Shown here in pieces: positions 1 to 64,000 of a stretch of DNA of 64,000 nt. Origin of the DNA: Nitrosomonadales bacterium. GTDB taxonomy: Bacteria > Pseudomonadota > Gammaproteobacteria > Burkholderiales > Gallionellaceae. How positions within the stretch are numbered: position 1 is the first letter of the stretch; each line of letters starts with the position of its first letter. A program made the position numbers and the translations under genes. The stretch is taken from NCBI GenBank assembly GCA_016235045.1, contig JACRME010000008.1:1-64000 (forward strand). Reading direction: 5' to 3'. The notes beneath the pieces are model-generated. The model saw nothing but the letters and a program-made list of their open reading frames with translations, was not told where the DNA came from and made no database searches.

Positions 1-1621
1 GGCTAGTAGTTCCATCAGGGTTGGGGAGAGGGTGAGAGTTGTGCCGGTACGCCAGGGCGATCACGCGCAGCCCCTGCTCGGTCATCCGATCCTGCGTGGC
101 CAGCAGTTGCCCGCGCCCGGCCTCGTCCAGCGGTACGATCCTGCCTTGCAACAGCATCTCGCTGCACAGCGGCAGCACCATCTCCGGCGCCCCCTTGCAG
201 TACAGCATGTCGCCCTGCGGCGTGGCGCAGACGACCGACATGCGCCTGCGCTCGGCATCGAACGGCATCTCGTCCACACGCGGGAACACCGGCCCCTCCG
301 GCGCGCCTTGCAGCAGCGCGACTTCCATCGGATCGCCCTGCCACACGGCTTCGCCGTTGTGATCGACGCGGCGCAGGTCGTGGCAGTGGCGCATGATGGT
401 GTAGAGGGGTTCGGCATCATTCAGAAAATCCGTTCGCCCTGAGTCTGTCGAAGGGTGAATGTCTTCAGAGTGGTGCGCCGTTCCTTCCTTCGACAGGCTC
501 AGGACGAACGGAATCGGGGTATGGCTCTTCCCGCTCGGAGTTGGTGAATCGCCCGCCCCCACTTCCACCAACGCCCCCGAAAAATATACCTGCCTGATGC
601 TCATCCTGTTCTGCGTCAACGTGCCGGTCTTGTCGCTGCAAATCACGGTGGCCGCGCCCAGCGTTTCCACGGCGGGCAAGTGACGCACCAGCGCGTTCTT
701 CTTCGCCATGCGCTGCGTGGCCATCGCCAGCGACAGGGTGACGGTGGGCAGCAGGCCTTCGGGCACGTTGGCGACGATGATGCCGATGGCGAACACCAGG
801 TTGGCCCAGAACGACAGGCCGACCCATTGCCCGATGAAGAAGAACACCACGCCAAGCAGTGTGGCGAACAGTGCCACCAGCCGCGACAGACGCGCGATCT
901 CTTTTTGCAGCGGCGACAGCGGTTCGCGCGCCAGCTGGGTGAGGCGCGCGATGTTGCCGAATTCGGTGTGCATGCCGGTGGCGTACACCATGGCTTTCGC
1001 TTCGCCCGAGATCAGCGAGGTGCCCGCATGCAGGATGTCGCGCCGCAACGCGACCTGCTCTTCGCTGGTCTTTGTCGTGTCGCGCGATTTGGGGCGCGAT
1101 TCGCCGGTGAGGTTGGCGGTGTTGACGCGCACGCCGAAGGCTTCGATGAGGCGGCAATCGGCGGGCACGTCGTCGCCCGCATTGAGCAGCACCACGTCGC
1201 CCGGCACCAGCTCCGCCACCGGCAGTTGCACGGCGCGGCCGTCGCGCAATGCCGTGGTATGGCGCGGCAGCAGATCGCGCAGCGCAGCCAGCGCTTTCTC
1301 GGCACGGTATTCCTGCCAGAACGAGAACAAGCCGTTGACGACGATGACGCCGAGCACGGCCCAGCCAAGCGTGGCCATGCCCTGCCCCGGCTGGCGGTAT
1401 TCGGCGAAGAAGGCCAGCCCGGCGGCCAGCCACAGGATCAGCGCGAAGAAGTGGGTGAATTCCCTGAGCAGTTTGCCGAACAGCGATTGTCCGGCGATAT
1501 CCGCAAGTTCGTTGGCGCCGGACTTTGCCAGCCGCTGCGCCGCTTCTGCCTGCGACAAACCCTGCGCGCTGCTGTGCAGATGCGCGTAGAGCTGTTCGAT
1601 GTCATGCTGGTGCGGGTTCAT
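1..1621 (-). CDS. Cation-transporting P-type ATPase, N-terminal 540 residues (partial)
   Basis: Inner-membrane ion pump driven by an aspartyl-phosphate intermediate. The frame stays open from the ATG at 1621 to the window edge, so the C-terminal part (hinge and last membrane helices) is missing. In order it shows a cation-ATPase N-terminal domain (GLSQAEAAQRL), a first pair of membrane helices, the LTGES actuator loop, NVPEGL in a membrane helix near 760-780, the phosphorylation motif DKTGTLT near 621-641, and GDPMEVALL in the nucleotide-binding domain. NVPEGL followed by VETLGAATVICSDKTG resembles the Na/K-type P2 pumps more than heavy-metal P1B pumps, and no N-terminal CxxC domain is seen. 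The transported ion is not decided by the sequence. A palindromic repeat is inserted in frame at 431-511. Confidence is high for the family and low for the substrate. Confidence 0.93.
   Translation of the reverse strand, partial: MNPHQHDIEQLYAHLHSSAQGLSQAEAAQRLAKSGANELADIAGQSLFGKLLREFTHFFALILWLAAGLAFFAEYRQPGQGMATLGWAVLGVIVVNGLFSFWQEYRAEKALAALRDLLPRHTTALRDGRAVQLPVAELVPGDVVLLNAGDDVPADCRLIEAFGVRVNTANLTGESRPKSRDTTKTSEEQVALRRDILHAGTSLISGEAKAMVYATGMHTEFGNIARLTQLAREPLSPLQKEIARLSRLVALFATLLGVVFFFIGQWVGLSFWANLVFAIGIIVANVPEGLLPTVTLSLAMATQRMAKKNALVRHLPAVETLGAATVICSDKTGTLTQNRMSIRQVYFSGALVEVGAGDSPTPSGKSHTPIPFVLSLSKEGTAHHSEDIHPSTDSGRTDFLNDAEPLYTIMRHCHDLRRVDHNGEAVWQGDPMEVALLQGAPEGPVFPRVDEMPFDAERRRMSVVCATPQGDMLYCKGAPEMVLPLCSEMLLQGRIVPLDEAGRGQLLATQDRMTEQGLRVIALAYRHNSHPLPNPDGTTS
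17..41. repeat. Possible tail of a CCCTCTCCC-type repeat inside the ATPase gene
   Basis: GGGTTGGGGAGAGGGTGAG resembles the tail that follows the hairpin of the copy at 51007-51047 (CTGGGGGAGAGGGTG). Here it would be read in frame as part of the ATPase (HPLPNPDG). The rest of any element lies beyond the window edge or has been lost, so this is weak. Confidence 0.35.
431..511. repeat. Palindromic repeat (GTTCGTCCTGAGCCTGTCGAA type) inside the ATPase gene
   Basis: Two 25-base arms, CGTTCGCCCTGAGTCTGTCG-AAGGG at 431-455 and its near-perfect reverse complement at 487-511, flank a 31-base spacer. The whole unit is 81 bases, exactly 27 codons, and the host frame has no stop through it. Its translation (starting FVLSLSKEG) has no place in P-type ATPases, and the conserved GDPMEVALL motif resumes just downstream. 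The same arm sequence is a common dispersed repeat in proteobacterial genomes, from general knowledge. Confidence 0.88.
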
Positions 1622-1659
1622 GATGGGTGGTCAGAAACAGGTTCCTGTCGTTCAACAGC

Positions 1660-1711
1660 GGTAGGGTGCGCCTGCGCACCATCGCGAATTGGTGCGCAAG
1701 CGCACCCTACC
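1660..1711. repeat. Inverted repeat GGTAGGGTGCGC...GCGCACCCTACC
   Basis: Arms of 21 bases at 1660-1680 and 1691-1711 are almost perfect complements around a 10-base spacer, and each arm can itself fold (GGTGCGC/GCGCACC). It lies between the 209-residue membrane protein gene and the ATPase gene, 39 bases upstream of the ATPase ATG. It has no run of T on either side, so it looks like a dispersed palindromic repeat rather than a terminator. Confidence 0.8.
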
Positions 1712-1732
1712 TGAGCTGATTGTCCGCCTGAT

Positions 1733-2362
1733 CTAGCGGGCAGGCGGCCCGTTGTATTCCGGCTTGTCGATCCGACTCGCTTCCCCGGCAAGCTTGGCGC
1801 GATACGCTTCGAGTTTGCCGTGAAAATCCTCCGCCTCGCCATAGGCCAGGAAATGTTCGTAGCGCGAATGCGCGCCGAGTATCCGTTCGGCATGTTTGAT
1901 CGGACAGAAGTACTGCTCGGTGCGCGCGACGACTTCGCTGGCGAAACCCAGCAGACCGACGGCATAGGAGCAATACAGGCAGTGTGCCTTTTCGATGATG
2001 TTGAGATAGGCCAGGTGCTGGTGATCCATCACGAAGTAGCTGCCGCGCTTCACCCGCGCGATGCCGTAGACCGGGAAACAGGTCCACTGGTAGAGATTGA
2101 CGCAGAGGTCGAACAGGAGCATCGGTAGCGCCATTCCGTAGATGACGGGCATGGTGATGTAGTTCTGCGGGCGCACGGTGAGGAACCAGCGGAACACGCC
2201 CAGTTTGACGCGCCGGTGCGTTTCCTTGATGGCTTGCTCGAACACGACGCGGCGGCCTTCGATCTGGTAGCGCAGGCGACCGCTCTGTTCCTTGAGTGCT
2301 TCGTTCAGTTCGTCTTCGAGGGCGGTGATCTGCAGCAGTAACTGGCGTATGCGGTTGTTCAT
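1733..2362 (-). CDS. Conserved hypothetical membrane protein, 209 aa
   Basis: Function not recognised. The N-terminal ~55 residues are charged and helical, probably coiled coil (LEDELNEALKEQSGRL). They are followed by a hydrophobic stretch around YITMPVIYGMALPMLLFDLCVNLY, split over about 25 residues, and a cysteine motif CLYCSY with a further Cys in EQYFCPIKH. The C-terminal third is hydrophilic. I chose the ATG at 2362 because AAAGG lies 6 bases upstream; an earlier in-frame start at 2386 lacks a site. The spaced cysteines and histidines could bind a metal, but this is inference. It is transcribed in the same direction as the ATPase gene, separated by a palindromic repeat. Confidence 0.75.
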   Translation of the reverse strand: MNNRIRQLLLQITALEDELNEALKEQSGRLRYQIEGRRVVFEQAIKETHRRVKLGVFRWFLTVRPQNYITMPVIYGMALPMLLFDLCVNLYQWTCFPVYGIARVKRGSYFVMDHQHLAYLNIIEKAHCLYCSYAVGLLGFASEVVARTEQYFCPIKHAERILGAHSRYEHFLAYGEAEDFHGKLEAYRAKLAGEASRIDKPEYNGPPAR

Positions 2363-2414
2363 GGCAGACCTTTCCATAAGGTGCATCCGCGATGCACGGA
2401 TGCAGTATGCGCTT

Positions 2415-3605
2415 TCAATGCAGCAGCAGGTAGATGCCCAGCCCCACCATGACCAGCCCGCTGACCAGCTTGAGCCAGCGCCCTTCCTTTTCCTGCAGAC
2501 GATGCTGGCTGAGCGTGACGATGCCGATGGTCAGGATCACCAGGTCGTCGAACATGTAGGCAAGGTCGTACAGCAGCAGGTAGGCGTAATAGCCTATGGC
2601 ATCCGGTCGATGCAGCGTGAGGATGCGCGTGTACAGCGCCGGGAAGCCGGAGGTGCACAGCAGTTCGATGATCTGCACCAGCACACCCAGCAGCACGGTG
2701 CCGATCAGCGCGGCGGTGAGATTGTCGGCATGCAGCACGCGGCGCATGCGCGCGTAGATGCCGGGCTTGGCGCTGGCGGGAATGGACAGCGAGATGCCGC
2801 GGCCGAGTCCGCGAAAGTCCTTGAGGTTGAGCGCGCCCGCGAGCAGCGCCAGCACGGCGATGGCGATTTCGGAGAGGCGCGACAGGCCGATCAGCAGGAA
2901 CAGATTGAGCCAGGCCGCCATGAACAGGAAATAGGCGACGCCCTGCACCGCGATGAAGGTGCCCGCGACGGCGAACATGCGCGCCCTGTTGTTGAGTGGC
3001 GCGAGCAGCGAGATCATCAGGATCAGCACCCACATCGAACAGGGATTGAAACCGTCCAGCAGCCCCATCGCGAGCGTGAACAGCGGCAGGCCGACCTGGT
3101 CGAGCGAGAGCGTGCTACCGAGAAACTCGACCGTGAATGTCTCGGGCGGGGGCTGCGCCGTATCGGGACCGCAGGTGTAAGTTTCTTCTGCCTCACAACT
3201 CGCCGCCGCTGTCGCGGACTTGCGGTCCGGCGGCTGTGCCCGCGCCAGGCTGTCGCGGATGAGCTTGCCGGTGGAGGCTTCCTCGGAATAGCCGACGATG
3301 AGTTGGCCGCCGACCGCGAACGCGGGCACGCGCACTTGTACATTGCCATGGCTTTCGGCGATGCGCTGCAGGCGCTCCAGCGCGGCAGGCTCGCGGCTCA
3401 CATCGCGGATCTCGATGCGCAGGCGGGGTTGCTGTTGCTGTAGCTGTGCCAGAAATATTTCGGCCTCGGCGCAATGCGGACAGCCTTCGCGCACGAAGAC
3501 TTCGATATCGGCCGCCGGAACCGATGCCGGTGCTGCCGCAGCCCAGCCCGGAGCCAGAACCAGCAACAAGAGCGGAATGTATTTGGTGACAAATCGCATG
3601 GCCAT
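2415..3605 (-). CDS. CcdA/DsbD-like membrane thiol transporter with N-terminal CPHC thioredoxin-like domain
   Basis: Predicted envelope thiol-disulfide protein of 396 residues. Residues 1-25 form a signal peptide ending GWAAAA. Residues ~33-110 form a glutaredoxin/thioredoxin-like domain with C42-P-H-C45. From about residue 170 there are roughly six membrane helices. The first contains GFNPCSMW, matching the NPC-type cysteine of CcdA/DsbD proteins, and a second membrane cysteine lies in ELLCTSGFPALY. The pairing of two intramembrane cysteines with a periplasmic CxxC domain is what is expected of a reductant conduit that moves electrons from cytoplasmic thioredoxin outward. The ATG at 3605 has GGAGG 4 bases upstream and is preferred over 3620 and 3599. 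The natural substrate is unknown; no cytochrome maturation genes are adjacent. Confidence 0.85.
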   Translation of the reverse strand: MAMRFVTKYIPLLLLVLAPGWAAAAPASVPAADIEVFVREGCPHCAEAEIFLAQLQQQQPRLRIEIRDVSREPAALERLQRIAESHGNVQVRVPAFAVGGQLIVGYSEEASTGKLIRDSLARAQPPDRKSATAAASCEAEETYTCGPDTAQPPPETFTVEFLGSTLSLDQVGLPLFTLAMGLLDGFNPCSMWVLILMISLLAPLNNRARMFAVAGTFIAVQGVAYFLFMAAWLNLFLLIGLSRLSEIAIAVLALLAGALNLKDFRGLGRGISLSIPASAKPGIYARMRRVLHADNLTAALIGTVLLGVLVQIIELLCTSGFPALYTRILTLHRPDAIGYYAYLLLYDLAYMFDDLVILTIGIVTLSQHRLQEKEGRWLKLVSGLVMVGLGIYLLLH

Positions 3606-3772
3606 GCAGCCTCCGGACATTGAACGATCCCAGTTACGCTACTTATTATATAGGGCGGCGAATGCCCCGCTGCCCCATTCGCCGGGTGCATTGACTCGAT
3701 GCGCGGGGAAGCACAGTATCCTGTTTCCCGCTGAAATGTTGCAGCGTTTCGCTTTTTGCACAGAGGCCCGGC

Positions 3773-4762
3773 ATGCGTGCAATGATTCTGGAATCCCCCG
3801 GCACTCCCCTGCGCCTCGCAGAATTGCCGCTGCCCGCATGCGGCCCCGACCAGGTGTTGCTCAAGGTCGGTGCCTGCGGCGTGTGCCGCACCGACCTGCA
3901 CATCCTCGACGGCGAACTCACGCAACCGACACTGCCGCTGATCCCCAGCCATGAGATCGTCGGCACCGTGGTCGCCAGAGGCGAACGGGCCGGGCGCTTC
4001 GCCCTCGGACAGCGCGTCGGCGTGCCGTGGCTGGGCCACACCTGCGGGCATTGCCGCTATTGCACGAGCGGGCGCGAGAACCTGTGCGACGACGCGCGTT
4101 TCACCGGCTACACGCTGAACGGCGGTTATGCCGAATATGCGGCGGCCGACCAGAACTTTTGCTTCCCGATTCCCGAAGGTTATACCGACGAACAGGCCGC
4201 ACCGCTGCTGTGCGCCGGGCTGATCGGCTACCGCGCGCTGGTTGCCGCGGGCGATGCCGAACGCATCGGCATTTACGGTTTCGGCGCGGCGGCACACATC
4301 ATCGCGCAGGTGGCGCGCTGGCAATGGCGCAAGGTGTATGCCTTCACCCGGCCGGGCGATGCGGAGGGTCAGCGCTTCGCGCTGGAACTGGGGGCGGATT
4401 GGGCGGGCGATTCCACCGCCGCGCCGCCGGAACAGATGGATGCCGCCATCCTGTTCGCGCCGGTCGGCGCGCTGGTGCCGCAGGCGCTGCGCCACACCGC
4501 CAAGGGCGGCGTCGTGGTGTGCGCGGGCATCCACATGAGCGATGTGCCCGCATTCCCGTACTCGATATTGTGGGGCGAGCGCAGCGTCCGCTCCATCGCC
4601 AACCTTACGCGCCGCGACGGCGAGGAATTCTTCGAGATCGCACCCAGGGCCGGCATTCGTACCGAGGTTGAGACTTTCAGGCTGGAGCAGGCCAACGAGG
4701 CGCTGGAGCGGCTGCGCAACGGCAAAGTGCGGGGCGCGGCGGTGCTGGCGATGAACTATTGA
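3773..4762 (+). CDS. Zinc-dependent alcohol dehydrogenase family protein
   Basis: Medium-chain dehydrogenase/reductase of 329 residues oxidising an alcohol with a nicotinamide cofactor. Catalytic zinc ligands are visible as C38 in GVCRTD and H60-E61 in SHEIVG. The structural zinc lobe shows the four-cysteine pattern in CGHCRYC and ENLC. The Rossmann fold follows with the glycine pattern IGIYGFGAAAH. Length and layout match the AdhA/AdhP-like subgroup. It stands alone, divergent from the thiol transporter gene and convergent with the hydrolase gene. The physiological alcohol cannot be told from sequence. Confidence 0.92.
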   Translation: MRAMILESPGTPLRLAELPLPACGPDQVLLKVGACGVCRTDLHILDGELTQPTLPLIPSHEIVGTVVARGERAGRFALGQRVGVPWLGHTCGHCRYCTSGRENLCDDARFTGYTLNGGYAEYAAADQNFCFPIPEGYTDEQAAPLLCAGLIGYRALVAAGDAERIGIYGFGAAAHIIAQVARWQWRKVYAFTRPGDAEGQRFALELGADWAGDSTAAPPEQMDAAILFAPVGALVPQALRHTAKGGVVVCAGIHMSDVPAFPYSILWGERSVRSIANLTRRDGEEFFEIAPRAGIRTEVETFRLEQANEALERLRNGKVRGAAVLAMNY

Positions 4763-4788
4763 GGTTTCCAAAATGGCGACAACTCCGT

Positions 4789-4915
4789 TATTCCGGCGAA
4801 GGCCGGAATCCAGGTAATTGACAAAACCCCACGCAGTGGGGCATCACCAAGACGATGGTCTTGCCCGCTGCGCGGAGTTATACGCTGATCTGGATTCCGG
4901 CCTTCGCCGGATGAC
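4789..4915. repeat. Composite palindromic element with ATTCCGGC...GCCGGAAT ends
   Basis: Outer arms ATTCCGGCGAAGGCCGGAAT plus CCAG (4789-4814) and CTGG plus ATTCCGGCCTTCGCCGGAT (4890-4914) are reverse complements, and each is itself a palindrome. The interior holds a short GC hairpin CCCCACGCAGTGGGG. The element fills the gap between two convergent genes and could act as a bidirectional RNA hairpin. A sibling with the same plan lies at 52208-52320. Confidence 0.85.
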
Positions 4916-4971
4916 GGCTGCTGAAGAGGTGTGTAATGAATTACGGAAAGAGCAACAGAACAATCCTTGCT

Positions 4972-5808
4972 TCACCGGACGCATGCTGCATCCGTCTGCT
5001 TGTCGAGAAAATCCCCCAGCACCCCGACCCAGTCCTCGCGCATGAAGATGAAGCCGTCGTTATGGCCGCCGGCCAGTTCGAGGAATTGTTTGGGCGGATT
5101 GGCCGCGGCGAACAGCGCCTGCCCGTGCGCATAGGGAATGATCTCGTCTTGCGGACTGTGCGCGATCAGCACCGGTGCACTCACCTTCCGCAGGTATTCC
5201 TTCGTATCGTAGCGGATGCGCGCGAGCCACTTTACCGGCAGATAGGGATAGATGTGCTGCGCCAGATCGGGCACGGAAGTGAATCCGGAAGCGATCACCA
5301 GTGCGGCCGGCTTTTGGCGGGAGGCCAGTTGCGCGGCGATGGCGCCGCCCATGGATTCGCCGAACACGACGATGCGGCAGGCGGGGAGTTGCCGTTGTCC
5401 GGTCAGGAAAAGCCATGCCGCATCGGCATCCAGGTAGGTGCCCTGTTCGGTGGGCGTGCCGCCGCTGTTGCCATAGCCGCGATAATCGAAAATCAGCGTG
5501 TTGTAGCCCAGACGGTTAAACATCCGCACCGAATCGAGACGGTGCGAGATGTTCCCCGCATTGCCGTGCAGGAACAGCACCGTGCCGCGCGGCCGGGCGG
5601 CCGGAACGAACCAGCCATACAGGCCGACGCCGTCGGACGTTGTCAGCCGGATTTCTTCATAGGGCAGACCGATCCGTTCCGGCGTGGCGATGATCCCGCG
5701 CCCGGTTTCCGGGTAATAGACCAGCCGCGACTGGGAAAAATACAGCAGCAGCGCAAATCCGCAATACGCCGCCGCCAGGATGCCCAGCACGTGCCACATC
5801 ATGCGCAT
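4972..5808 (-). CDS. Alpha/beta hydrolase (BEM46/ABHD13-like)
   Basis: Serine hydrolase of 278 residues, probably membrane-anchored by an N-terminal helix (residues ~5-23) with the catalytic domain outside the cytoplasm. The oxyanion region FLHGNAGN, nucleophile elbow G150-E-S152-M-G, acid in HSPQDEI and histidine in AGGHND give a complete catalytic triad in the usual order. The family includes esterases and thioesterases of unknown physiological substrate. It lies immediately downstream of pcm (26 bases apart), so the two are probably cotranscribed. Confidence 0.9.
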   Translation of the reverse strand: MRMMWHVLGILAAAYCGFALLLYFSQSRLVYYPETGRGIIATPERIGLPYEEIRLTTSDGVGLYGWFVPAARPRGTVLFLHGNAGNISHRLDSVRMFNRLGYNTLIFDYRGYGNSGGTPTEQGTYLDADAAWLFLTGQRQLPACRIVVFGESMGGAIAAQLASRQKPAALVIASGFTSVPDLAQHIYPYLPVKWLARIRYDTKEYLRKVSAPVLIAHSPQDEIIPYAHGQALFAAANPPKQFLELAGGHNDGFIFMREDWVGVLGDFLDKQTDAACVR

Positions 5809-5833
5809 CCCGCCACCGCCGGTTGTCGGTTGT

Positions 5834-6547
5834 TCAATTCTGGTTCGCTCCGGTGAGCGGGACGAAGCGCACCGGCTCGATATTGTGGCGGTGGAATCCG
5901 CCTTCCTTGTCCTTGGCGATCAGCAGCAAATTCTGGACGTCGAAGCGGCCGCCCACCGGGATCACCAGTCGCCCGCCCGGCTTGAGCTGGTCCAGCAGCG
6001 GCTGCGGGATGTGTTCTGCCGCGGCGGTGACGATGATGCCGTCGTAGGGCGCGTGTTCCGGCCAGCCCGCGGAACCGTCGCCGGCTTTCACTTCCACGTT
6101 GGCATAGCCCAGTTCGCCCAGCACTTTTGCCGCCTGTGCGGCAAGCGGGGCGACGATCTCGATGCTGTATACCTCGCCCGCCAGTTCGGACAGCACCGCG
6201 GCCTGATAGCCCGAGCCGGTGCCGACCTCCAGCACGCTGTGCTGCTTGCCCACGGCCAGCAGATCCGTCATCAGCGCCACGATGTAAGGCTGTGAAATCG
6301 TCTGTCCGTGCCCGATGGGCAACGGGCTGTTGTAATAGGCGCTGTACAGTTCGTCTTCCGGAACGAAACGGTGGCGCGGCACGCGCGACATGATGGCGAG
6401 CACTTTTTCGGAAATCGGGGCCGGTTGATATTCGCTCGCAATGCCGGACATCGCGCGGATGTCTTCGATCATCCTGTGCCGTGCCTGGACATAGCGATCG
6501 TCGTCAGCGGTTTTCCTGTCGGTGCCTTGCGGTTTCGAACTATCCAT
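5834..6547 (-). CDS. pcm: Protein-L-isoaspartate O-methyltransferase
   Basis: Repairs damaged proteins by methylating L-isoaspartyl residues with S-adenosylmethionine in the cytoplasm. The family hallmark VPRHRFVPE is followed by the IGHGQTISQPYIVA segment. The SAM-binding motif VLEVGTGSGYQAAVL and the later GWPEHAPYDGIIVTAA block are all present. The ATG at 6547 gives 237 residues and has GGGG about 6 bases upstream; a TTG four codons earlier is less likely. The N-terminal ~35 residues are extra relative to the E. coli enzyme and look unstructured. It is followed by the alpha/beta hydrolase gene. Confidence 0.95.
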   Translation of the reverse strand: MDSSKPQGTDRKTADDDRYVQARHRMIEDIRAMSGIASEYQPAPISEKVLAIMSRVPRHRFVPEDELYSAYYNSPLPIGHGQTISQPYIVALMTDLLAVGKQHSVLEVGTGSGYQAAVLSELAGEVYSIEIVAPLAAQAAKVLGELGYANVEVKAGDGSAGWPEHAPYDGIIVTAAAEHIPQPLLDQLKPGGRLVIPVGGRFDVQNLLLIAKDKEGGFHRHNIEPVRFVPLTGANQN

Positions 6548-6577
6548 GATCGACCCCAATACTATGCGGATTCAGAA

Positions 6578-6739
6578 TCATTCCCGGCGCTTGAGGGCGA
6601 TGCCGACCACCTCGACCAGCACGCCGAGAAAGAGCACCACCGTTCCCATCCAGGTTTCGAGCGCGAGAAATATCATGATCGCCCCCAGCAGCATGAGCGA
6701 AGCGGCGAGCGAATGACGTACATGCGGTTTCCTGATCAT
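6578..6739 (-). CDS. Small membrane protein, 53 aa
   Basis: An open frame from the ATG at 6739 to TGA at 6578 encodes 53 residues. A positively charged start (MIRKPHVRH) is followed by two hydrophobic segments, SLMLLGAIMIFLAL and TVVLFLGVLVEVVGIAL, joined by ETWMG, and the protein ends in a basic tail KRRE. This is a plausible two-helix inner-membrane hairpin protein. It sits directly upstream of pcm in the same direction with 30 bases between them. No function is recognised. Codon usage looks like neighbouring genes, which supports it being real. Confidence 0.65.
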   Translation of the reverse strand: MIRKPHVRHSLAASLMLLGAIMIFLALETWMGTVVLFLGVLVEVVGIALKRRE

Positions 6740-6792
6740 GATTCAGCCTTTCTGCCAACGGTTGCTCTTCATTTTGCGGGAGATAGATCGGT

Positions 6793-9228
6793 TCAGTCCG
6801 TCTTCTTCTTCGCGGCGCGCTTCTTTGCCGGTGGTCGCGCGAGTGTTTTCCTGATCTCGGTCAGCTCGTGCAGCCGCTCGGCAACCTTGCGGTTGATACT
6901 GCCCGCCGGATAGAGGCCCTTGGCATTCGCTTCCCCCGCGGGCAGGCCAGTCAGCAGCGCAATGGCCTGATCCACACTCTCCACGGCGTAGATGTGGAAC
7001 CTTCCGGCTTCGGCGGCGGCCACCACATCATGGCGCAGCATCAGGTGCTTGATGTTGGCTGCAGGAATCAACACGCCCTGTTCGCCGGTCAATCCGCGCG
7101 CCGCACAGATGTCGAAAAAGCCTTCGATCTTCTCGTTGACCCCGCCGATAGCCTGCGCATGGCCAAACTGGTTGACCGATCCGGTGATCGCCAGCGACTG
7201 CCTGATCGGTGCGTTGGCGAGATTGGACAGCAGCACGCACAGTTCGGCCAAAGACGCGCTGTCGCCGTCGACCATGCCATACGATTGCTCGAACACAAGG
7301 CTGGCGGAGAACGCCAACGGCTGGTTCTTCGCATAACGCGAAGCGACGAAGGAGGACAGGATCAGCACGCCCTTGGAATGGATGGCGCCGGAGAGTTTCA
7401 CTTCGCGCTCGATATTGACCATCTCGCCGTCGCCCAGCCGCGTTGTTGCGGTGATGCGGGTCGGCTGCCCGAACGCGAAGTCTCCCAGCGACAGCACCGA
7501 GAGTCCATTGATCTGCCCGACGACATCGCCCTGCGTGGCGATCATCAGCGTATCGCGCAGGATCGCCTCGTGCAGCCGTTCGCGCAACCTGCTCTGGCGC
7601 CGGATCTGCGCGTCGATGGCGCACTGCACGTTGTCCGCATCCACCACGCCATGCCCCGCTTCGCGCGAACAGTAATCGGCCTCGCGCAGCAAATCCGCAA
7701 TACTGCGCATGTGCGTGGTCAACCGTTCCGCGTCCTCGACCAGGCGCGCGCCATGCTCGATCACCCGCGCCACTGCGCTGCGGTCGAACGGCAACAGGCC
7801 TTCACGGCGCGACAGCGTGGCGATCAGGCGCGCATAGAGCATGTGCGTGTCGGCATTGCGATCAATGCGCTCCTCGAAGTCGGCCGCCACCTTGAACAGC
7901 TCGCCGAACTCGGCGTCGTATTCCTGCAGCAGGTAATAGAACATGCGGTCGCCGAACAGGATGACCTTGGTATCCAGCGGAATGGGCTGCGGTTCCAGCG
8001 ACACGGTGCTGACCAGGCTGTACATCTGCCCCAGCGATTCGATGCGTATCTCGCGCGTATGCAGCGCCCGTTTCAGGCCTTCCCACGCGAACGGCTGCGA
8101 CAGCACCTTGCGGATATCCAGCAGCAGGTAGCCGCCGTTCGCTCGGTGCAGGGCGCCCGGCTTGATCAGGGTGAAATCCGTGACCAGCGCGCCAAACTGG
8201 GAAATGTGCTCCACCCGCCCGACCAGATTGCTGTAAGTCGGGTTGTCTTCGCTGATAATGGGCGCACCCGCCTGCTTGCCGTTGGACACCAGCACATTCA
8301 CCTTGTACTGGTTGAAGGTCTGGTGCGTGACCACCGTCATGCCGCCGACCGTCGCTGTTTCCTCCTGCTTGCGGAAATCGTCCGCATTGTCGACCATCAC
8401 CTGCCTGACCTGATCGAGGTAGTTCAGCACCTGCGGCAGGTCGGCATAGGATTCCTTGATCTCGTTGACCAGGTGGTCGACCACGGACAGCGTGGTCTCG
8501 CGGTCGAGCTGCTTGACGCGCTCGTGGCGCTCTTTCCGCCATTGCGGCATCTGGCGCATGATCTTCTCCAAGCGACCCTGCAGTTCGACGATGGCCGCTT
8601 CCACGCGCTTCTTGTCGTCGTCGGAGAGCTTCTCGTATTCGTCGGGCGGGATCACCTCGCCATCGCGCAGCGGCGCAAAGGCAAATCCTTCCGGCGTGCG
8701 CAGCAATGCGATCTGTTGCTTGCCCGCTTCTTCGCCCAGTTCGCTGAACGCTTCCTCCTGCCTGCTGCCGAATTCCTCCTGGATTGCCCCGGCCTTGGCG
8801 CGATACTCATCGCCTTCGAACAGCGCCGGGATCGCGCTGCGCAAATATTCGACCAACTGCTCCATGCGTGAATGCAGCGCTTTCCCCCTGCCGGAGGGCA
8901 GCCTGAGAACCTGGGGTTGGTGGTGCTGCGCGAAGTTGTTGACGTAGCACCAGTCGTCGGGTTTGGTCTCGTCGCCCGCCTTTTGCTCGAGGAAACGCCG
9001 CACCATGCTGTTCTTGCCTACACCCGATGGGCCCAGCACAAAAAGATTGTAGCCGTCGTGGCGGATGCCGGTACCGAAACGGATGGCATCCATTGCGCGC
9101 ATCTGGCCGATGATCTCGGTCAGGTCTTCCAGCTCGGCCGTGGTGCGAAATGCAAGTTGTTCGTGGTCGCAGGATTGGTAGAGTTGTTGCGGAAGCAGCG
9201 GGAGAGGGATATTTGTTTTTCTTTGCAT
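6793..9228 (-). CDS. ATP-dependent Lon-family protease (AsrA/LonC-like)
   Basis: Cytoplasmic AAA+ protease of 811 residues with a fused S16 peptidase domain. The ATPase part has Walker A GPSGVGKNS near residue 75 and a long helical insertion rich in charged residues (~150-300). The C-terminal S16 domain carries the catalytic serine S657 in GDSASLAEL and lysine K700 in GGVNEKIEGFF, the expected Ser-Lys dyad. It lacks the substrate-binding N domain of classical LonA and matches the Lon-like class typified, from memory, by AsrA of Pseudomonas. The tail is Lys/Arg-rich (PPAKKRAAKKKTD). The ATG at 9228 has AGGGG about 6 bases upstream; the longer frame from 9258 is not favoured. Confidence 0.93.
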   Translation of the reverse strand: MQRKTNIPLPLLPQQLYQSCDHEQLAFRTTAELEDLTEIIGQMRAMDAIRFGTGIRHDGYNLFVLGPSGVGKNSMVRRFLEQKAGDETKPDDWCYVNNFAQHHQPQVLRLPSGRGKALHSRMEQLVEYLRSAIPALFEGDEYRAKAGAIQEEFGSRQEEAFSELGEEAGKQQIALLRTPEGFAFAPLRDGEVIPPDEYEKLSDDDKKRVEAAIVELQGRLEKIMRQMPQWRKERHERVKQLDRETTLSVVDHLVNEIKESYADLPQVLNYLDQVRQVMVDNADDFRKQEETATVGGMTVVTHQTFNQYKVNVLVSNGKQAGAPIISEDNPTYSNLVGRVEHISQFGALVTDFTLIKPGALHRANGGYLLLDIRKVLSQPFAWEGLKRALHTREIRIESLGQMYSLVSTVSLEPQPIPLDTKVILFGDRMFYYLLQEYDAEFGELFKVAADFEERIDRNADTHMLYARLIATLSRREGLLPFDRSAVARVIEHGARLVEDAERLTTHMRSIADLLREADYCSREAGHGVVDADNVQCAIDAQIRRQSRLRERLHEAILRDTLMIATQGDVVGQINGLSVLSLGDFAFGQPTRITATTRLGDGEMVNIEREVKLSGAIHSKGVLILSSFVASRYAKNQPLAFSASLVFEQSYGMVDGDSASLAELCVLLSNLANAPIRQSLAITGSVNQFGHAQAIGGVNEKIEGFFDICAARGLTGEQGVLIPAANIKHLMLRHDVVAAAEAGRFHIYAVESVDQAIALLTGLPAGEANAKGLYPAGSINRKVAERLHELTEIRKTLARPPAKKRAAKKKTD

Positions 9229-9310
9229 GACTGATCCCCTTCGGTTGATAACAGACACACTGGAAACATTCTACTGCTTTTTTTGGACAATCATTCAAGT
9301 TGATTGTTGC

Positions 9311-10507
9311 TCACCTCAATTTGATCTCGGTCCAGATGCGCGACAGCACGCGGCGCCGGTTGCGATCCAGGTCGCGCAGCATCTCCAGCCGCGCCTGCTG
9401 CGCACGGCCGGGAAACACGGCGGTGTTGTGCGCGATCTCCGGCTGGATGAATGGCCGCGCCGCGAGGTTCGGGTTGCCGGAGCCGATCAGGTTGGTGAGT
9501 TCGGATGAGTTCCTTCCATCCAGCATGAAATCGATGAAGCGGTGCGCGAGATCGGGACGCGGGCCGGATTTGTGCAACACCATCGAATCCAGCGCCAGTA
9601 CCGCCCCTTCCTTCGGCAGGCTGGCGAGAATGCGGAAACCGCGCGCCGCGTTCTGTGCATCCAGGTCGGCCTGGAAAATATCGTTGGAGTAGCCGTGCAC
9701 CAGCCAGATGTTGCCTACGGTGAGTTCCTTGATGTAGCTGGAGGCATTGAACGCTGCCCAGTACGGCTTGGCGCGGATGATGAGGTCGCGTGCCTGCTTC
9801 CAGTGCGTCTCGTCGTCATCGTTGGCGGAGTAACCGAGGTACTTAAGCGCCGCCGCCAGCAACTCGCGCTGGCTGTCGAGCACGGTGACATGGCCTTTGA
9901 GTTTTTCCAGATAGCGCGGCTCGAACACCACCGCCCAACTGTCGAGCGGCAGGTCCATGCCGCGCAGCTTCTCGCTGTTGTAGCCGATCAGCGTGATGGT
10001 GTAGGCGTACGGCACCGAATATTGGTTGCCGGGATCGAACCAGGTATCGAGGTAGGCCGGATCGATGTTCTTCAGGTTGGGCAGCAGGCGCTTGTCGAGC
10101 GGGCGCAGGGCCTGCTGGCGAATCAGCGCTTCCACCGCGTTGCCGGTCGGCACGATGAGGTCGTAGCCGGTGGCGCCCGCCGCCAGTTTGGCCAGCATCT
10201 CTTCGTTGTCGGAGTAGTAGTCCTGCACTACGCGGCAGGCGCATTGTTTTTCGAAGCGTTCGATGGTGGTGTCGGAGATGTAGTTGTTCCAGTTGTAGAG
10301 GTGCAGCACGTCTTCGGCGTGGGCGGAAGCAAACGATAAACCAAACCATATGCCACAGAGAACACAGAGTACACAGAGAATCGGTTTAGGCAGGGATGGG
10401 CAGCTTCTTGCCCAACTCGCAAAACCGCTGCTCTTTCCATGTCCGCTGCATTCGCTGTGATCTCTGTGTTCTCTGTGGCTATTTGTTTTTGATTTTTTGT
10501 TACTCAC
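9311..10507 (-). CDS. potD: Spermidine/putrescine-binding periplasmic protein with repeat-derived leader
   Basis: Solute-binding component of the polyamine ABC transporter. The mature part (~334 residues from DVLHLYNWNNY onward) matches the PotD/PotF family in length and motifs (NWNNYIS, SVPYAYTITLIGYN, NIWLVHGYSNDIF). The in-frame start is a GTG at 10507 that overlaps the TGA of potC, as expected for translational coupling; there is no in-frame ATG. The resulting leader of ~64 residues is unusually long because a 126-base palindromic repeat (10353-10478) lies inside it. The repeat arm is read as LCVLCVLCG and, with the native GLSFASAHA, forms the hydrophobic core and cleavage region of the signal peptide. 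Confidence 0.85.
   Translation of the reverse strand: MSNKKSKTNSHREHRDHSECSGHGKSSGFASWARSCPSLPKPILCVLCVLCGIWFGLSFASAHAEDVLHLYNWNNYISDTTIERFEKQCACRVVQDYYSDNEEMLAKLAAGATGYDLIVPTGNAVEALIRQQALRPLDKRLLPNLKNIDPAYLDTWFDPGNQYSVPYAYTITLIGYNSEKLRGMDLPLDSWAVVFEPRYLEKLKGHVTVLDSQRELLAAALKYLGYSANDDDETHWKQARDLIIRAKPYWAAFNASSYIKELTVGNIWLVHGYSNDIFQADLDAQNAARGFRILASLPKEGAVLALDSMVLHKSGPRPDLAHRFIDFMLDGRNSSELTNLIGSGNPNLAARPFIQPEIAHNTAVFPGRAQQARLEMLRDLDRNRRRVLSRIWTEIKLR
10353..10478. repeat. CACAGAG-arm inverted repeat inside the potD leader
   Basis: Left arm CCACAGAGAACACAGAGTAC continues to 10380; the right arm CTGTGATCTCTGTGTTCTCT continues to GTGG at 10478. The unit is 126 bases, 42 codons, with a ~75-base interior. 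Three more copies lie at 15259-15361, 16570-16674 and 18219-18321. Unlike those, this one is within a reading frame and keeps it open. Confidence 0.88.
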
Positions 10508-11280
10508 GTCTTCCCCTTCAACACATCCGGTGCAAACCGCGAAGCCAGCACAATCATGCACAGCGTGAGCAGCATCAGCAGCGTCGACACCGCATTCACT
10601 TCCGGCGTCACCGCGATCTTGATCATCGAGTAGATGCGCAGCGGCAGCGTCTGCACGCCGACCCCGGCAGTGAAGAAGGTGACCACGAAATCGTCGATGG
10701 AGAGCGTGAACGCCATCAGTCCGCCCGCGATCACAGCCGGCAGGATCAGCGGAAAGGTGACATAGCGGAAGGTCTCCCAAGGCGAAGCGCCGAGGTCGCG
10801 CGCCGCCTCGAACAGGCTTTCGTCGATGCTGGTCAGTTGCGCGCGCACGATCACCGCGACGAAACCGATGGAGAAGGTGATGTGGGCGAGCACGATGGAC
10901 AGCATGCCCAGTGTGAGGTTGAGCACCTGGATGAAGAACAGCAGCAGCGACACGCCCAGCAATATCTCCGGCATGGCCACCGGCGCCAGCACCATGAAGT
11001 TGAGCAGCTTGAGGTCGTAGCGATGGATGGCGAGCCCGGCCATGGTGCCCAACAGCGTGGCGGACAGGCTGGCCACGCTCGCGATGAGCAGCGAGTTGCC
11101 GGCGGCGATCAGCATATCCTCGTCGTGAAACAGGTCGTGATACCAGTGCCAGGTAAAGCCCACCCATTCCGCGTTCAGACGCGAGTCGTTGAACGAGTAG
11201 ATGACAACAATCGTGAGCGGCAGGTACAAAAAAGCATAGGCCGCCAGCGCAGCCGTCCATAGCCACGGGCCCCTACGCAT
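10504..11280 (-). CDS. potC: Spermidine/putrescine ABC transporter permease PotC
   Basis: Inner-membrane permease subunit of 258 residues with six predicted helices. The cytoplasmic EAA loop (ARDLGASPWETFRYVTFPLILPA) contacts the ATPase PotA and is intact. The start at 11280 overlaps the end of potB by 8 bases, and its stop overlaps the potD GTG. The gene order potA-potB-potC-potD is the classical one. The protein pairs with PotB to form the channel for polyamines delivered by PotD. Confidence 0.95.
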   Translation of the reverse strand: MRRGPWLWTAALAAYAFLYLPLTIVVIYSFNDSRLNAEWVGFTWHWYHDLFHDEDMLIAAGNSLLIASVASLSATLLGTMAGLAIHRYDLKLLNFMVLAPVAMPEILLGVSLLLFFIQVLNLTLGMLSIVLAHITFSIGFVAVIVRAQLTSIDESLFEAARDLGASPWETFRYVTFPLILPAVIAGGLMAFTLSIDDFVVTFFTAGVGVQTLPLRIYSMIKIAVTPEVNAVSTLLMLLTLCMIVLASRFAPDVLKGKT

Positions 11281-12184
11281 AACGCCCTCCGCGTGCTGAA
11301 AGTCTGGCGACGATCCACACCACCAGCAACACCGCCAGCGTCAGCAGGATCGCCAGCGTGGAGCCGAACGGCCAGTCGCGCGTGCCGAGGAATTGCTCCT
11401 TGATCAGGTTGCCGATCATGATGTCGCCGGTGCCGCCGAGCAGCTCCGGCACGGCGAACATGCCGATGGCCGGGATGAACACCAGCGCGGAACCGGCGAA
11501 GATGCCGGGTTGCGACAGCGGGAAGGTCACGCGCCAGAAACGCTGCCACGCATTCGCGCCCAGGTCCTGCGCCGCATCGAGCAGTACCGGGTCGTGTTTT
11601 TCCAGGTTGGTGTACAGCGGCAGCACCATGAACGGCAGGTACACATACACCATGGCGATCATCACCGCGACCGGCGAGAACAGCAATTGCACAGGTGCGA
11701 TGCCGAACACGCCGAGCAGCACGTTGATGGTCTGGTTGAGTGCCGCCTGCGGTCCGAGGATGATCATCCAGGCATAAATGCCGATCAGGAAATTGCTGGT
11801 GAACGGCAGGATCACCAGCAGCATCATCAGGTTGCGGATCTGCTTGGAGCTGCGCGCAATCAGCAGCGCCAGCGGATAAGCCATGACCAGGCAGATGAGC
11901 GTGGTGGCGAGTGCCATGACGAAGGATTTGATGAACACCTCGGCATAAATGAAATCGCCGAAGAAGAAGCGGTAGGTCTCGATGGTGAGGCCGTGCAGGG
12001 TTTGCGGGTCGGCGGCAACCAGCGGCGCCAGCCCGCCGAATTCGCCGGGATAGCGGAACGAAGCGAACACCATGATTACGCCGGGTATCGCGACCAGCAG
12101 CAACAGGAACAACAACGGCGGCCCGCTCACCAGCCAGCGGGTGATGCGCGCGGAGGGTGATTCTTTGTCATGCCGCTCACTCAT
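11273..12184 (-). CDS. potB: Spermidine/putrescine ABC transporter permease PotB
   Basis: Second permease subunit, 303 residues from the ATG at 12184. The first helix is LVSGPPLLFLLLLVAIPG, and the EAA loop AAQDLGANAWQRFWRVTFPLS is present near residue 195. The ATG at 12184 overlaps the potA stop by 8 bases (ATGAGTGA); an upstream in-frame start at 12286 would lie deep inside potA and is rejected. The 8-base overlaps on both sides point to coupled translation of the whole transporter. Confidence 0.95.
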   Translation of the reverse strand: MSERHDKESPSARITRWLVSGPPLLFLLLLVAIPGVIMVFASFRYPGEFGGLAPLVAADPQTLHGLTIETYRFFFGDFIYAEVFIKSFVMALATTLICLVMAYPLALLIARSSKQIRNLMMLLVILPFTSNFLIGIYAWMIILGPQAALNQTINVLLGVFGIAPVQLLFSPVAVMIAMVYVYLPFMVLPLYTNLEKHDPVLLDAAQDLGANAWQRFWRVTFPLSQPGIFAGSALVFIPAIGMFAVPELLGGTGDIMIGNLIKEQFLGTRDWPFGSTLAILLTLAVLLVVWIVARLSARGGRYA

Positions 12185-13262
12185 GCAGAAACACTCCCGC
12201 ATCATGGCGCCAGCCAACCCTGATCTCAGCGCCCACCTTGAACAGTTCCGCTCGCCCCGGTGCCGAATTCGGCAGCAGCGCTTCAATCATGGTTCCGTTG
12301 GTAAGCCCGACCCGGTACACGCTGACGTCGCCCTGGTAGAGCAAACTGAGCACCTCTCCGGAAAAGTGGTTCTTCAATTCGGCCAGTTCCGCCTGCACGC
12401 CGATGCGCACCTGCTCGGGACGGATGGCGAACACGCCCCTGTCTCCTGCCGCCACGCCTTGCTGCAGCGGCGTCACGATCTCGCCCAACCCATCCACCTT
12501 CAGGTGCAGGTGGCCGTGGCCGACTTGCTCCACCTGCGCCGGAATCATGGTGATCTGTCCGATGAAATCGGCGACGAAACGGTTGCGCGGAAAACCGTAC
12601 AGCCGGGCCGGTTCGTCCACCTGCTCCACCTTGCCCCGGTTTATCACGGCGATGCGGTGCGACAGCGCCAGCGCTTCCGCCTGCGCGTGCGTCACGAACA
12701 CGAAGGTGATGCCGACTTCGCGCTGCAGGTTGATCAGTTCGACCTGCATCTCCTCGCGCAGCTTGGCATCCAGCGCCGCCAGCGATTCGTCGAGCAGCAA
12801 CAGGCGCGGCCGGTTGACCAGCGCGCGCGCCAATGCCACGCGCTGTTTCTCTCCGCCAGAGAGCTCGTGCGGAAACTTGCCGGCCTTGGCGTCCAGGTGC
12901 ACCTGCTCCAGCGCATCCTTCAAGTGCTGCCGGATATCCGCCGGTTCGCGATGTGCCATGCGCAACGGAAAGGAAATGTTCTCCGCCACCGTCAAGTGCG
13001 GAAACAGCGCATAGCTCTGGAATACGGTATGGATGGGACGTTTCTCGGCGGGAATATCGGCAAGGTCTTTGCCGTCCAGCAGCACCTGCCCGGCATCGGG
13101 AAATTCGAAACCGGCGATCATGCGCAGGATGGTGGTCTTGCCGCTGCCGGAGGGACCCAGCAGGGTAAAGAACTCGCCCGCCTCGATGCTGAGGCTGACA
13201 TCGTCCACGGCGGCAAAATCACCGAAGCGGCGGGTAACGTTCCTGAGTTCAAGTAACGCCAT
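12177..13262 (-). CDS. potA: Spermidine/putrescine ABC transporter ATP-binding protein PotA
   Basis: ATPase of the polyamine importer, 361 residues. Walker A GPSGSGKTT is at residues 36-44, the signature LSGGEKQRVALARAL near 136, Walker B LLLLDESLAALD just after it, and the switch histidine in FVTHAQAEA. The C-terminal ~120 residues form a TOBE-type regulatory domain. The gene is first of the operon; its upstream region is shared with the divergent GntR regulator gene and carries a GTCGAC half-palindrome 39 bases upstream of the start. Substrate assignment rests on the PotD and gene-order match. Confidence 0.95.
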   Translation of the reverse strand: MALLELRNVTRRFGDFAAVDDVSLSIEAGEFFTLLGPSGSGKTTILRMIAGFEFPDAGQVLLDGKDLADIPAEKRPIHTVFQSYALFPHLTVAENISFPLRMAHREPADIRQHLKDALEQVHLDAKAGKFPHELSGGEKQRVALARALVNRPRLLLLDESLAALDAKLREEMQVELINLQREVGITFVFVTHAQAEALALSHRIAVINRGKVEQVDEPARLYGFPRNRFVADFIGQITMIPAQVEQVGHGHLHLKVDGLGEIVTPLQQGVAAGDRGVFAIRPEQVRIGVQAELAELKNHFSGEVLSLLYQGDVSVYRVGLTNGTMIEALLPNSAPGRAELFKVGAEIRVGWRHDAGVFLHE

Positions 13263-13300
13263 GCTTTGCCCCCATGGTTGTCTGTACGGATATTACTGCA

Positions 13301-13312
13301 ATGGTCGACAAT
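13301..13312. promoter_or_regulatory. Candidate GntR operator 1 (imperfect)
   Basis: ATGGTCGACAAT lies 39 bases upstream of potA. It matches the perfect site at 13472 at 10 of 12 positions, around the same GTCGAC core. Inferred operator, not shown. Confidence 0.45.
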
Positions 13313-13407
13313 TTACGCCGCCCGCATTTTTCCTCCTGCCGCCGCCCATCGCCCCAGGTCCTCGATTCAGCATAAGAATCAGGCTGGTGCGAACGCCAGG
13401 TCAAACC

Positions 13408-13423
13408 ATTATGTCGACATAAT
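13408..13423. promoter_or_regulatory. Candidate GntR operator 2 (perfect 16-bp palindrome)
   Basis: ATTATGTCGACATAAT is a perfect palindrome centred on GTCGAC. It lies 10 bases upstream of TTGCAC at 13433, a possible -35 element for the regulator gene. The NGT..ACN layout fits FadR-subfamily GntR sites. Confidence 0.55.
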
Positions 13424-13471
13424 CAAACTTTATTGCACTTTTTCGCCTTTTTGGTGCTAGCATATCCTGCG

Positions 13472-13483
13472 ATTGTCGACAAT
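13472..13483. promoter_or_regulatory. Candidate GntR operator 3 (perfect 12-bp palindrome)
   Basis: ATTGTCGACAAT is a perfect palindrome ending 9 bases before the regulator ATG, where binding would block transcription or ribosome entry. This suggests autoregulation. Confidence 0.55.
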
Positions 13484-13492
13484 CTGGATATT

Positions 13493-14173
13493 ATGAAGCC
13501 CATCACTGTTCCTGAACAAAGCACCCTGGCCGACGTTGCGGCGCATCGTCTGGCACAAAGCATCGTCACCGGCGAACTGGCCCAGGGCCAGAAATTGAAC
13601 GAGGCGGAACTCGCCGAACGCTTCGGCATGGGGCGCGGCCCGTTGCGCGAAGCATTGCGCCAACTGGAAGGCATGCGTCTGGTCAAGCGCATCCCCAACG
13701 CCGGTGCGCGCGTGGTGGTGCTGGATCGCAAGACGCTGTCCGATCTCTACGCGGTGCGCGAGACGCTGGAAGGCATGGCCTGCCGCCTTGCCGCAACCCT
13801 GATGTCCGACGACGAGATCGCGCAATTGGACGCCCTGCTCGACCAACACGAAGAACAGATCAAGAAACAGGGCGGCAAGGTCTATGCGCAAAGCGAAGGC
13901 GACCTCGATTTCCACTACCAGATCGTGCGCGGCAGCCGCAACCAGATGCTGATGGACCTGCTCGGCAGCGAGCAATACCAGTTGCTGCGCATGTGCCGCT
14001 ACCGCACCAGCCGCAACGCGCAACGTACCAAACCCGCCTTGCAACAACACCGCCAGATCGTGGCAGCGCTGGCACAACGCGACGGCGAACTGGCCGAGAT
14101 GCTGATGCGCCGCCATATCCAGGGGGCGTGGCAGAGCATTGGGGAGATGATGGATAAGGAGGAAGCGGCATGA
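13493..14173 (+). CDS. GntR-family (FadR/FCD) regulator, probable regulator of the prp genes
   Basis: DNA-binding regulator of 226 residues. The winged helix-turn-helix (residues ~15-80) has LNEAELAERFGMGRGPLREALRQLEG followed by the wing LVKRIPNAGARV (split here, both contiguous in the protein). The C-terminal FCD ligand domain includes VRETLEGMACRLAA, DLDFHYQIVRGS and a later HRQIVAAL histidine, giving the metal/ligand pocket of the family. The ATG at 13493 is preferred over an upstream start at 13433 because the family begins shortly before the helix-turn-helix. It is upstream of and in the same direction as prpBCDE, so control of propionate catabolism is likely. Two GTCGAC palindromes precede it. 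The inducer, perhaps methylcitrate, is inference. Confidence 0.9.
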   Translation: MKPITVPEQSTLADVAAHRLAQSIVTGELAQGQKLNEAELAERFGMGRGPLREALRQLEGMRLVKRIPNAGARVVVLDRKTLSDLYAVRETLEGMACRLAATLMSDDEIAQLDALLDQHEEQIKKQGGKVYAQSEGDLDFHYQIVRGSRNQMLMDLLGSEQYQLLRMCRYRTSRNAQRTKPALQQHRQIVAALAQRDGELAEMLMRRHIQGAWQSIGEMMDKEEAA

Positions 14174-14197
14174 CCTCAACAATATTCAGCGAGCCAT

Positions 14198-14304
14198 CCC
14201 CTCCCCCATGCAGGGGGAGGGTTAGGGTGGGGGTAGAGCTTGCAGAGTTGCTATTACTCCACGTTTCTACCCCCATCCTAGCCTTCCCCCTGCATGGGGG
14301 AAGG
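14198..14304. repeat. Palindromic element CCCTCCCCCATGCAGGGGGAGGG between regulator and prpB
   Basis: A hairpin at 14198-14221 followed by TTAGGGTGGGGGTAGA is repeated as its reverse complement at 14266-14304, so the whole unit is a large palindrome made of two smaller ones. It fills most of the gap before prpB and ends 50 bases upstream of the prpB start. It could attenuate or shield the prp message. Confidence 0.85.
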
Positions 14305-14354
14305 AACGGGATTGCTGCAACGATTCATGTTTGTTTGGAATAAGGAAATTGAAA

Positions 14355-15242
14355 ATGAAACAAACAACTCCCGGCCAGAAACTCCGCCGCGCCGTCGCGG
14401 ACAACCATCCGCTGCAAGTCGTCGGCGCCGTCACCGCCTATTGCGCCATCCTCGCGCAGAAGAGCGGACACAAGGCGCTGTACCTCTCAGGCGGCGGCGT
14501 GGCGGCCTCCTCGCTCGGCATCCCCGATCTCGGCATCACCACCCTGCACGACGTGTGCGAAGACGCGCGCCGCATCACTGCTACCAGCGACCTGCCGCTG
14601 CTGGTGGACATCGACACCGGCTGGGGCGGTGCTTTCAACATCGCGCGTGCCACGCGCGAGATCGCGCAGGCCGGTGCGGCCGGGTTCCACATCGAGGACC
14701 AGGTGATGCAGAAACGCTGCGGCCACCGCCCTAACAAGGCCATCGTGCCGCTGGGCGAGATGGTGGACCGCGTGAAGGCCGCTGTGGATGCGCGCACCGA
14801 CGACAGCTTCGTCATCATGGCGCGCACCGATGCGCTGGCGGTGGAAGGCATGCAGTCGGCCATAGACCGCGCGCAGGCCTGCGTCGAGGCGGGCGCCGAC
14901 ATGATCTTCCCCGAAGCGATGACCACGCTGGAGCAATACGCCGAGTTCACCCGCGCCGTGAAGGTGCCGGTGCTGGCCAACATCACCGAATTCGGCGCGA
15001 CGCCGCTGTTCACCACCGAACAACTGACCTGCGTCGGCATCAGGCTGGTGCTGTACCCGCTCTCAGCTTTCCGCGCGATGAGCAAGGCGGCGCTGGACGT
15101 TTACCGGCACATCCTGGCCGACGGCACGCAGCAACAGGTGATTCCGGCGATGCAGACGCGCGCGGAGCTTTACGACTATCTCGGCTATCACGCTTACGAG
15201 CAACAACTGGATCGGCTGTTTGCAGAGAAGGGAATTGAATAA
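14355..15242 (+). CDS. prpB: 2-methylisocitrate lyase
   Basis: Cleaves 2-methylisocitrate to pyruvate and succinate, the last step of the methylcitrate cycle. The protein has 295 residues, the normal length. The catalytic loop K120-R-C-G-H124 is diagnostic for the isocitrate lyase/PEP mutase superfamily lyases. The metal-binding DIDTGWGG and the later ARTDA and FPEAMTT segments are present. The ATG at 14355 has AAGGAA 8 bases upstream; a frame starting at 14331 is longer without reason. It is followed by prpC after a 159-base gap filled by a CACAGAG element. Confidence 0.97.
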
Positions 15243-15258
15243 AACATGAAAATAATTT

Positions 15259-15361
15259 GCCACAGAGGACACAGAGATCACAGAGAGTGCAGCAACGCAT
15301 TCAACATGCGGCGCTCTGAACTCAAGCCGTGCTTCTCTGTGATCTCTGTGTTCTCTGTGGC
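15259..15361. repeat. CACAGAG-arm inverted repeat between prpB and prpC
   Basis: Arms GCCACAGAGGACACAGAGAT... (15259-15287) and ...ATCTCTGTGTTCTCTGTGGC (15333-15361) pair over about 28 bases. The core ATGCGGCGCTCTGA is shared, inverted, with the copy at 16570-16674. Transcribed in either direction it would fold into a long stem. Confidence 0.9.
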
Positions 15362-15401
15362 AAAAAAGGTTTTTGACTGAATCGCATTCAAGGAGCAAAA
15401 C

Positions 15402-16553
15402 ATGGCAGAAGAAACCACCACCGCATTCAAACCGAAAAAATCCGTCGCGCTCTCCGGCACGGTCGCCGGCAACACGGCGGTGTGCACCGTGGGGCGCACG
15501 GGCAACGATCTGCATTATCGCGGTTACGACATCCTCGATTTCGCCGAGCAGGCGGAGTTCGAGGAGATCGCGCATCTGCTGATCCACGGTAGCCTGCCGG
15601 ACGCGGCACAGCTCAAGGCCTACAAGGTCAAGCTCAAGGCACTGCGCGGGCTGCCGCAGGCGGTGAAGTGGGCGCTGGAGGCGATCCCCGCCAATGCGCA
15701 CCCGATGGACGTGATGCGCACCGGCTGCTCGATACTCGGCATCTGCGAACACGAGCCGGAGATCCACAGCGAGGGCATCACGCGCGAATTGCTGGATCGC
15801 TTGATGGCCACTTTCGGTTCGATGCTGCTGTACTGGTATCACTTCAGCACCAACGGCCACCGCATCAACGTGGAGACGGACGACGATTCCATCGGCGGGC
15901 ATTTCCTGCACCTGCTGCACGGCACGCCGCCGAAAGCCTCGTGGGTGCGCGCCATGCACACTTCGCTGATCCTGTACGCCGAACACGAGTTCAACGCCTC
16001 CACCTTCACCGCGCGCGTGATCGCGGGCACCAACTCCGACCTGTATTCGTGCATCACCGGCGCGATCGGCGCGCTGCGTGGCCCCAAGCACGGCGGCGCC
16101 AACGAAGAGGCGTTCCGCATCCAGAGCCATTACGAGAGCGCGGATGCAGCGGAGGCCGACATCCGCGAACGCATCGCCAACAAGGAGATCGTCATCGGCT
16201 TCGGCCACCCGGTCTACACCATCTCCGATCCGCGCAACGAGGTGATCAAGCGCCTGGCGAAACAACTGGCGCAGGAAGCCGGCGAGATGCGCCTGTTCGA
16301 GATCGCCGAGCGCATCGAGAGCGTGATGTGGGAGACCAAGAAGATGTTCCCCAACCTCGACTGGTTCTCCGCCGTGTCGTACCACATGATGGGCGTGCCG
16401 ACCGACATGTTCACCCCGCTGTTCGTGATCTCGCGCATCACCGGCTGGGGCGCGCACGTGATGGAACAGCGCGCCGACGGCAAGATCATCCGCCCGAGCG
16501 CGAACTACGTCGGGCCGGAGAACTTGAAATGGGTGCCGATTGAGAAACGATAA
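15402..16553 (+). CDS. prpC: 2-methylcitrate synthase
   Basis: Condenses propionyl-CoA with oxaloacetate to 2-methylcitrate. At 383 residues it is the short citrate synthase type typical of PrpC. Catalytic histidines lie in GPKHGGANE and GFGHPVY, and the catalytic aspartate region is [10 protein letters not shown]. The N-terminal GLSG-like start ([20 protein letters not shown]) is characteristic of bacterial methylcitrate synthases. GGAG precedes the ATG by 8 bases. It sits between two CACAGAG repeats in the prp cluster. Confidence 0.97.
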
Positions 16554-16569
16554 ACCCTAAAACAATTTA

Positions 16570-16674
16570 GCCACAGAGAACACAGAGATCACAAAGAAAG
16601 CCAGTTCCAACAATCAGAGCGCCGCATTGAAAGCGTTTGCCTTACCTCTCTGTGTACTCTGTGTTCTCTGTGGC
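16570..16674. repeat. CACAGAG-arm inverted repeat between prpC and prpD
   Basis: Left arm GCCACAGAGAACACAGAGAT (extending to ~16598) pairs with the right arm CTCTGTGTACTCTGTGTTCT (to GTGGC at 16674). Its core, read in reverse, matches the core of the 15259 copy, so the two are in opposite orientation. Confidence 0.9.
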
Positions 16675-16716
16675 TAAAAATATTTAGACTTTGATTTTGA
16701 TTTTAAGGAAACCAAA

Positions 16717-18204
16717 ATGAGTGCAAACGTAGAGATGAACGACCGCCCCGCCCCCGACCAGGTGCTGGTGGATATCGCCAGGTATGTATGCGGCTTCGAG
16801 ATCAAATCGAACGAGGCCTACGACACCGCGCGCAATTGCCTGATCGACACGCTGGGCTGCGGCCTGCTGGCGCTGCGCTTCCCGGAGTGCACCAAGCATC
16901 TGGGCTCCATCGTGCCCGGCACCACGGTGCGCAACGGCGCGCGCGTGCCCGGCACTTCGCACGAGCTCGATCCGGTGAAGGCCGCGTGGGACATCGGCGC
17001 GATGATCCGCTGGCTGGATTTCAACGACACCTGGCTGGCGGCGGAATGGGGCCATCCTTCCGACAACCTCGGCGGCATCCTCGCCGTGGCCGATTACCTG
17101 AGCCGTACTCGCATCGCTGAGGGCAAGGCGCCGCTGACCGTGCGCGACGTGCTGACCGCGATGATCAAGGCGCACGAAATCCAGGGTCTGCTGGCGCTCG
17201 AGAACAGCTTCAACCGCGTCGGGCTGGATCACGTGGTGCTGGTGAAGGTCGCCTCCGTTGCCGTGGTCACGCGCCTGCTGGGCGGCAGCGAGGCGCAGGT
17301 GATCGACGCGCTGTCGCAGGCCTTCGTCGACGGGCAGTCGCTGCGCACTTACCGCCACTCGCCAAATGCCGGTTCGCGCAAATCCTGGGCTGCTGGCGAC
17401 GCCACATCGCGCGCGGTGCGCCTGGCGATGATCACGATGACCGGCGAGATGGGCATCCCCGGCGTGCTGACCGCGCCGCAGTGGGGCTTTTACGATGTGC
17501 TGTTTTCCAAGACCAACAAGGATCAGAAACTCAAGCCGGAAGGCCAGCGCAAGTTCTCGCTGCCGCAACCTTACGGCAGCTACGTGATGGAGAATGTCCT
17601 TTTCAAAATTTCCTTCCCCGCCGAGTTCCATTCGCAGACCGCCTGCGAGATCGCGGTGCGCCTGCATCCGCAAGTGAAGGACAGGCTGGGCGAGATCAGC
17701 CGGATCGTCATCCACACGCATGAGTCCGCCATCCGCATCATCTCCAAAGTCGGCCCGCTGGCCAACCCGGCCGACCGCGACCACTGCCTGCAATACATGG
17801 TGGCGGTGCCACTGGCGTTCGGCGACCTGGTGGCGGAACACTACGAGGACAGTTTCCATGCCGCCAACCCCATCATCGACCAGTTGCGCGAGAAGATGGA
17901 GATCGTGGAGGAGCCGCGTTACAGCCGCGAGTACATGGAAGCGGACAAGCGTTCGATCGCCAATGCCATGCAGATCTTCTTCAAGGACGGCAGCAGCACC
18001 GAGAAGATCGAAATCGAATATCCTATCGGCCACCGCCGCCGCCGTTCCGACGGCATCCCGGTGCTGGAGCGCAAGTTCATGGGCAACCTGCGCACGCGCT
18101 TCCCCGAAGCACGCTGCCAGCAGATCATGGCGTTGTGCCTGGACAGGAAGAAGCTGGAAGCGACGCCGGTGAACGAGTTTATGGAGATGTTTGTGATCAA
18201 CTAA
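16717..18204 (+). CDS. prpD: 2-methylcitrate dehydratase
   Basis: Iron-independent dehydratase of the MmgE/PrpD family that converts 2-methylcitrate to 2-methyl-cis-aconitate. At 495 residues it matches E. coli PrpD in length. The family motifs [20 protein letters not shown] (split: RWLDFNDTW, then GHPSDNLGG) and [13 protein letters not shown] are visible. Its presence instead of acnD-prpF indicates the E. coli-like route; a general aconitase elsewhere must hydrate the product. A GGA lies upstream of the ATG. It is followed by prpE after a repeat-filled gap. Confidence 0.96.
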
Positions 18205-18218
18205 GTCAAAACCAATTT

Positions 18219-18321
18219 GCCACAGAGAACACAGAGATCACAGAGATGACAGCGTATGTTTTCAGCGTGGTGCTTTGAAAACGAAAGAGGTTTTCTCTGT
18301 GATCTCTGTGTTCTCTGTGGC
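18219..18321. repeat. CACAGAG-arm inverted repeat between prpD and prpE
   Basis: Arms GCCACAGAGAACACAGAGAT... and ...GATCTCTGTGTTCTCTGTGG pair over ~28 bases. The core TTTTCAGCGTGGTGCTTTGA is a diverged version of the core in the 15259 copy, in the same orientation. Confidence 0.9.
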
Positions 18322-18378
18322 TAAGTTTTCGGTTTTGAATTTCGCCCGACAGGGCGTGCAAACAGGGAGGGAATCGGA

Positions 18379-20268
18379 ATGAGCTACCAATCAGAGTATG
18401 ACCATTCGATGAATGATCCGGAGGGCTTCTGGCGCAAGCAGGCCGAGCAGCTTCCGTGGTACGAATTCCCGCAGCAGATCCTCACGCAGGATGCAGACGG
18501 CATCGGCCACTGGTTCGCCGACGGCGAGATGAACACGGCTTACATGGCGCTGGACCATCATGTGAAGAACGGACGCGGCGACCAGATCGCGCTCATCTAC
18601 GACTCCCCGGTCACCGACTCCAAAAAGAAATACACCTATGCCGAACTGACCGATGCGGTGGCGCGCACCGCCGGGATGCTGGCCGACCTGGGCGTGGTCA
18701 AAGGCGACCGCGTCATCATCTACATGCCGATGATCCCGGAGGCCATCATCTCGATGCTGGCGGTGGCGCGACTGGGCGCGATCCACTCGGTGGTGTTCGG
18801 CGGTTTTGCGCCGCCCGAGCTGGCGCTGCGCATCGACGACGCCACGCCCAGGGTCATCCTCACCGCTTCCTGCGGACTCGAGGTCAAGCGCATCATCGAA
18901 TACAAGCCGCTGGTGGACAAGGCCATCGAACTGGCGCAGCACAAGCCGCAAAGCTGCGTGATATTCCAGCGCGGGCAGGCGAACGCGAACATGGTCGCCG
19001 GACGCGACCACGACTGGACGACCTTGCTGGCGAAAGCAAAAGCGGTCGGCTGCACGCCGGTGAAAGGCAGCGACCCGCTGTATATCCTCTACACCTCCGG
19101 CACCACCGGCAAACCCAAGGGCGTGGTGCGCGAGAACGGCGGCCACGCGGTGGCGCTGAAATACAGCATGAAGGCGATCTACAACGTCGAGCCCGGCGAT
19201 GTGTACTGGGCGGCGTCGGACGTGGGCTGGGTGGTCGGCCACTCCTACATCGTGTACGGCCCGCTGCTGCACGGCTGCACCACGATCGCCTACGAAGGCA
19301 AACCCATCATGACGCCGGATGCGGGCGCGCTGTGGCGCGTGATCTCGGAATACAAGGTGAAGTCGTTCTTCACCGCGCCGACCGCGTTCCGTGCCGTGAA
19401 AAAGGAAGACCCCGATGCCTTGCTGATGAAGCCTTACGACCTCTCCAGCTTGCAGGTCATCTTCTCGGCGGGCGAGCGGCTGGACCCGCCGACGCAGGAA
19501 TGGCTCACCGAAAAAAGCGGCAAGACCGTGGTGGACCACTGGTGGCAGACCGAGACCGGCTGGGGCATCACCGCCAACCTGTGGGGCGTGGAACCCAAGC
19601 CGGTGAAGATGGGCTCCTCCACCCTGCCCACGCCCGGCTTCGACGTGCGCATCCTGGACGAGAACGGCAAAGAACTTGCCCGCAACGAACAGGGCTACAT
19701 CGCCCTCAAACTGCCGCTGCCGCCGTCCTGCATGAACCGCATCTGGGGCGACGACAAAAAATTTATCGAGAGCTATCTGCAGTTCCTGCCCGGCTACTAC
19801 ACCACGGGCGACGGCGGCTACATCGACGAGGAAGGTTATGTGTTCGTAATGGGGCGCGTGGACGATGTGATCAACGTGGCCGGACACCGCCTCTCCACCG
19901 GCGAGATCGAGGAAGTGGTGGCAGGACATCCGATGGTGGCGGAATGCGCCGTGATCGCGCGCAACGACGATCTCAAGGGGCAGATACCGATGGGACTGGT
20001 GGTGCTGAAATCGGGCGCGAGCATAGCGGAAGAGGTGCTGCAAAAGGAACTGGTCGCGCGCATCCGCGACAACATCGGCGGCATCGCCTGCTACAAGGAC
20101 ACGGTGATACTCAAACGCCTGCCCAAGACGCGTTCCGGCAAGACCCTGCGCAAAACGCTGAACCGCATCGTCAACGGTCAGGAATACACGGTGCCGTCGA
20201 CCATCGACGATCCGGGTGTGATCCAGGAGATCATCGAGACGTTACGCAGCAAGAAGATGATCGCGTAG
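18379..20268 (+). CDS. prpE: Propionyl-CoA synthetase
   Basis: Acyl-adenylate-forming ligase of 629 residues that activates propionate to propionyl-CoA with ATP, feeding PrpC. The AMP-binding motif YTSGTTGKPKG, the core motif VDHWWQTETGWG, and the C-terminal YTTGDGGYIDEEGYVFVMGR (two adjacent motifs, YTTGDGG and GYVFVMGR) are present. The acetylatable lysine motif PKTRSGKTLRKTL is near the C-terminus. Assignment to propionate rather than acetate rests on the start SYQSEYDHSMNDPEGFW and its place in the prp cluster. GGGAGG lies 9 bases before the ATG. Confidence 0.95.
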   Translation: MSYQSEYDHSMNDPEGFWRKQAEQLPWYEFPQQILTQDADGIGHWFADGEMNTAYMALDHHVKNGRGDQIALIYDSPVTDSKKKYTYAELTDAVARTAGMLADLGVVKGDRVIIYMPMIPEAIISMLAVARLGAIHSVVFGGFAPPELALRIDDATPRVILTASCGLEVKRIIEYKPLVDKAIELAQHKPQSCVIFQRGQANANMVAGRDHDWTTLLAKAKAVGCTPVKGSDPLYILYTSGTTGKPKGVVRENGGHAVALKYSMKAIYNVEPGDVYWAASDVGWVVGHSYIVYGPLLHGCTTIAYEGKPIMTPDAGALWRVISEYKVKSFFTAPTAFRAVKKEDPDALLMKPYDLSSLQVIFSAGERLDPPTQEWLTEKSGKTVVDHWWQTETGWGITANLWGVEPKPVKMGSSTLPTPGFDVRILDENGKELARNEQGYIALKLPLPPSCMNRIWGDDKKFIESYLQFLPGYYTTGDGGYIDEEGYVFVMGRVDDVINVAGHRLSTGEIEEVVAGHPMVAECAVIARNDDLKGQIPMGLVVLKSGASIAEEVLQKELVARIRDNIGGIACYKDTVILKRLPKTRSGKTLRKTLNRIVNGQEYTVPSTIDDPGVIQEIIETLRSKKMIA

Positions 20269-20299
20269 AGGGCGGGGTTTGGGAGCGCCCTCATATTCA

Positions 20300-20761
20300 T
20301 CAATCGATCCCGTCACCCACCTGCGCCACGGCATACCACGCGTTCAAATCGGCTGCGCTGCGCCCTTTGCTCCAAGCGGCGACATCCGCTTCGGCTATCG
20401 GTGCGTAAGGACCGTGTTTCACTTCGAAAATCACCGCCCCGACATCGTGCGACAGCACGGCATGCCAGCCGCCTGCGGGTATTTCGACCACGCTGCTGTC
20501 CTCGCCTAATACCGCACGCTCGATAACCCTGCCGGCATTGTCGAACACCAGCACCGTGAAGCACCCGCGCAAAGCAGTCAGGATTTCCCAGGTGTGCGGA
20601 TGGCGATGCGGCAATATCAGCGTGTCCGGCTCCATGGCAATGGCGAGGCGCTGAATGGGATCGGCCAGGTCCCGGTGCAGGTTGGAGTTGGCGCGCAGGC
20701 GCGGCGATAGGCGGGCTTGCTGGCTCAGTTCGGTCAAGGCAGCGGCGGTGAGTTTTTTCAA
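20300..20761 (-). CDS. WbuC-family cupin-fold metalloprotein
   Basis: Small cupin of 153 residues. Metal ligands are visible in LPHRHPHTWEIL (histidines and the glutamate) and a second histidine in GGWHAVLS. The N-terminal domain with LSPRLRANSNLHRD is the WbuC hallmark. WbuC proteins are often found in O-antigen clusters, where their reaction is unclear; here the gene is isolated, convergent with prpE. The exact role is unknown. Confidence 0.82.
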   Translation of the reverse strand: MKKLTAAALTELSQQARLSPRLRANSNLHRDLADPIQRLAIAMEPDTLILPHRHPHTWEILTALRGCFTVLVFDNAGRVIERAVLGEDSSVVEIPAGGWHAVLSHDVGAVIFEVKHGPYAPIAEADVAAWSKGRSAADLNAWYAVAQVGDGID

Positions 20762-20856
20762 GTCGGTTCTCCTGTGAGGGGGTGCATTCTACAGAAACCC
20801 GCTGCGCCTGCCCTCGCCTGCTTTTGCAAGCGGACGACTCCATATAGAATCGGCCC

Positions 20857-21828
20857 ATGCGCTTTTCTTCCGATCTTCTTCGACTTTGCGTCGCCGTCGC
20901 CCTGTTCTGCTCCTGCACCGCGCCGGTGCAGGCCGAAACGGCCAATAGCGAAAAGATCGATGCCGAGGTGAAGCTGGCCGAGGGAGCAAGCCATTCCGAA
21001 CTGGTGTTCGAGGCTTCGCCCTACTACACCAATATCGACTACAACGTACCGCTCGACAATAACCCCATCCCCATGATCACTTCCGACAGCGAGGCGGTGA
21101 TCTACCGCGAACTCATCAAGGACTCGCTCATCCCGCGCTACATGGTGCTGGAGGCCAGCGTGTACCCGTTGCCCTGGTTGAGCTCATATATCAAGGCGCA
21201 TTCTCCCTACCTTTACCGGCAGGGAGAGCTCGGCCACAGCGGGATCAACCTGTTCGAGTCTGCTACTGCGGGATTCCAGGAGCCGTGGGCGGTATCCGCC
21301 TTCTTCGGCAACGTCGCCAAGCTGAACCGTCCGCGCGAAAAGCGCCAGGGCAACAACTACGGTTATACCGGCTACCTGTTCAGCGCCGGCAACCGGCATA
21401 TCAAGAACAACACGTTCGTCGCAGACGATTGGTACGAGTTCGAGTGGAAGATCAAGGGCAACATCGACTATCCGGATGAGAAGCTGTACTGGAGCTTCCG
21501 CGCCGGGGCGCGCTTCAACGAAAATCCGGGCGTCAACGACGTCACTTATATCAGCCTGCACCGCAGCAATCTCGACCTGCGCTATTCCTTCCTGGAATGG
21601 CTGGAAAACGCCAATTACCAATTGCGCATGCACTTCCTGCAGCACGGCGCGGAGATGGTGCGCCTGGAACTGATCGCGGGCAAGAAGGTGCCGCTGCCGG
21701 GGCATCGTTACGCGCCCACGCTGGATATCGGTTTCGTCTGGAGCAGCCCGAACGAGTACTCCGGCGCGCTGAGGGATTTGCGGGGCAACACCACGACGCT
21801 GGTGTTCCGGCCTTCGCTCGAGTTCTGA
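20857..21828 (+). CDS. Predicted outer-membrane protein, 323 aa
   Basis: Secreted protein with a signal peptide (residues 1-26, ending VQAE). The mature part is rich in alternating aromatic and polar residues, has many Tyr/Trp, and ends in a C-terminal phenylalanine (SLEF), the outer-membrane beta-barrel signal. Its pattern of repeated strand-like segments (YWSFRAGARFNEN, YQLRMHFLQHG, TLDIGFVWSS) suggests roughly 10-12 strands. I do not recognise a named family with certainty; a phospholipase A1-like barrel was considered but no catalytic HxSN motif is clear. It precedes the acyl-CoA ligase gene by 55 bases in the same direction. Confidence 0.72.
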   Translation: MRFSSDLLRLCVAVALFCSCTAPVQAETANSEKIDAEVKLAEGASHSELVFEASPYYTNIDYNVPLDNNPIPMITSDSEAVIYRELIKDSLIPRYMVLEASVYPLPWLSSYIKAHSPYLYRQGELGHSGINLFESATAGFQEPWAVSAFFGNVAKLNRPREKRQGNNYGYTGYLFSAGNRHIKNNTFVADDWYEFEWKIKGNIDYPDEKLYWSFRAGARFNENPGVNDVTYISLHRSNLDLRYSFLEWLENANYQLRMHFLQHGAEMVRLELIAGKKVPLPGHRYAPTLDIGFVWSSPNEYSGALRDLRGNTTTLVFRPSLEF

Positions 21829-21883
21829 CAGACAGGCTGGTGCAGCCGCACGCAGATACACGTTGGATACCGGGGAGAAATAC

Positions 21884-23689
21884 ATGAACATGAAGACCGA
21901 TCTCATTGCGCAGGACGTCGCCGTCACGCTGGACGGCTTGTTCCACGAACGCGCGCGCCGCGCACCGGACCGGGTGGCTTACCGCTACTTCGACGACCAC
22001 CGCTGCGAGTGGCAGGAACTGAGCTGGGGCGAGATGGAGCATGAGATCGCGCGCTGGCAGGCGGCAATGGAACGCGAAGGACTGCAACCCGGCGACCGCG
22101 TCGCCATCATGCTGAAGAATTCCCCGCAATGGGTGGTGTTCGACCAGGCCGCCCTGGGCCTGGGTCTGGTCACCGTGCCGCTGTACGTCACGGACCGGCC
22201 TGAAAATGTCGCGCATGTGCTGCAGGACTCCGGCGCCAGGGTCTTGCTGATCGACAACGCCACGCATTGGCACCCGCTGCACGAAGCCTGCACCGGCATC
22301 GACACGCTGACCCGCATCGTCACCCTGCGCACGCCGCCCGAAGGCGACAACGACGAACGCCTGCGCAGCGCGGACGAATGGGTGCCGGATACCCACGAGG
22401 GATTCCGCCATCGGGTGCGCGATCCCGGCACGCTCGCCACCATCGTCTACACCTCAGGCACCACCGGCAAATCCAAGGGCGTGATGCTGAGCCACCGCAA
22501 CCTGCTCAGCAATGCGGAAGGTTCGCTGCAATGTTTTACCGTCTATCCCGGCGACATCTTCCTGTCGTTCCTGCCGATGTCGCATTGCCTGGAGCGCACG
22601 GCGGGCTACTACGTGCCGGTGATGGCCGGCGCCAGGGTCGCCTATGCGCGCTCGGTGCAGCAGTTGCAGGAAGACCTGGCGCTCATCCGCCCGACGGTGC
22701 TGATCGCGGTGCCGCGCATCTTCGAGCGCATCCAGTGCGGCATCCGCAACAAACTGGACAAGGGGCCCGCCTCGACGCGCCGCCTGTTCGAACTGGCCGT
22801 CAATGTCGGCAACCGGCATTTCGAACACCTGCAAGGACGTGCGCCCTGGCATCCCAAATTGCTGTTGTGGCCGCTGCTCAAAAAGCTGGTGGCGGACAAG
22901 CTGCTCGCGCGCCTGGGCGGCCGGTTGCGCCTCGCCATCACCGGCGGCGCGGCGCTTTCCGCCGACAATGCGCGCACCTTCATCGGTCTCGGCATGCACA
23001 TTCTGCAGGGTTATGGTCTCTCCGAGACCAGTCCGGTAATCAGCGTCAACCGCCTCGACAACAACCTGCCCAGCAGCGTCGGCCCCAAAGTACCCAACCT
23101 CGAAATACGCCTGGGCGAACACAACGCGCTGGAAGTGCGCGGCCCCAGCGTGATGCTGGGCTACTGGAACAACGCGGCGGCGACGCAGGCGATAATAGGC
23201 GTCGACGGCTGGCTCAATACCGGCGATGTGGCCAGTATCGACGGCGACGGCCGCATTACCATCACCGGCCGCATCAAGGAAATCATCGTGCTGTCCAACG
23301 GTGAGAAAATCCCGCCCAACGACATGGAAGCCGCCATCCTCGCCGACCCGCTGTTCGAGCAGGTGATGGTGGTGGGCGAAGGCAAGGCCTACCTCGGCCT
23401 GCTCACCGTGGTGAACCGCGAGCGCTGGGTGGAAGCCATGCGCGAGCGCAACCTGCCCGCCGAATGGCCGGAAAGCCTGCACTCGTCGCAGACCAGGGCC
23501 TACGCGCTGCAGCGCGTGACGCAGCAACTGCACGCTTTCCCCGGCTATGCCCGCATCCGCAAGGTCGCGCTGCTGGCCGATCCGTGGACAACCGACAACG
23601 GCATGCTGACGCCCACACTCAAGATCAAGCGCGCCAAGGTGCTCGAACACCATCGGAAGGAGTATGCCGCACTCTACGAAGGCTACTGA
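21884..23689 (+). CDS. Long-chain acyl-CoA synthetase (AMP-dependent ligase)
   Basis: Adenylate-forming ligase of 601 residues, related to the FadD15-like AMP-forming long-chain fatty acid CoA ligases. Motifs in order are YTSGTTGKSKGVMLSHRN, LPMSHCLERTAGYY, GYGLSETSPVIS, LNTGDVASIDGDGRITITGR and KEIIVLSNGEKIPP. It lacks the propionate-type features of prpE. GGGGAGAA lies 7 bases upstream of the ATG at 21884, which decides this start over 21863. Cotranscription with the outer-membrane protein gene would suggest handling of exogenous fatty acids, but that is inference. Confidence 0.92.
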   Translation: MNMKTDLIAQDVAVTLDGLFHERARRAPDRVAYRYFDDHRCEWQELSWGEMEHEIARWQAAMEREGLQPGDRVAIMLKNSPQWVVFDQAALGLGLVTVPLYVTDRPENVAHVLQDSGARVLLIDNATHWHPLHEACTGIDTLTRIVTLRTPPEGDNDERLRSADEWVPDTHEGFRHRVRDPGTLATIVYTSGTTGKSKGVMLSHRNLLSNAEGSLQCFTVYPGDIFLSFLPMSHCLERTAGYYVPVMAGARVAYARSVQQLQEDLALIRPTVLIAVPRIFERIQCGIRNKLDKGPASTRRLFELAVNVGNRHFEHLQGRAPWHPKLLLWPLLKKLVADKLLARLGGRLRLAITGGAALSADNARTFIGLGMHILQGYGLSETSPVISVNRLDNNLPSSVGPKVPNLEIRLGEHNALEVRGPSVMLGYWNNAAATQAIIGVDGWLNTGDVASIDGDGRITITGRIKEIIVLSNGEKIPPNDMEAAILADPLFEQVMVVGEGKAYLGLLTVVNRERWVEAMRERNLPAEWPESLHSSQTRAYALQRVTQQLHAFPGYARIRKVALLADPWTTDNGMLTPTLKIKRAKVLEHHRKEYAALYEGY

Positions 23690-23801
23690 TGCGCGCGAAT
23701 AACGTGGCATCCCGGTACGGCCGGTGGTAGGCTTTCGGCGAATTCATCGCACCATGCGGCTTTCGGCGCAGGCCTGAGCGCAAGCCGGAAAGGAGTGACA
23801 C

Positions 23802-25322
23802 ATGAAAGCCCGCATTATCTTTCGCGCCGTTCGCCCGTTCATCTCGGCCCTGGCCGTCATTGCCACTTCGACCGCACTCGTCTTCACGATCTATTTCACC
23901 GAACTGGGCCTGCAATGGGTCACGTTCCTGGGCGGCATCCTGGTTGCCGCAATCCTGTCCGAAGCCACCCGCGTGTCGCGCGTGGAATGGCTTGCGGCAA
24001 GACGCTCGGCGCAATTGTCGGTTTTCAAGGACAAGCTCGAACACGAGAAACAACTGCGCAAATGGGCCGAAGATGCGCTTGCCGCCGGCAAGCCGCGGCT
24101 GCGCCTGATCGACGAGGTGCTGCCGGTCATGGTTGCCTTCTTCGATACCGAGGGGCTGTGCCGCTATCACAACCGCGCGCTTGTGGATTGGCTGCATTTG
24201 CGGCCAGACCAGATCGACGGCCAGCACATCCGGAAAATATTGGGCTCCCATGTCTACCAGGAAACGGCGACTTCGGTGCGCCAAGCCCTGGATGGGCAGC
24301 ACGTGCATTACGAGCGCACGCAGGAAATGACGAATGGCGCAATCTACCGCTTGCTCGTCGAGCACATTCCGCAGTTGGGCGAAGACGGCAAGGTGGCCGG
24401 CTTCTTCATGCTGATGAACGACATTACCTCCCGCGGCGACCTGCACCAGCCAGGCATCGATGCCAAGACCGCCGCCCGCGCCAGCGACGAGGCCGCCTTG
24501 CATGCGCTGGTGCATAACGAAGTGTCGAATCAGGACACTTATGTCGAGTCTTTTTCCGAACAGGTTTCCGGACAGAAGGATGTCAACCTGATCAAGGCTG
24601 CCATCGAGAAGGGCGATTTCAGTTTGTACTGCCAGCTCATCTCCCCGGTGGCGCCGGATTCCACCGAGGCCGGGCATTACGAGGTGCTGGTCCGGCTGCT
24701 GGAAGAAGAGGAAGGCATGATGCCGCCCGGCGCTTTTTTCCCGCTGGCCGAAAAATACGGCCTCATGCCGCACCTGGATCGCTGGGTTGTGCAACACGTG
24801 ACGGAATGGGCTTCCAACCAGAACGTTGCCGACGAAAAGCGCAAGGACTCCCTGTATTTCATCAATCTGTCGGGCGCCACGATAGGCGACCACAGCTTCC
24901 CGGAATTCCTGCAATTGACGCTCATGGAATACGGGCTGCCCGGGGCCGCGTTATGTTTCGAGATTGCGAATTCGGAGCTCACCGCGCGTCCTGCGGTGGT
25001 GGCCGAATTTGCGCAACGGATAAGGCAATGCGGCTGCCTCGTGGCGATCAGCGGTTTCGGCCACGACCGCATTTCGTTCGACCTGATCCGCGGCTTCCGC
25101 GTGGAGTTCCTGAAAATCGACGGCAGCATCATCTTCAACATCCTGCGCAACCCGGTGGAGCTCGCCAAGATCACGGCCGTCAACCGCGTGGCAAAAATGA
25201 TCGGCGTCAAGACCATTGCCGAACTGGTCGAGAGCGAGGAAACCATCGCCAAGTTGCGCGAAGTCGGCATCGATTACGCGCAGGGTTTCGGCATATCGCG
25301 GCCGCGGCCGCTGGCCGGGTGA
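23802..25322 (+). CDS. Membrane-anchored PAS-EAL protein with degenerate EAL site
   Basis: Signalling protein of 506 residues. Two N-terminal helices (residues ~10-55) are followed by a coiled coil, a PAS domain (~100-215), and an EAL domain (~260-506). In active c-di-GMP phosphodiesterases the motifs are EALxR and DDFGTG; here they read E294-V-L-V-R and S417-G-F-G-H-D422. The first Glu, FINLSG Asn, FLKIDGS, and QGFGISRP remain, but the metal-binding aspartate pair is replaced. It is therefore probably catalytically inactive and may act as a c-di-GMP sensor or protein-protein module. No GGDEF domain is present. GAAAGGAG precedes the ATG. Confidence 0.88.
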   Translation: MKARIIFRAVRPFISALAVIATSTALVFTIYFTELGLQWVTFLGGILVAAILSEATRVSRVEWLAARRSAQLSVFKDKLEHEKQLRKWAEDALAAGKPRLRLIDEVLPVMVAFFDTEGLCRYHNRALVDWLHLRPDQIDGQHIRKILGSHVYQETATSVRQALDGQHVHYERTQEMTNGAIYRLLVEHIPQLGEDGKVAGFFMLMNDITSRGDLHQPGIDAKTAARASDEAALHALVHNEVSNQDTYVESFSEQVSGQKDVNLIKAAIEKGDFSLYCQLISPVAPDSTEAGHYEVLVRLLEEEEGMMPPGAFFPLAEKYGLMPHLDRWVVQHVTEWASNQNVADEKRKDSLYFINLSGATIGDHSFPEFLQLTLMEYGLPGAALCFEIANSELTARPAVVAEFAQRIRQCGCLVAISGFGHDRISFDLIRGFRVEFLKIDGSIIFNILRNPVELAKITAVNRVAKMIGVKTIAELVESEETIAKLREVGIDYAQGFGISRPRPLAG

Positions 25323-25325
25323 AAC

Positions 25326-26156
25326 TTACTCCGGCGCAAGCAACCGCTCAGCAATCAGCAGGGCGTCGATCCCATCCAGCAACCCGTTAATCCGCGCCAG
25401 CGCATCCGGCCGCCCGCTCCCGGAAACAACCTGCAACACCTCCTCCACCTGCCTCTGAAATTCCGGCGGGCGTTTCGGGCATTTTGCCAGCACGTAAGCC
25501 ACCAGCCGCTTTTCCCCCGGATGCGGCAGGCGGTTCACGGCAAACAGGATATCGAAGCAGCTCGCCAGCAATGCCGCCATGCGGTGATTGACGCTCACGC
25601 GATCGCCGCGCTCCAGCGCCAGCATGATCTGGTGCGTGTAAGACGACAGCGTGCGGCGCAGGATGGGATGATTCCTGGCTACGATGGCCTGCCGCAACGG
25701 CTCAGGATAGGGTTGCGCCGCCCTGGCCCGCAGCGCGGCAAACCAGCCGTCGCGGTCGAACAACGTCCGGGAGTGCAGAACGTTGTGCACGAAACAGGTG
25801 CTGTAGCCGACGCTGGCCTGATGCCGCAGCAGCACGCGGTCGAGTTGCTCCTCTATCCAGGCGGGCGTGCGATACATGATGTCCACGACGCTACCCGCCT
25901 CGCGCGCGACCCACTCGTCGCCGGGCTCCCAGAAATTGTTGCCTATGCTCAGACGCTCACCATACTTTCGTCCCAGTTCGACACGCCAGGCCAGGGGCGG
26001 CTCGTGCGCCGCATAGACACACAAATCGATATCCGAACGCGCATCGTTAAGTTCGCCCCCCCTCGATCCGGCAAGCACCACCGCCGCCACGCCTGGCAGC
26101 ACGGCAAATTCGGCGGCAATCCCGTCAAGCAGTCCCTGTGTGCCGGATTCTGACAT
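25326..26156 (-). CDS. Nucleotidyltransferase-fold protein with DUF4037-like C-terminus
   Basis: Protein of 276 residues. The N-terminal ~100 residues show the nucleotidyltransferase signature GSRGGELNDARSDIDL (GS, then D-x-D metal ligands). The C-terminal all-helical part resembles DUF4037, as in aminoglycoside-adenylyltransferase-like enzymes. Substrate is unknown. The ATG at 26156 is preceded by AGGAGG 6 bases away, which decides it over the long upstream extension to 26327. It lies downstream of tRNA-Lys and its terminator and ends 3 bases before the convergent EAL gene. Confidence 0.82.
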   Translation of the reverse strand: MSESGTQGLLDGIAAEFAVLPGVAAVVLAGSRGGELNDARSDIDLCVYAAHEPPLAWRVELGRKYGERLSIGNNFWEPGDEWVAREAGSVVDIMYRTPAWIEEQLDRVLLRHQASVGYSTCFVHNVLHSRTLFDRDGWFAALRARAAQPYPEPLRQAIVARNHPILRRTLSSYTHQIMLALERGDRVSVNHRMAALLASCFDILFAVNRLPHPGEKRLVAYVLAKCPKRPPEFQRQVEEVLQVVSGSGRPDALARINGLLDGIDALLIAERLLAPE

Positions 26157-26253
26157 CGCGTCCTCCTGTTGGAAAAAGGTGATTCGGGCAACGTCGCCCG
26201 CAGGGACAAGTATCGCAGACTGACCGCGTCGATAACAGCGCCCGCCGGGCTGG

Positions 26254-26287
26254 AAAAAACGAAGGCCCCGCGACAGCGCGGGGCCTT
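26254..26287 (-). terminator. Rho-independent terminator of tRNA-Lys
   Basis: An 11-base-pair stem AAGGCCCCGCG/CGCGGGGCCTT with loop CTGT is followed on the minus strand by CGTTTTTT. It sits 8 bases beyond the tRNA 3' end. Confidence 0.88.
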
Positions 26288-26294
26288 GTTTTAT

Positions 26295-26370
26295 TGGTGG
26301 GGCGTGAGTGGATCGAACACTCGACAAACGGATTAAGAGTCCGCTGCTCTACCAGCTGAGCTAACGCCCC
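26295..26370 (-). tRNA. tRNA-Lys (anticodon CUU)
   Basis: 76 bases including an encoded CCA end. Acceptor stem GGGGCGT pairs with ACGCCCC before the A discriminator; the D arm GCTCAGCTGGTAGAGC, anticodon loop CTCTTAA (anticodon at 26335-26337) and T arm with GTTCGATCC are all regular. It reads AAG lysine codons. A strong terminator follows. Confidence 0.97.
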
Positions 26371-26416
26371 GGAAGAGGCGCGCATTTTATTGGAGCGGGC
26401 CAAATTGTCAAGGAAT

Positions 26417-27496
26417 TTATCCCCCGGAATGCCGCTGCAACGCCCATGCGACGTGCTCGCGCACCAACAGCGACGGGTGTTGCGCGCGCGACTGCAATGC
26501 CGGAAGAATATCCGGCGCAGCGGGCGCGTTGCCCAGTGCGACTGCGATATTCCGCAGCCATTGCTCGTAACCGATACGATAAATGGCGCTGCCCGCGAGC
26601 CGGGTGCGGAAAGTTGTCTCGTCCCAGGCAAACAGCTCAGTGAGGGCGGCATCGTCGAGGCCGTTGCGCACGGCAAAATCCGGCTCGACGGTTTTTTGCG
26701 CAAAGCGGTTCCACGGGCAGACCAACTGGCAATCGTCGCAGCCGTAGATGCGGTTGCCGATGAACGGGCGCAGCTCGACCGGGATGCTTTCCCTGAGTTC
26801 GATGGTGAGGTAGGAGATGCAGCGCCGCGCATCCAGTTGGTAGGGAGCAACGATGGCACGGGTGGGACACACATCGATGCAGGCCTGGCAGGTGCCGCAG
26901 TGGTTTTCCGGCGGCGGCTCCACCGGCAGCGGCAGGTCGATGTAGATTTCGCCGAGAAAAAACCACGAGCCCTGTTCGCGCGACAGCAGCAGGGTGTGCT
27001 TGCCGCGCCAGCCGAGATGCGCTTTTTGCGCCAGTTCCACTTCCAGCACGGGCGCGCTGTCGGTGAACACGCGGCATTGGCAGGCTGCCTCGCTGCGGAT
27101 CTGCTGCGCGAGTTTTTCCAGGCGGTTGCGCAGCACCTTGTGGTAATCGCGCCCCAGCGCATAGCGCGAGACAAAGGCGCGGCTGCCATCCGCCAGCACT
27201 GCCCGCGAGTCCAGAGCCTGTTCGGGATCGTAGTTCATGCGCACCGAAATCACGCGCAGCGTGCCGGGCACCAGTTCGTCCGGACGCGCGCGTTTGGCGC
27301 CATGTTTTGCCATATAATCCATCGCGCCGTGATGGCCTTCCGCCAGCCATTGCAGCAGATGCGTTTCGGCGGCTTCAAGGTGGGTATCGCCGATGCCCAC
27401 CGCCTGAAATCCGAGCGCAGCGCCCCATGCCTTGATGCGCGCGGCAAGCGCGGCGTAATCCGACTGAGGTATTCCATTTTGCATGAACCGAATCAT
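26417..27496 (-). CDS. queG: Epoxyqueuosine reductase
   Basis: Cobalamin and iron-sulfur enzyme that reduces epoxyqueuosine to queuosine in the wobble position of certain tRNAs. At 359 residues it has the family length. The catalytic region TDSAPVLEVELAQKAHLGW is followed by two 4Fe-4S binding motifs, CGTCQACIDVCP and CDDCQLVCPWN, and a C-terminal HEAT-like part. The ATG at 27496 is preferred; an ATG at 27484 is possible. Its 5' end overlaps or abuts the divergent tsaE start, so their promoters must lie inside each other's coding region. Confidence 0.96.
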   Translation of the reverse strand: MIRFMQNGIPQSDYAALAARIKAWGAALGFQAVGIGDTHLEAAETHLLQWLAEGHHGAMDYMAKHGAKRARPDELVPGTLRVISVRMNYDPEQALDSRAVLADGSRAFVSRYALGRDYHKVLRNRLEKLAQQIRSEAACQCRVFTDSAPVLEVELAQKAHLGWRGKHTLLLSREQGSWFFLGEIYIDLPLPVEPPPENHCGTCQACIDVCPTRAIVAPYQLDARRCISYLTIELRESIPVELRPFIGNRIYGCDDCQLVCPWNRFAQKTVEPDFAVRNGLDDAALTELFAWDETTFRTRLAGSAIYRIGYEQWLRNIAVALGNAPAAPDILPALQSRAQHPSLLVREHVAWALQRHSGG

Positions 27497-27949
27497 AGCC
27501 GAATAAACCTGCCCGATGAGGCCGCCACGACGGCCTTCGCGGCGCGTTTCGCGCGCGTCCTGCTGCCGGGGCTGGTGATTTATCTGCGCGGCAATCTGGG
27601 TGCAGGCAAAACCACGCTGGTGCGCGCGCTGCTGCAGGCGCTGGGCTACGCGGGACGCGTGAAAAGCCCCACCTATACATTGGTTGAGCGTTATGAAGCA
27701 GACGGGTTACACTTGCGCCACTTCGACCTGTATCGCTTCCGCGATGCCGAAGAATGGGAGGGGTCAGGGTTCCGTGACGAGTTCGATGGACGCAATATCT
27801 GCCTGGTGGAGTGGCCGGAACAGGCCGCGGGACTGTTGCCCCCTGCAGATATCAGCCTCACCTTCGAAATGCTCCAGGACGAGCGCGAGCTCATGCTTCA
27901 TGCCTACACCGATGCGGGACAGAAATGCTTGAACGCGCTGCCCGCCTGA
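27479..27949 (+). CDS. tsaE: tRNA threonylcarbamoyladenosine biosynthesis ATPase TsaE
   Basis: ATPase needed with TsaB, TsaC and TsaD for the t6A modification of tRNAs. Walker A GNLGAGKTT, then KSPTYTLVE, HFDLYR and CLVEWPEQ are all diagnostic. There is no suitable ATG; comparison with the E. coli N-terminus (IPLPDEQAT against INLPDEAAT here) places the start at the TTG at 27479, giving 156 residues, or at a CTG at 27509. The frame remains open far upstream, which is only a shadow of queG. Its 3' end overlaps the amiC start by 25 bases, a typical tsaE-amiC arrangement. Confidence 0.93.
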   Translation: MHEPNHSRINLPDEAATTAFAARFARVLLPGLVIYLRGNLGAGKTTLVRALLQALGYAGRVKSPTYTLVERYEADGLHLRHFDLYRFRDAEEWEGSGFRDEFDGRNICLVEWPEQAAGLLPPADISLTFEMLQDERELMLHAYTDAGQKCLNALPA

Positions 27950-29214
27950 CCCTGGTCGCATTCCTGTTTTGCCTTCCGCCCGCCTTCGCGGAGGTTGCCA
28001 TCACCTCGACCCGCATCTGGCCGGCCCAGGAATACACGCGCCTTACGCTGGAATCGAAGCAGCCTATACACTACAACCTGTTCAAGCTCACCAACCCGGA
28101 ACGGCTGGTGATCGACCTCGACGATGTGGAAATCAATCCGGCCCTGAATGCGCTGGCGGGCAAGATCGGCAGCGACGATCCTTACATCGCGAGCGTGCGC
28201 ATCGGCCGCTTCAAGCCCGGCGTGGTTCGACTGGTGCTCGACCTCAAGGCGCAGGTGAAACCGCAGTTGTTCAACCTGAATCCGGTCGGCGAATACGGCC
28301 ACCGGCTGGTGCTGGACGTGTACCCGCTGGTTGCCGTCGATCCGTTGATGGCGCTCGTGCAGCAGGGCGAGAACAATATCGCCGCGAGCGAGCCCGCCGA
28401 CAGCGACACCCTCGCCGAACTGCCTGCCGCCGAAATCCCGCCCGGCACCGTCGAGTCCGCCCCGCCCGTGCCGCCGACGCGTACCGAAATCGGCAACCGC
28501 ATCCTGCTCGTCGCCGTGGATGCCGGACACGGCGGCGAAGACCCGGGCGCACGCGGTCGCCGCGGCACACGCGAAAAGGATGTGACCCTCGCCATCGCGC
28601 GCAGGCTGAAAGCGCAGATCGACGACACGCCGGGCATGCGCGCCATCCTCATCCGCGACGGCGATTACTTCATCCCGCTGGGCGGGCGCGTGGAAAAGGC
28701 GGAGAAGGCGCATGCCGACCTGTTCGTCTCCATCCATGCCGACGCCTTCATTCGTTCCCATGCGCGCGGCTCGTCGGTGTTCGCCTTGTCGCAGCATGGC
28801 GCGACCAGTGCCATCGCAAGTGCGCTCGCCAAGAAAGAAAACGAAGCCGACCTGATCGGCGGCGTGAATATCGCGGTGAAGGACCCCTACCTCGCGCGCA
28901 CCCTGGTCGACCTGTCGCAGACCGCCGCGATCAACGACAGCCTGAAACTGGCGCGGCATGTGCTCAAGGAAGTCGGCCAGATCAACACCCTGCACCGCGG
29001 CCGCGTGGAGCAGGCCGGATTCGCCGTGCTGAAATCGCCGGCGATCCCGTCGATCCTGGTGGAGACCGCCTTCATCAGCAACCCGAGCGAAGAACTGCGG
29101 CTGACGGACGATGCCTACCAGGACAAGATGGCCCGCGCCATGATGGGCGGCATCAAACGCTATTTCGCGCAGAACCCGGCGCTGGCAAAACCCCGGCTGG
29201 CTCAGGGAGATTAA
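27925..29214 (+). CDS. amiC: N-acetylmuramoyl-L-alanine amidase (AmiC type)
   Basis: Periplasmic zinc hydrolase that removes peptide stems from peptidoglycan to split septa. The signal peptide (LTLVAFLFCLPPAFA) is followed by an AMIN targeting domain (~residues 25-125), a proline-rich linker and an Amidase_3 domain (~185-415). Zinc ligands and the catalytic glutamate are visible in DAGHGGEDPGA, REKDV, SIHADAF and VETAFISNPSEE. The ATG at 27925 gives 429 residues; the longer frame from 27811 lies inside tsaE and lacks a signal peptide. Confidence 0.95.
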   Translation: MLERAARLTLVAFLFCLPPAFAEVAITSTRIWPAQEYTRLTLESKQPIHYNLFKLTNPERLVIDLDDVEINPALNALAGKIGSDDPYIASVRIGRFKPGVVRLVLDLKAQVKPQLFNLNPVGEYGHRLVLDVYPLVAVDPLMALVQQGENNIAASEPADSDTLAELPAAEIPPGTVESAPPVPPTRTEIGNRILLVAVDAGHGGEDPGARGRRGTREKDVTLAIARRLKAQIDDTPGMRAILIRDGDYFIPLGGRVEKAEKAHADLFVSIHADAFIRSHARGSSVFALSQHGATSAIASALAKKENEADLIGGVNIAVKDPYLARTLVDLSQTAAINDSLKLARHVLKEVGQINTLHRGRVEQAGFAVLKSPAIPSILVETAFISNPSEELRLTDDAYQDKMARAMMGGIKRYFAQNPALAKPRLAQGD

Positions 29215-29296
29215 GCGCACCTGCGGCAATTTGCCGCACCCCTGCCGCCCCGCCGCGCCATACAATCCTCGCGTCACTTCAGGGAGGATAATAAAA

Positions 29297-30286
29297 ATGA
29301 ACCATTCTCTTTTGCGCCTTGCCGCGATCTGCTTCGGCTTGCTTTCGTCTTTCGCTGCTTGCGCCGGTTGCGGCAGCACCGTCTGCCCGATCAACACCAA
29401 TTGGGACGAGCACAGTGCCGGCAAGCCCGGCTTGAGCATCGACTTGCGCTACAGCAGCGCCAGACTGGATCAACTGCGCTCCGGCAGCAACAAGGTTGCT
29501 GCCGAAGACCCGACCGATCCGGCCATTGCCGGCGAGGAGGTGGAAAACCTGTACACCGAAAACCGCCTGCTCACCGCCACGCTGGATTACACGGTGGATG
29601 ACAGGACGGGTTTCTCGGTGCAACTGCCGTACGTAATGCGCACCCACAAGCACACCATCGCCGACCCCGCGCAACCCACGGTGGAAACCTTCGACGCCAA
29701 GGCATTTGGCGATGTGAGGATGACGGGGCGCTACCGCATCGTTTCCGGCGACACGGGCGGGGCAGGCATCAAAGCGGGGCTGAAATTGGCAACCGGCCGC
29801 AAGAACGTTGCCAACGACCAGGGCGCGATTCCGGGCGAAGTGTCCCTGCAGCCCGGCAACGGCAGCACCGACCTCATTCTCGGCGCTTTCTGGCAACAAG
29901 GCGCGCATGGGGATGCACTGAGCTATTTTGCGCAGGCCCTGTTGCAAACCCCGATCAACCACCTCGCCGATTTCAAACCCGGCAATCAGGTCAACCTCGA
30001 TGCCGGGCTGCGCTATGCAGTGGGAAGCAGCGCCAGCGCGTTGCTGCAGCTCAACTACCAAGTCAATGCTCAGGATGGCGGGAGCGCCGCGCCCGCCGAT
30101 GCCACCGGCGTGCCGGGCACCTCGACCGGCGGCAGATTCCTCTACCTGACCCCGGGCGTGAGCGTCGCCCTCGTTGCCGGAACCAACCTGTATGCACTGG
30201 TGCAATTGCCGCTGTACCAATACGTAAACGGCGAGCAACTCACCGCGAGCAGACCGGTAACGATAGGCATCAATCGCCGCTTCTGA
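29297..30286 (+). CDS. Predicted outer-membrane beta-barrel protein with Cys-rich N-terminus, 329 aa
   Basis: The start ATG at 29297 follows AGGGAGG by 9 bases. A signal peptide (LLRLAAICFGLLSSFAACA) leads to a mature end containing CGSTVCPINTNWD, a short cysteine-containing segment, then a long beta-rich region ending in the typical terminal phenylalanine (INRRF). Segments such as LTATLDYTVDDRTGFSVQLPY look like strands and a turn of a porin-like barrel. I have the impression that this CGS..CP..TNW start recurs in transporter-like proteins of metal- and sulfur-oxidising bacteria, but I cannot confirm it. The substrate is unknown. The gene is convergent with the next one. Confidence 0.72.
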   Translation: MNHSLLRLAAICFGLLSSFAACAGCGSTVCPINTNWDEHSAGKPGLSIDLRYSSARLDQLRSGSNKVAAEDPTDPAIAGEEVENLYTENRLLTATLDYTVDDRTGFSVQLPYVMRTHKHTIADPAQPTVETFDAKAFGDVRMTGRYRIVSGDTGGAGIKAGLKLATGRKNVANDQGAIPGEVSLQPGNGSTDLILGAFWQQGAHGDALSYFAQALLQTPINHLADFKPGNQVNLDAGLRYAVGSSASALLQLNYQVNAQDGGSAAPADATGVPGTSTGGRFLYLTPGVSVALVAGTNLYALVQLPLYQYVNGEQLTASRPVTIGINRRF

Positions 30287-30307
30287 GCGGCAGCCCCGGG
30301 AAGAATG

Positions 30308-30327
30308 CGGCGCTGTGCGAAGCGCCG
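30308..30327. terminator. Possible bidirectional terminator hairpin
   Basis: A 7-base-pair stem CGGCGCT/AGCGCCG with a 6-base loop lies between two convergent genes. T-runs on both sides are weak, so Rho-independent function is uncertain. Confidence 0.35.
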
Positions 30328-30337
30328 TTCCCTGCAA

Positions 30338-31468
30338 TCACTTCGTTTCGTCAAACAGTATTTCCAGGCGCATGCTGAGCGCCGGGCTGGATCGAAAATC
30401 CCGGTCGCGCGGAAAATGCAGTTGCGGGCTGAGGTCGAAATACATCCATTGCCGGTGCAGGCGGTAGCGGTACGCCATGAGCAGGACGCAATCCATCACC
30501 TGCGCCTGAGGTCGGCTGACGCCGATCACGCTCGCCTGATACAGCAGGGCGGCGCGATCGTCCAGCTTGTGAAAGAGCGTCAAATCCTGGCGCATGTCGA
30601 AGTTCTGCTGGTCGTGCAGCCAGGTCGCACTGCTGGTGGCGCGCAGCAATAACGGTTCGCTGATGGGGCGTTCGAAATCCAACTGGGTGGATTCGCCCGC
30701 ACCGGTGGAATTGAACCAGAACAGCGTCTCCGCCAGTTTCATCCGCCAGTCCCCGGCCGGCCGCGCCAGGCTGGCCCGGGTGCGCACGAAGGGGCTCGTG
30801 TTGAGGCCCTGGAATTTCAGCCCGGCGTCCGCACTGAAATGCCAACGCTCCGCTTCGGCCTTGGCGTAGCGCAGGGCTGCCGCATAACTCTTGGGAGTAC
30901 CCGTTGGCCTGGGCTGGGTCAGCGGCTGGGTTTGCGCCTGCTTCGGGTCAACCGTTGCGTTCCTGTCCGGATCCGTTTCCAGCAACAGGTGCAGTCTTTC
31001 CTCGGCAATGGGCAAACTCACGTTGGCCCTGCCCGCCACCACGAATCTGCGCTCGCCGCCGTATCCCGTCACCCGCGTGATATCCACCTGGAACACGCTG
31101 CCGTTGGTTTCCTGGTAATGGCGGTCATCGGCAAAAAAACGATCGATACTGGCGACGAAGCCGACCAGTTTGTCCGACAGGTAGTCGCGCGGCGCATCGG
31201 CCACCCCCAAAACAGATTCCAGCGGTTCTTCCGCTGGCGGAGGCAATACGGGCGGAGAAGCCTTGACGGGTTTCGTGCGCTTCGATTTCTTTGGCGGCGA
31301 TTCCTGCTGCTGGGATTGCTGCGGCAACGATTGCGGCTGCTCCGCTTGACTCCCGGCAGGTGGCGGCGGGTCTGCATCGTTCCCCATCGATATCCGCGGC
31401 AGAACCAGCACGGCGCACACCAACATGCGCGCTGCCAACCTGCAATGCCGGACAGTTTGAAACGCCAT
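30338..31468 (-). CDS. Hypothetical exported protein with proline-rich linker, possible outer-membrane barrel
   Basis: Function not recognised. The ATG at 31468 gives 376 residues, starting 6 bases after the stop of cysM. A signal-like segment (LAARMLVCAVLVLPRISMG) is followed by a low-complexity stretch rich in Pro, Gln, Ser and Lys (~30-80). The remaining region alternates polar and aromatic residues in strand-like fashion (LLLRATSSATWLHDQ, QWMYFDLSPQLHFP), suggesting a beta-barrel, though the end (LFDETK) lacks the terminal phenylalanine. A related idea is a membrane-associated surface protein. The position behind cysK-cysM is probably incidental. Confidence 0.65.
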   Translation of the reverse strand: MAFQTVRHCRLAARMLVCAVLVLPRISMGNDADPPPPAGSQAEQPQSLPQQSQQQESPPKKSKRTKPVKASPPVLPPPAEEPLESVLGVADAPRDYLSDKLVGFVASIDRFFADDRHYQETNGSVFQVDITRVTGYGGERRFVVAGRANVSLPIAEERLHLLLETDPDRNATVDPKQAQTQPLTQPRPTGTPKSYAAALRYAKAEAERWHFSADAGLKFQGLNTSPFVRTRASLARPAGDWRMKLAETLFWFNSTGAGESTQLDFERPISEPLLLRATSSATWLHDQQNFDMRQDLTLFHKLDDRAALLYQASVIGVSRPQAQVMDCVLLMAYRYRLHRQWMYFDLSPQLHFPRDRDFRSSPALSMRLEILFDETK

Positions 31469-31473
31469 GCGCC

Positions 31474-32361
31474 TCAGGCGGGGAACACCCCGGTGGACAG
31501 GTAGCGGTCGCCGCGGTCGCACACGATGAAGACGATGGTGGCGTTCTGCACCTGCTGCGAGATGCGCAGTGCCACGCACAGGGCGCCGCCGGAGGAGATG
31601 CCGCAGAAAATGCCCTCTTCGCGCGCCAGACGCCGCGTCATTTCTTCCGCTTCTTTCTGGCCGACGTTCTCCAGCCTGTCCACGCCCTTCGGGTTGTATA
31701 TCCTGGGCAGGTACGCTTCCGTCCACTTGCGGATGCCGGGGATCTGCGCGCCTTCCTCCGGTTGCGCACCGACGATCTGGATCGCCGGGTTTTTTTCCTT
31801 GAAGAAACGCGAACAGCCCATGATGGTGCCGGTGGTGCCCATGCTGCTCACGAAATGGGTGATCCTGCCCTGCGTGTCGCGCCAGATCTCGGGCGCAGTT
31901 CCCTCGTAGTGCGACAGCGGATTGTCGGGATTGGCGAACTGGTCGAGGATGTAGCCCTTGCCCGCATCGCGCATTTTTTCCGCCGTGTCGCGCGCCAGTT
32001 CCATGCTGCCTTCCTTCGGCGTGAGCACCAGCTCGGCACCGAACGCAGCCATGGTCTGGCGGCGTTCCATGCTCTGGTTCTCCGGCATCACCAGGATCAT
32101 TTTGTAGCCGCGCATGGCCGCCGCCATCGCCAGCGCGATGCCGGTGTTGCCGCTGGTGGCTTCGATCAGGGTGTCGCCGGGTTTGATCGTGCCGCGCTCC
32201 TCGGCACGCCGGATCATGGAAAGCGCCGGCCTGTCCTTCACCGAACCGGCCGGGTTGTTCCCTTCCAGCTTCGCCAGAACGACATTGGAGTTGTTGCCCG
32301 GAATGCGTTTCAATCTGACCAGCGGCGTGTTGCCGACATAGTCGTCCAGAGTCTTGTACAT
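31474..32361 (-). CDS. cysM: Cysteine synthase B
   Basis: PLP enzyme that makes cysteine from O-acetylserine and sulfide or thiosulfate. At 295 residues it is the short CysM type. The PLP lysine is K42 in GSVKDRP, with [10 protein letters not shown] as the phosphate-cup motif and the family segment GTTGTIMGCSRFFKEKNP. The substrate loop differs from CysK as expected for thiosulfate use. It lies 107 bases downstream of cysK in the same direction, a tandem pair. Confidence 0.95.
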   Translation of the reverse strand: MYKTLDDYVGNTPLVRLKRIPGNNSNVVLAKLEGNNPAGSVKDRPALSMIRRAEERGTIKPGDTLIEATSGNTGIALAMAAAMRGYKMILVMPENQSMERRQTMAAFGAELVLTPKEGSMELARDTAEKMRDAGKGYILDQFANPDNPLSHYEGTAPEIWRDTQGRITHFVSSMGTTGTIMGCSRFFKEKNPAIQIVGAQPEEGAQIPGIRKWTEAYLPRIYNPKGVDRLENVGQKEAEEMTRRLAREEGIFCGISSGGALCVALRISQQVQNATIVFIVCDRGDRYLSTGVFPA

Positions 32362-32467
32362 GCCCAGTCCTGCAAAAAGTCACGCCAGCATGATAAAGGC
32401 TGGCGTTTACTTTTGCACTTCTAAATCTGCCTGGGCACATACAACGCGCCCGCGCTACCGTGCCGAT

Positions 32468-33442
32468 TCAGATCGCGATGCCGGAGGGATCGAACAACCC
32501 CTCGAACAGGATGGAACTGAGATAGCGTTCCCCGGAATCCGGCAGGATCACCACGATGATCTTGCCCGCGTGCTCCGGCTTCTGCGCCAAACGCACCGCC
32601 ACCGCCACCGCCGCGCCGCTGGAAATGCCGGAGATGATGCCCTCCTCGCGCGCCAGACGGCGCGCATAAAGCACCGCATCCTCGTTGCTCACCTGCTCGA
32701 TGTCGTCCACCAGCGACAGATCGAGCGCGCCGGGCACGAAGCCGGCACCGATGCCCTGTATCTTGTGCGGGGCGGGTTTGAGTTCGAAGCCCGCGCGTTT
32801 CTGCGTCAGGATGGGACTGGCGGAAGGTTCCACCGCCACCGATTTGATCGCCTTGCCCCGGGTCTTCTTGATATAGCGCGACACGCCGGTGAGGGTGCCG
32901 CCGGTGCCGACGCCCGAGACGAAGATGTCGATCTTGCCGTCGGTGTCGTTCCATATCTCGGGCCCGGTCGTCGCTTCGTGGATGGCCGGGTTGGCCGGGT
33001 TCTCGAACTGTTGCAGCAGCACGTACTTGGCATCGGAGTCGGCGATTTCCTGCGCTTTCGCCACGGCCCCGCTCATGCCTTTCGCGCCTTCGGTCAGCAC
33101 CAGTCTGGCGCCGTAGGCGACCAGCAGTTTGCGCCGCTCGATGCTCATGGTTTCGGGCATGGTCAGCGTGAGCGGAATGCCGCGCGCCGCCGCCACGAAC
33201 GCCAGCGCGATGCCGGTATTGCCGCTGGTGGGTTCGACGATCTCCTTGCCCGGGCCGAGCAACCCTTTTTTCTCGGCATCGTCGATCATGGCCACGCCGA
33301 TGCGATCCTTCACCGAATACGCCGGATTGCGGCCCTCGATCTTGGCCAGGATGGTGGCTTTCGCACCGTCGCCGATGCGGTTCAGTTTCACAAGCGGCGT
33401 GTTGCCGACGGAGAGCGAATTATCTGCAAACTGGTTAGCCAT
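32468..33442 (-). CDS. cysK: Cysteine synthase A
   Basis: PLP enzyme of 324 residues condensing O-acetylserine with sulfide. The PLP lysine is K45 in YSVKDRIG, the phosphate cup is [13 protein letters not shown], and [14 protein letters not shown] is the usual signature. The C-terminus ends SGIAI; its last residue is isoleucine, as required in CysK proteins that dock to serine acetyltransferase CysE. AGGAA lies about 7 bases upstream of the ATG. The pair with cysM suggests assimilation of both sulfide and thiosulfate. Confidence 0.95.
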
Positions 33443-33637
33443 GATTTCCTGCCTGAAAAGAATTGACGATGGCGCAAGTCTAACCGGGCGCCGGTTGTTT
33501 ATGAACTGATCAATAGTTATATCGATAGAACCGCAATCGCTGACGGCGGAACAGGTAAAGCTTCCACGGGGGCGGGTTATGCCTCCGGCCCGATGCGATA
33601 GTCGGGTACCGGAGTCGGCCAGCGAACGCCATCTCCG

Positions 33638-34378
33638 CTATCGTTTTTCCAGAAAACCGCCCGCGCGGAACGTCAGCACCAGCGTATCGCGATGACCGCC
33701 TTCCGCCGTGGGCTGGATGGGCGTGGATTCGTGGATGACCTTCTGGTCGTCCAGCAGCAACAGCGTCCATTTCTCGGTCAGGGTAAAACGCTGGCCGTGG
33801 CGCCCGTTGAATTCGAAGATGCGGCTTTCGCCGCCGCGGATATTCTCGCGTCCGGCAAACAGGATGGCGACAAAGTCGGTGCCGTCGCGATGCGCGCCTT
33901 CCGGCGTCGGGCGCCCGATACCGCCGCTGGTGTCGATGCGGAACTGGTGTGCCTCCACATACCAGGGTTGCGCGTCCTTGACCGTGGAGCAGACTTGCGC
34001 GACGGACTGCAGCAATTTCGCGACCACGGGTTGCGCCACCATTCCGGGTTTCATCGGCTCGAACAGGCGCAACATGCCGCCGTGCAGCGCGTTGTATTCC
34101 AGCGGCTGGTAATGCGCGCGATGCGCAACCTGCCGGATGTCCTTGCCGTCCACGATGAAACTGGAGTGCCTGCGGCGGCGGTATTGCCCGCTGTCCTTGA
34201 GGAAATTATCCGACGGCAGATCGTCCCAGTCCGCCTTCAGCGCGTCCAGCGCAGACAAGGGGAAATCGAGAAAAGTTGCCAGCCCGGACGGGCTCAACAC
34301 GCCGAAACCCTGGGCTTTCACGGCGTCGGCAAGATGGAACGGATCGTTATAGGTAGGAGAGAGATGGGCGATAGTCAT
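33638..34378 (-). CDS. 2-oxoglutarate/Fe(II) dioxygenase family protein (2OG-Fe_Oxy_2, PF10014-like)
   Basis: Protein of 246 residues with a double-stranded beta-helix fold. Iron ligands are visible as H163 and D165 in AHRDGTDF and H216 in KVIHES, with a basic cosubstrate residue in GGHRDTLVL. The N-terminal region through QYRRRRHSSFIV and HYQPLEYN matches the family of amino acid hydroxylases related to L-isoleucine dioxygenase. Substrate is unknown; a free amino acid is plausible. The 195-base gap to cysK shows nothing recognisable. Confidence 0.88.
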   Translation of the reverse strand: MTIAHLSPTYNDPFHLADAVKAQGFGVLSPSGLATFLDFPLSALDALKADWDDLPSDNFLKDSGQYRRRRHSSFIVDGKDIRQVAHRAHYQPLEYNALHGGMLRLFEPMKPGMVAQPVVAKLLQSVAQVCSTVKDAQPWYVEAHQFRIDTSGGIGRPTPEGAHRDGTDFVAILFAGRENIRGGESRIFEFNGRHGQRFTLTEKWTLLLLDDQKVIHESTPIQPTAEGGHRDTLVLTFRAGGFLEKR

Positions 34379-34608
34379 GGCAAATCAGTCGTGGAATCGA
34401 TGCGCCAAGAGGGGCGCTGGCGCAAGCCGCTACTATAAAGCAACGCGCCCCCCAAGTGCTTGGCTTCTTTGGTTCGTTGCGCTGCAATAGCGAGGAGTAT
34501 GGCATCGCCAGGCGACGGCATCTCACATGACAAGTTGGAAGGGGTTAGAATGTCCCGGCGGCATTCCATATATCTGGCCCAATGAAAACAACCGGATCGG
34601 GAGGCAAC

Positions 34609-35490
34609 ATGAACATCTTATCCATATCGCAAATCCGCCATAACCGCAGCAGGCACAGCGCATCGCGGGGTCTGGCGTTATTGCCGGTCTTGCTTCTCGG
34701 CCTCCTGTTCAACGCCTGCGCCATGGCGGCGACCCCGACATATACCTTCGCGGTTACGCCGCAATTCGAGCAGCGCAAACTCATCGCCATCTGGATGCCC
34801 ATCGTGGCGGAAGTCGAGAAGCGAACCGGCCTGTCCCTCAAACTGACCTCCATGATGTCCATACCCGAATTCGAGAAGCAACTGGCGAAATCCACTTTCG
34901 ATTTCGTCTATTGCAACCCCTACAACATCATCAAATCGGTTCCCGACCCCGGCTATATCCCGCTGGTGCGCGACGGTTCGCCCATGCGCGGGATAGTGCT
35001 GGTGCGCAAGGACAGTGCCTACAAAAAACTGTCCGATCTCGAACACAAGACGGTCGCCTTCCCCTCCCCCAACGCCATCGGCGCCAGCCTGCTGGTGCGC
35101 GCCGACCTGGCTCGGCTGCACCATGTGACCATTAACCCGATGTACGTGAAGACGCACAGTTCGGTCTATCTGCATGTAGTCAACGGCCTGGCCGATGCGG
35201 GCGGCGGCGTCGAAACGACATTGCAGGAGCAGGATGCGGCAATCAGGGATGCGCTGCGCATCCTCTATACCACGCGCGAATTCCCCTCGCTGCCGGTCGC
35301 CGCCAATCCGCGCGTACCGAAAGCGGACCGCGAGAAAGTGCGGCAGGCGCTGCTTGAGTTGAGCGCGACCCCGGAAGGCAAGGAGATGTTCGCCCGCGTA
35401 CCGATGAAGCAGGTGGTGCCGACCTCGCCGGACGACTACGCGCCGATGCGCGCCTGGGGGCTGGAGTCTTTCTGGATCGACAAATACTGA
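34609..35490 (+). CDS. PhnD-like periplasmic phosphate/phosphonate-binding protein
   Basis: Solute-binding protein of 293 residues with a signal peptide (LALLPVLLLGLLFNACAMA; the Cys suggests a possible lipoprotein, but cleavage after AMA is more likely). The fold is the PhnD/PtxB type: FAVTPQFEQRKLIAIW, VYCNPYNI, VAFPSPNAIGASLLVRADL and the terminal YAPMRAWG. GGGAGG 6 bases before the ATG at 34609 decides the start over 34582. No permease or ATPase follows; instead the next two genes are a histidine kinase and an HD-GYP response regulator, 4 and 14 bases apart, so it is probably a sensor subunit rather than part of an importer. Confidence 0.92.
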   Translation: MNILSISQIRHNRSRHSASRGLALLPVLLLGLLFNACAMAATPTYTFAVTPQFEQRKLIAIWMPIVAEVEKRTGLSLKLTSMMSIPEFEKQLAKSTFDFVYCNPYNIIKSVPDPGYIPLVRDGSPMRGIVLVRKDSAYKKLSDLEHKTVAFPSPNAIGASLLVRADLARLHHVTINPMYVKTHSSVYLHVVNGLADAGGGVETTLQEQDAAIRDALRILYTTREFPSLPVAANPRVPKADREKVRQALLELSATPEGKEMFARVPMKQVVPTSPDDYAPMRAWGLESFWIDKY

Positions 35491-35494
35491 GTCC

Positions 35495-36967
35495 ATGTCC
35501 CTGCGCGCGAAACTGCTGCTGCCGCTTGCACTTATCGGCATCCTGATCGCCGGATACCTGTATGCCTTCTGGATCCCGCGCACGCTGGCCGCGGACGAAG
35601 TCGCGCACCTCAAGGGCGTGGACCAGCATCTGAACAGTGTGGCGGACACCCTCATCCCGCTCATGCTGGGCAACCAGCTCGACATCCTCTACGGCAACCT
35701 CAATTCGCTGAAGCACGACAATGCCAACTGGCTCGACATCCGGCTGGTCAACGCCGAGAACAAGCAGTTATATCCGCTGGCGACCGCGGCCCCGCAAGCA
35801 CCGGCAACGCTTCCCGACGCGCGCAAGGTGGAAAGGCCCATCCGCTACCTGGGCGAACGTCTGGGCACGCTCATCATCCAGGTCGATCTGGCGCCTTCGC
35901 TGGCGAACACGCGCAAAGAGATCGGGGAACTGACGTTCCTCCTGCTCGGCATGCTGGCCGCACTCATGCTCACCATCGTGACCACTGCGGAAATCATGGT
36001 CGGCAGGCCGGTACGCCAACTGTCCAACGCCGCTTCGCGCCTGGCGCGGATGGAGTTCGACACCCCCTTGCCCAAGGCCGGGCAGGATGAGATCGGCGAG
36101 CTGGTCAAGAGCTTCTCTTCCATGCGCGACGACCTGCAAGGCAACCATGCGAGCCTGCTGCTCGAGATCGCCGAGCGCAAGGAAGCCGAAGAAGCGCTCC
36201 GGCAGTTGAACGAAACACTGGAGCAGCGCGTCAGGTCAGAAGTCGCGGCGAACCGCGACAAGGATCATCTGCTCATCCAGCAATCGCGCCTCGCCGCCAT
36301 GGGCGAGATGGTGCACAACATCGCCCACCAGTGGCGGCAGCCGCTCAACTCGCTGAGCCTGCTCATCAGCAACATCGTGGACGATTTCCGCTTCAAGACC
36401 CTGACCGAGGAGACGCTGGTGCACGATGCGGCCAGCGCGCGGCGCCTGCTCGAAAAGATGTCCACCACCATCGACGACTTCCGCGATTTTTTCCGCCCCG
36501 ACCGGGAAAAAACCAGTTTCGACGTCGCAGCGGCCGTGCGCGATGCCGTCTTCATTGTCGAAGCCGCACTCAAGAGCAACCGTATCGAAATCGCGCTGGA
36601 TGCCCCGCCGGGCCTTACCGCGACCGGTTTCCCCAGCCAATACGGGCAGGCCGTGCTCAACCTGCTGGTCAACGCCAAGGAAGCGATCCAGGAGCACAGG
36701 AAGTCCGGCGGGAGCATCCGCGTCGCGCTGAAGAACGAAGCCGGCCATGCCGTGCTGAGCGTGGAAGACAATGGCGGCGGCATCCCCGAGGACATCCTGC
36801 CGCGCCTGTTCGACCCCTATTTCACCACCAAAGACCAGGGCAGCGGCATCGGCCTGTACATGGCTAAAATGATAATTGAGCGTAATATGGACGGCATGAT
36901 CGCCGCGGCCAATATTGAAAACGGCGCCCGCTTCGTTTTGAGCATACCCATGGAAATACCCTCCTGA
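35495..36967 (+). CDS. Membrane sensor histidine kinase
   Basis: Two-component kinase of 490 residues. A helix at residues 7-30, a ~110-residue periplasmic domain, a second helix (~148-170), a HAMP domain and a coiled coil lead to the HisKA-type motif MVHNIAHQWRQPLNS, with phospho-acceptor H278. The ATPase domain shows NLLVNAKEAI, DNGGGIP and GSGIGLYMAKMII. AHQWRQPL is the class seen in many proteobacterial kinases. The ligand-binding protein encoded just upstream probably docks to the periplasmic domain. Confidence 0.93.
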   Translation: MSLRAKLLLPLALIGILIAGYLYAFWIPRTLAADEVAHLKGVDQHLNSVADTLIPLMLGNQLDILYGNLNSLKHDNANWLDIRLVNAENKQLYPLATAAPQAPATLPDARKVERPIRYLGERLGTLIIQVDLAPSLANTRKEIGELTFLLLGMLAALMLTIVTTAEIMVGRPVRQLSNAASRLARMEFDTPLPKAGQDEIGELVKSFSSMRDDLQGNHASLLLEIAERKEAEEALRQLNETLEQRVRSEVAANRDKDHLLIQQSRLAAMGEMVHNIAHQWRQPLNSLSLLISNIVDDFRFKTLTEETLVHDAASARRLLEKMSTTIDDFRDFFRPDREKTSFDVAAAVRDAVFIVEAALKSNRIEIALDAPPGLTATGFPSQYGQAVLNLLVNAKEAIQEHRKSGGSIRVALKNEAGHAVLSVEDNGGGIPEDILPRLFDPYFTTKDQGSGIGLYMAKMIIERNMDGMIAAANIENGARFVLSIPMEIPS

Positions 36968-36981
36968 CCGGGACGTTTGCA

Positions 36982-38013
36982 ATGAATAACCCCAGTGAAA
37001 AAACGCAAATCGACCCCGATTTCCTGAAGACCCTGTCCGTACTCTATGTCGAGGACGACGAGGAAATCCGCGAGTTGCTGTCCCGTTTCCTGCACCGCCG
37101 GGTCGGCACGCTGCATACCGCCACCAACGGGCAGGAAGGCGCCCAAGCTTTCCTCGAACACCATCCCGATGTCGTGGTGACCGACATCAAGATGCCGGTG
37201 ATGGACGGACTGGAAATGGCTGCCGTCATCAAGTCGTCGTCGCATGAAGTCCCCATCATCGTGATCACCGCCTACAGCGAACGGGATTATTTCATCCGCG
37301 CCATCGAGATCGGCGTGGACCAGTATGTGACCAAGCCGGTCAACACCGACACGCTGCTCCAGGCGATTTACAAAAGCGCGCGGCACCGCCTCCACCAGCT
37401 GGAAATGGAAAAGGCCGAGAAGCTCGTTGTCGACGCGCTGGAACAAACCATAGGGGTGCTGTCGCGTGCCATCGAACTGCGCGACCCTTACACCGACGGC
37501 CACCAGAAACGGGTTGCCCTGCTGGCAACGGCCATCGCCGAAGAAATGGGCATGCCTGCCGACACCGTCACCGGCATCCGGCTCGGCAGTCTGGTTCACG
37601 ACGTGGGCAAGATCCGGGTACCGTCCGAGATACTGAGTTGCCCGAGGAAACTGACCGGCAACGAGATGAATTTCATCAGAACCCATCCCGATGCCGGTTA
37701 CGAGATCGTCGATGGCGCCAGCTTCCCCTGGCCGGTGGCACGCATGGTGTTCGAACACCACGAGCGCATGGATGGCTCGGGTTACCCCAAGGGGCTCAAG
37801 GGCGACGAAATCTGCATGGAAGCACGCATCATCGCCGTGGCCGACGTGGTCGAAGCCATGAACTCCTTCCGTCCCTACCGCCCGGCATTGGGAATCGAGG
37901 CAGCGATGGCGGAAATCCGCCGGGGCCGCGGAACAATTTACGATCCCGACGTCGTCGACGGCTGCCTCCGCGCGCTGGAAAAGGCCGATTTCAAATTCTG
38001 GGACCGGGATTGA
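36982..38013 (+). CDS. Response regulator with HD-GYP c-di-GMP phosphodiesterase domain
   Basis: Output partner of the upstream kinase, 343 residues. The receiver domain (~15-130) has the acidic pair VEDDEE, phospho-acceptor D68 in TDIKMPVMDG, and the switch residues T and K in VITAYSERD and VTKPVN. The HD-GYP domain (~150-340) has HDVGK, the later HH-E motif in FEHHERMDGSGYPKG, and ARIIAVADVVEAM. The complete motif set predicts hydrolysis of c-di-GMP to GMP. Operon position predicts that phosphorylation by the neighbouring kinase controls c-di-GMP locally. Confidence 0.94.
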   Translation: MNNPSEKTQIDPDFLKTLSVLYVEDDEEIRELLSRFLHRRVGTLHTATNGQEGAQAFLEHHPDVVVTDIKMPVMDGLEMAAVIKSSSHEVPIIVITAYSERDYFIRAIEIGVDQYVTKPVNTDTLLQAIYKSARHRLHQLEMEKAEKLVVDALEQTIGVLSRAIELRDPYTDGHQKRVALLATAIAEEMGMPADTVTGIRLGSLVHDVGKIRVPSEILSCPRKLTGNEMNFIRTHPDAGYEIVDGASFPWPVARMVFEHHERMDGSGYPKGLKGDEICMEARIIAVADVVEAMNSFRPYRPALGIEAAMAEIRRGRGTIYDPDVVDGCLRALEKADFKFWDRD

Positions 38014-38073
38014 TCGGTACGCCTCGCCCGATCGATGCGCACACCGCCCCTGCCTCTTTAAACCCGCTCAACC

Positions 38074-38400
38074 ATGGCGCGCCGCAAGCACTACCACGTC
38101 TACGTGATCGAACTATCGAAAGACGTTCTCTGCGAAGGCCGTTTCAAACGCTGCAACCCGGATTACCTCCCCGGCAGGCCTTGCGTCTACGTCGGCATGA
38201 CCGGGCTGGATCCCGACGTACGCTTCGACAAGCACAAGGCCGGCATCCAGTCCAACCGTTATGTGAAGGAATACGGATTAAGGTTGCTGCCCGACCTCTA
38301 TGAGGGGTTCAACCCGATGTCCTATGACGACGCCTGCGCCAGGGAAGTGGAAGTGGGAATCGATCTGCGCGAGGCCGGGTTTGGGGTTTGGCAGGCCTGA
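38074..38400 (+). CDS. Small GIY-YIG-like protein, 108 aa
   Basis: The sequence HVYVIEL...CVYVGMTG...VRFDKHKAG resembles the core of GIY-YIG nucleases: VYV and YVG strands, then an arginine (in DVRF), a histidine and a C-terminal glutamate (REVEVG). The length is about that of a single-domain GIY-YIG protein. The strands are diverged (VYV instead of GIY), so activity is uncertain. No partner genes are adjacent. Confidence 0.65.
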   Translation: MARRKHYHVYVIELSKDVLCEGRFKRCNPDYLPGRPCVYVGMTGLDPDVRFDKHKAGIQSNRYVKEYGLRLLPDLYEGFNPMSYDDACAREVEVGIDLREAGFGVWQA

Positions 38401-38753
38401 ACGGCTTTCGAATAGCCGAAGTATTTATGCGACTTTAAGCCGTACGTCGGAAAACGCGCGACCTTTCACTCCGCTCCGCCCGCCGCGGCTTGGTTGCGCG
38501 TACCTTCTTCATGACTGTTTGGCGACTAAGATAATGTTCCGTCACGCTTTCCTCTTTCCAACACGGTATCCGGGCATTGATTCCGCATAACCCGGGGAAC
38601 TTTTCCGAACCGGCGGAACCATTGACAACCACCCCCATGACAAGGGTATTGTCGCAACCGCTCACGTCGCAAGCGGCAGAACAATTGTTGGTATGCAGAA
38701 ACGACGAAACGCGAATGTGTGGGTGTAACTCGATCAATCTACTCGGAAAATTT
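38401..38753. other. 353-base gap without a recognised gene
   Basis: No credible reading frame is seen. The only features noted are TTGACA at 38622 with GGTATT 17 bases downstream (38645), a possible promoter for the beta-barrel gene at 38754, and a short repeat CGCAACCG...CGCAAGCGG of no known meaning. Confidence 0.4.
38622..38650 (+). promoter_or_regulatory. Candidate sigma70 promoter for the beta-barrel pair
   Basis: TTGACA at 38622 and GGTATT at 38645 have 17-base spacing, about 100 bases before the ATG at 38754. The -10 match is modest. Confidence 0.25.
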
Positions 38754-39257
38754 ATGAAACGAATTCTGGCCGTCCTTCTGTTCTATTTCATTGCCTCTCC
38801 CGCCCTTGCAACACCGCTTTATGCCGGCATCCAGATCGGTGACGACTCCGCAGGCGTATTGTTTGGTTTCCGCATCAATCAAACCTACGCGGTGGAAACG
38901 CATTACACCAAATCGAATGCCAGTTCTACCAATGCCGGTTTGACTGTCGACACGGCGTCAACCGGCGTGGGCGTGGTCGGCCTGGCGATGTTCCCGATGA
39001 AGCTGGGCGATGTCGCGCCATACGACTTGTTCGTCAAGGCCGGTTATCAACACACCAGCAGCACCGATACCTATTCCATCCCGACCTCGGTCACCCTCAC
39101 GCAGCCCTACTCAGGCACCCTCAGCAGCCAGAAGAATCAATTGATCTTTGGCGCCGGCGCCGAGTTCGGCTTTGCAAAATACCTGACGGGCCGTGCCGGA
39201 CTGGATTTCATCGGCAAGAAACGACACCTCAACCTGGGCTTCATTTTCAGATTCTGA
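38754..39257 (+). CDS. Small outer-membrane beta-barrel protein 1, 167 aa
   Basis: The signal peptide MKRILAVLLFYFIASPALA is followed by an eight-strand-like pattern ending in IFRF, the outer-membrane signal. Repeated glycine-rich strands (YAGIQIGDDSAGVLFGF, LIFGAGAEFGF) match the OmpA/OprF-type N-terminal barrel fold. It is a paralogue of the next gene, sharing GD..(A)G.L.G(F/L) and MFP(M/V)K(L/F)GD in the same order. No OmpA peptidoglycan domain is present. Function is unknown. Confidence 0.8.
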   Translation: MKRILAVLLFYFIASPALATPLYAGIQIGDDSAGVLFGFRINQTYAVETHYTKSNASSTNAGLTVDTASTGVGVVGLAMFPMKLGDVAPYDLFVKAGYQHTSSTDTYSIPTSVTLTQPYSGTLSSQKNQLIFGAGAEFGFAKYLTGRAGLDFIGKKRHLNLGFIFRF

Positions 39258-39303
39258 TCGGAGTGCAGGGCAACACATCATTAATGGGCTATTAAGGAAA
39301 AAC

Positions 39304-39849
39304 ATGGAAAAGATTCTGTTCGTCATATTGTTGTCGTTGGCCATTGCTGCTCCTTCCGGAACAGCGTCTGCAGCAACGACTCCATCCGCGAATGCTGCAA
39401 ACGACTCGTCGCACTGGCTGTACTTGGGCGCGCAACTGGGCGACTCGGTAGTTGGAGCCCTGCTGGGCCTGCAATTCACCAAGGCCTATTCCCTGGAATT
39501 CCGCTACGACTATGTCGATACCGTCTATCAGCCAAACGGCAAAATCAATGCTTCCAGTACCGGCGCGGCCGTTGTCGGCATGTTCCCGGTGAAGTTTGGC
39601 GACCTGGATTCATTCTTCATATTCGCAAAAGGCGGATACGAACGCACCAGGGAAAAGACGACCATCAACGATCCGGGTATTCCCGGGCTGTTTCCGGCCA
39701 CGACCACGATCAGCACCACCGTCAGGAAGCGCGTAACCGTGGGCGCGGGTGTGCAATACGACTTCACCCGGGACGTGAGCGGGCGCATGGGCATGAACGC
39801 CGTCGGCAGCGACCATTCGGTCTATCTGGCTGCAATCTACAAGTTCTGA
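39304..39849 (+). CDS. Small outer-membrane beta-barrel protein 2, 181 aa
   Basis: Paralogue of the upstream gene. The signal peptide ends SGTASA; strand motifs YLGAQLGDSVVGALLGL, AAVVGMFPVKFGDLD and VTVGAGVQYDF align with the first paralogue, and the protein ends YKF. The loop between strands differs and contains PGIPGLFPATTT. The start ATG at 39304 follows AAGGAA. The two genes are 46 bases apart and probably cotranscribed with the DUF1800/DUF1501 genes. Confidence 0.8.
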   Translation: MEKILFVILLSLAIAAPSGTASAATTPSANAANDSSHWLYLGAQLGDSVVGALLGLQFTKAYSLEFRYDYVDTVYQPNGKINASSTGAAVVGMFPVKFGDLDSFFIFAKGGYERTREKTTINDPGIPGLFPATTTISTTVRKRVTVGAGVQYDFTRDVSGRMGMNAVGSDHSVYLAAIYKF

Positions 39850-39859
39850 TTAATCTTAT

Positions 39860-41530
39860 ATGAGTCGAGCCAATATCATGCGAGCCTTCAATAGCCGAAC
39901 CGGACTGCTCATCGGGCAAATCGCGCTCTTCACCGCCCTGCTCACTGCCTGCGGCGGCAGCGAAACGACCACCACCACGTCGTCAACTTCCGTGCATCCC
40001 ACGCCAGTGGAAGCCTCGCGCCTCCTCACGCAAGCGACGTTTGGTCCGACAGCGGAGGATATAAACCGTCTGAGCGTGATCGGCACCGATGCCTGGTTCA
40101 GCGAGCAGTTCAACAAGCCGCAAAAGCTGCATTTCGTCTACATGAATGCGGCGCAAAACACGCTGCCAGCAGGGGACGAGCTCAACGAAGACCAATTCTT
40201 CGAATCGTTCTGGCAGCAGGCGATCAACGGCGACGATCAGTTGCGCCAACGCGTTGCTTTTGCCCTGTCGCAGATATTCGTCATCTCGTACCAGAACAGC
40301 ACGCTGGCCTACAACGCCCGCGGCGTTGCAAACTATTACGATACGCTGGGCGCCTACGCCTTCCGCAATTTCCGCGAACTGCTGGAAGCGGTGACGTTGC
40401 ACCCCATGATGGGGAATTACTTGAACGCGCTGGGCAACCAGAAGACGGCGGGGACGCGGGTGCCGAACGAGAATTATGCGCGCGAAATCATGCAGCTTTT
40501 CACCATCGGCCTCAGGCAGCTCAACCCGGACGGCAGCGACACCACCGCTCCCGCGACCGAGACGTACACCAGCGACGACATCAAGGGACTGGCCAAGGTG
40601 TTCACCGGCTGGAGCTGGGCCGGGCCGGACAAGAGCTCAGGCCGATTTTATGGTTGGGGAGTTGCCGACGAGAATCGCGACTGGCTGCCGATGCAGAATT
40701 ATCCGGCCTACCATGAGACGTTGGAAAAAACATTCCTGGGCGCGACCATTCCGGCAAACACCTCGGGCGAAGCCAGCCTCAAGATCGCGCTGGACACGCT
40801 GTTCAATCATCCCAATGTCGGCCCCTTCATCGGCCGCGAGCTCATTCAACGCCTGGTCACCAGCAACCCCAGCCCGGCCTACGTGGGTCGCGTTGCGGCG
40901 GCATTCGCCAACAACGGCCAGGGCGTGCGCGGCGACATGAAGGCCGTGATCAAGGCGGTGTTGCTGGACGCCGAAGCAATTACGCCGCCGCTCGCAGACA
41001 ACAACGCCGGAAAATTGCGCGAGCCGGTGCTGCGCCTGGCCAACTGGATGCGCGCATTTCATGCCTACTCCAGTTCGGGCCGCTTCCAGATGGGCTCGCA
41101 CGACGATCCGCTGTGGGGACTGGCGCAAACGCCGATGCGCGCACCTTCCGTATTCAACTTTTACCGTCCCGAGTACAGGCCGCCGAATACGAACATCGCG
41201 GCAGCGAACAGGTTCTCGCCCGAGATGCAGATTACCGAAGAAATGTCGGTAGTCGGCTACCTGAACTTCATGCGCGATACCATCCAGAACGGCACCGGCA
41301 TCTCGAACGACATCAAGGCCGATTACGCCGCCGAGCTCGCGCTGGCCCGCACGCCGGAACTGCTGGTGGATCGCGTCAACCTGCTGCTCATGCAGAACCA
41401 GATGTCGGCCACTTTGCGCAGCCAGATACTCGCTGCGATCAACTCGAACCCGACCAATTCCGATCTCAACCGGGTTTATCTTGCCGTCTTCCTGACCATG
41501 GCATCCCCGGAATATCTCGTGCAGAAATAG
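39860..41530 (+). CDS. DUF1800-domain lipoprotein
   Basis: Secreted protein of 556 residues. The signal segment ends in a lipobox LLTACGG, so it is predicted to be lipid-anchored. The DUF1800 domain (~45-550) begins EASRLLTQATFGPTAEDI and includes NYAREIMQLFTIG and FTGWSW. The family function is unknown; members are almost always next to a DUF1501 gene, as here. Neither possible start (39860 or 39878) has a clear ribosome site; the second would give a more normal signal peptide. Confidence 0.9.
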   Translation: MSRANIMRAFNSRTGLLIGQIALFTALLTACGGSETTTTTSSTSVHPTPVEASRLLTQATFGPTAEDINRLSVIGTDAWFSEQFNKPQKLHFVYMNAAQNTLPAGDELNEDQFFESFWQQAINGDDQLRQRVAFALSQIFVISYQNSTLAYNARGVANYYDTLGAYAFRNFRELLEAVTLHPMMGNYLNALGNQKTAGTRVPNENYAREIMQLFTIGLRQLNPDGSDTTAPATETYTSDDIKGLAKVFTGWSWAGPDKSSGRFYGWGVADENRDWLPMQNYPAYHETLEKTFLGATIPANTSGEASLKIALDTLFNHPNVGPFIGRELIQRLVTSNPSPAYVGRVAAAFANNGQGVRGDMKAVIKAVLLDAEAITPPLADNNAGKLREPVLRLANWMRAFHAYSSSGRFQMGSHDDPLWGLAQTPMRAPSVFNFYRPEYRPPNTNIAAANRFSPEMQITEEMSVVGYLNFMRDTIQNGTGISNDIKADYAAELALARTPELLVDRVNLLLMQNQMSATLRSQILAAINSNPTNSDLNRVYLAVFLTMASPEYLVQK

Positions 41531-41542
41531 ACAGAGGCCCCC

Positions 41543-42991
41543 ATGACCAAACCCATCGATACATCGCGCCGCGAATTTTTGCGCAACGCTTCTGTGCTCT
41601 CCGTCGCCGGCTCGATCGGCGCGCCTTTCGCGCTGAACCTGTTCGCCATGAACGTGGCCGCCGCCTCGACGCTGACCTCGGACTACAAGGCACTGGTGTG
41701 CATTTACCTGGCAGGAGGTAACGACAGCGCCAATATGGTGATCGCGACCGATACGCCGTCGTGGACGACCTACCAGGCGGCGCGCGGCAATTCCATCGCA
41801 CTGCCGCAAGCCAACCTGTTGCCCATCGTCCCGAACACGCCCAAGGTGGATGCCGTCGGCACGCGCTCTTTCGCCTTGCACCCCGGCATGGCGCCGCTGC
41901 AGACGCTGTTCGACGCCGGCCGCGCCGCCATCGTCGCCAATGTCGGCACCTTGATCGAGCCGATTGCCGATAAAGTGGCTTATCGCGACAGCGCCATTCA
42001 GAAGCCATTCAGCCTGTTCTCGCACAGCGACCAGACCAGCCAATGGCACTCGGCCGATCCGTCCAAACCGATTTACGGATGGGGAGGCCGCATGGGCGAT
42101 ATGCTCAAGTCGAGCAACACCATGCAAAACTTCAGCAGCATCTCCGTGACCGGGAATACCGTCTTCCTGGCGGGCGAAACCCTCAACCAATACCAGATCA
42201 ACTCCAACGGCAGCGCAGTGGCAATCGGCGGAATGACGAACCTGTTCGGCATCAACAACAGCCCGCTCCGGACGATCATCACCACGCCCACCAGCGGCAA
42301 TATTTTCGAGATGGACCACGCTGCCGTCGTGCAGCGCGCAATCGCGGCGCAAGCCGACCTCAACACCGTCATGCAGTCAACCGCCACCACCGTGCCCGCC
42401 CCCACCCAATACACGGCGTACTACAACTACCAGGCCAACAACCCTCTCGCCACCCAGTTGCAGACCGTGGCACGCATCATCGCAGGGCAGACGGCACTGG
42501 GTGCACATCGCCAGGTGTTTTACATCGGCTTGGGCGGATTCGATACGCACAACGGGCAATTGGCCGGGCACGGCGACTTGATGGCGCGGCTGGCGCATGC
42601 GCTGGCTTATTTCGATGGCGTGCTGGCAACCCTCCCGGTTGGCGACATGAGGAACAACGTGACCGTGTTTACCGCCTCCGACTTCGGGCGCACCTTTGCC
42701 AGCAACGGCAGCGGCACCGACCACGGCTGGGGCGGGCATCATTTCGTGGTGGGCGGCGCAGTCAGGGGCAGGGAAATCTATGGCGAATTCCCGCAGACCG
42801 CCGTCTCCAATACCGGCACGGGCATCGACAACCCGCGCGATATCGGCTCCGGCAGCCTGATTCCGGGCATCTCCGTCGATCAATATGCCGGTACGCTGGC
42901 CAGATGGTTCGGATTAAGCCCGGCCGAAATGACGGCCGTATTTCCAAACCTGGCCAATTTCCCGGTTCAGGATCTGGGCTTCATGGTCTGA
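41543..42991 (+). CDS. DUF1501 protein with Tat signal
   Basis: Protein of 482 residues, partner of the DUF1800 gene 12 bases upstream. The twin-arginine motif SRREFLRNA followed by a hydrophobic stretch and AASTL indicates export in folded form by Tat. The domain shows CIYLAGGNDSANMVI, FIGLGGFDTHNGQ (as FYIGLGGFDTHNGQ) and VFTASDFGRTFASNG with the metal-binding-like motif DHGWGGHHFVVGG. Fold relation to alkaline phosphatase-type sulfatases has been proposed for this family; catalytic role is unknown. Confidence 0.92.
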   Translation: MTKPIDTSRREFLRNASVLSVAGSIGAPFALNLFAMNVAAASTLTSDYKALVCIYLAGGNDSANMVIATDTPSWTTYQAARGNSIALPQANLLPIVPNTPKVDAVGTRSFALHPGMAPLQTLFDAGRAAIVANVGTLIEPIADKVAYRDSAIQKPFSLFSHSDQTSQWHSADPSKPIYGWGGRMGDMLKSSNTMQNFSSISVTGNTVFLAGETLNQYQINSNGSAVAIGGMTNLFGINNSPLRTIITTPTSGNIFEMDHAAVVQRAIAAQADLNTVMQSTATTVPAPTQYTAYYNYQANNPLATQLQTVARIIAGQTALGAHRQVFYIGLGGFDTHNGQLAGHGDLMARLAHALAYFDGVLATLPVGDMRNNVTVFTASDFGRTFASNGSGTDHGWGGHHFVVGGAVRGREIYGEFPQTAVSNTGTGIDNPRDIGSGSLIPGISVDQYAGTLARWFGLSPAEMTAVFPNLANFPVQDLGFMV

Positions 42992-43067
42992 CGGGACAAG
43001 AAGAATAAAGACTGAGTTTTCACCCCACGGCTTTACTGACCCGATTCCGGAATGCTCAGATGCTATG

Positions 43068-43100
43068 AAAAAGCCCGTCCGGCTATGCACCGGACGGGCT
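43068..43100 (-). terminator. Rho-independent terminator downstream of comEA
   Basis: An 11-base-pair stem AGCCCGTCCGG/CCGGACGGGCT with loop TGCATAG is followed on the minus strand by TTTTT. On the plus strand it may also stop transcription from the DUF1501 gene. Confidence 0.85.
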
Positions 43101-43121
43101 TGTTGATGCAGGACTGACAAA

Positions 43122-43412
43122 CTACTTCTTGGCCGTCTTTTCAGCAGGTTTGGCAGCGCTGCCCACCGTCACTTCGCCCTTCAGCTTGTCCACCGACTTG
43201 TCGCCGAAGCCCTTGATCTCGTTCAGGTCGTCGACCTTCTTGAACGGGCCATGTTGCTTGCGATAGTCGATAATGGCATCGGCTTTGGCGGGGCCGATAC
43301 CCTTGACCGATTCCAACTCCTCCTTGGTTGCGGTGTTGAGGTCGACGGCTGCGTAGGCAATACCGGAGAATGCCAACGATACGAACAAGGACAGCAAGAA
43401 TTTCTTCATCAC
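43122..43412 (-). CDS. ComEA-like helix-hairpin-helix DNA-binding protein
   Basis: Small periplasmic protein of 96 residues: signal peptide (FLLSLFVSLAFSGIAYA), then VDLNTATKEELESVKGIGPAKADAIIDYRK, a double helix-hairpin-helix (quoted in part: LNTATKEEL and GIGPAKADAI). Members bind double-stranded DNA during natural uptake, though short ComEA forms are widespread. The tail is rich in Lys and Ala. It ends in a strong terminator. Confidence 0.88.
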   Translation of the reverse strand: MMKKFLLSLFVSLAFSGIAYAAVDLNTATKEELESVKGIGPAKADAIIDYRKQHGPFKKVDDLNEIKGFGDKSVDKLKGEVTVGSAAKPAEKTAKK

Positions 43413-43457
43413 GATTTCCCTTTCACAAAGTTAAGCGACAAAGTCGCGGATAGTAAT

Positions 43458-43569
43458 ATCCTCCCGGGTGACTGCTCCAGCTTGTGATACTGCAATCCTC
43501 CTGCGTTAACTTCTCCAGCTTGTGATAATGCAATCCTCCTACTTCGACTTCTCCAGCATGTAATTTACG
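43458..43569. repeat. Three tandem 37-38-base units, one being the 3' end of hldD
   Basis: Units 43458-43494, 43495-43532 and 43533-43569 share the plus-strand pattern ATCCTCC...CTCCAGC(T/A)TGTGATA. The last unit contains the hldD stop and its final codons (YMLEKSK); the other two are partial copies beyond the stop. On the minus strand each unit ends with (A/G)GGAGGAT, resembling a ribosome site. Confidence 0.82.
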
Positions 43570-44540
43570 TACCGCGTCGTGCCCTGCTCCACATTGAGCA
43601 GCGGTTCGACATAACCGATCTCGCGCAGGGCTCCGATATCGGCCTGGGTATAGCTTTGGTATTTGCCGCGCAAGGCATCCGGGAAAGGAATGTAACGGAT
43701 GAGTTGTTGCTGGTGCATCTGCTCCAGCGTCAGCGTATTTTCGCCCTTGGCGGCGCGCAGGGCGTTGATGGTCGCCACGGCCACATCGTTGAAACTCTGC
43801 GCCTTGCCGGTGCCGAGATTGAAGATTCCTGATTTGCCGGGATGATCGAGAAAGTACATGTTGATCTTGGCCACGTCTTCCACCGAGACGAAATCGCGCA
43901 ACTGTCCGCCGTTGGCGTAGCCGTCGCAGCCCTCGAACAGTTTCACGTAGCCGTCGGCGCGATACTGGTTGAAGAAATGGAAGGCTACCGAGGCCATGCG
44001 GCCCTTGTGCTGCTCGCGCTGTCCGTACACATTGAAATAGCGGAAGCCGACGATCTGCGAGGTACGGTTGGCCCAGCGGCGGCGTACCACCTGGTCGAAC
44101 AGGAATTTGGAATAGGCATAGACGTTGAGCGGCGATTCGTACTCGCGGCTCTCCTTGAACACGCCGCCGCCGCCATACACCGAGGCCGACGAGGCATACA
44201 GGAACGGCACCTCCTCGTTCTGGCAATGGTTCAATATTTCCAGCGAGTAGCGGTAGTTGTTCTCCATCATGTAGTGGCCGTCGGTTTCCATGGTGTCGGA
44301 ACACGCACCTTCGTGCAGCACCGCCGCCAGGATACCGTCGAAGGAACCGTCCTGCAGCAGCCCGACGAAGTCTTCCTTGTCGATGTAATCGGCGATGTCG
44401 CAATCGGTCAGATTCTTGAACTTGTCGGCGTTCGTCCTCAGATTATCGACCGCGATGATGTTGGTCTCGCCGCGCTCGTTCAGCGCCTTGACCAGGTTCG
44501 ATCCGATAAAACCGGCGGCGCCGGTGACTACGTAATACAT
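43539..44540 (-). CDS. hldD: ADP-L-glycero-D-manno-heptose 6-epimerase
   Basis: Last enzyme for the ADP-heptose precursor of the LPS inner core. It has 333 residues, the normal length. Cofactor motif [10 protein letters not shown] is at residues 6-15, the catalytic Ser and the Tyr-Lys pair are in SSASVYGGG and YAYSKFLFD, and substrate motifs GFRYFNVYG and the epimerase signature DFVSVEDVA are present. It follows hldE in the same direction with a 118-base gap holding a low-complexity inverted repeat. Confidence 0.97.
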
Positions 44541-44566
44541 TTCAAGTCCTTTCGATTTGTCCGTTA

Positions 44567-44652
44567 TGGAAGTGGAAGTAGATCGGCGCTGCGCACCTCA
44601 GTGGAAAGTGGGAACACCACTCTCTACTTCCCACTTCCCACTTCCTACTTAC
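44567..44652. repeat. AAGTGGAAGT/ACTTCCCACTT imperfect inverted repeat
   Basis: GGAAGTGGAAGTAG near 44567 and CTACTTCCCACTTCC near 44625-44640 are nearly complementary. A second arm pair AAGTGGGAA/TTCCCACTT lies inside. The element fills the gap between hldE and hldD. Confidence 0.6.
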
Positions 44653-44658
44653 CAGCTC

Positions 44659-45594
44659 CTACTGCATATCCTCAAGTATCTCTTCTCGCGACACCACTGC
44701 CGTACCCAGCTTGCCCACAACGACGCCTGCCGCACGGTTGGCGATACGCACCGCATCGGCCATATCTGCACCGCTGGCCAGCATCACCGCCAGCGTGGCG
44801 ATGACGGTATCGCCCGCGCCGCTCACGTCGAACACTTCTCGTGCCTGTGTCGGCTCGTGCAACACATCGTGCTCGCGAAACAGCGACATGCCTTCTTCGC
44901 TGCGCGTGACCAGCAAGGCATCCAGTTTCAATTCGGCGCGCAGCTTTTGCGCCTTGCTGTTCAATTCGGCCTCGCTCTTCCAGCCGCCTGCCACCTCGCG
45001 GAACTCGCTACGGTTCGGCGTGAGCAGGGTCGCCCCCTGGTAGCGCGCATACTCGTCGCCCTTTGGGTCGACCAGCACCGGCTTGCCGGCCGCACGTGCC
45101 GACTTGATCATCTCGGCGATATGCGCCAACCCGCCCTTGCCGTAATCGGACAACACCACCACATCGGCCAGTGGCAGCTTGGCGTGAAAATCCGCCAGCT
45201 TGGCGTTCAGCACTTCGTGGCTGGGCGGCGTTTCGAAATCGATGCGCAGCAATTGCTGGTGGCGCGCGATGGCGCGCAACTTGACGATGGTGGAAATACT
45301 GTCGTCGCGGTGCAGCATGGCATCCACGCCGCCCTGCTCGGTCAGCAACCGTTGCAGGCAAGTGCCCGCCTCGTCGACACCGACCACCGACAGCAAGGTG
45401 CAGTGCGCCCCCAGCGAAGCGATGTTGCGCGCCACGTTGGCTGCGCCGCCCGGGCGTTCTTCCACTTTATTGACCTTCAGCACTGGAACCGGCGCTTCCG
45501 GCGAGATGCGCGTCACGTCGCCGAACCAGTAGCGATCCAGCATCACGTCGCCGACGACCAGCACCCGCGCTTTATCGAACGATGGCAGCTTCAT
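44659..45594 (-). CDS. hldE: D-glycero-beta-D-manno-heptose-7-phosphate kinase (HldE kinase part, RfaE1)
   Basis: Ribokinase-family enzyme of 311 residues that phosphorylates heptose 7-phosphate. The N-terminal [32 protein letters not shown] and the C-terminal anion hole [11 protein letters not shown] are complete. The cytidylyltransferase-like RfaE2 domain found in E. coli HldE is absent, so a separate adenylyltransferase gene must exist elsewhere. The ATG at 45594 overlaps the pyrF stop by 4 bases; the longer frame through pyrF is rejected. Confidence 0.95.
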
Positions 45595-46292
45595 GCCATG
45601 TCTCCTGTCTCTGTCAAAATATCCTGCAATGCCTGCAACGGATCGGGCGCCTGTGTAATGGGACGCCCGATGACCAGGTAGCTGGAACCCGCATCCAGTG
45701 CCGCCCGCGGCGTCATGATGCGCGACTGATCGTCCGCTGCCGCGTTTGCCGGGCGGATGCCGGGTGTCACCAGGCAAAAATCCTTGCCGAACTGCCGGCG
45801 CAGGGCCGTCGCTTCCTGTGCCGAACACACCACGCCATCCAGGCCGCTGTCGTGAGCCAGACCGGCCAGCAGCGGCACCATCTGCGCCGGACTGGCGTTG
45901 ATGCCGATGCCGTGCAAATCTTCCTGCGCCATGCTGGTCAGCACCGTGACGGCGATCAATTTGGGGCGACGCGCGACGTTGGCCAGCGCTTCGCGCGCCG
46001 CTTCCAGCATGCGCTTGCCGCCCAAGGCATGCACATTCACCATCCACACACCCAGCGCAGCCGCCGCCTTGCAGGCTTGCGCCGTGGTGTTGGGAATGTC
46101 GTGGAATTTGAGGTCGAGGAAAACCTCGAAGCCGCGCTGCTGCAACTGCTCGACCAATTGCGGGCCGGCCGCGGTGAACAATTCCTTGCCGACCTTGAGG
46201 CGGCATTTCGCGGAATCCAGCTTCTGCGCCAACGCCAGGGCCGGAACTGCCTGCGGAAAATCGAGCGCAACGATGATTTTCGGATCGGTCAT
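45591..46292 (-). CDS. pyrF: Orotidine-5'-phosphate decarboxylase
   Basis: Final step of UMP synthesis, 233 residues. The catalytic lysine-aspartate array is seen in [17 protein letters not shown] and the phosphate-binding VTPGIRP and LVIGRPIT. The start ATG at 46292 overlaps the lapB stop by 4 bases and is favoured over an upstream 46358. Linkage lapA-lapB-pyrF is widely conserved in proteobacteria. Confidence 0.96.
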
Positions 46293-47464
46293 ATCGCGAC
46301 CCCGTTCTCTTCGCTGCGCTTGGGCGAATAGCTCTCCCAACTGTGGCATGCCGGACAATGCCAGTAGAACTGGCGCGCTTTGAAGCCGCAGTGTTTGCAG
46401 CGGTACATCGCCAGGCCGCGCGTGCGGTTGTGGATCAGGTTCTTCACCAGTTCGAGGTCGCCGCGCTTTTCGCTGGTCGTTTCCAGCAACTGCGCTTCCA
46501 GCAGCTTGTCCAGCCCGAGCAGGGTGGGATTGCGCTTCAACTCGTTGCGCACCAATTGGTAGGCCGCTTCCGCCCCGTCGCGCTGCACCAGGGCGCCGAA
46601 CAGCACATTCATCAGGTCGAGCGACGGATACTTTTGCAGCCAGGTCTGCAGCAGGGTGACGCCGGTCGCTTCATCGCCAATACGGCGATAGGCCTGCAGC
46701 AGCCGCTCCGCCACCAATGGCAAGTATTGCGCATCTTGCTGCTCGACACGTTTCCATATCTCAATGGCACGCGCCACACGTCCGGCCGCCAACTCGACAT
46801 CGCCGAGCATGATGCTGGCGCGGACTGATTGCGGATTGACGTTGAGCGCCTGTTCCAGGTGCACTGCAGCAGCCTCGTTTTGCCTGATCGCCAGCTCGCT
46901 TGCTGCCAGTTCGCAAAAAAAGAAGGCGGCTTCATTGCCGTGCGACACGCCGGTCAATGCGGTGAGGCGCTGGCTGATATCGATCGCCTTGAGCCAGTCC
47001 TTTTCTTTCTGGAAAATCTCCAGCAAGAAGTCGAGCGACTCTTTTTCATAAGGGGTGCCGTGCAGTTCATGGAAGGCCGTTTCGGCCCGGTCCAGAATGC
47101 CCGCCTTGAGATAATCCTGCGCCAGTTCGAACAGCGCCTGCTGTTTCTTGCCTTCCTCAAGATCGGCGCGCTCGACCAGATTGAGGTGCATGCGAATGGC
47201 GCGATCCACTTCGCCGCGGCGGCGGAACAGGCTGCCCAGCGCAAAGTGCAGTTCGACCGTTTGCGGATCGACCTTGACCACTTCGATGAAGGCTTCGATG
47301 GCCTGATCCTGCTGTTCGTTGAGCAGGAAGTTCAGCCCCTGGAAATACGAGCGCGGCAGGGTGCTGGATTCGGAAAGCAATTCCTTGATGTCGATGCGCG
47401 CCGCCAGCCACCCCATGCCGAAAAAGAGCGGGAAGACCAGCAACATCCACGGTTCGAAATCCAT
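46289..47464 (-). CDS. lapB: Lipopolysaccharide assembly protein LapB
   Basis: Inner-membrane tetratricopeptide protein of 391 residues that, with LapA and FtsH in E. coli, controls LpxC turnover and LPS supply. One N-terminal helix ([20 protein letters not shown]) is followed by TPR repeats (~60-340) and a C-terminal rubredoxin-like zinc knuckle, [10 protein letters not shown] with [10 protein letters not shown]. Essential cysteine pairs are intact. Its start shares one base with the lapA stop. The neighbours hldE and hldD make LPS core heptose, consistent with its role. Confidence 0.96.
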
Positions 47465-47769
47465 TAATTCACTATCTCGGTAGGTTGAATGAGGTCACGC
47501 TGGGCATCGATCTCGGCCAGCTTGTTCTTCAATTGCAACTCGCGTTTGGCGGCAGAAAGTTCGCGTCGTTGGCGAAACAGCATGCCCAGCATGGACAGCA
47601 GGCCGATGGCGATGCCCAGCGCAAAGAAACACAGCAGCACGACGACCAGCGAAGTCTGCCATTCGTAACCGAAAAAATACCGCAGCGTGACGGGTTGGTC
47701 GTTCTTCAGCGCGAACCCCAGCAACAGCAGGAACAGGACGGCGCGCAGTGACCAGATCAGGTATCGCAT
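47464..47769 (-). CDS. lapA: Lipopolysaccharide assembly protein LapA
   Basis: Small membrane protein of 101 residues with two hydrophobic segments (SLRAVLFLLLLGFAL and SLVVVLLCFFALGIAIGLLS) and a charged C-terminal coiled coil. It is the usual partner of LapB in LPS assembly control. The gene ends at the lapB start. The 344 bases upstream hold a MITE-like element and the ihfB terminator, so lapA probably has its own promoter rather than read-through from ihfB. Confidence 0.9.
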   Translation of the reverse strand: MRYLIWSLRAVLFLLLLGFALKNDQPVTLRYFFGYEWQTSLVVVLLCFFALGIAIGLLSMLGMLFRQRRELSAAKRELQLKNKLAEIDAQRDLIQPTEIVN

Positions 47770-47818
47770 GGTGGCTTATATCGCTTGTAAATCGGTGCGC
47801 AACGATAACATGAACAAG

Positions 47819-48057
47819 TAAGGATGCCTCAAAAATTCAAAGTTCTAAGCAAGACAAGGCGCGAACAAAAAATTGCGACGCAGCATATGCGGTCATGACA
47901 CGGTGCGGCGGAGCCGTCTGGTGCGGGAATGACCGCTTGCGCCATCTCCCGCAAACGGCTGCTTCGCAGTAACGTGTCGATGGCGCATATTGTAAGGAGT
48001 AATTTTTTGCGAGCAACGCAGTATTGCGACGAAATTTGGATTTTTGAGGCATCCTTA
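47819..48057. mobile_element. MITE-like element with ~24-base terminal inverted repeats
   Basis: Ends TAAGGATGCCTCAAAAATTC (47819) and the reverse complement of TTTTTGAGGCATCCTTA (48057) pair over ~24 bases; imperfect pairing continues inward for about 80 bases (GCGACGCAGCATATGCG against ...GCGCATATTG). It is 239 bases long, has no coding capacity, and lies between ihfB and lapA. No obvious target duplication was found. Confidence 0.82.
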
Positions 48058-48061
48058 AAAA

Positions 48062-48093
48062 ATTGGCGGCACATCTTGCGACACGCCGCCAAT
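48062..48093 (-). terminator. Rho-independent terminator of rpsA-ihfB
   Basis: Stem ATTGGCGGC/GCCGCCAAT with a 14-base loop is followed on the minus strand by TTTTTTAA, 20 bases beyond the ihfB stop. The MITE begins just beyond it. Confidence 0.82.
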
Positions 48094-48113
48094 CGGATTG
48101 CATCTAAACTGCA

Positions 48114-48401
48114 TCAGGCTTGCGGATAATCAACCCGTTCGCGCAGCTCTTTGCCAGCTTTGAAGTGCGGCACGTATTTGGCCGGTACCTGAACCTTGTC
48201 GCCGGACTTGGGGTTGCGCCCCAGGCGCGGCGGACGGTAGTTCAGCGCAAAACTGCCAAAGCCGCGGATCTCGATACGCCCGCCGCGCGACAGTGTCGAC
48301 GACATGCTATCCAGGATCACTTTTACAGCCAACTCTGCATCTTTGCCGAGCAGTTGCGTATAACGCTCCGCAAGCCTGGCGATAAGATCTGAACGGGTCA
48401 T
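48114..48401 (-). CDS. ihfB: Integration host factor beta subunit
   Basis: Histone-like DNA-bending protein of 95 residues, forming a heterodimer with IhfA. The family signature [21 protein letters not shown] is clear (shown in part: GFGSFALN and GRNPKSGD), along with a conserved N-terminal helical region [14 protein letters not shown]. It lies 8 bases behind rpsA, the usual arrangement, and is followed by a strong terminator. Confidence 0.96.
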
Positions 48402-48409
48402 CGTCCCTC

Positions 48410-50116
48410 CTACTGGTTGTCAGCCTTGCTGGAATCCAGTTTCGCCTTGAGCAGCGCACCCAGATTGGTCGTACCGGCAGAGCTGGTATTTTCCGCAGCG
48501 AATTTCTGCATCGCCGCTGCCGTGTCGGCCTTGTCCAGCGCCTTGATCGACAGGTTGATGCCGCGGTTCTTGCGGTCCACGTTGATGATGACGGCCTTGA
48601 CGCTGTCGCCTTCCTTCAGGTGGTTGCGGATGTCTTCCACGCGGTCGGCGGAAACTTCGGAGGCCTTCAGATAGGCTTCAACGTCGCCTTCCAGCATCAC
48701 TACGGCACCCTTGGCATCCAGCGATTTCACGGTGCCGGTTACCACAGCGCCCTTGTCGTGGCCGGAAACGTAGCCGCCGAACGGATCACCTTCCAGTTGC
48801 TTCACGCCCAGCGAGATACGCTCGCGCTCAACGTCGATGGCCAGAACCAGCGCTTCCAGTTCGTCGCCCTTCTTGTAGTTGCGCACAGCCTCTTCGCCGG
48901 CAACAGACCAGGACAGGTCGGACAGATGCACCAGACCGTCGATGCCGCCTTCCAGACCGATGAACACGCCGAAGTCGGTGATGGACTTGATTGCGCCCTT
49001 AACTTTGTCGCCCTTCTTGTGGTTGAGCGCGAAGTCGTCCCAAGGATTGGACTTGCACTGCTTCATGCCCAGGGAGATACGGCGACGAGCTTCGTCGATC
49101 TCGAGGATCATGACTTCCACTTCGTCGCCCAGCGCTACAACCTTGGACGGATGCACGTTCTTGTTGGTCCAGTCCATTTCGGACACGTGTACCAGACCTT
49201 CGATACCTTGCTCGATTTCCACGAATGCACCGTAGTCGGTCAGGTTGGTCACCTTGCCGAACAGGCGTGTGCCTTGCGGGTAGCGACGTGCCAGACCATT
49301 CCACGGATCGTCGCCCATTTGCTTGATGCCGAGGGAAACGCGATTCTTTTCTTGATCGAACTTCAGGATCTTGGCTTCGACTTCGTCGCCAACGGTCAGA
49401 ACTTCGGACGGATGCTTCACGCGACGCCATGCCAGGTCGGTGATGTGCAACAGGCCATCGATACCGCCCAGGTCAACGAATGCACCGTAGTCGGTGATGT
49501 TCTTGACGATACCCTTGACGATTGCGCCTTCCTTCAGATTTTCCAGCAGGGACTCGCGATCGGCACCTTGCGATGCTTCCAGCACAGCGCGGCGGGAAAC
49601 CACCACGTTGTTGCGCTTGCGATCCAGCTTGATAACCTTCAGCTCCATAGTCTTGTTTTCGTATGGTGTGGTGTCCTTGACCGGACGTGTATCCACCAGC
49701 GAACCGGGCAAGAATGCACGGATGCCGTTCACCATGGCAGTCAGACCGCCCTTGACCTTGCCGCTGACATAACCTTCAACGATGCGGCCTTCTTCCATTG
49801 CTTGTTCCAGATCGATCCAGGCAGCCAGACGCTTGGCCTTCTCACGCGACAAGCGCGTTTCGCCGTAACCGTTTTCCAGGGATTCGATGGCGACGGTGAC
49901 GAAATCACCGGCCTTGACTTCGATTGCGCCCGCTGCGTCTTTGAATTCTTCAACGGGAATAAAACTTTCGGACTTCAATCCGGCATTGACAACGACCACG
50001 TTCTGCTCGACGCGAACCACTTGGGCGGTGATCAATTCACCTGCGCGCATCTCTTTGCGATTCAGGCTTTCTTCAAACAGGGAAGCAAAACTTTCCATAT
50101 CAGCTACTGCGTTCAT
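48410..50116 (-). CDS. rpsA: 30S ribosomal protein S1
   Basis: RNA-binding ribosomal protein of 568 residues with six S1 domains. The first two ([11 protein letters not shown] to ~190) bind the ribosome; four later repeats contain the typical GxVxxxTDYGAFVxL motif, e.g. [26 protein letters not shown] and [13 protein letters not shown]. The start ATG at 50116 has AAGG 9 bases upstream; an internal ATG at 50098 would also fit the family. It sits between cmk and ihfB, as in most proteobacteria. Confidence 0.96.
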
Positions 50117-50184
50117 ATTAGGTATACCTTGAGGACAATCCCGTGTTAAGCGGGGGTTAGTTAGTCAACCCAGACAGAAAGGCT

Positions 50185-52188
50185 CTATCTGGACTCCAAC
50201 ACTCGGTAGCGATTTAGCACTTCCTGCACCGCCTGCTCGATGTTCAGAGGAGTCGTATCCAGCAAGCTCGCACCTTGCGCCTGTTGCAGAGGAGCCACGC
50301 TTCGTTGAGTATCCCGCTCGTCGCGCGCCTTGATATCCTGCAAAAGGGCGGCGATATTAGCACTCATCCCTTTTTCTATCAACTGCTTATATCGGCGTTC
50401 GGCGCGGGCCTCGGCGCTGGCGGTCAGGAATATCTTCAATTTCGAATCCGGGAAGACGACCGAGGCCATATCGCGCCCGTCCGCCACCAGCCCCGGGGCA
50501 CGCCGGAAAGCCCGCTGTTTATCGAGCAAAGCCGCGCGCACCTTGGGCAATGCCGCGATTTTGGAGGCCGCCGAGCCCGCTTCTTCGGTGCGCAATTCGT
50601 CGCCCACTTTGGTGCCATCCAGCCAAATGTCCTCACCTTCGAATCGGATATCGACCTCTCCGGCCAAGTCCGCCAATTTGGCTTCCTCATCCAGGGCGAT
50701 GCCGCGTCTTTGTGCGGCCAGCCCAAGCAAACGGTACAAGGCGCCACTGTCCAGATAGTGCATGCCCAGCGCGGTTGCCACGCGCTGCGCCACCGTGCCC
50801 TTGCCGGAAGCGGAAGGGCCGTCGATGGCAATGACGGGAACAGCCTGCGTTACTTGCTTGAACATATCGAAATAATCCGGGAAAGTTTTAGCGACGCACT
50901 TCGGGTCATTGATGCGCACGCCAGCCCCGCCGAATGCAGCCAACGAGAAGCACATCGCCATGCGGTGGTCGTCGTAGGTGTCGATAGCGACATGCCGCAA
51001 CAAACTCCCCTCTCCCGCTTGCGGGAGAGGGGCTGGGGGAGAGGGTGGTGTAATGCTAATGAAGTCCGCGCCCTCCACTACAATTGCTCCCAGCTTGCGC
51101 AACTCGGTCGCCATTGCCGCAATGCGGTCGGTTTCTTTCACACGCCAACTGGCGATATTGCGTAGCGTGGTCGTACCCTCGGCAAACAAGGCTGCGACGG
51201 CCAGCGTCATTGCGGCGTCGGGGATGTGGTTGCAATCGAGGTCGATGGCTTTCAGCTTGCCGCTTTCCGGCTCACGCGCTTCTATCCAATTAATCCCCCA
51301 ATTGATCCGAGCGCCCATCTTTTGCAGTTCTTCGGCAAAACGTTTGTCGCCCTGCACGCTATCTGTGCCAACTCCTTCCACACGCACCGGCCCACCACCA
51401 ATCGCACCGGCGGCCAAGAAATATGAAGCGGAAGACGCATCGCCCTCAACGTAAATCGTGCCGGGTGATTGATAATGTCCCTCTTGAGCACTCACCCCGG
51501 AATCATAAAAATCTCCCAATACCCCCACACCAAATTGCGCCATCATCGAGAGCGTAATATCGACATAAGGCTGGGATATCAATTCGCCCTCCACCTCGAC
51601 CTTCACCGAATGTTTCAGCAAGGGCAACGCCATCAGCAGCCCTGACAGGAACTGGCTCGATACGTCCCCGCGAATCTTGACGATGTCACCAGCCAGTTTC
51701 GCAGGAGAAATTTTCAGTGGGGGAAAGCCTTCATTACCTAAATAACGGATATCCGCGCCTAACTGGCGCAACGCATCCACCAGGTCACCAATGGGACGCT
51801 CATGCATACGCCCGCCCCGAGAACTGCTGGTTCCCCCAAACAATTCATAATTCCCGCCCGACAATGCCAAAACGGCAACCAAAGGACGAAATGCCGTACC
51901 AGCATTACCGAGGAATAACTCGGCTTGCTTGTTCTGGAAATTACCACCGCATCCGGTCACGCGATAGGCGTTATCGCCCAAAGACTCAACCTTCACCCCC
52001 AAGGTGCGCAACGCATCCAGCATGCGCTCGGTGTCGTCGGAATGCAGCAGGTCGCGCACTGTGGTTTCGCCATCAGCCAGCGCCGCCAGCAGCAGCACGC
52101 GGTTGGAAATACTTTTGGAACCGGGCAGGCGCACGGTGCCGTGCGCAGATACCAGGGGAGGCAGATCAAGGAATTCGGGCTGAGTCAT
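50185..52188 (-). CDS. aroA-cmk: Fused EPSP synthase and cytidylate kinase
   Basis: Bifunctional protein of 667 residues. Residues ~1-440 are 5-enolpyruvylshikimate-3-phosphate synthase: [10 protein letters not shown] near the start, [11 protein letters not shown], and [11 protein letters not shown] near the end. Residues ~448-667 are cytidylate kinase with P-loop [11 protein letters not shown] and later [11 protein letters not shown] and [13 protein letters not shown]. The fusion is known from other betaproteobacteria. A repeat at 51003-51050 is translated inside AroA, adding ~13 residues between ITPP and the YDDHRMAM block. The ATG at 52188 is preferred; the frame from 52266 runs into another repeat. 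The fusion couples aromatic and nucleotide metabolism with rpsA expression. Confidence 0.95.
51003..51050. repeat. CCCTCTCCC palindromic repeat inside aroA
   Basis: A hairpin CCCCTCTCCCGC-TT-GCGGGAGAGGGG (51007-51032) is followed by CTGGGGGAGAGGGTG to 51047. On the minus strand it encodes [13 protein letters not shown] in frame. Related copies lie at 53216-53240 and possibly 17-41. Confidence 0.87.
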
Positions 52189-52207
52189 GTAACACTTTCT
52201 AGATTCC

Positions 52208-52320
52208 GTCATTCCGGCGCAGGCCGGAATCCAGCTTTGAAAAAAATCTCCCGCAACGCGGGACAAATATCAACTGCACTTTTAATAAACCCACTGGATT
52301 CCGGCCTGCGCCGGAATGAC
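52208..52320. repeat. Composite palindromic element with ATTCCGGC...GCCGGAAT ends (second copy)
   Basis: Outer arms GTCATTCCGGCGCAGGCCGG-AATCCAG (52208-52234) and their reverse complement (52294-52320) flank an interior with hairpin CCCGCAACGCGGG. The plan equals that of 4789-4915. It fills nearly the entire gap between tyrA and aroA. Confidence 0.87.
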
Positions 52321-52324
52321 GAAG

Positions 52325-53197
52325 TTATTGTTGAGTCCAGGCACTGCGCACTTCGCGCGCCAAGCTGAAAATCTCTTCCAGTTTGGCGGCATCGTTGTTC
52401 TGCAGCGCCTGATAAACGACGTACAGCTCATCCGCGTAGCGCTTCACTTCCACCAGCAGGGCTTCGCGATTGGCCAGACTGATGTCGCGCCACATTTCCG
52501 GGGAACTGGCGGCGATGCGGGTGAAGTCGCGGAAGCCGCTGGCGGCGAAGGACAGCAACTGGTCACGGTTTTCGCGCTGCGCCAGATCGTGCACCAGCGC
52601 AAACGACAGCAGGTGCGGCAGGTGGCTCACGGCGGCAAACACCGTATCGTGCTGGGCCGCAGTCAATTCGCTTACCACGGCTCCGCACAACTCCCACGCT
52701 TTGCGCACGCGCACCACAGACTCTTTCGAATTCTCGGGCAGCGGGGTGAGCACCACTTTCTTGCCCACATACAAATCAGGCAGCGCAGCAGCCGCACCGC
52801 TCTTCTCGGCACCCGCGATGGGATGAGCTGGAATGAACTGTGAGACCTTGTTGCCCAGATGCGCCCGCGCCGCCGCCACCACATCGCTCTTGGTACTGCC
52901 GCCGTCGGTAACCAGCGTATGGGCGCCAAGATGCGGTGCAATGCGGGTGAAGATGTCCGTCATTTGCGCCACGGGGGTAGCAAGCAGAACAATGTCGGCA
53001 TCGCACACTTCTTGCACCACGTCGTGGCCGATGCGGTCGAGGATGCCGAGTTGCTTGGCCTGTTCCAGAGTTGCCGTGCTGCGCCCGAAACCGACCACTT
53101 CACCTAACGCACCCGCCTTGCGCAAGGCAAGCGAGAATGACCCGCCTATCAGGCCGACGCCGAAGATGACGACTTTATTGAAGTGTGGTTGCGTCAT
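52325..53197 (-). CDS. tyrA: Prephenate dehydrogenase
   Basis: NAD(P)-dependent oxidative decarboxylation of prephenate (or arogenate) in tyrosine synthesis, 290 residues. The Rossmann motif VIFGVGLIGGSFSLAL is at the start, and GAEKSGAAAALPDLY with HPIAG forms the substrate site. No chorismate mutase or ACT domain is fused, so regulation must differ from E. coli TyrA. It lies between aroF and aroA-cmk, consistent with an aromatic supraoperon. Confidence 0.95.
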   Translation of the reverse strand: MTQPHFNKVVIFGVGLIGGSFSLALRKAGALGEVVGFGRSTATLEQAKQLGILDRIGHDVVQEVCDADIVLLATPVAQMTDIFTRIAPHLGAHTLVTDGGSTKSDVVAAARAHLGNKVSQFIPAHPIAGAEKSGAAAALPDLYVGKKVVLTPLPENSKESVVRVRKAWELCGAVVSELTAAQHDTVFAAVSHLPHLLSFALVHDLAQRENRDQLLSFAASGFRDFTRIAASSPEMWRDISLANREALLVEVKRYADELYVVYQALQNNDAAKLEEIFSLAREVRSAWTQQ

Positions 53198-53215
53198 TAC
53201 ACCCCTCTCCCCTAC

Positions 53216-53240
53216 CCCTCTCCCGCCAGCGGGCGAGGGG
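53216..53240. repeat. CCCTCTCCC palindromic repeat between aroF and tyrA
   Basis: Hairpin CCCCTCTCCCGC-CAG-CGGGCGAGGGG, with an extra CCCCTCTCCCCTA just before it, in the 91-base tyrA/aroF gap. Confidence 0.78.
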
Positions 53241-53288
53241 ATTGTTCTTTAGTCGGATGGGTTAGCGAAGCGTCACCCACCAATCCCC

Positions 53289-54305
53289 TTACAGTGTCCG
53301 CCCGATAGCCTTCGCGATCGCCCCCAGCGAGCCCATGAGCTTCTTCAAATCTTCCGGGGTGAGCGCCTGGTCAGCATCGCACCACGCGTCGCATGGGCTC
53401 GGGTGCATCTCGACCAGCAGGCCGTCCGCGCCCGCCGCGATGGCGGCCTGCGACAGTGCAGGTACCATCCACGCCTTGCCGCCTGCATGCGAGGGATCGA
53501 CGATCACCGGCAAGTGGGTCTCTTTCTTCAGCACGGCTATGGCGGTCACGTCCAGCACGTTGCGGTAGGCAGTCTCGAAGGTGCGGATGCCGCGTTCGCA
53601 GAAGATGATGTTGTGGTTGCCGCCGGCGGCGATGTATTCCGCCGACATCAGCCATTCGCTGATGGTGGCCGACATGCCGCGCTTGAGGATGACCGGCTTG
53701 TTGACCTTGCCCACGGCCTTGAGCAGGTCGAAGTTTTGCATGTTGCGCGTGCCGATCTGGATCGCGTCCACGTCGTATTCCATGAAGGCGTCCAATTGGC
53801 GCGCATCCATCAATTCGGTGACGATGGGGAGTTTGTATTTCTCTGCCGCTTTGCGGAACATCGCCAGACCTTCCACGCCGTGGCCCTGGAATGCATAGGG
53901 GCTGGTGCGTGGCTTGAACGCGCCGCCGCGCATCAAACGGCAACCCGCCTCATGTGTGAACTTCGCCGACAGGTCCATCTGCTCCTGCGTCTCCACCGAG
54001 CAGGGACCGGCGATGATCTGGATCTGGTTGCCGCCCAGCGGGATGCCGCCGATCTCGACGACGGTGTTTTGCTTGTGCGATTCGCGCGACACGATCTTGT
54101 ACTGCTTGGCGATGTGCATTGCCGATTCCACGCCCGGCAGCGAGGTAAACATCTCCGCTTCCAGCTTGCGCTCGTCGCCGATGGCGCCGATGACGGTGCG
54201 CTCCACGCCGCGCGAAATGTTGGCCTTGAGTCCCGCCGCTTCGATCTTTTTCACCACCGTGTTGATTTGTGCGTCGGTGATTTCACTGCCCATTACGATG
54301 ATCAT
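53289..54305 (-). CDS. aroF: DAHP synthase, type I-beta with ferredoxin-like N-domain
   Basis: First enzyme of the shikimate pathway (erythrose 4-phosphate plus PEP), 338 residues. The N-terminal ~75 residues form a ferredoxin-like regulatory domain ([18 protein letters not shown]), as in the Thermotoga-type enzyme. The barrel shows [31 protein letters not shown] (in part [11 protein letters not shown]) and [12 protein letters not shown], which bind metal and substrate. Feedback by Phe or Tyr through the N-domain is expected for the family. It overlaps hisC by 4 bases. Confidence 0.95.
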
Positions 54306-55423
54306 TTGTTTTCTCCGTTAACTTGCTGGTTGATTGCTTTTTCCAGTGCTGCCAAAAATTTTGCATTCTCGCTTTCCAGACCGATGCTCACGCGCAACCA
54401 GTCCGGCATATCGTAATTGGCGATGGGGCGCACGATCACGCCCAGTTCGAGTAAGCGTCGGTACATCGCCGTCGCGTTGCCGATGCGGAACGCCACGAAG
54501 TTGCCAAACGAGGGAATGTATTCCAGACCCAGTCTGGTCAATCCGTCGGTGATCTGCTGCATACCGCGCCGGTTCAGATCGAAAGTCTTCTTCACAAAAG
54601 ACACATCGCGCAAGGCCGCCACTGCTGCCGCCTGCGCCACGCTATTCACGTTGAACGGCTGGCGCACGCGGTTCATCATATCCGTCACCTGCTCATGCGC
54701 CAAGGCATATCCGACGCGCAAGCCCGCCAAGCCATAGGCCTTGGAGAAGGTGCGCGAGATGATCAGGTTGGGGAATTCCTTGAGCCAGGCCACCGAGTCG
54801 TAACGCTTGTCTTCGGGCAGGTACTCGTTGTACGCCTCGTCCAGCACCACCAGAATCTCGGGCGGCAAGCCGCGCAGGAACGCCAGCAAATCATCCGCAC
54901 TCAGGAAGGTGCCGGTGGGATTGTTGGGATTGGCGATGAAGACGATCTTGGCCTTGTTATCGCGGGCAGCTTTCTGCATTGCCGGCAGATCATGGCCGTA
55001 ACCCTTGTCGGCAGGCACGCTGATGCCCGTTGCGCCGACCGCCTGTGTCGCCAGCGCATACACCGCAAACGCATGTGCCGAGTACACCACCTTGTCGCCC
55101 ACCGTCAGGAAAGCGCGTGCGGCGAATTCGAGCAGGTCGTTGCTGCCGTTACCCAGCGTGATGTTGGCATGCGACACGCCGTAACGCTTCACCAATGCAT
55201 CTTTCAGTTCGAAACCGTTGCCATCGGGATACAGCGCGATGGTCTTGATCGCTTCCTGCATGGCGGCGACCGAAGCGGGGCTCGCGCCCAACGGATTCTC
55301 GTTGGAGGCCAGCTTGACGATGCCGGTGATGCCCAGCTCGCGCTCCAGCTCGGAGATCGGCTTGCCTGGCTGGTAAGGCGCGATAGCGCGAATATAGGAT
55401 GGTGCTAAATCACAGTAATTCAT
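54302..55423 (-). CDS. hisC: Histidinol-phosphate aminotransferase
   Basis: PLP transaminase of 373 residues for histidine synthesis, often also able to transaminate aromatic keto acids in such supraoperons. The PLP lysine is in [24 protein letters not shown] and DEAYNEYL are the usual cofactor contacts. Placement between pheA and aroF supports a dual role in Phe/Tyr synthesis (inference). The gene overlaps aroF by 4 bases and is separated from pheA by a repeat. Confidence 0.93.
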
Positions 55424-55452
55424 TTGATACCTTGATTGAAATACTAAAAACT

Positions 55453-55588
55453 TTTTATCCGCAGATTACACAGATTCCACAGATTAAAAACAAATTCCAT
55501 TGTCAAATTTTTTACTTATTCAGTAGATTTTTCCATCGCCAACTTCGCGTACAAGAATCTGCGAAATCTGTGTAATCTGCGGATTAAA
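55453..55588. repeat. Inverted repeat ATCCGCAGATTACACAGATT between pheA and hisC
   Basis: Left arm TTTATCCGCAGATTACACAG and right arm CTGTGTAATCTGCGGATTAA are near-perfect complements around an AT-rich interior. Its plan (arms built from a repeating ACAGAT unit) resembles the CACAGAG family though the sequence differs. Confidence 0.85.
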
Positions 55589-55602
55589 GGGTTGGTTTTA
55601 GA

Positions 55603-56667
55603 TTACACAGCCACCGGATAAGAACCCAGCACCTTGACGAAGGCCGCGAGCTGCTTGAGTTGCGCCAGAGCAGTGGCGACCTTGGCATCGGATTGATGAC
55701 CTTCGATATCGACGTAGAACACGTATTCCCACAGACCGGCGCCGGACGGGCGCGATTCCAGCTTGGTCATGGAAACGCCGTTCTTGGCAAACGGTGTCAG
55801 CAGGTCGTGCATCGCACCGGGGCGGTTGGGTGCGGACATCGCCAGCGAAGTCTTGTCCTTGCCGGAAGGAGCCACATCCTGTTTGCCGACCACGAGGAAA
55901 CGCGTGGTATTGCGCGCATCGTCCTCGATGTTGTGCGCCAGCACCTTCAGCTTGAAATGCTCCGCCGCCTGTTCCCCGGCGACTGCCGCCGCAAACGACT
56001 CTTCCGCCGCCAGGCGCGCCGCGTCGGCATTGCTGGAAGCGGTAACACGCTCGGCGTTCGGCAGATGCGCATGCAGCCAGCCCTGGCATTGCCCGAACGA
56101 CTGCGGATGCGAGTAGACCTTGCGGATCATGGATAGGTCGTTTTCGTTCGACAGCACGCACTGATGCACTTGCAGCAGCACTTCGCCGCAAATACGGAGA
56201 TTGCTGTTCAGCAGCAGATCGAGCGTGCGGCCGATGGCGCCTTCGGTAGAATTCTCCACCGGCACCAGGCCGTAGTTCGCCCCCCCGCTCTCCACGGCAT
56301 TGAACACGCCGTCGATGGAATCGGCGGGAATGCCTTCGGTCGCCTGTCCGAAACGCTGGAATACCGCCGCCTCGCTGAAGGTGCCGTGCGGCCCCAGATA
56401 GGCCACGCGCAACGGCGCCTCCAGCGCACGGCATTGCGACATGATCTCGGTAAACAATTGCGATACGCCCTGATGGGACAGCGGGCCCATGTTTGCATCC
56501 GCCATGCGCTGAAGCACCTGCGCCTCGCGTTCGGGACGCAACACCGCGCCGTTGCCTTTGACGCGCCCGATCTGCTGGGCCAGCGCGGCACGTTGGTTGA
56601 ACAGCTTGAGCAACTCGTCGTCGATACGGTCGATCTGCTCGCGGTATTTTTTCAAATCGTCACTCAT
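55603..56667 (-). CDS. pheA: Bifunctional chorismate mutase/prephenate dehydratase
   Basis: Makes phenylpyruvate for phenylalanine, 354 residues. The AroQ chorismate mutase domain (~1-90: YREQIDRIDDELLKLFNQRA) is followed by the dehydratase (~95-270: YLGPHGTFSEAA, VPVENSTEGAIG, NTTRFLVVGK) and a C-terminal ACT domain with the Phe-binding ESRPSG motif. It overlaps serA by 4 bases. Confidence 0.97.
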   Translation of the reverse strand: MSDDLKKYREQIDRIDDELLKLFNQRAALAQQIGRVKGNGAVLRPEREAQVLQRMADANMGPLSHQGVSQLFTEIMSQCRALEAPLRVAYLGPHGTFSEAAVFQRFGQATEGIPADSIDGVFNAVESGGANYGLVPVENSTEGAIGRTLDLLLNSNLRICGEVLLQVHQCVLSNENDLSMIRKVYSHPQSFGQCQGWLHAHLPNAERVTASSNADAARLAAEESFAAAVAGEQAAEHFKLKVLAHNIEDDARNTTRFLVVGKQDVAPSGKDKTSLAMSAPNRPGAMHDLLTPFAKNGVSMTKLESRPSGAGLWEYVFYVDIEGHQSDAKVATALAQLKQLAAFVKVLGSYPVAV

Positions 56668-57854
56668 ACTTCCGCCTCCAGCGGCAAAGCCCGCACCATC
56701 AGCACACCGGGAATGGCGGCAATCTGTGCAATCAGTTTATCCGGCAGCGCTGAGTCGGTATCCACCAGGGTGTAAGCCATTTCGCCGCGCGATTTATTCA
56801 TCATGTTATGGATGTTGATACCCGCCTGCGCCAGCGCGGTGGAAATCTGTCCCAGCATGTTCGGTACGTTGGCGTTGGCAATCGCAACCCGGTATGCCGA
56901 CTCGCGCGGCATGCCGACATTGGGAAAATTCACCGTGTTGGCGATATTGCCGTGTTCCAGATAGTCGCGCAGTTGCCGGATCACCATCACCGCGCAGTTC
57001 TCTTCCGCCTCTTCGGTGGAGGCGCCCAGATGCGGCAAAGCAATGATCCTGTCGTTCGCCAGCAACTTGTTGCCCGGAAAATCGCACACATAGTAACGCA
57101 GATGATTGCCCGCCAAACCGGCGATCACGGCGTCTTCGTTCACGATGGCATCGCGCGCAAAATTCAGCAGCACGGCACCCGGCTTCATCGCGGCCACGCG
57201 TTTGGCGTCGATCAGATCGCGCGTCTCATCCAGCAGCGGCACATGCAAGGTGACGAAATCGCTCTGCTCGAGCAGGCTCTCGATAGTGGATGCCTTCTGC
57301 ACTTGCGACGACAGGCTCCACGCCGCATCCACGGTAATATTCGGGTCGTAACCGATCACCTGCATGCCGAGCGCGATTGCCGCATCCGCCACCTGCCGCC
57401 CCACAGCTCCCAGCCCGACGATCCCCAGCGTTTTCCCGCGCAGTTCGGTTCCGGCGTAGGCTTTCTTGCCGTCCTCGACCAACTGGCGCATGGTCGCGTC
57501 GTCGCCCTTCAATCCCGCCGTAAAGCGCAATGCCGGCACAATATTGCGCGAAGCCAGCAGCAAGCCGGCGATCACCAGTTCTTTCACCGCATTGGCATTT
57601 GCCCCCGGCGCGAAGAATACCGGCACGCCGCGCGCACTCATCTTCTCTACCGGCACATTGTTCGTTCCCGCCCCGGCCCGCGCCACAGCCAACACGCTGT
57701 CGGGTACATCCATCTCCAGCATATTGTGCGAACGCACCAGAATCGCATCGGGTTGCCCGACGTCGTCGCCGACCTGATAGCGCCCGGCAGGCAAGTGCTT
57801 CAGGCCTGTCGGCGAAATCCTGTTCAGCGCAAGCACCTTGAAAGCCTTAGCCAT
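56664..57854 (-). CDS. serA: D-3-phosphoglycerate dehydrogenase
   Basis: NAD-dependent first step of serine synthesis, 396 residues. The Rossmann motif [16 protein letters not shown] and the catalytic region [14 protein letters not shown] are present, with a C-terminal ACT domain (from about residue 325, [20 protein letters not shown]), giving likely feedback by serine. It overlaps serC by 8 bases and pheA by 4. Confidence 0.96.
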
Positions 57855-58929
57855 TCCGTCTGGCGAAATCGTTCATGAAATCCACCAGTGCCTGCACGCC
57901 CGCCTTCGGCATGGCGTTGTAGATCGAAGCGCGCATGCCGCCGACGGAACGGTGGCCCTTCAATTGCAGCAAACCGTTGGCATCCGCCTGTTTCAGGAAA
58001 TCGCCATCCAGATTGGCATCCTTCAGCGTGAACGGCACATTCATGCGCGAGCGGTCGGCCGTGTTCACCGGGCAATGGTAGAAGCCGTTGCTGGCATCGA
58101 TGGCGTCGTAGAGCAACTTGGCCTTGGCGATATTCACCTGCTCCATCTTTGCGACGCCGCCGTTGCGTTTCAACCACTGGAACACCAGGCCCGCCATGTA
58201 CATTCCGTAAGTGGGCGGGGTGTTGTACATCGAGTCGTTGTCGGCATGAATCTTGTAATCCATCATGGTCGGCAGACGCGGATCGGCATGGCCCACCAGG
58301 TCGTCGCGCACGATCACCAGCGTCAACCCGGCCGGGCCGATATTCTTCTGCGCACCGGCATAGATCAGGCCGAACCTCGACACATCATAAGGACGCGACA
58401 GGATATTGGACGACATATCGGCCACCAGCGGCACGGTACCCGTTCTGGGCACCCAGTTGAACTCCACTCCGCCGATGGTCTCGTTTGTGGTGTAGTGGAC
58501 ATAGGCTGCATCCTTGTCCAGCTTCCAGTGCTTGAAGTCTGGCGCGTAGGTCGCCTTCTTGTCGGCGTTGCTGGCAACCTCATTCACGAAGCAAAATTTC
58601 TTCGCCTCTGCCATGGCCTTCTTCGACCATTCGCCGGTGTTCACGTAGTCGGCAGAGAGCTTTCCGCGCAGCAGATTGAGCGGGATCATGGAAAATTGCA
58701 GGTGCGCGCCGCCTTGCAGGAACAGCACCTTGTAATTCTTCGGGATGCCCATCAACTCGCGCAGATCGGCTTCCGCCTGTGCGGCGATGCCCATGAATTC
58801 CTTGCCGCGGTGCGACATCTCCATCACCGACATGCCGGTGCCGTGCCAATCCAGCAACTCTTCGCGTGCCTGCTGCAGCACTTCATGCGGCAAAACAGCC
58901 GGGCCTGCGCTGAAATTGAATATGCTCAT
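57847..58929 (-). CDS. serC: Phosphoserine aminotransferase
   Basis: PLP transaminase of 360 residues, second step of serine synthesis and also used for pyridoxine precursors. The N-terminal [14 protein letters not shown] and the lysine motif [16 protein letters not shown] are diagnostic. It overlaps gyrA by 4 bases (ATGA), placing serine synthesis under the gyrA transcript. Confidence 0.97.
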
Positions 58930-61478
58930 TGTTCGCCTTCCTCTTCGGTTTCGGCGATGCGGCTCAATCCGGCCAGTTTCTCGCCCTCGCCCAGATTCAT
59001 CAGCGTCACGCCTTGCGTGGCGCGGCTCATCTCGCGTATTTCGTTGACACGGGTGCGGATCAAAACGCCGTTGGTGCCGATCAGCATGATTTCGTCTTCC
59101 GGTCTCACCAGCGTCGCTGCCACCACCTTGCCGTTGCGTTCGGAAGTCTGGATCGCGATCATGCCTTGCGTGCCGCGCCCGTGGCGGGTGTATTCGGCAA
59201 TGGAAGTCCGTTTGCCGTAACCATTTTCGGTTGCAGTCAGCACGGACTGCTCTTCGTTCTCGGCCACCAGCAGCGCGATGACCTTGCCGCCCTTGGCCAG
59301 GTTCATGCCGCGCACGCCGCGCGCGGTACGGCCCATGCCGCGCACATCATCCTCGTCGAAACGCACTGCCCTGCCCTCGTCCGAGAACAGCATCACGTCG
59401 TGCTTGCCGTCGGTGATCGCCACGCCGATGAGGAAGTCGCCCTCGTCCAGGCTGATGGCGATGATGCCGGCCTTGCGCGGGTTGGCGAAGTCGGACAGCG
59501 GTGTCTTCTTCACCGTGCCTTCGCTGGTGGCGAAGAAGATGAACTGGTCCTCGGTGAACTGCTTCACCGGCAGGATGGCGTTGATCTTCTCGTCCGCTTC
59601 CAGCGGCAGCAGGTTGACGATGGGCTTGCCGCGGCTGATGCGCGTGCCCTGCGGCACGTCATACACCTTGAGCCAGTAGACGCGGCCGCGGTTGGAGAAG
59701 CACAGGATGTAGTCGTGGGTGTTGGCGATGAACAGGTTGTCGATGAAATCGTCTTCCTTGGTCGCCGTGGCCTGCTTGCCGCGGCCGCCGCGTTTCTGCG
59801 CGCGGTATTCGTCCAGCTTCTGCGCCTTCATGTAGCCGCTGTGCGACATGGTGACCACCACGTCTTCCGGCGCGATGAGGTCTTCCATGCTCATGTCTTG
59901 CGTGTGGGTGATGATCTCGCTGCGGCGCTTGTCGCCGAACTGCGAGCGGATCGTCACCAGTTCGTCGCCGATGATCTGCGTCACGCGGGCCGGCTTGGCC
60001 AGGATGTCGAGCAGGTCGGTAATTTTGTCCATCACCTCGCGGTATTCGCCGACGATCTTGTCCTGCTCCAGCCCGGTCAGGCGTTGCAGGCGCAGTTCCA
60101 GAATCGCCTGGGCCTGCGCATCGGAGAGGAAATAGCCGTTGCCCTTCACCAGACCGAACTCGGGAGCCAGCCCTTCCGGACGCGACGCCGCATCGACTCG
60201 GGATAACATATCTTCCACCAGCGAAGAGCGCCATGAGCGCGCCATCATCTCGCGCTTGGCATCCGGCGGCGTCGGTGCCGCCTTGATCAATGCAATGATC
60301 TCGTCCACGTTGGACAGCGCAACCGCCAGGCCTTCCAGGATATGGCCGCGCTCGCGCGCCTTGCGCAGTTCGAAGATGGTGCGGCGCGTAACGACTTCGC
60401 GGCGGTGGCGCAGGAACGCCTCGATGACCTGCTTGAGGTTGAGCAGCTTGGGCTGGCCGTCGACAATGGCGACCATGTTGATGCCGAAGCTGTCCTGCAT
60501 CGGCGTGTCTTTGTACAGTTGGTTCAGGATCACGTCCGCGTTCTCGCCGCGCTTCAGCTCGATCACCGCGCGCATGCCGGACTTGTCGGACTCGTCGCGA
60601 ATCTCGGAAATGCCTTCGAGGCGCTTCTCGCGCACCATCTCGCCGATCCGCATCAGCAGGTTGGCCTTGTTTACCTGATAGGGCAGTTCGTCGATGATGA
60701 TGGCCTGGCGGTCGCCCTTGCCGATGTCCTCGAAGTGGGTGCGCGCGCGCATCACCACACGGCCGCGGCCGGTGCGGTAGCCTTCCTTCACACCGGCCAG
60801 ACCGTAGATGAAACCGGCAGTCGGGAAATCGGGCGCCGGCACCAACTCGATCAGGCGCTCGATATCCATCTCGGGTTCGCGCAACAGTGCCAGGCAGGCA
60901 TCCACCACCTCGGTCATGTTGTGCGGCGGAATGTTGGTCGCCATGCCCACCGCGATACCGGAGGAGCCGTTAACCAGCAAATTGGGAAAGCGCGCCGGGA
61001 ACACCAGCGGCTCGTGCTCGGAACCGTCGTAGTTCGGTCCGAAATCGACCGTCTCTTTATCCAGATCGGCCAGCAGCTCGTGTGCGATCTTGGCCATGCG
61101 GATCTCGGTGTAACGCATCGCCGCCGCATTGTCGCCGTCCACCGAACCGAAGTTGCCCTGACCGTCCACCAGCGTGTAGCGCAACGAGAAATCCTGCGCC
61201 ATGCGCACGATGGTGTCGTACACCGCGGTATCGCCGTGCGGGTGGTACTTACCGATCACATCGCCAACGATACGCGCCGATTTCTTGTAGGCCTTGTTCC
61301 AGTCGTTGGACAACTCGTGCATGGCGAACAACACTCGCCGGTGCACCGGCTTCAGACCATCGCGCACATCCGGCAACGCGCGTCCCACGATCACGCTCAT
61401 CGCGTAATCCAGGTAGGACTTGCGCATCTCTTCTTCCAGGCTGACCGGCAGGGTTTCTTTGGCGAATTGTTGTTCCAT
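58926..61478 (-). CDS. gyrA: DNA gyrase subunit A
   Basis: DNA-cleaving subunit of gyrase, 850 residues. The catalytic tyrosine is Y123 in AAAMRYTE. The quinolone region has T84 (E. coli S83) and D88 (E. coli D87); threonine at this position is the wild-type residue in some species, so no resistance is implied. The C-terminal wrapping domain has the GyrA box QKRGGRG. The gene is probably first of the gyrA-serC-serA-pheA transcript. It diverges from ubiG. Confidence 0.97.
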
Positions 61479-61646
61479 GAGCGACCTATAAATGAACCCC
61501 GAAAGCGGGCTTGCGGGGCATTAAAACGAAGTCCGCATTCTAGCACAGCCCCCTCTCACGCCGACTACCTGCCGACCTCCTTGTTTGTTTGGCTATTGCC
61601 TGGGAGTTTTGTTAAAGTCGTCAACCTCTCAAACGAGGTTTATGCC

Positions 61647-62342
61647 ATGTCCAACGCCGATCCCATCGAACTCGAAAAATTCTCGCAACTCGCCCACAAG
61701 TGGTGGGATCCGAACAGCGAATTCAAGCCCTTGCACGAGATCAACCCGTTGCGCCTCGACTATATCGATCGCATCGCCGCTCTCTCCGGCAAGGAGGTGC
61801 TGGATGTCGGCTGCGGCGGCGGCATCCTGACGGAGAGCATGGCGGACAGGGGCGCCAAAGTGACCGGCATCGACCTCGCCGACAAGTCGCTGCAAGTAGC
61901 CAAGCTGCATCTTCTGGAAAGCGGCAAACAGGTGGAGTATCGCAAGGTGGCGGTGGAAACGCTGGCTGCCGAACGGCCCGCCCACTACGACGTGGTGACC
62001 TGCATGGAAATGCTGGAGCATGTGCCCGATCCGGCCGCCGTGGTCGCCGCCTGCGCCAAGCTGGCGAAGCCGAACGGCCATGTGTTTTTCTCCACCCTCA
62101 ACCGCAACCCGAAGTCGTACCTGTTTGCCATCCTCGGCGCGGAATATGTGCTCAATCTGCTGCCGCGCGGCACGCATGATTTCGCCAAGTTCATCAAGCC
62201 TTCCGAGCTTGCGCAGTGGTGCCGCGACGCGGAACTGAATGTCTCCGACATCACCGGCATGAGCTACAACCCGCTGAACCAGAGCTATTCGCTCGGGCGC
62301 GACACCGGCGTCAATTATCTGGTGGCCTGCCAACGTGGTTGA
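61647..62342 (+). CDS. ubiG: Ubiquinone biosynthesis O-methyltransferase
   Basis: SAM-dependent methyltransferase of 231 residues acting twice in ubiquinone synthesis. The start [20 protein letters not shown] is family-specific; [16 protein letters not shown] binds SAM. The ATG at 61647 is used; the frame is open far upstream but that part is a shadow of gyrA. It overlaps gph by 8 bases, a typical ubiG-gph pair. Confidence 0.96.
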
Positions 62343-62988
62343 AGCCGTCCTCTTCGATCTCGACGGCACTTTTGCCGATACCGCGCCCGATCTGGGGGCG
62401 GCGCTCAACCACGTGCGCGCGTTACGCGACCTGCCGCCGCTGCCCCTGGAAACCATCCGGCCCCAGGCTTCGCACGGTTCGCGTGGATTGCTCAAGCTGG
62501 GCCTGAATATCGATCCCGACACGCCCAATTACGAGGAAGTGCGCGACGCATTTTTGCAGTATTACGAAAACCATATTTGCGACCAGACACGCCTGTTTCC
62601 CGGCATGTCGGCATTGGTCGCGGAACTTGAGCGGCACGAACTGCCCTGGGGCATTGTCACCAACAAGCCGCACCGCTATACCGTGCCGCTGATGGAAAAA
62701 CTCGGCTATGCCAAACGCGCGGCCTGCCTCGTCAGCGGGGATACTTGCGCCCGCTCCAAGCCGCACCCGATGCCGTTGCTGCATGCTGCGGAATTGATGG
62801 GCGTTGCGCCCGACAATTGCATCTACCTGGGCGACGACCTGCGCGACATGGAAGCGGCGCAAGCGGCCAGCATGATCGGCATCGTCGCCGCCTACGGCTA
62901 CATCGACCCAATAGCCGACCTTGCCGCTTGGCCTTGTGTCGGCAGAGTACCCACCCCATTTGCTTTACTGCGTTACATCCAGAGTTGA
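62335..62988 (+). CDS. gph: Phosphoglycolate phosphatase
   Basis: HAD phosphatase of 217 residues that removes 2-phosphoglycolate. The start is a GTG at 62335 inside ubiG. Motifs are [15 protein letters not shown] (nucleophile and acid Asp; Phe replaces the more usual Leu), [17 protein letters not shown] and [12 protein letters not shown]. UbiG-gph linkage supports the assignment. Confidence 0.93.
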
Positions 62989-63033
62989 ACGGCGTTATCA
63001 TGCCCTCATAACAAAAAGGGCGGGCTTAGGAGT

Positions 63034-64000
63034 ATGGAAGAAGGACGAAACGGGGACGATTCCCCTCTCAATCCGACACAAGACAGTATCCAGGAGATAT
63101 TGCACAAGGTCATCATCGCCCACCAGCAGGCGCTGGCCTTGCTGCAACAGACAGAAACGGCTTATGGCCGCCTCGTTCCGCACCAGTTGCTCAATCTGCT
63201 GGAAGCCAAAAGTATCGTAGACGTGAAACTCGGCGACCAGGTCGAGCGCAAGATGACCATCATGTTCACGGACATTCGCGACTTCACCCCCTTGTCCGAA
63301 TCGATGACGCCTGCCGAGAATTTCGAATTCATCAATTCGTATCTCAGCCAGATGGAGCCGGTCCTCAGCCGCCATCGCGGCATCATCGACAAATATATCG
63401 GCGATGCCATCATGGCGCTGTTCGAGCACGGCGCGGACGACGCGGTGAGCGGCGCAATCGCCATGCTGGAAAGGCTGAGCTACTACAACGCCGGACGCGT
63501 ACGCGCAGGCTACTCACCCATCAGCATCGGCATCGGGCTGAACACCGGCATGGTCATGATCGGCACCGTGGGCGGCATCAACCGCATGGACAGCACGGTG
63601 ATCGGCGATGCGGTCAACCTGACGGCACGCCTGGAGGAGGCCACCAAAACCTACCATGCCCCGCTCATCATCAGCCAGAACACGCTGTACGACCTTGACG
63701 ACCCCGGCAAATACGACATCCGCTTCCTGGATCGAATCCGCGTAAAGGGAAAGTCGCAGCCGCTCTCCATCTACGAAGTCTTCGACAACAACGCCGAAGA
63801 ACTGCGCAGCAGCAAACGGCAAAGCCTGGCGTCGTTTGAGAAAGCCGTCGCCTATTACCACCTGAAAGACATCGCCAAAGCCGTCCCGCTGTTCAAGCAG
63901 TGCATCGATATATCACCGGAAGACTTCCCGTCGCTCATCTATCTGGAGCGCTGCTACGAATACCAGGCCACCGGACAGCACCTGGGAACCGGCGAGTTGC
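63034..64000 (+). CDS. Class III nucleotide cyclase with C-terminal helical repeats (partial)
   Basis: Cyclic nucleotide synthase, running off the right edge after 322 residues. The cyclase domain (~70-245) has metal aspartates D80 in FTDIRDFT and D124 in YIGDAIMALF, K120 just before, and a threonine in STVIGDAVNLTARLE, the Lys/Thr pair of class IIIb adenylate cyclases. After ~255 helical repeats resembling TPRs begin (YYHLKDIAKAVPLFKQ). The start ATG follows TTAGGAGT. No sensor domain is at the N-terminus, so signal input may come from the C-terminal region or a partner. Confidence 0.9.
   Translation, partial: MEEGRNGDDSPLNPTQDSIQEILHKVIIAHQQALALLQQTETAYGRLVPHQLLNLLEAKSIVDVKLGDQVERKMTIMFTDIRDFTPLSESMTPAENFEFINSYLSQMEPVLSRHRGIIDKYIGDAIMALFEHGADDAVSGAIAMLERLSYYNAGRVRAGYSPISIGIGLNTGMVMIGTVGGINRMDSTVIGDAVNLTARLEEATKTYHAPLIISQNTLYDLDDPGKYDIRFLDRIRVKGKSQPLSIYEVFDNNAEELRSSKRQSLASFEKAVAYYHLKDIAKAVPLFKQCIDISPEDFPSLIYLERCYEYQATGQHLGTGEL

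Follow-up and report, generated by a model that had tools for sequence, protein, structure and literature searches.

A palindromic repeat as the putative hydrophobic core of the PotD signal peptide in a Nitrosomonadales bacterium

Repeat-derived signal and coding peptides have precedents. In Yersinia, the predicted exported protein YPO1552 contains a YAPL/RU-2 repeat, and proteins related to YPO1552 are described as having signal sequences unrelated to the repeat (Delihas 2007, PMC2759123, PMC2229807). Rickettsia palindromic elements are described as palindromic repeats lying in frame within many unrelated protein genes (Ogata 2000 as cited in PMC10969869). PARCELs are outlined as palindromic DNA that encodes a repeat peptide and is linked to membrane targeting (PMC2996958).

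The potD leader described here, from a stretch of 64,000 nucleotides analysed as a whole (the window), is a recurrent variant of these precedents. By the published descriptions, YPO1552 is one putative exported protein, whereas potD encodes a conserved transporter subunit with compact leaders in close relatives, and its junction with potC shows repeated gains or losses of a repeat and several arm types. Like the Rickettsia elements, compared by their description, the potD palindrome sits in frame inside a protein gene, as its reading frame shows. Unlike them, a single one of 59 located copies reads as an N-terminus (N-terminal screen; 100 of 143 arms listed), and its position is that of a signal peptide. 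PARCELs are described as tandem 25-residue domain repeats, whereas the potD case is a single intergenic-type hairpin in a leader. The repeat resembles REP/MITE-type intergenic palindromes in its high copy number, its location mostly between genes and its strong hairpin; the likeness to MITEs is one of terminal inverted repeats and high copy number alone. The 9-nt period of its CACAGAG arms sets it apart from REP/MITE-type palindromes. No publication on the CACAGAG repeat, or on potD leaders with a palindromic signal peptide, was found in the open-access literature. The apparent novelty is that a conserved transporter subunit has had its leader rebuilt recurrently and shows it in filled, empty and decayed states. 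The initial annotation had remarked that exaptation of a selfish repeat as an export signal would be unusual; the arrangement recurs in relatives and has precedents.

The potD gene and the palindrome in its leader

The features of the locus are as follows.

9311–10507, minus strand: gene for a potD/potF-type ABC transporter substrate-binding protein (Pfam SBP_bac_8, 5.9e-27)
10504–11280, minus strand: potC, the operon permease gene upstream of potD (Pfam BPD_transp_1, 2.6e-19)
10505–10507, minus strand: GTG start of potD, sharing GTGA with the potC stop, with AAGGGG ending 5 nt before it
10316–10507, minus strand: predicted 64-residue PotD signal peptide, with cleavage between AHA and ED placed by eye from the reading frame and the leaders of relatives
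10480–10504, minus strand: A-rich flank before the palindrome, encoding the lysine-rich n-region SNKKSKTN
10352–10479, minus strand: CACAGAG palindrome in in-frame codons of the leader, arms GCCACAGAGAACACAGAG.../...CTCTGTGTTCTCTGTGGC
10450–10479, minus strand: 5' arm on the coding strand, encoding the charged HREHRDHS
10383–10426, minus strand: inner hairpin and loop unit (GGTTTTGCGAGTTGGGC...CCTAAACC), encoding GFASWARSCPSLPKP
10352–10381, minus strand: 3' arm on the coding strand, encoding ILCVLCVLCG
10338–10351, minus strand: T-rich flank after the palindrome (ATATGGTTTGGTTT, encoding IWFGL), whose first codon is ATA; TAA is commonest at this place in other copies

By Pfam, the substrate-binding protein belongs to an operon with BPD_transp_1 in two genes and ABC_tran. 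PotD is used here as a loose name, as the SBP_bac_8 match upholds a substrate-binding protein but the NCBIfam PotF and PotD models (243 and 165 bits) fall below their cut-offs (636 and 582). Read from the GTG, the potD frame stays open through the palindrome to the stop at 9311, and the leader reads VSNKKSKTNSHREHRDHSECSGHGKSSGFASWARSCPSLPKPILCVLCVLCGIWFGLSFASAHA, followed by EDV. There is no ATG, GTG or TTG between the palindrome and the mature part, and the sole such in-frame codon after the palindrome is the GTG of the mature residue V in EDV. The GTG coupled to potC is thus the only in-frame start before the mature protein, as had been proposed. A potD start overlapping the potC stop is shared by most relatives with compact leaders, many of which have ATGA or GTGA there. 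In 32/35 family loci a Shine-Dalgarno-like tetramer is present no more than 16 nt upstream, with AAGGGG or AAAGG in 22/35. The mature part of potD is under purifying selection, with dN/dS of 0.06–0.18 across 11 pairs, whether or not the repeat is present.

The proposed 42-codon in-frame element between the GTG and the mature protein was confirmed (10353–10478, 126 nt), and its location is correct, though the palindrome extends one base further on each side. Its RNA is predicted to fold with −72.4 kcal/mol (z −7.7). Loop units of the same kind are present in two leaders of relatives (G098, G095), and the loop peptides of other copies (L134, L136) are similar. As the initial annotation had noted for LCVLCVLCG, the 3' arm encodes the most hydrophobic stretch of the leader, and each of the 10 residues in the window of highest hydrophobicity comes from it. 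Its designation of GLSFASAHA as native may be too generous. Host residues would provide the cleavage region, but part of IWFGL may be derived from the repeat, because a T-rich flank follows GGC in other copies. A flank like TATGGTTTG, as in the potD leader, occurs in just 2/104 other flanks, so a repeat origin of IWFGL is uncertain.

The leader has the features of a Sec signal peptide, namely an n-region beginning SNKKSK, the h-region ILCVLCVLCGIWFGL and a cleavage site between AHA and ED (n-region and cleavage site by eye). Judging from these features, the product of 10316–10507 is a predicted Sec signal peptide that would be cleaved and direct export. Lipoprotein leaders are recognised by a lipobox. 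None was seen by eye in LCVLCVLCG, and a lipoprotein reading was set aside. An Rfam search of 10 kb gave matches only below the curated thresholds, mostly of microRNA models on hairpins, which were taken as chance. A different strong palindrome (CCCCTCCCCCATGCAGGGGGAGG...) at 14207–14296 of the window also has microRNA matches below the curated threshold.

Leaders of relatives and their hydrophobicity

Among 158 family genomes, 41 have a potD match at E≤1e-90. Two matches (G022, G086) are without a start, and 39 leaders were read. No such repeat is present in 25/39, which are mostly compact (for example MMWRSLLFLLFIGSAYA in G028, and also G140); G067 and G181 have longer upstream leaders. An in-frame CACAGAG palindrome is present in 8/39 (G000, G005, G007, G112, G098, G095, G116 and G099), and one further leader, G035, is of the same kind with a decayed palindrome and a retained hydrophobic core. 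An in-frame CACGAAA palindrome occurs in 3/39 (G030, G093, G180). The remaining two (G081, also L066, and G075, also L075) have an unrelated repeat (TTCGACAGGCTCA...) at the potC-potD junction, upstream of a native signal peptide. The leaders of G116 and G099 (L076, L091) are composite, with a second palindrome (CCAGCGACTTGGCTG...) ahead of the CACAGAG repeat; a peptide like that of this second palindrome (QPSRMASSYI) precedes copies in the window's genome (L115, L123).

The search was extended to the order, where 73/300 genomes matched. Of 71 loci tried (68 from the order search, two repeats of family genomes being left out, and 3 others), 68 were parsed; L247, L250 and L256 were not. Together with 38 family leaders and 78/80 loci from named genomes, which include Gallionella, Ferrigenium and Nitrotoga and are in many cases the same genomes, these loci yielded 184 readings, among which 138 leaders are distinct. 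A period-8/9 palindrome lies at the potC-potD junction in 20 of the 138, and 19 of these are in frame; L071 (decayed) and L078 scored below the cut-off and were included manually, and L303 was assigned by eye. The sole out-of-frame case, L219 from the order-level set, has the repeat upstream of its own native signal peptide. Beyond the family, the arms are CACAGAG in G335, CGCAAAG-like in G050, CGCAGAG-like in G191, CACGGAG in G358, GCACAGAG in Thiobacillus L297 and Hydrogenophilaceae L300, and CGCGAAG in Thiobacillus 65-29 (L303). By sequence, the repeat-bearing potD leader is recurrent and not a one-off, and its arm types differ between lineages. Some potD homologues of Nitrosospira and Nitrosovibrio (L306, L308, L309, L311 and similar loci) have leaders that look lipoprotein-like by eye and end in GC, in place of a cleaved signal peptide.

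Hydrophobicity was measured as the best 10-residue Kyte-Doolittle window, with 24 repeat-free family leaders (G140 left out) as reference (median 2.62, range 2.04–3.78). The potD leader of this genome scores 3.14 with the element and 1.46 without it, below all 24 repeat-free leaders, which bears out the proposal that the hydrophobic segment would be short without the arm. Such excised leaders are not true ancestors, as residues called post-element may partly derive from the element. All nine CACAGAG leaders (8 from the family and G335) fall within the repeat-free range in full (2.39–3.43). Without the repeat they score 0.69–2.28, and 8/9 are below 2.04, G112 barely so (2.02); G007 remains inside the range at 2.28. 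The decayed G035 scores 2.23 in full and 1.48 without the element, G050 2.52 and 1.74, and G191 2.60 and 1.29. The Hessa scale agrees in direction, with 8/9 CACAGAG leaders worse than the worst repeat-free leader once the element is removed. These results uphold the idea of a repeat exapted as a putative export signal.

The repeat does not always form the core: six leaders or more have theirs elsewhere. The arm contributes only 0–1 of the 10 residues of the best window in G358 and the three CACGAAA leaders, and in L300 and L303 that window is in the downstream part of the leader. The L297 arm contributes to a core situated downstream (2.43 versus 1.57 for the downstream part alone). By arm type, the CACAGAG arms of 9-nt period, which read LCV, supply the core in 9/9 leaders, the 8-nt-period arms (L297, L300) in part or not at all, and the CACGAAA, CACGGAG and CGCGAAG arms, which read FRV or LRV, in 0/5.

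Copies of the repeat elsewhere in the genome

With at most 1 mismatch, CCACAGAGNNCACAGAG occurs 14 times in the window against a mean of 0.02 in shuffled sequences. Across the genome the arm has 72 forward and 71 reverse matches, and a reversed-pattern control has 0. In the surroundings of the first 100 of these 143 arms and in the initial 20 kb of the window, 59 elements were located, 54 of them with both arms. Three copies in the window lie between genes:

15259–15361, no strand assigned: palindrome copy between genes
16570–16674, no strand assigned: palindrome copy between genes
18219–18321, no strand assigned: palindrome copy between genes

They fill three successive gaps of a propionate (methylcitrate)-like gene cluster, named by eye. 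Both outward flanks of the repeat are rich in T (105 flanks, this genome), a feature that could let it terminate transcription in both directions where it lies between genes.

Downstream of 22 of the 59 located copies there is a frame of 90 codons or more whose GC by codon position looks coding. Apart from potD, no case of read-through as a gene N-terminus was found when the N-termini at the 59 copies were screened. The other frames have a start codon 3' of the repeat by eye, and two of them (L024 at 2601, and L124) are doubtful genes. The view that the same repeat is non-coding between other genes is thus in line with both the three intergenic window copies and the single N-terminal reading among 59. 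The same arrangement in other genes was not seen by eye in 12 loci matched by the window's leader. With a 38-residue leader query, at least 55/158 family genomes had matches. By eye, 7 + 20 of these loci, chosen mainly for long open frames, contained no further signal peptide case; where an apparently real gene lay downstream, its start was 3' of the repeat, and several long frames looked antisense.

The repeat is often open and hydrophobic when read as protein. Of 324 frames from the 54 copies of this genome with both arms, 86 (27%) are open throughout and hydrophobic at the 3' end (≥2.04), compared with 17/1620 from composition-shuffled copies and 32/1620 from random window stretches. Outside GGC the flanks are T-rich and often start with TAA, and the codon after GGC in the potD frame is a stop in 49/104 flanks of this genome. 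The same codon is a non-stop (ATA, TTA, TCA, TTG or TCC) in 10/10 potD leaders (the nine and the decayed one), which are related and not ten independent trials. In 9/10 of these leaders [LIS]WF follows the arm, and only 2/104 other flanks resemble TTATGGTTTG. Shared descent, selection or an exchange of leaders may account for the recurring [LIS]WF.

History of the junction and origin of the leader

The gap between the potC stop and potD is 2 mod 3 in all 18 measurable in-frame palindrome leaders (L078 was not measurable). The inserts kept frame, the 18 leaders being related and not independent. Among other leaders 60/96 measurable gaps are 2 mod 3, as are 38/43 of the short gaps, because overlapping ATGA starts require it. 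On a DNA tree of 41 mature potD genes the CACAGAG leaders are intermixed with compact ones, and the split of CACAGAG leaders, including the decayed one, from the others needs at least 8 changes, a count that cannot separate gain from loss. The AU test rejects a single clade for the 8 family CACAGAG rows (p-AU 7e-5), and the single-clade constraint is also rejected for all nine CACAGAG rows (8e-45), for G116 and G099 (3e-35) and for the three CACGAAA rows (0.004). Filled and compact leaders are sisters on the protein tree (G116/G117 at 97/93, G099/G130 at 100/96). On the DNA tree G099/G130 stays at 100/98, and G116/G117 is not recovered as a resolved pair. Presence and absence among relatives suggest that the repeat is mobile.

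We consider it probable (about 0.8) that a repeat landed on the overlapping potC-potD junction and became the leader, and that its hydrophobic reading became the export core. A dispersed palindromic repeat would have come to sit at this junction. With the GTGA or ATGA overlap leaving no room between potC and potD, any repeat inserted downstream of the start would have to be part of the leader. Translation would start at the potC-coupled GTG and read through the repeat; the A-rich left flank would give the lysine-rich n-region, the 3' arm and the T-rich stretch after it the hydrophobic core, and host residues the cleavage region ASAHA before ED. The repeat may now be needed for export in this lineage, because the compact core of relatives is absent. 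The in-frame position, the lack of another common start, the hydrophobicity with and without the element, the recurrence and the purifying selection on the mature protein are read directly from the sequences. From them we infer translation through the hairpin, cleavage and export, insertion rather than leader exchange, and dependence on the element. A point against this reading is that a strong hairpin close to the start might depress translation.

The palindrome could instead be passive cargo that merely lengthens the leader, with IWFGLSFASA downstream of it already enough as a core. This is unlikely. The downstream cores of the CACGAAA leaders, G358, L300 and L303, and the scores of G007 and G112 without the element, agree with it, but the excised leader of this genome is less hydrophobic than every repeat-free one, a compact core such as the LLFLLFIGSA of close relatives is absent, the ten residues of the best window all come from the arm, and G035 kept its core after losing the palindrome. 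G035, with the same kind of leader and a decayed palindrome, also bears on the relatives lacking the palindrome that the initial annotation had listed as evidence against its proposal, and it fits exaptation better than refutation. It is highly improbable that the true start is elsewhere, for example at a rare start such as the ATA after the element, with the repeat a non-coding spacer or terminator as in the rest of the genome. Other copies do look non-coding, and L219 has a repeat upstream of a native signal peptide; against this, only about 12 leader residues would remain, and a downstream or internal start was rejected on the non-conserved codon at that place in relatives, the potC-coupled start shared with compact leaders and the frame kept in 19/20 junction palindromes. 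Nor was a downstream start with a complete signal peptide found, while the upstream start is conserved in compact-leader relatives.

There is a slightly less than even chance that a single ancestral element-bearing leader spread between species of the family through homologous recombination, or disappeared repeatedly, with few real insertions. The [LIS]WF shared by nine of the ten CACAGAG-type leaders and rare in other flanks favours such exchange, as does the composite leader common to G116 and G099, whose grouping by mature gene is rejected. Six compared pairs of repeat-bearing leaders are divided: in 3 the leaders resemble each other slightly more than the mature genes do, and in the other 3 less. 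One ancestral leader does not explain why the arm types at this junction differ, both within this family and in others.

Insertion at the junction, the preferred reading, has wider implications. In this reading, palindromes at the junction are unavoidably taken into the signal peptide, and a hydrophobic reading allows them to serve as its core. Signal peptides can absorb repeats because hydrophobicity matters more than sequence. More tentatively, and at odds somewhat below those of leader exchange, short-period palindromes (A-tract, charged 5' arm, hydrophobic 3' arm, T-tract) may be ready-made signal peptide modules that repeatedly replace or rebuild the native export signal at the potC-potD junction of Betaproteobacteria, with arm types differing by lineage and selection keeping the hydrophobic reading while the palindrome decays. 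For annotation, seemingly spurious LCVLCG leaders can be real. At the potD junction, the filled, empty and decayed states of close relatives allow a natural comparison of how a non-coding repeat turns into part of a protein. They also suggest a rule open to testing, namely that a repeat inserted at an overlapping stop and start has to become protein.
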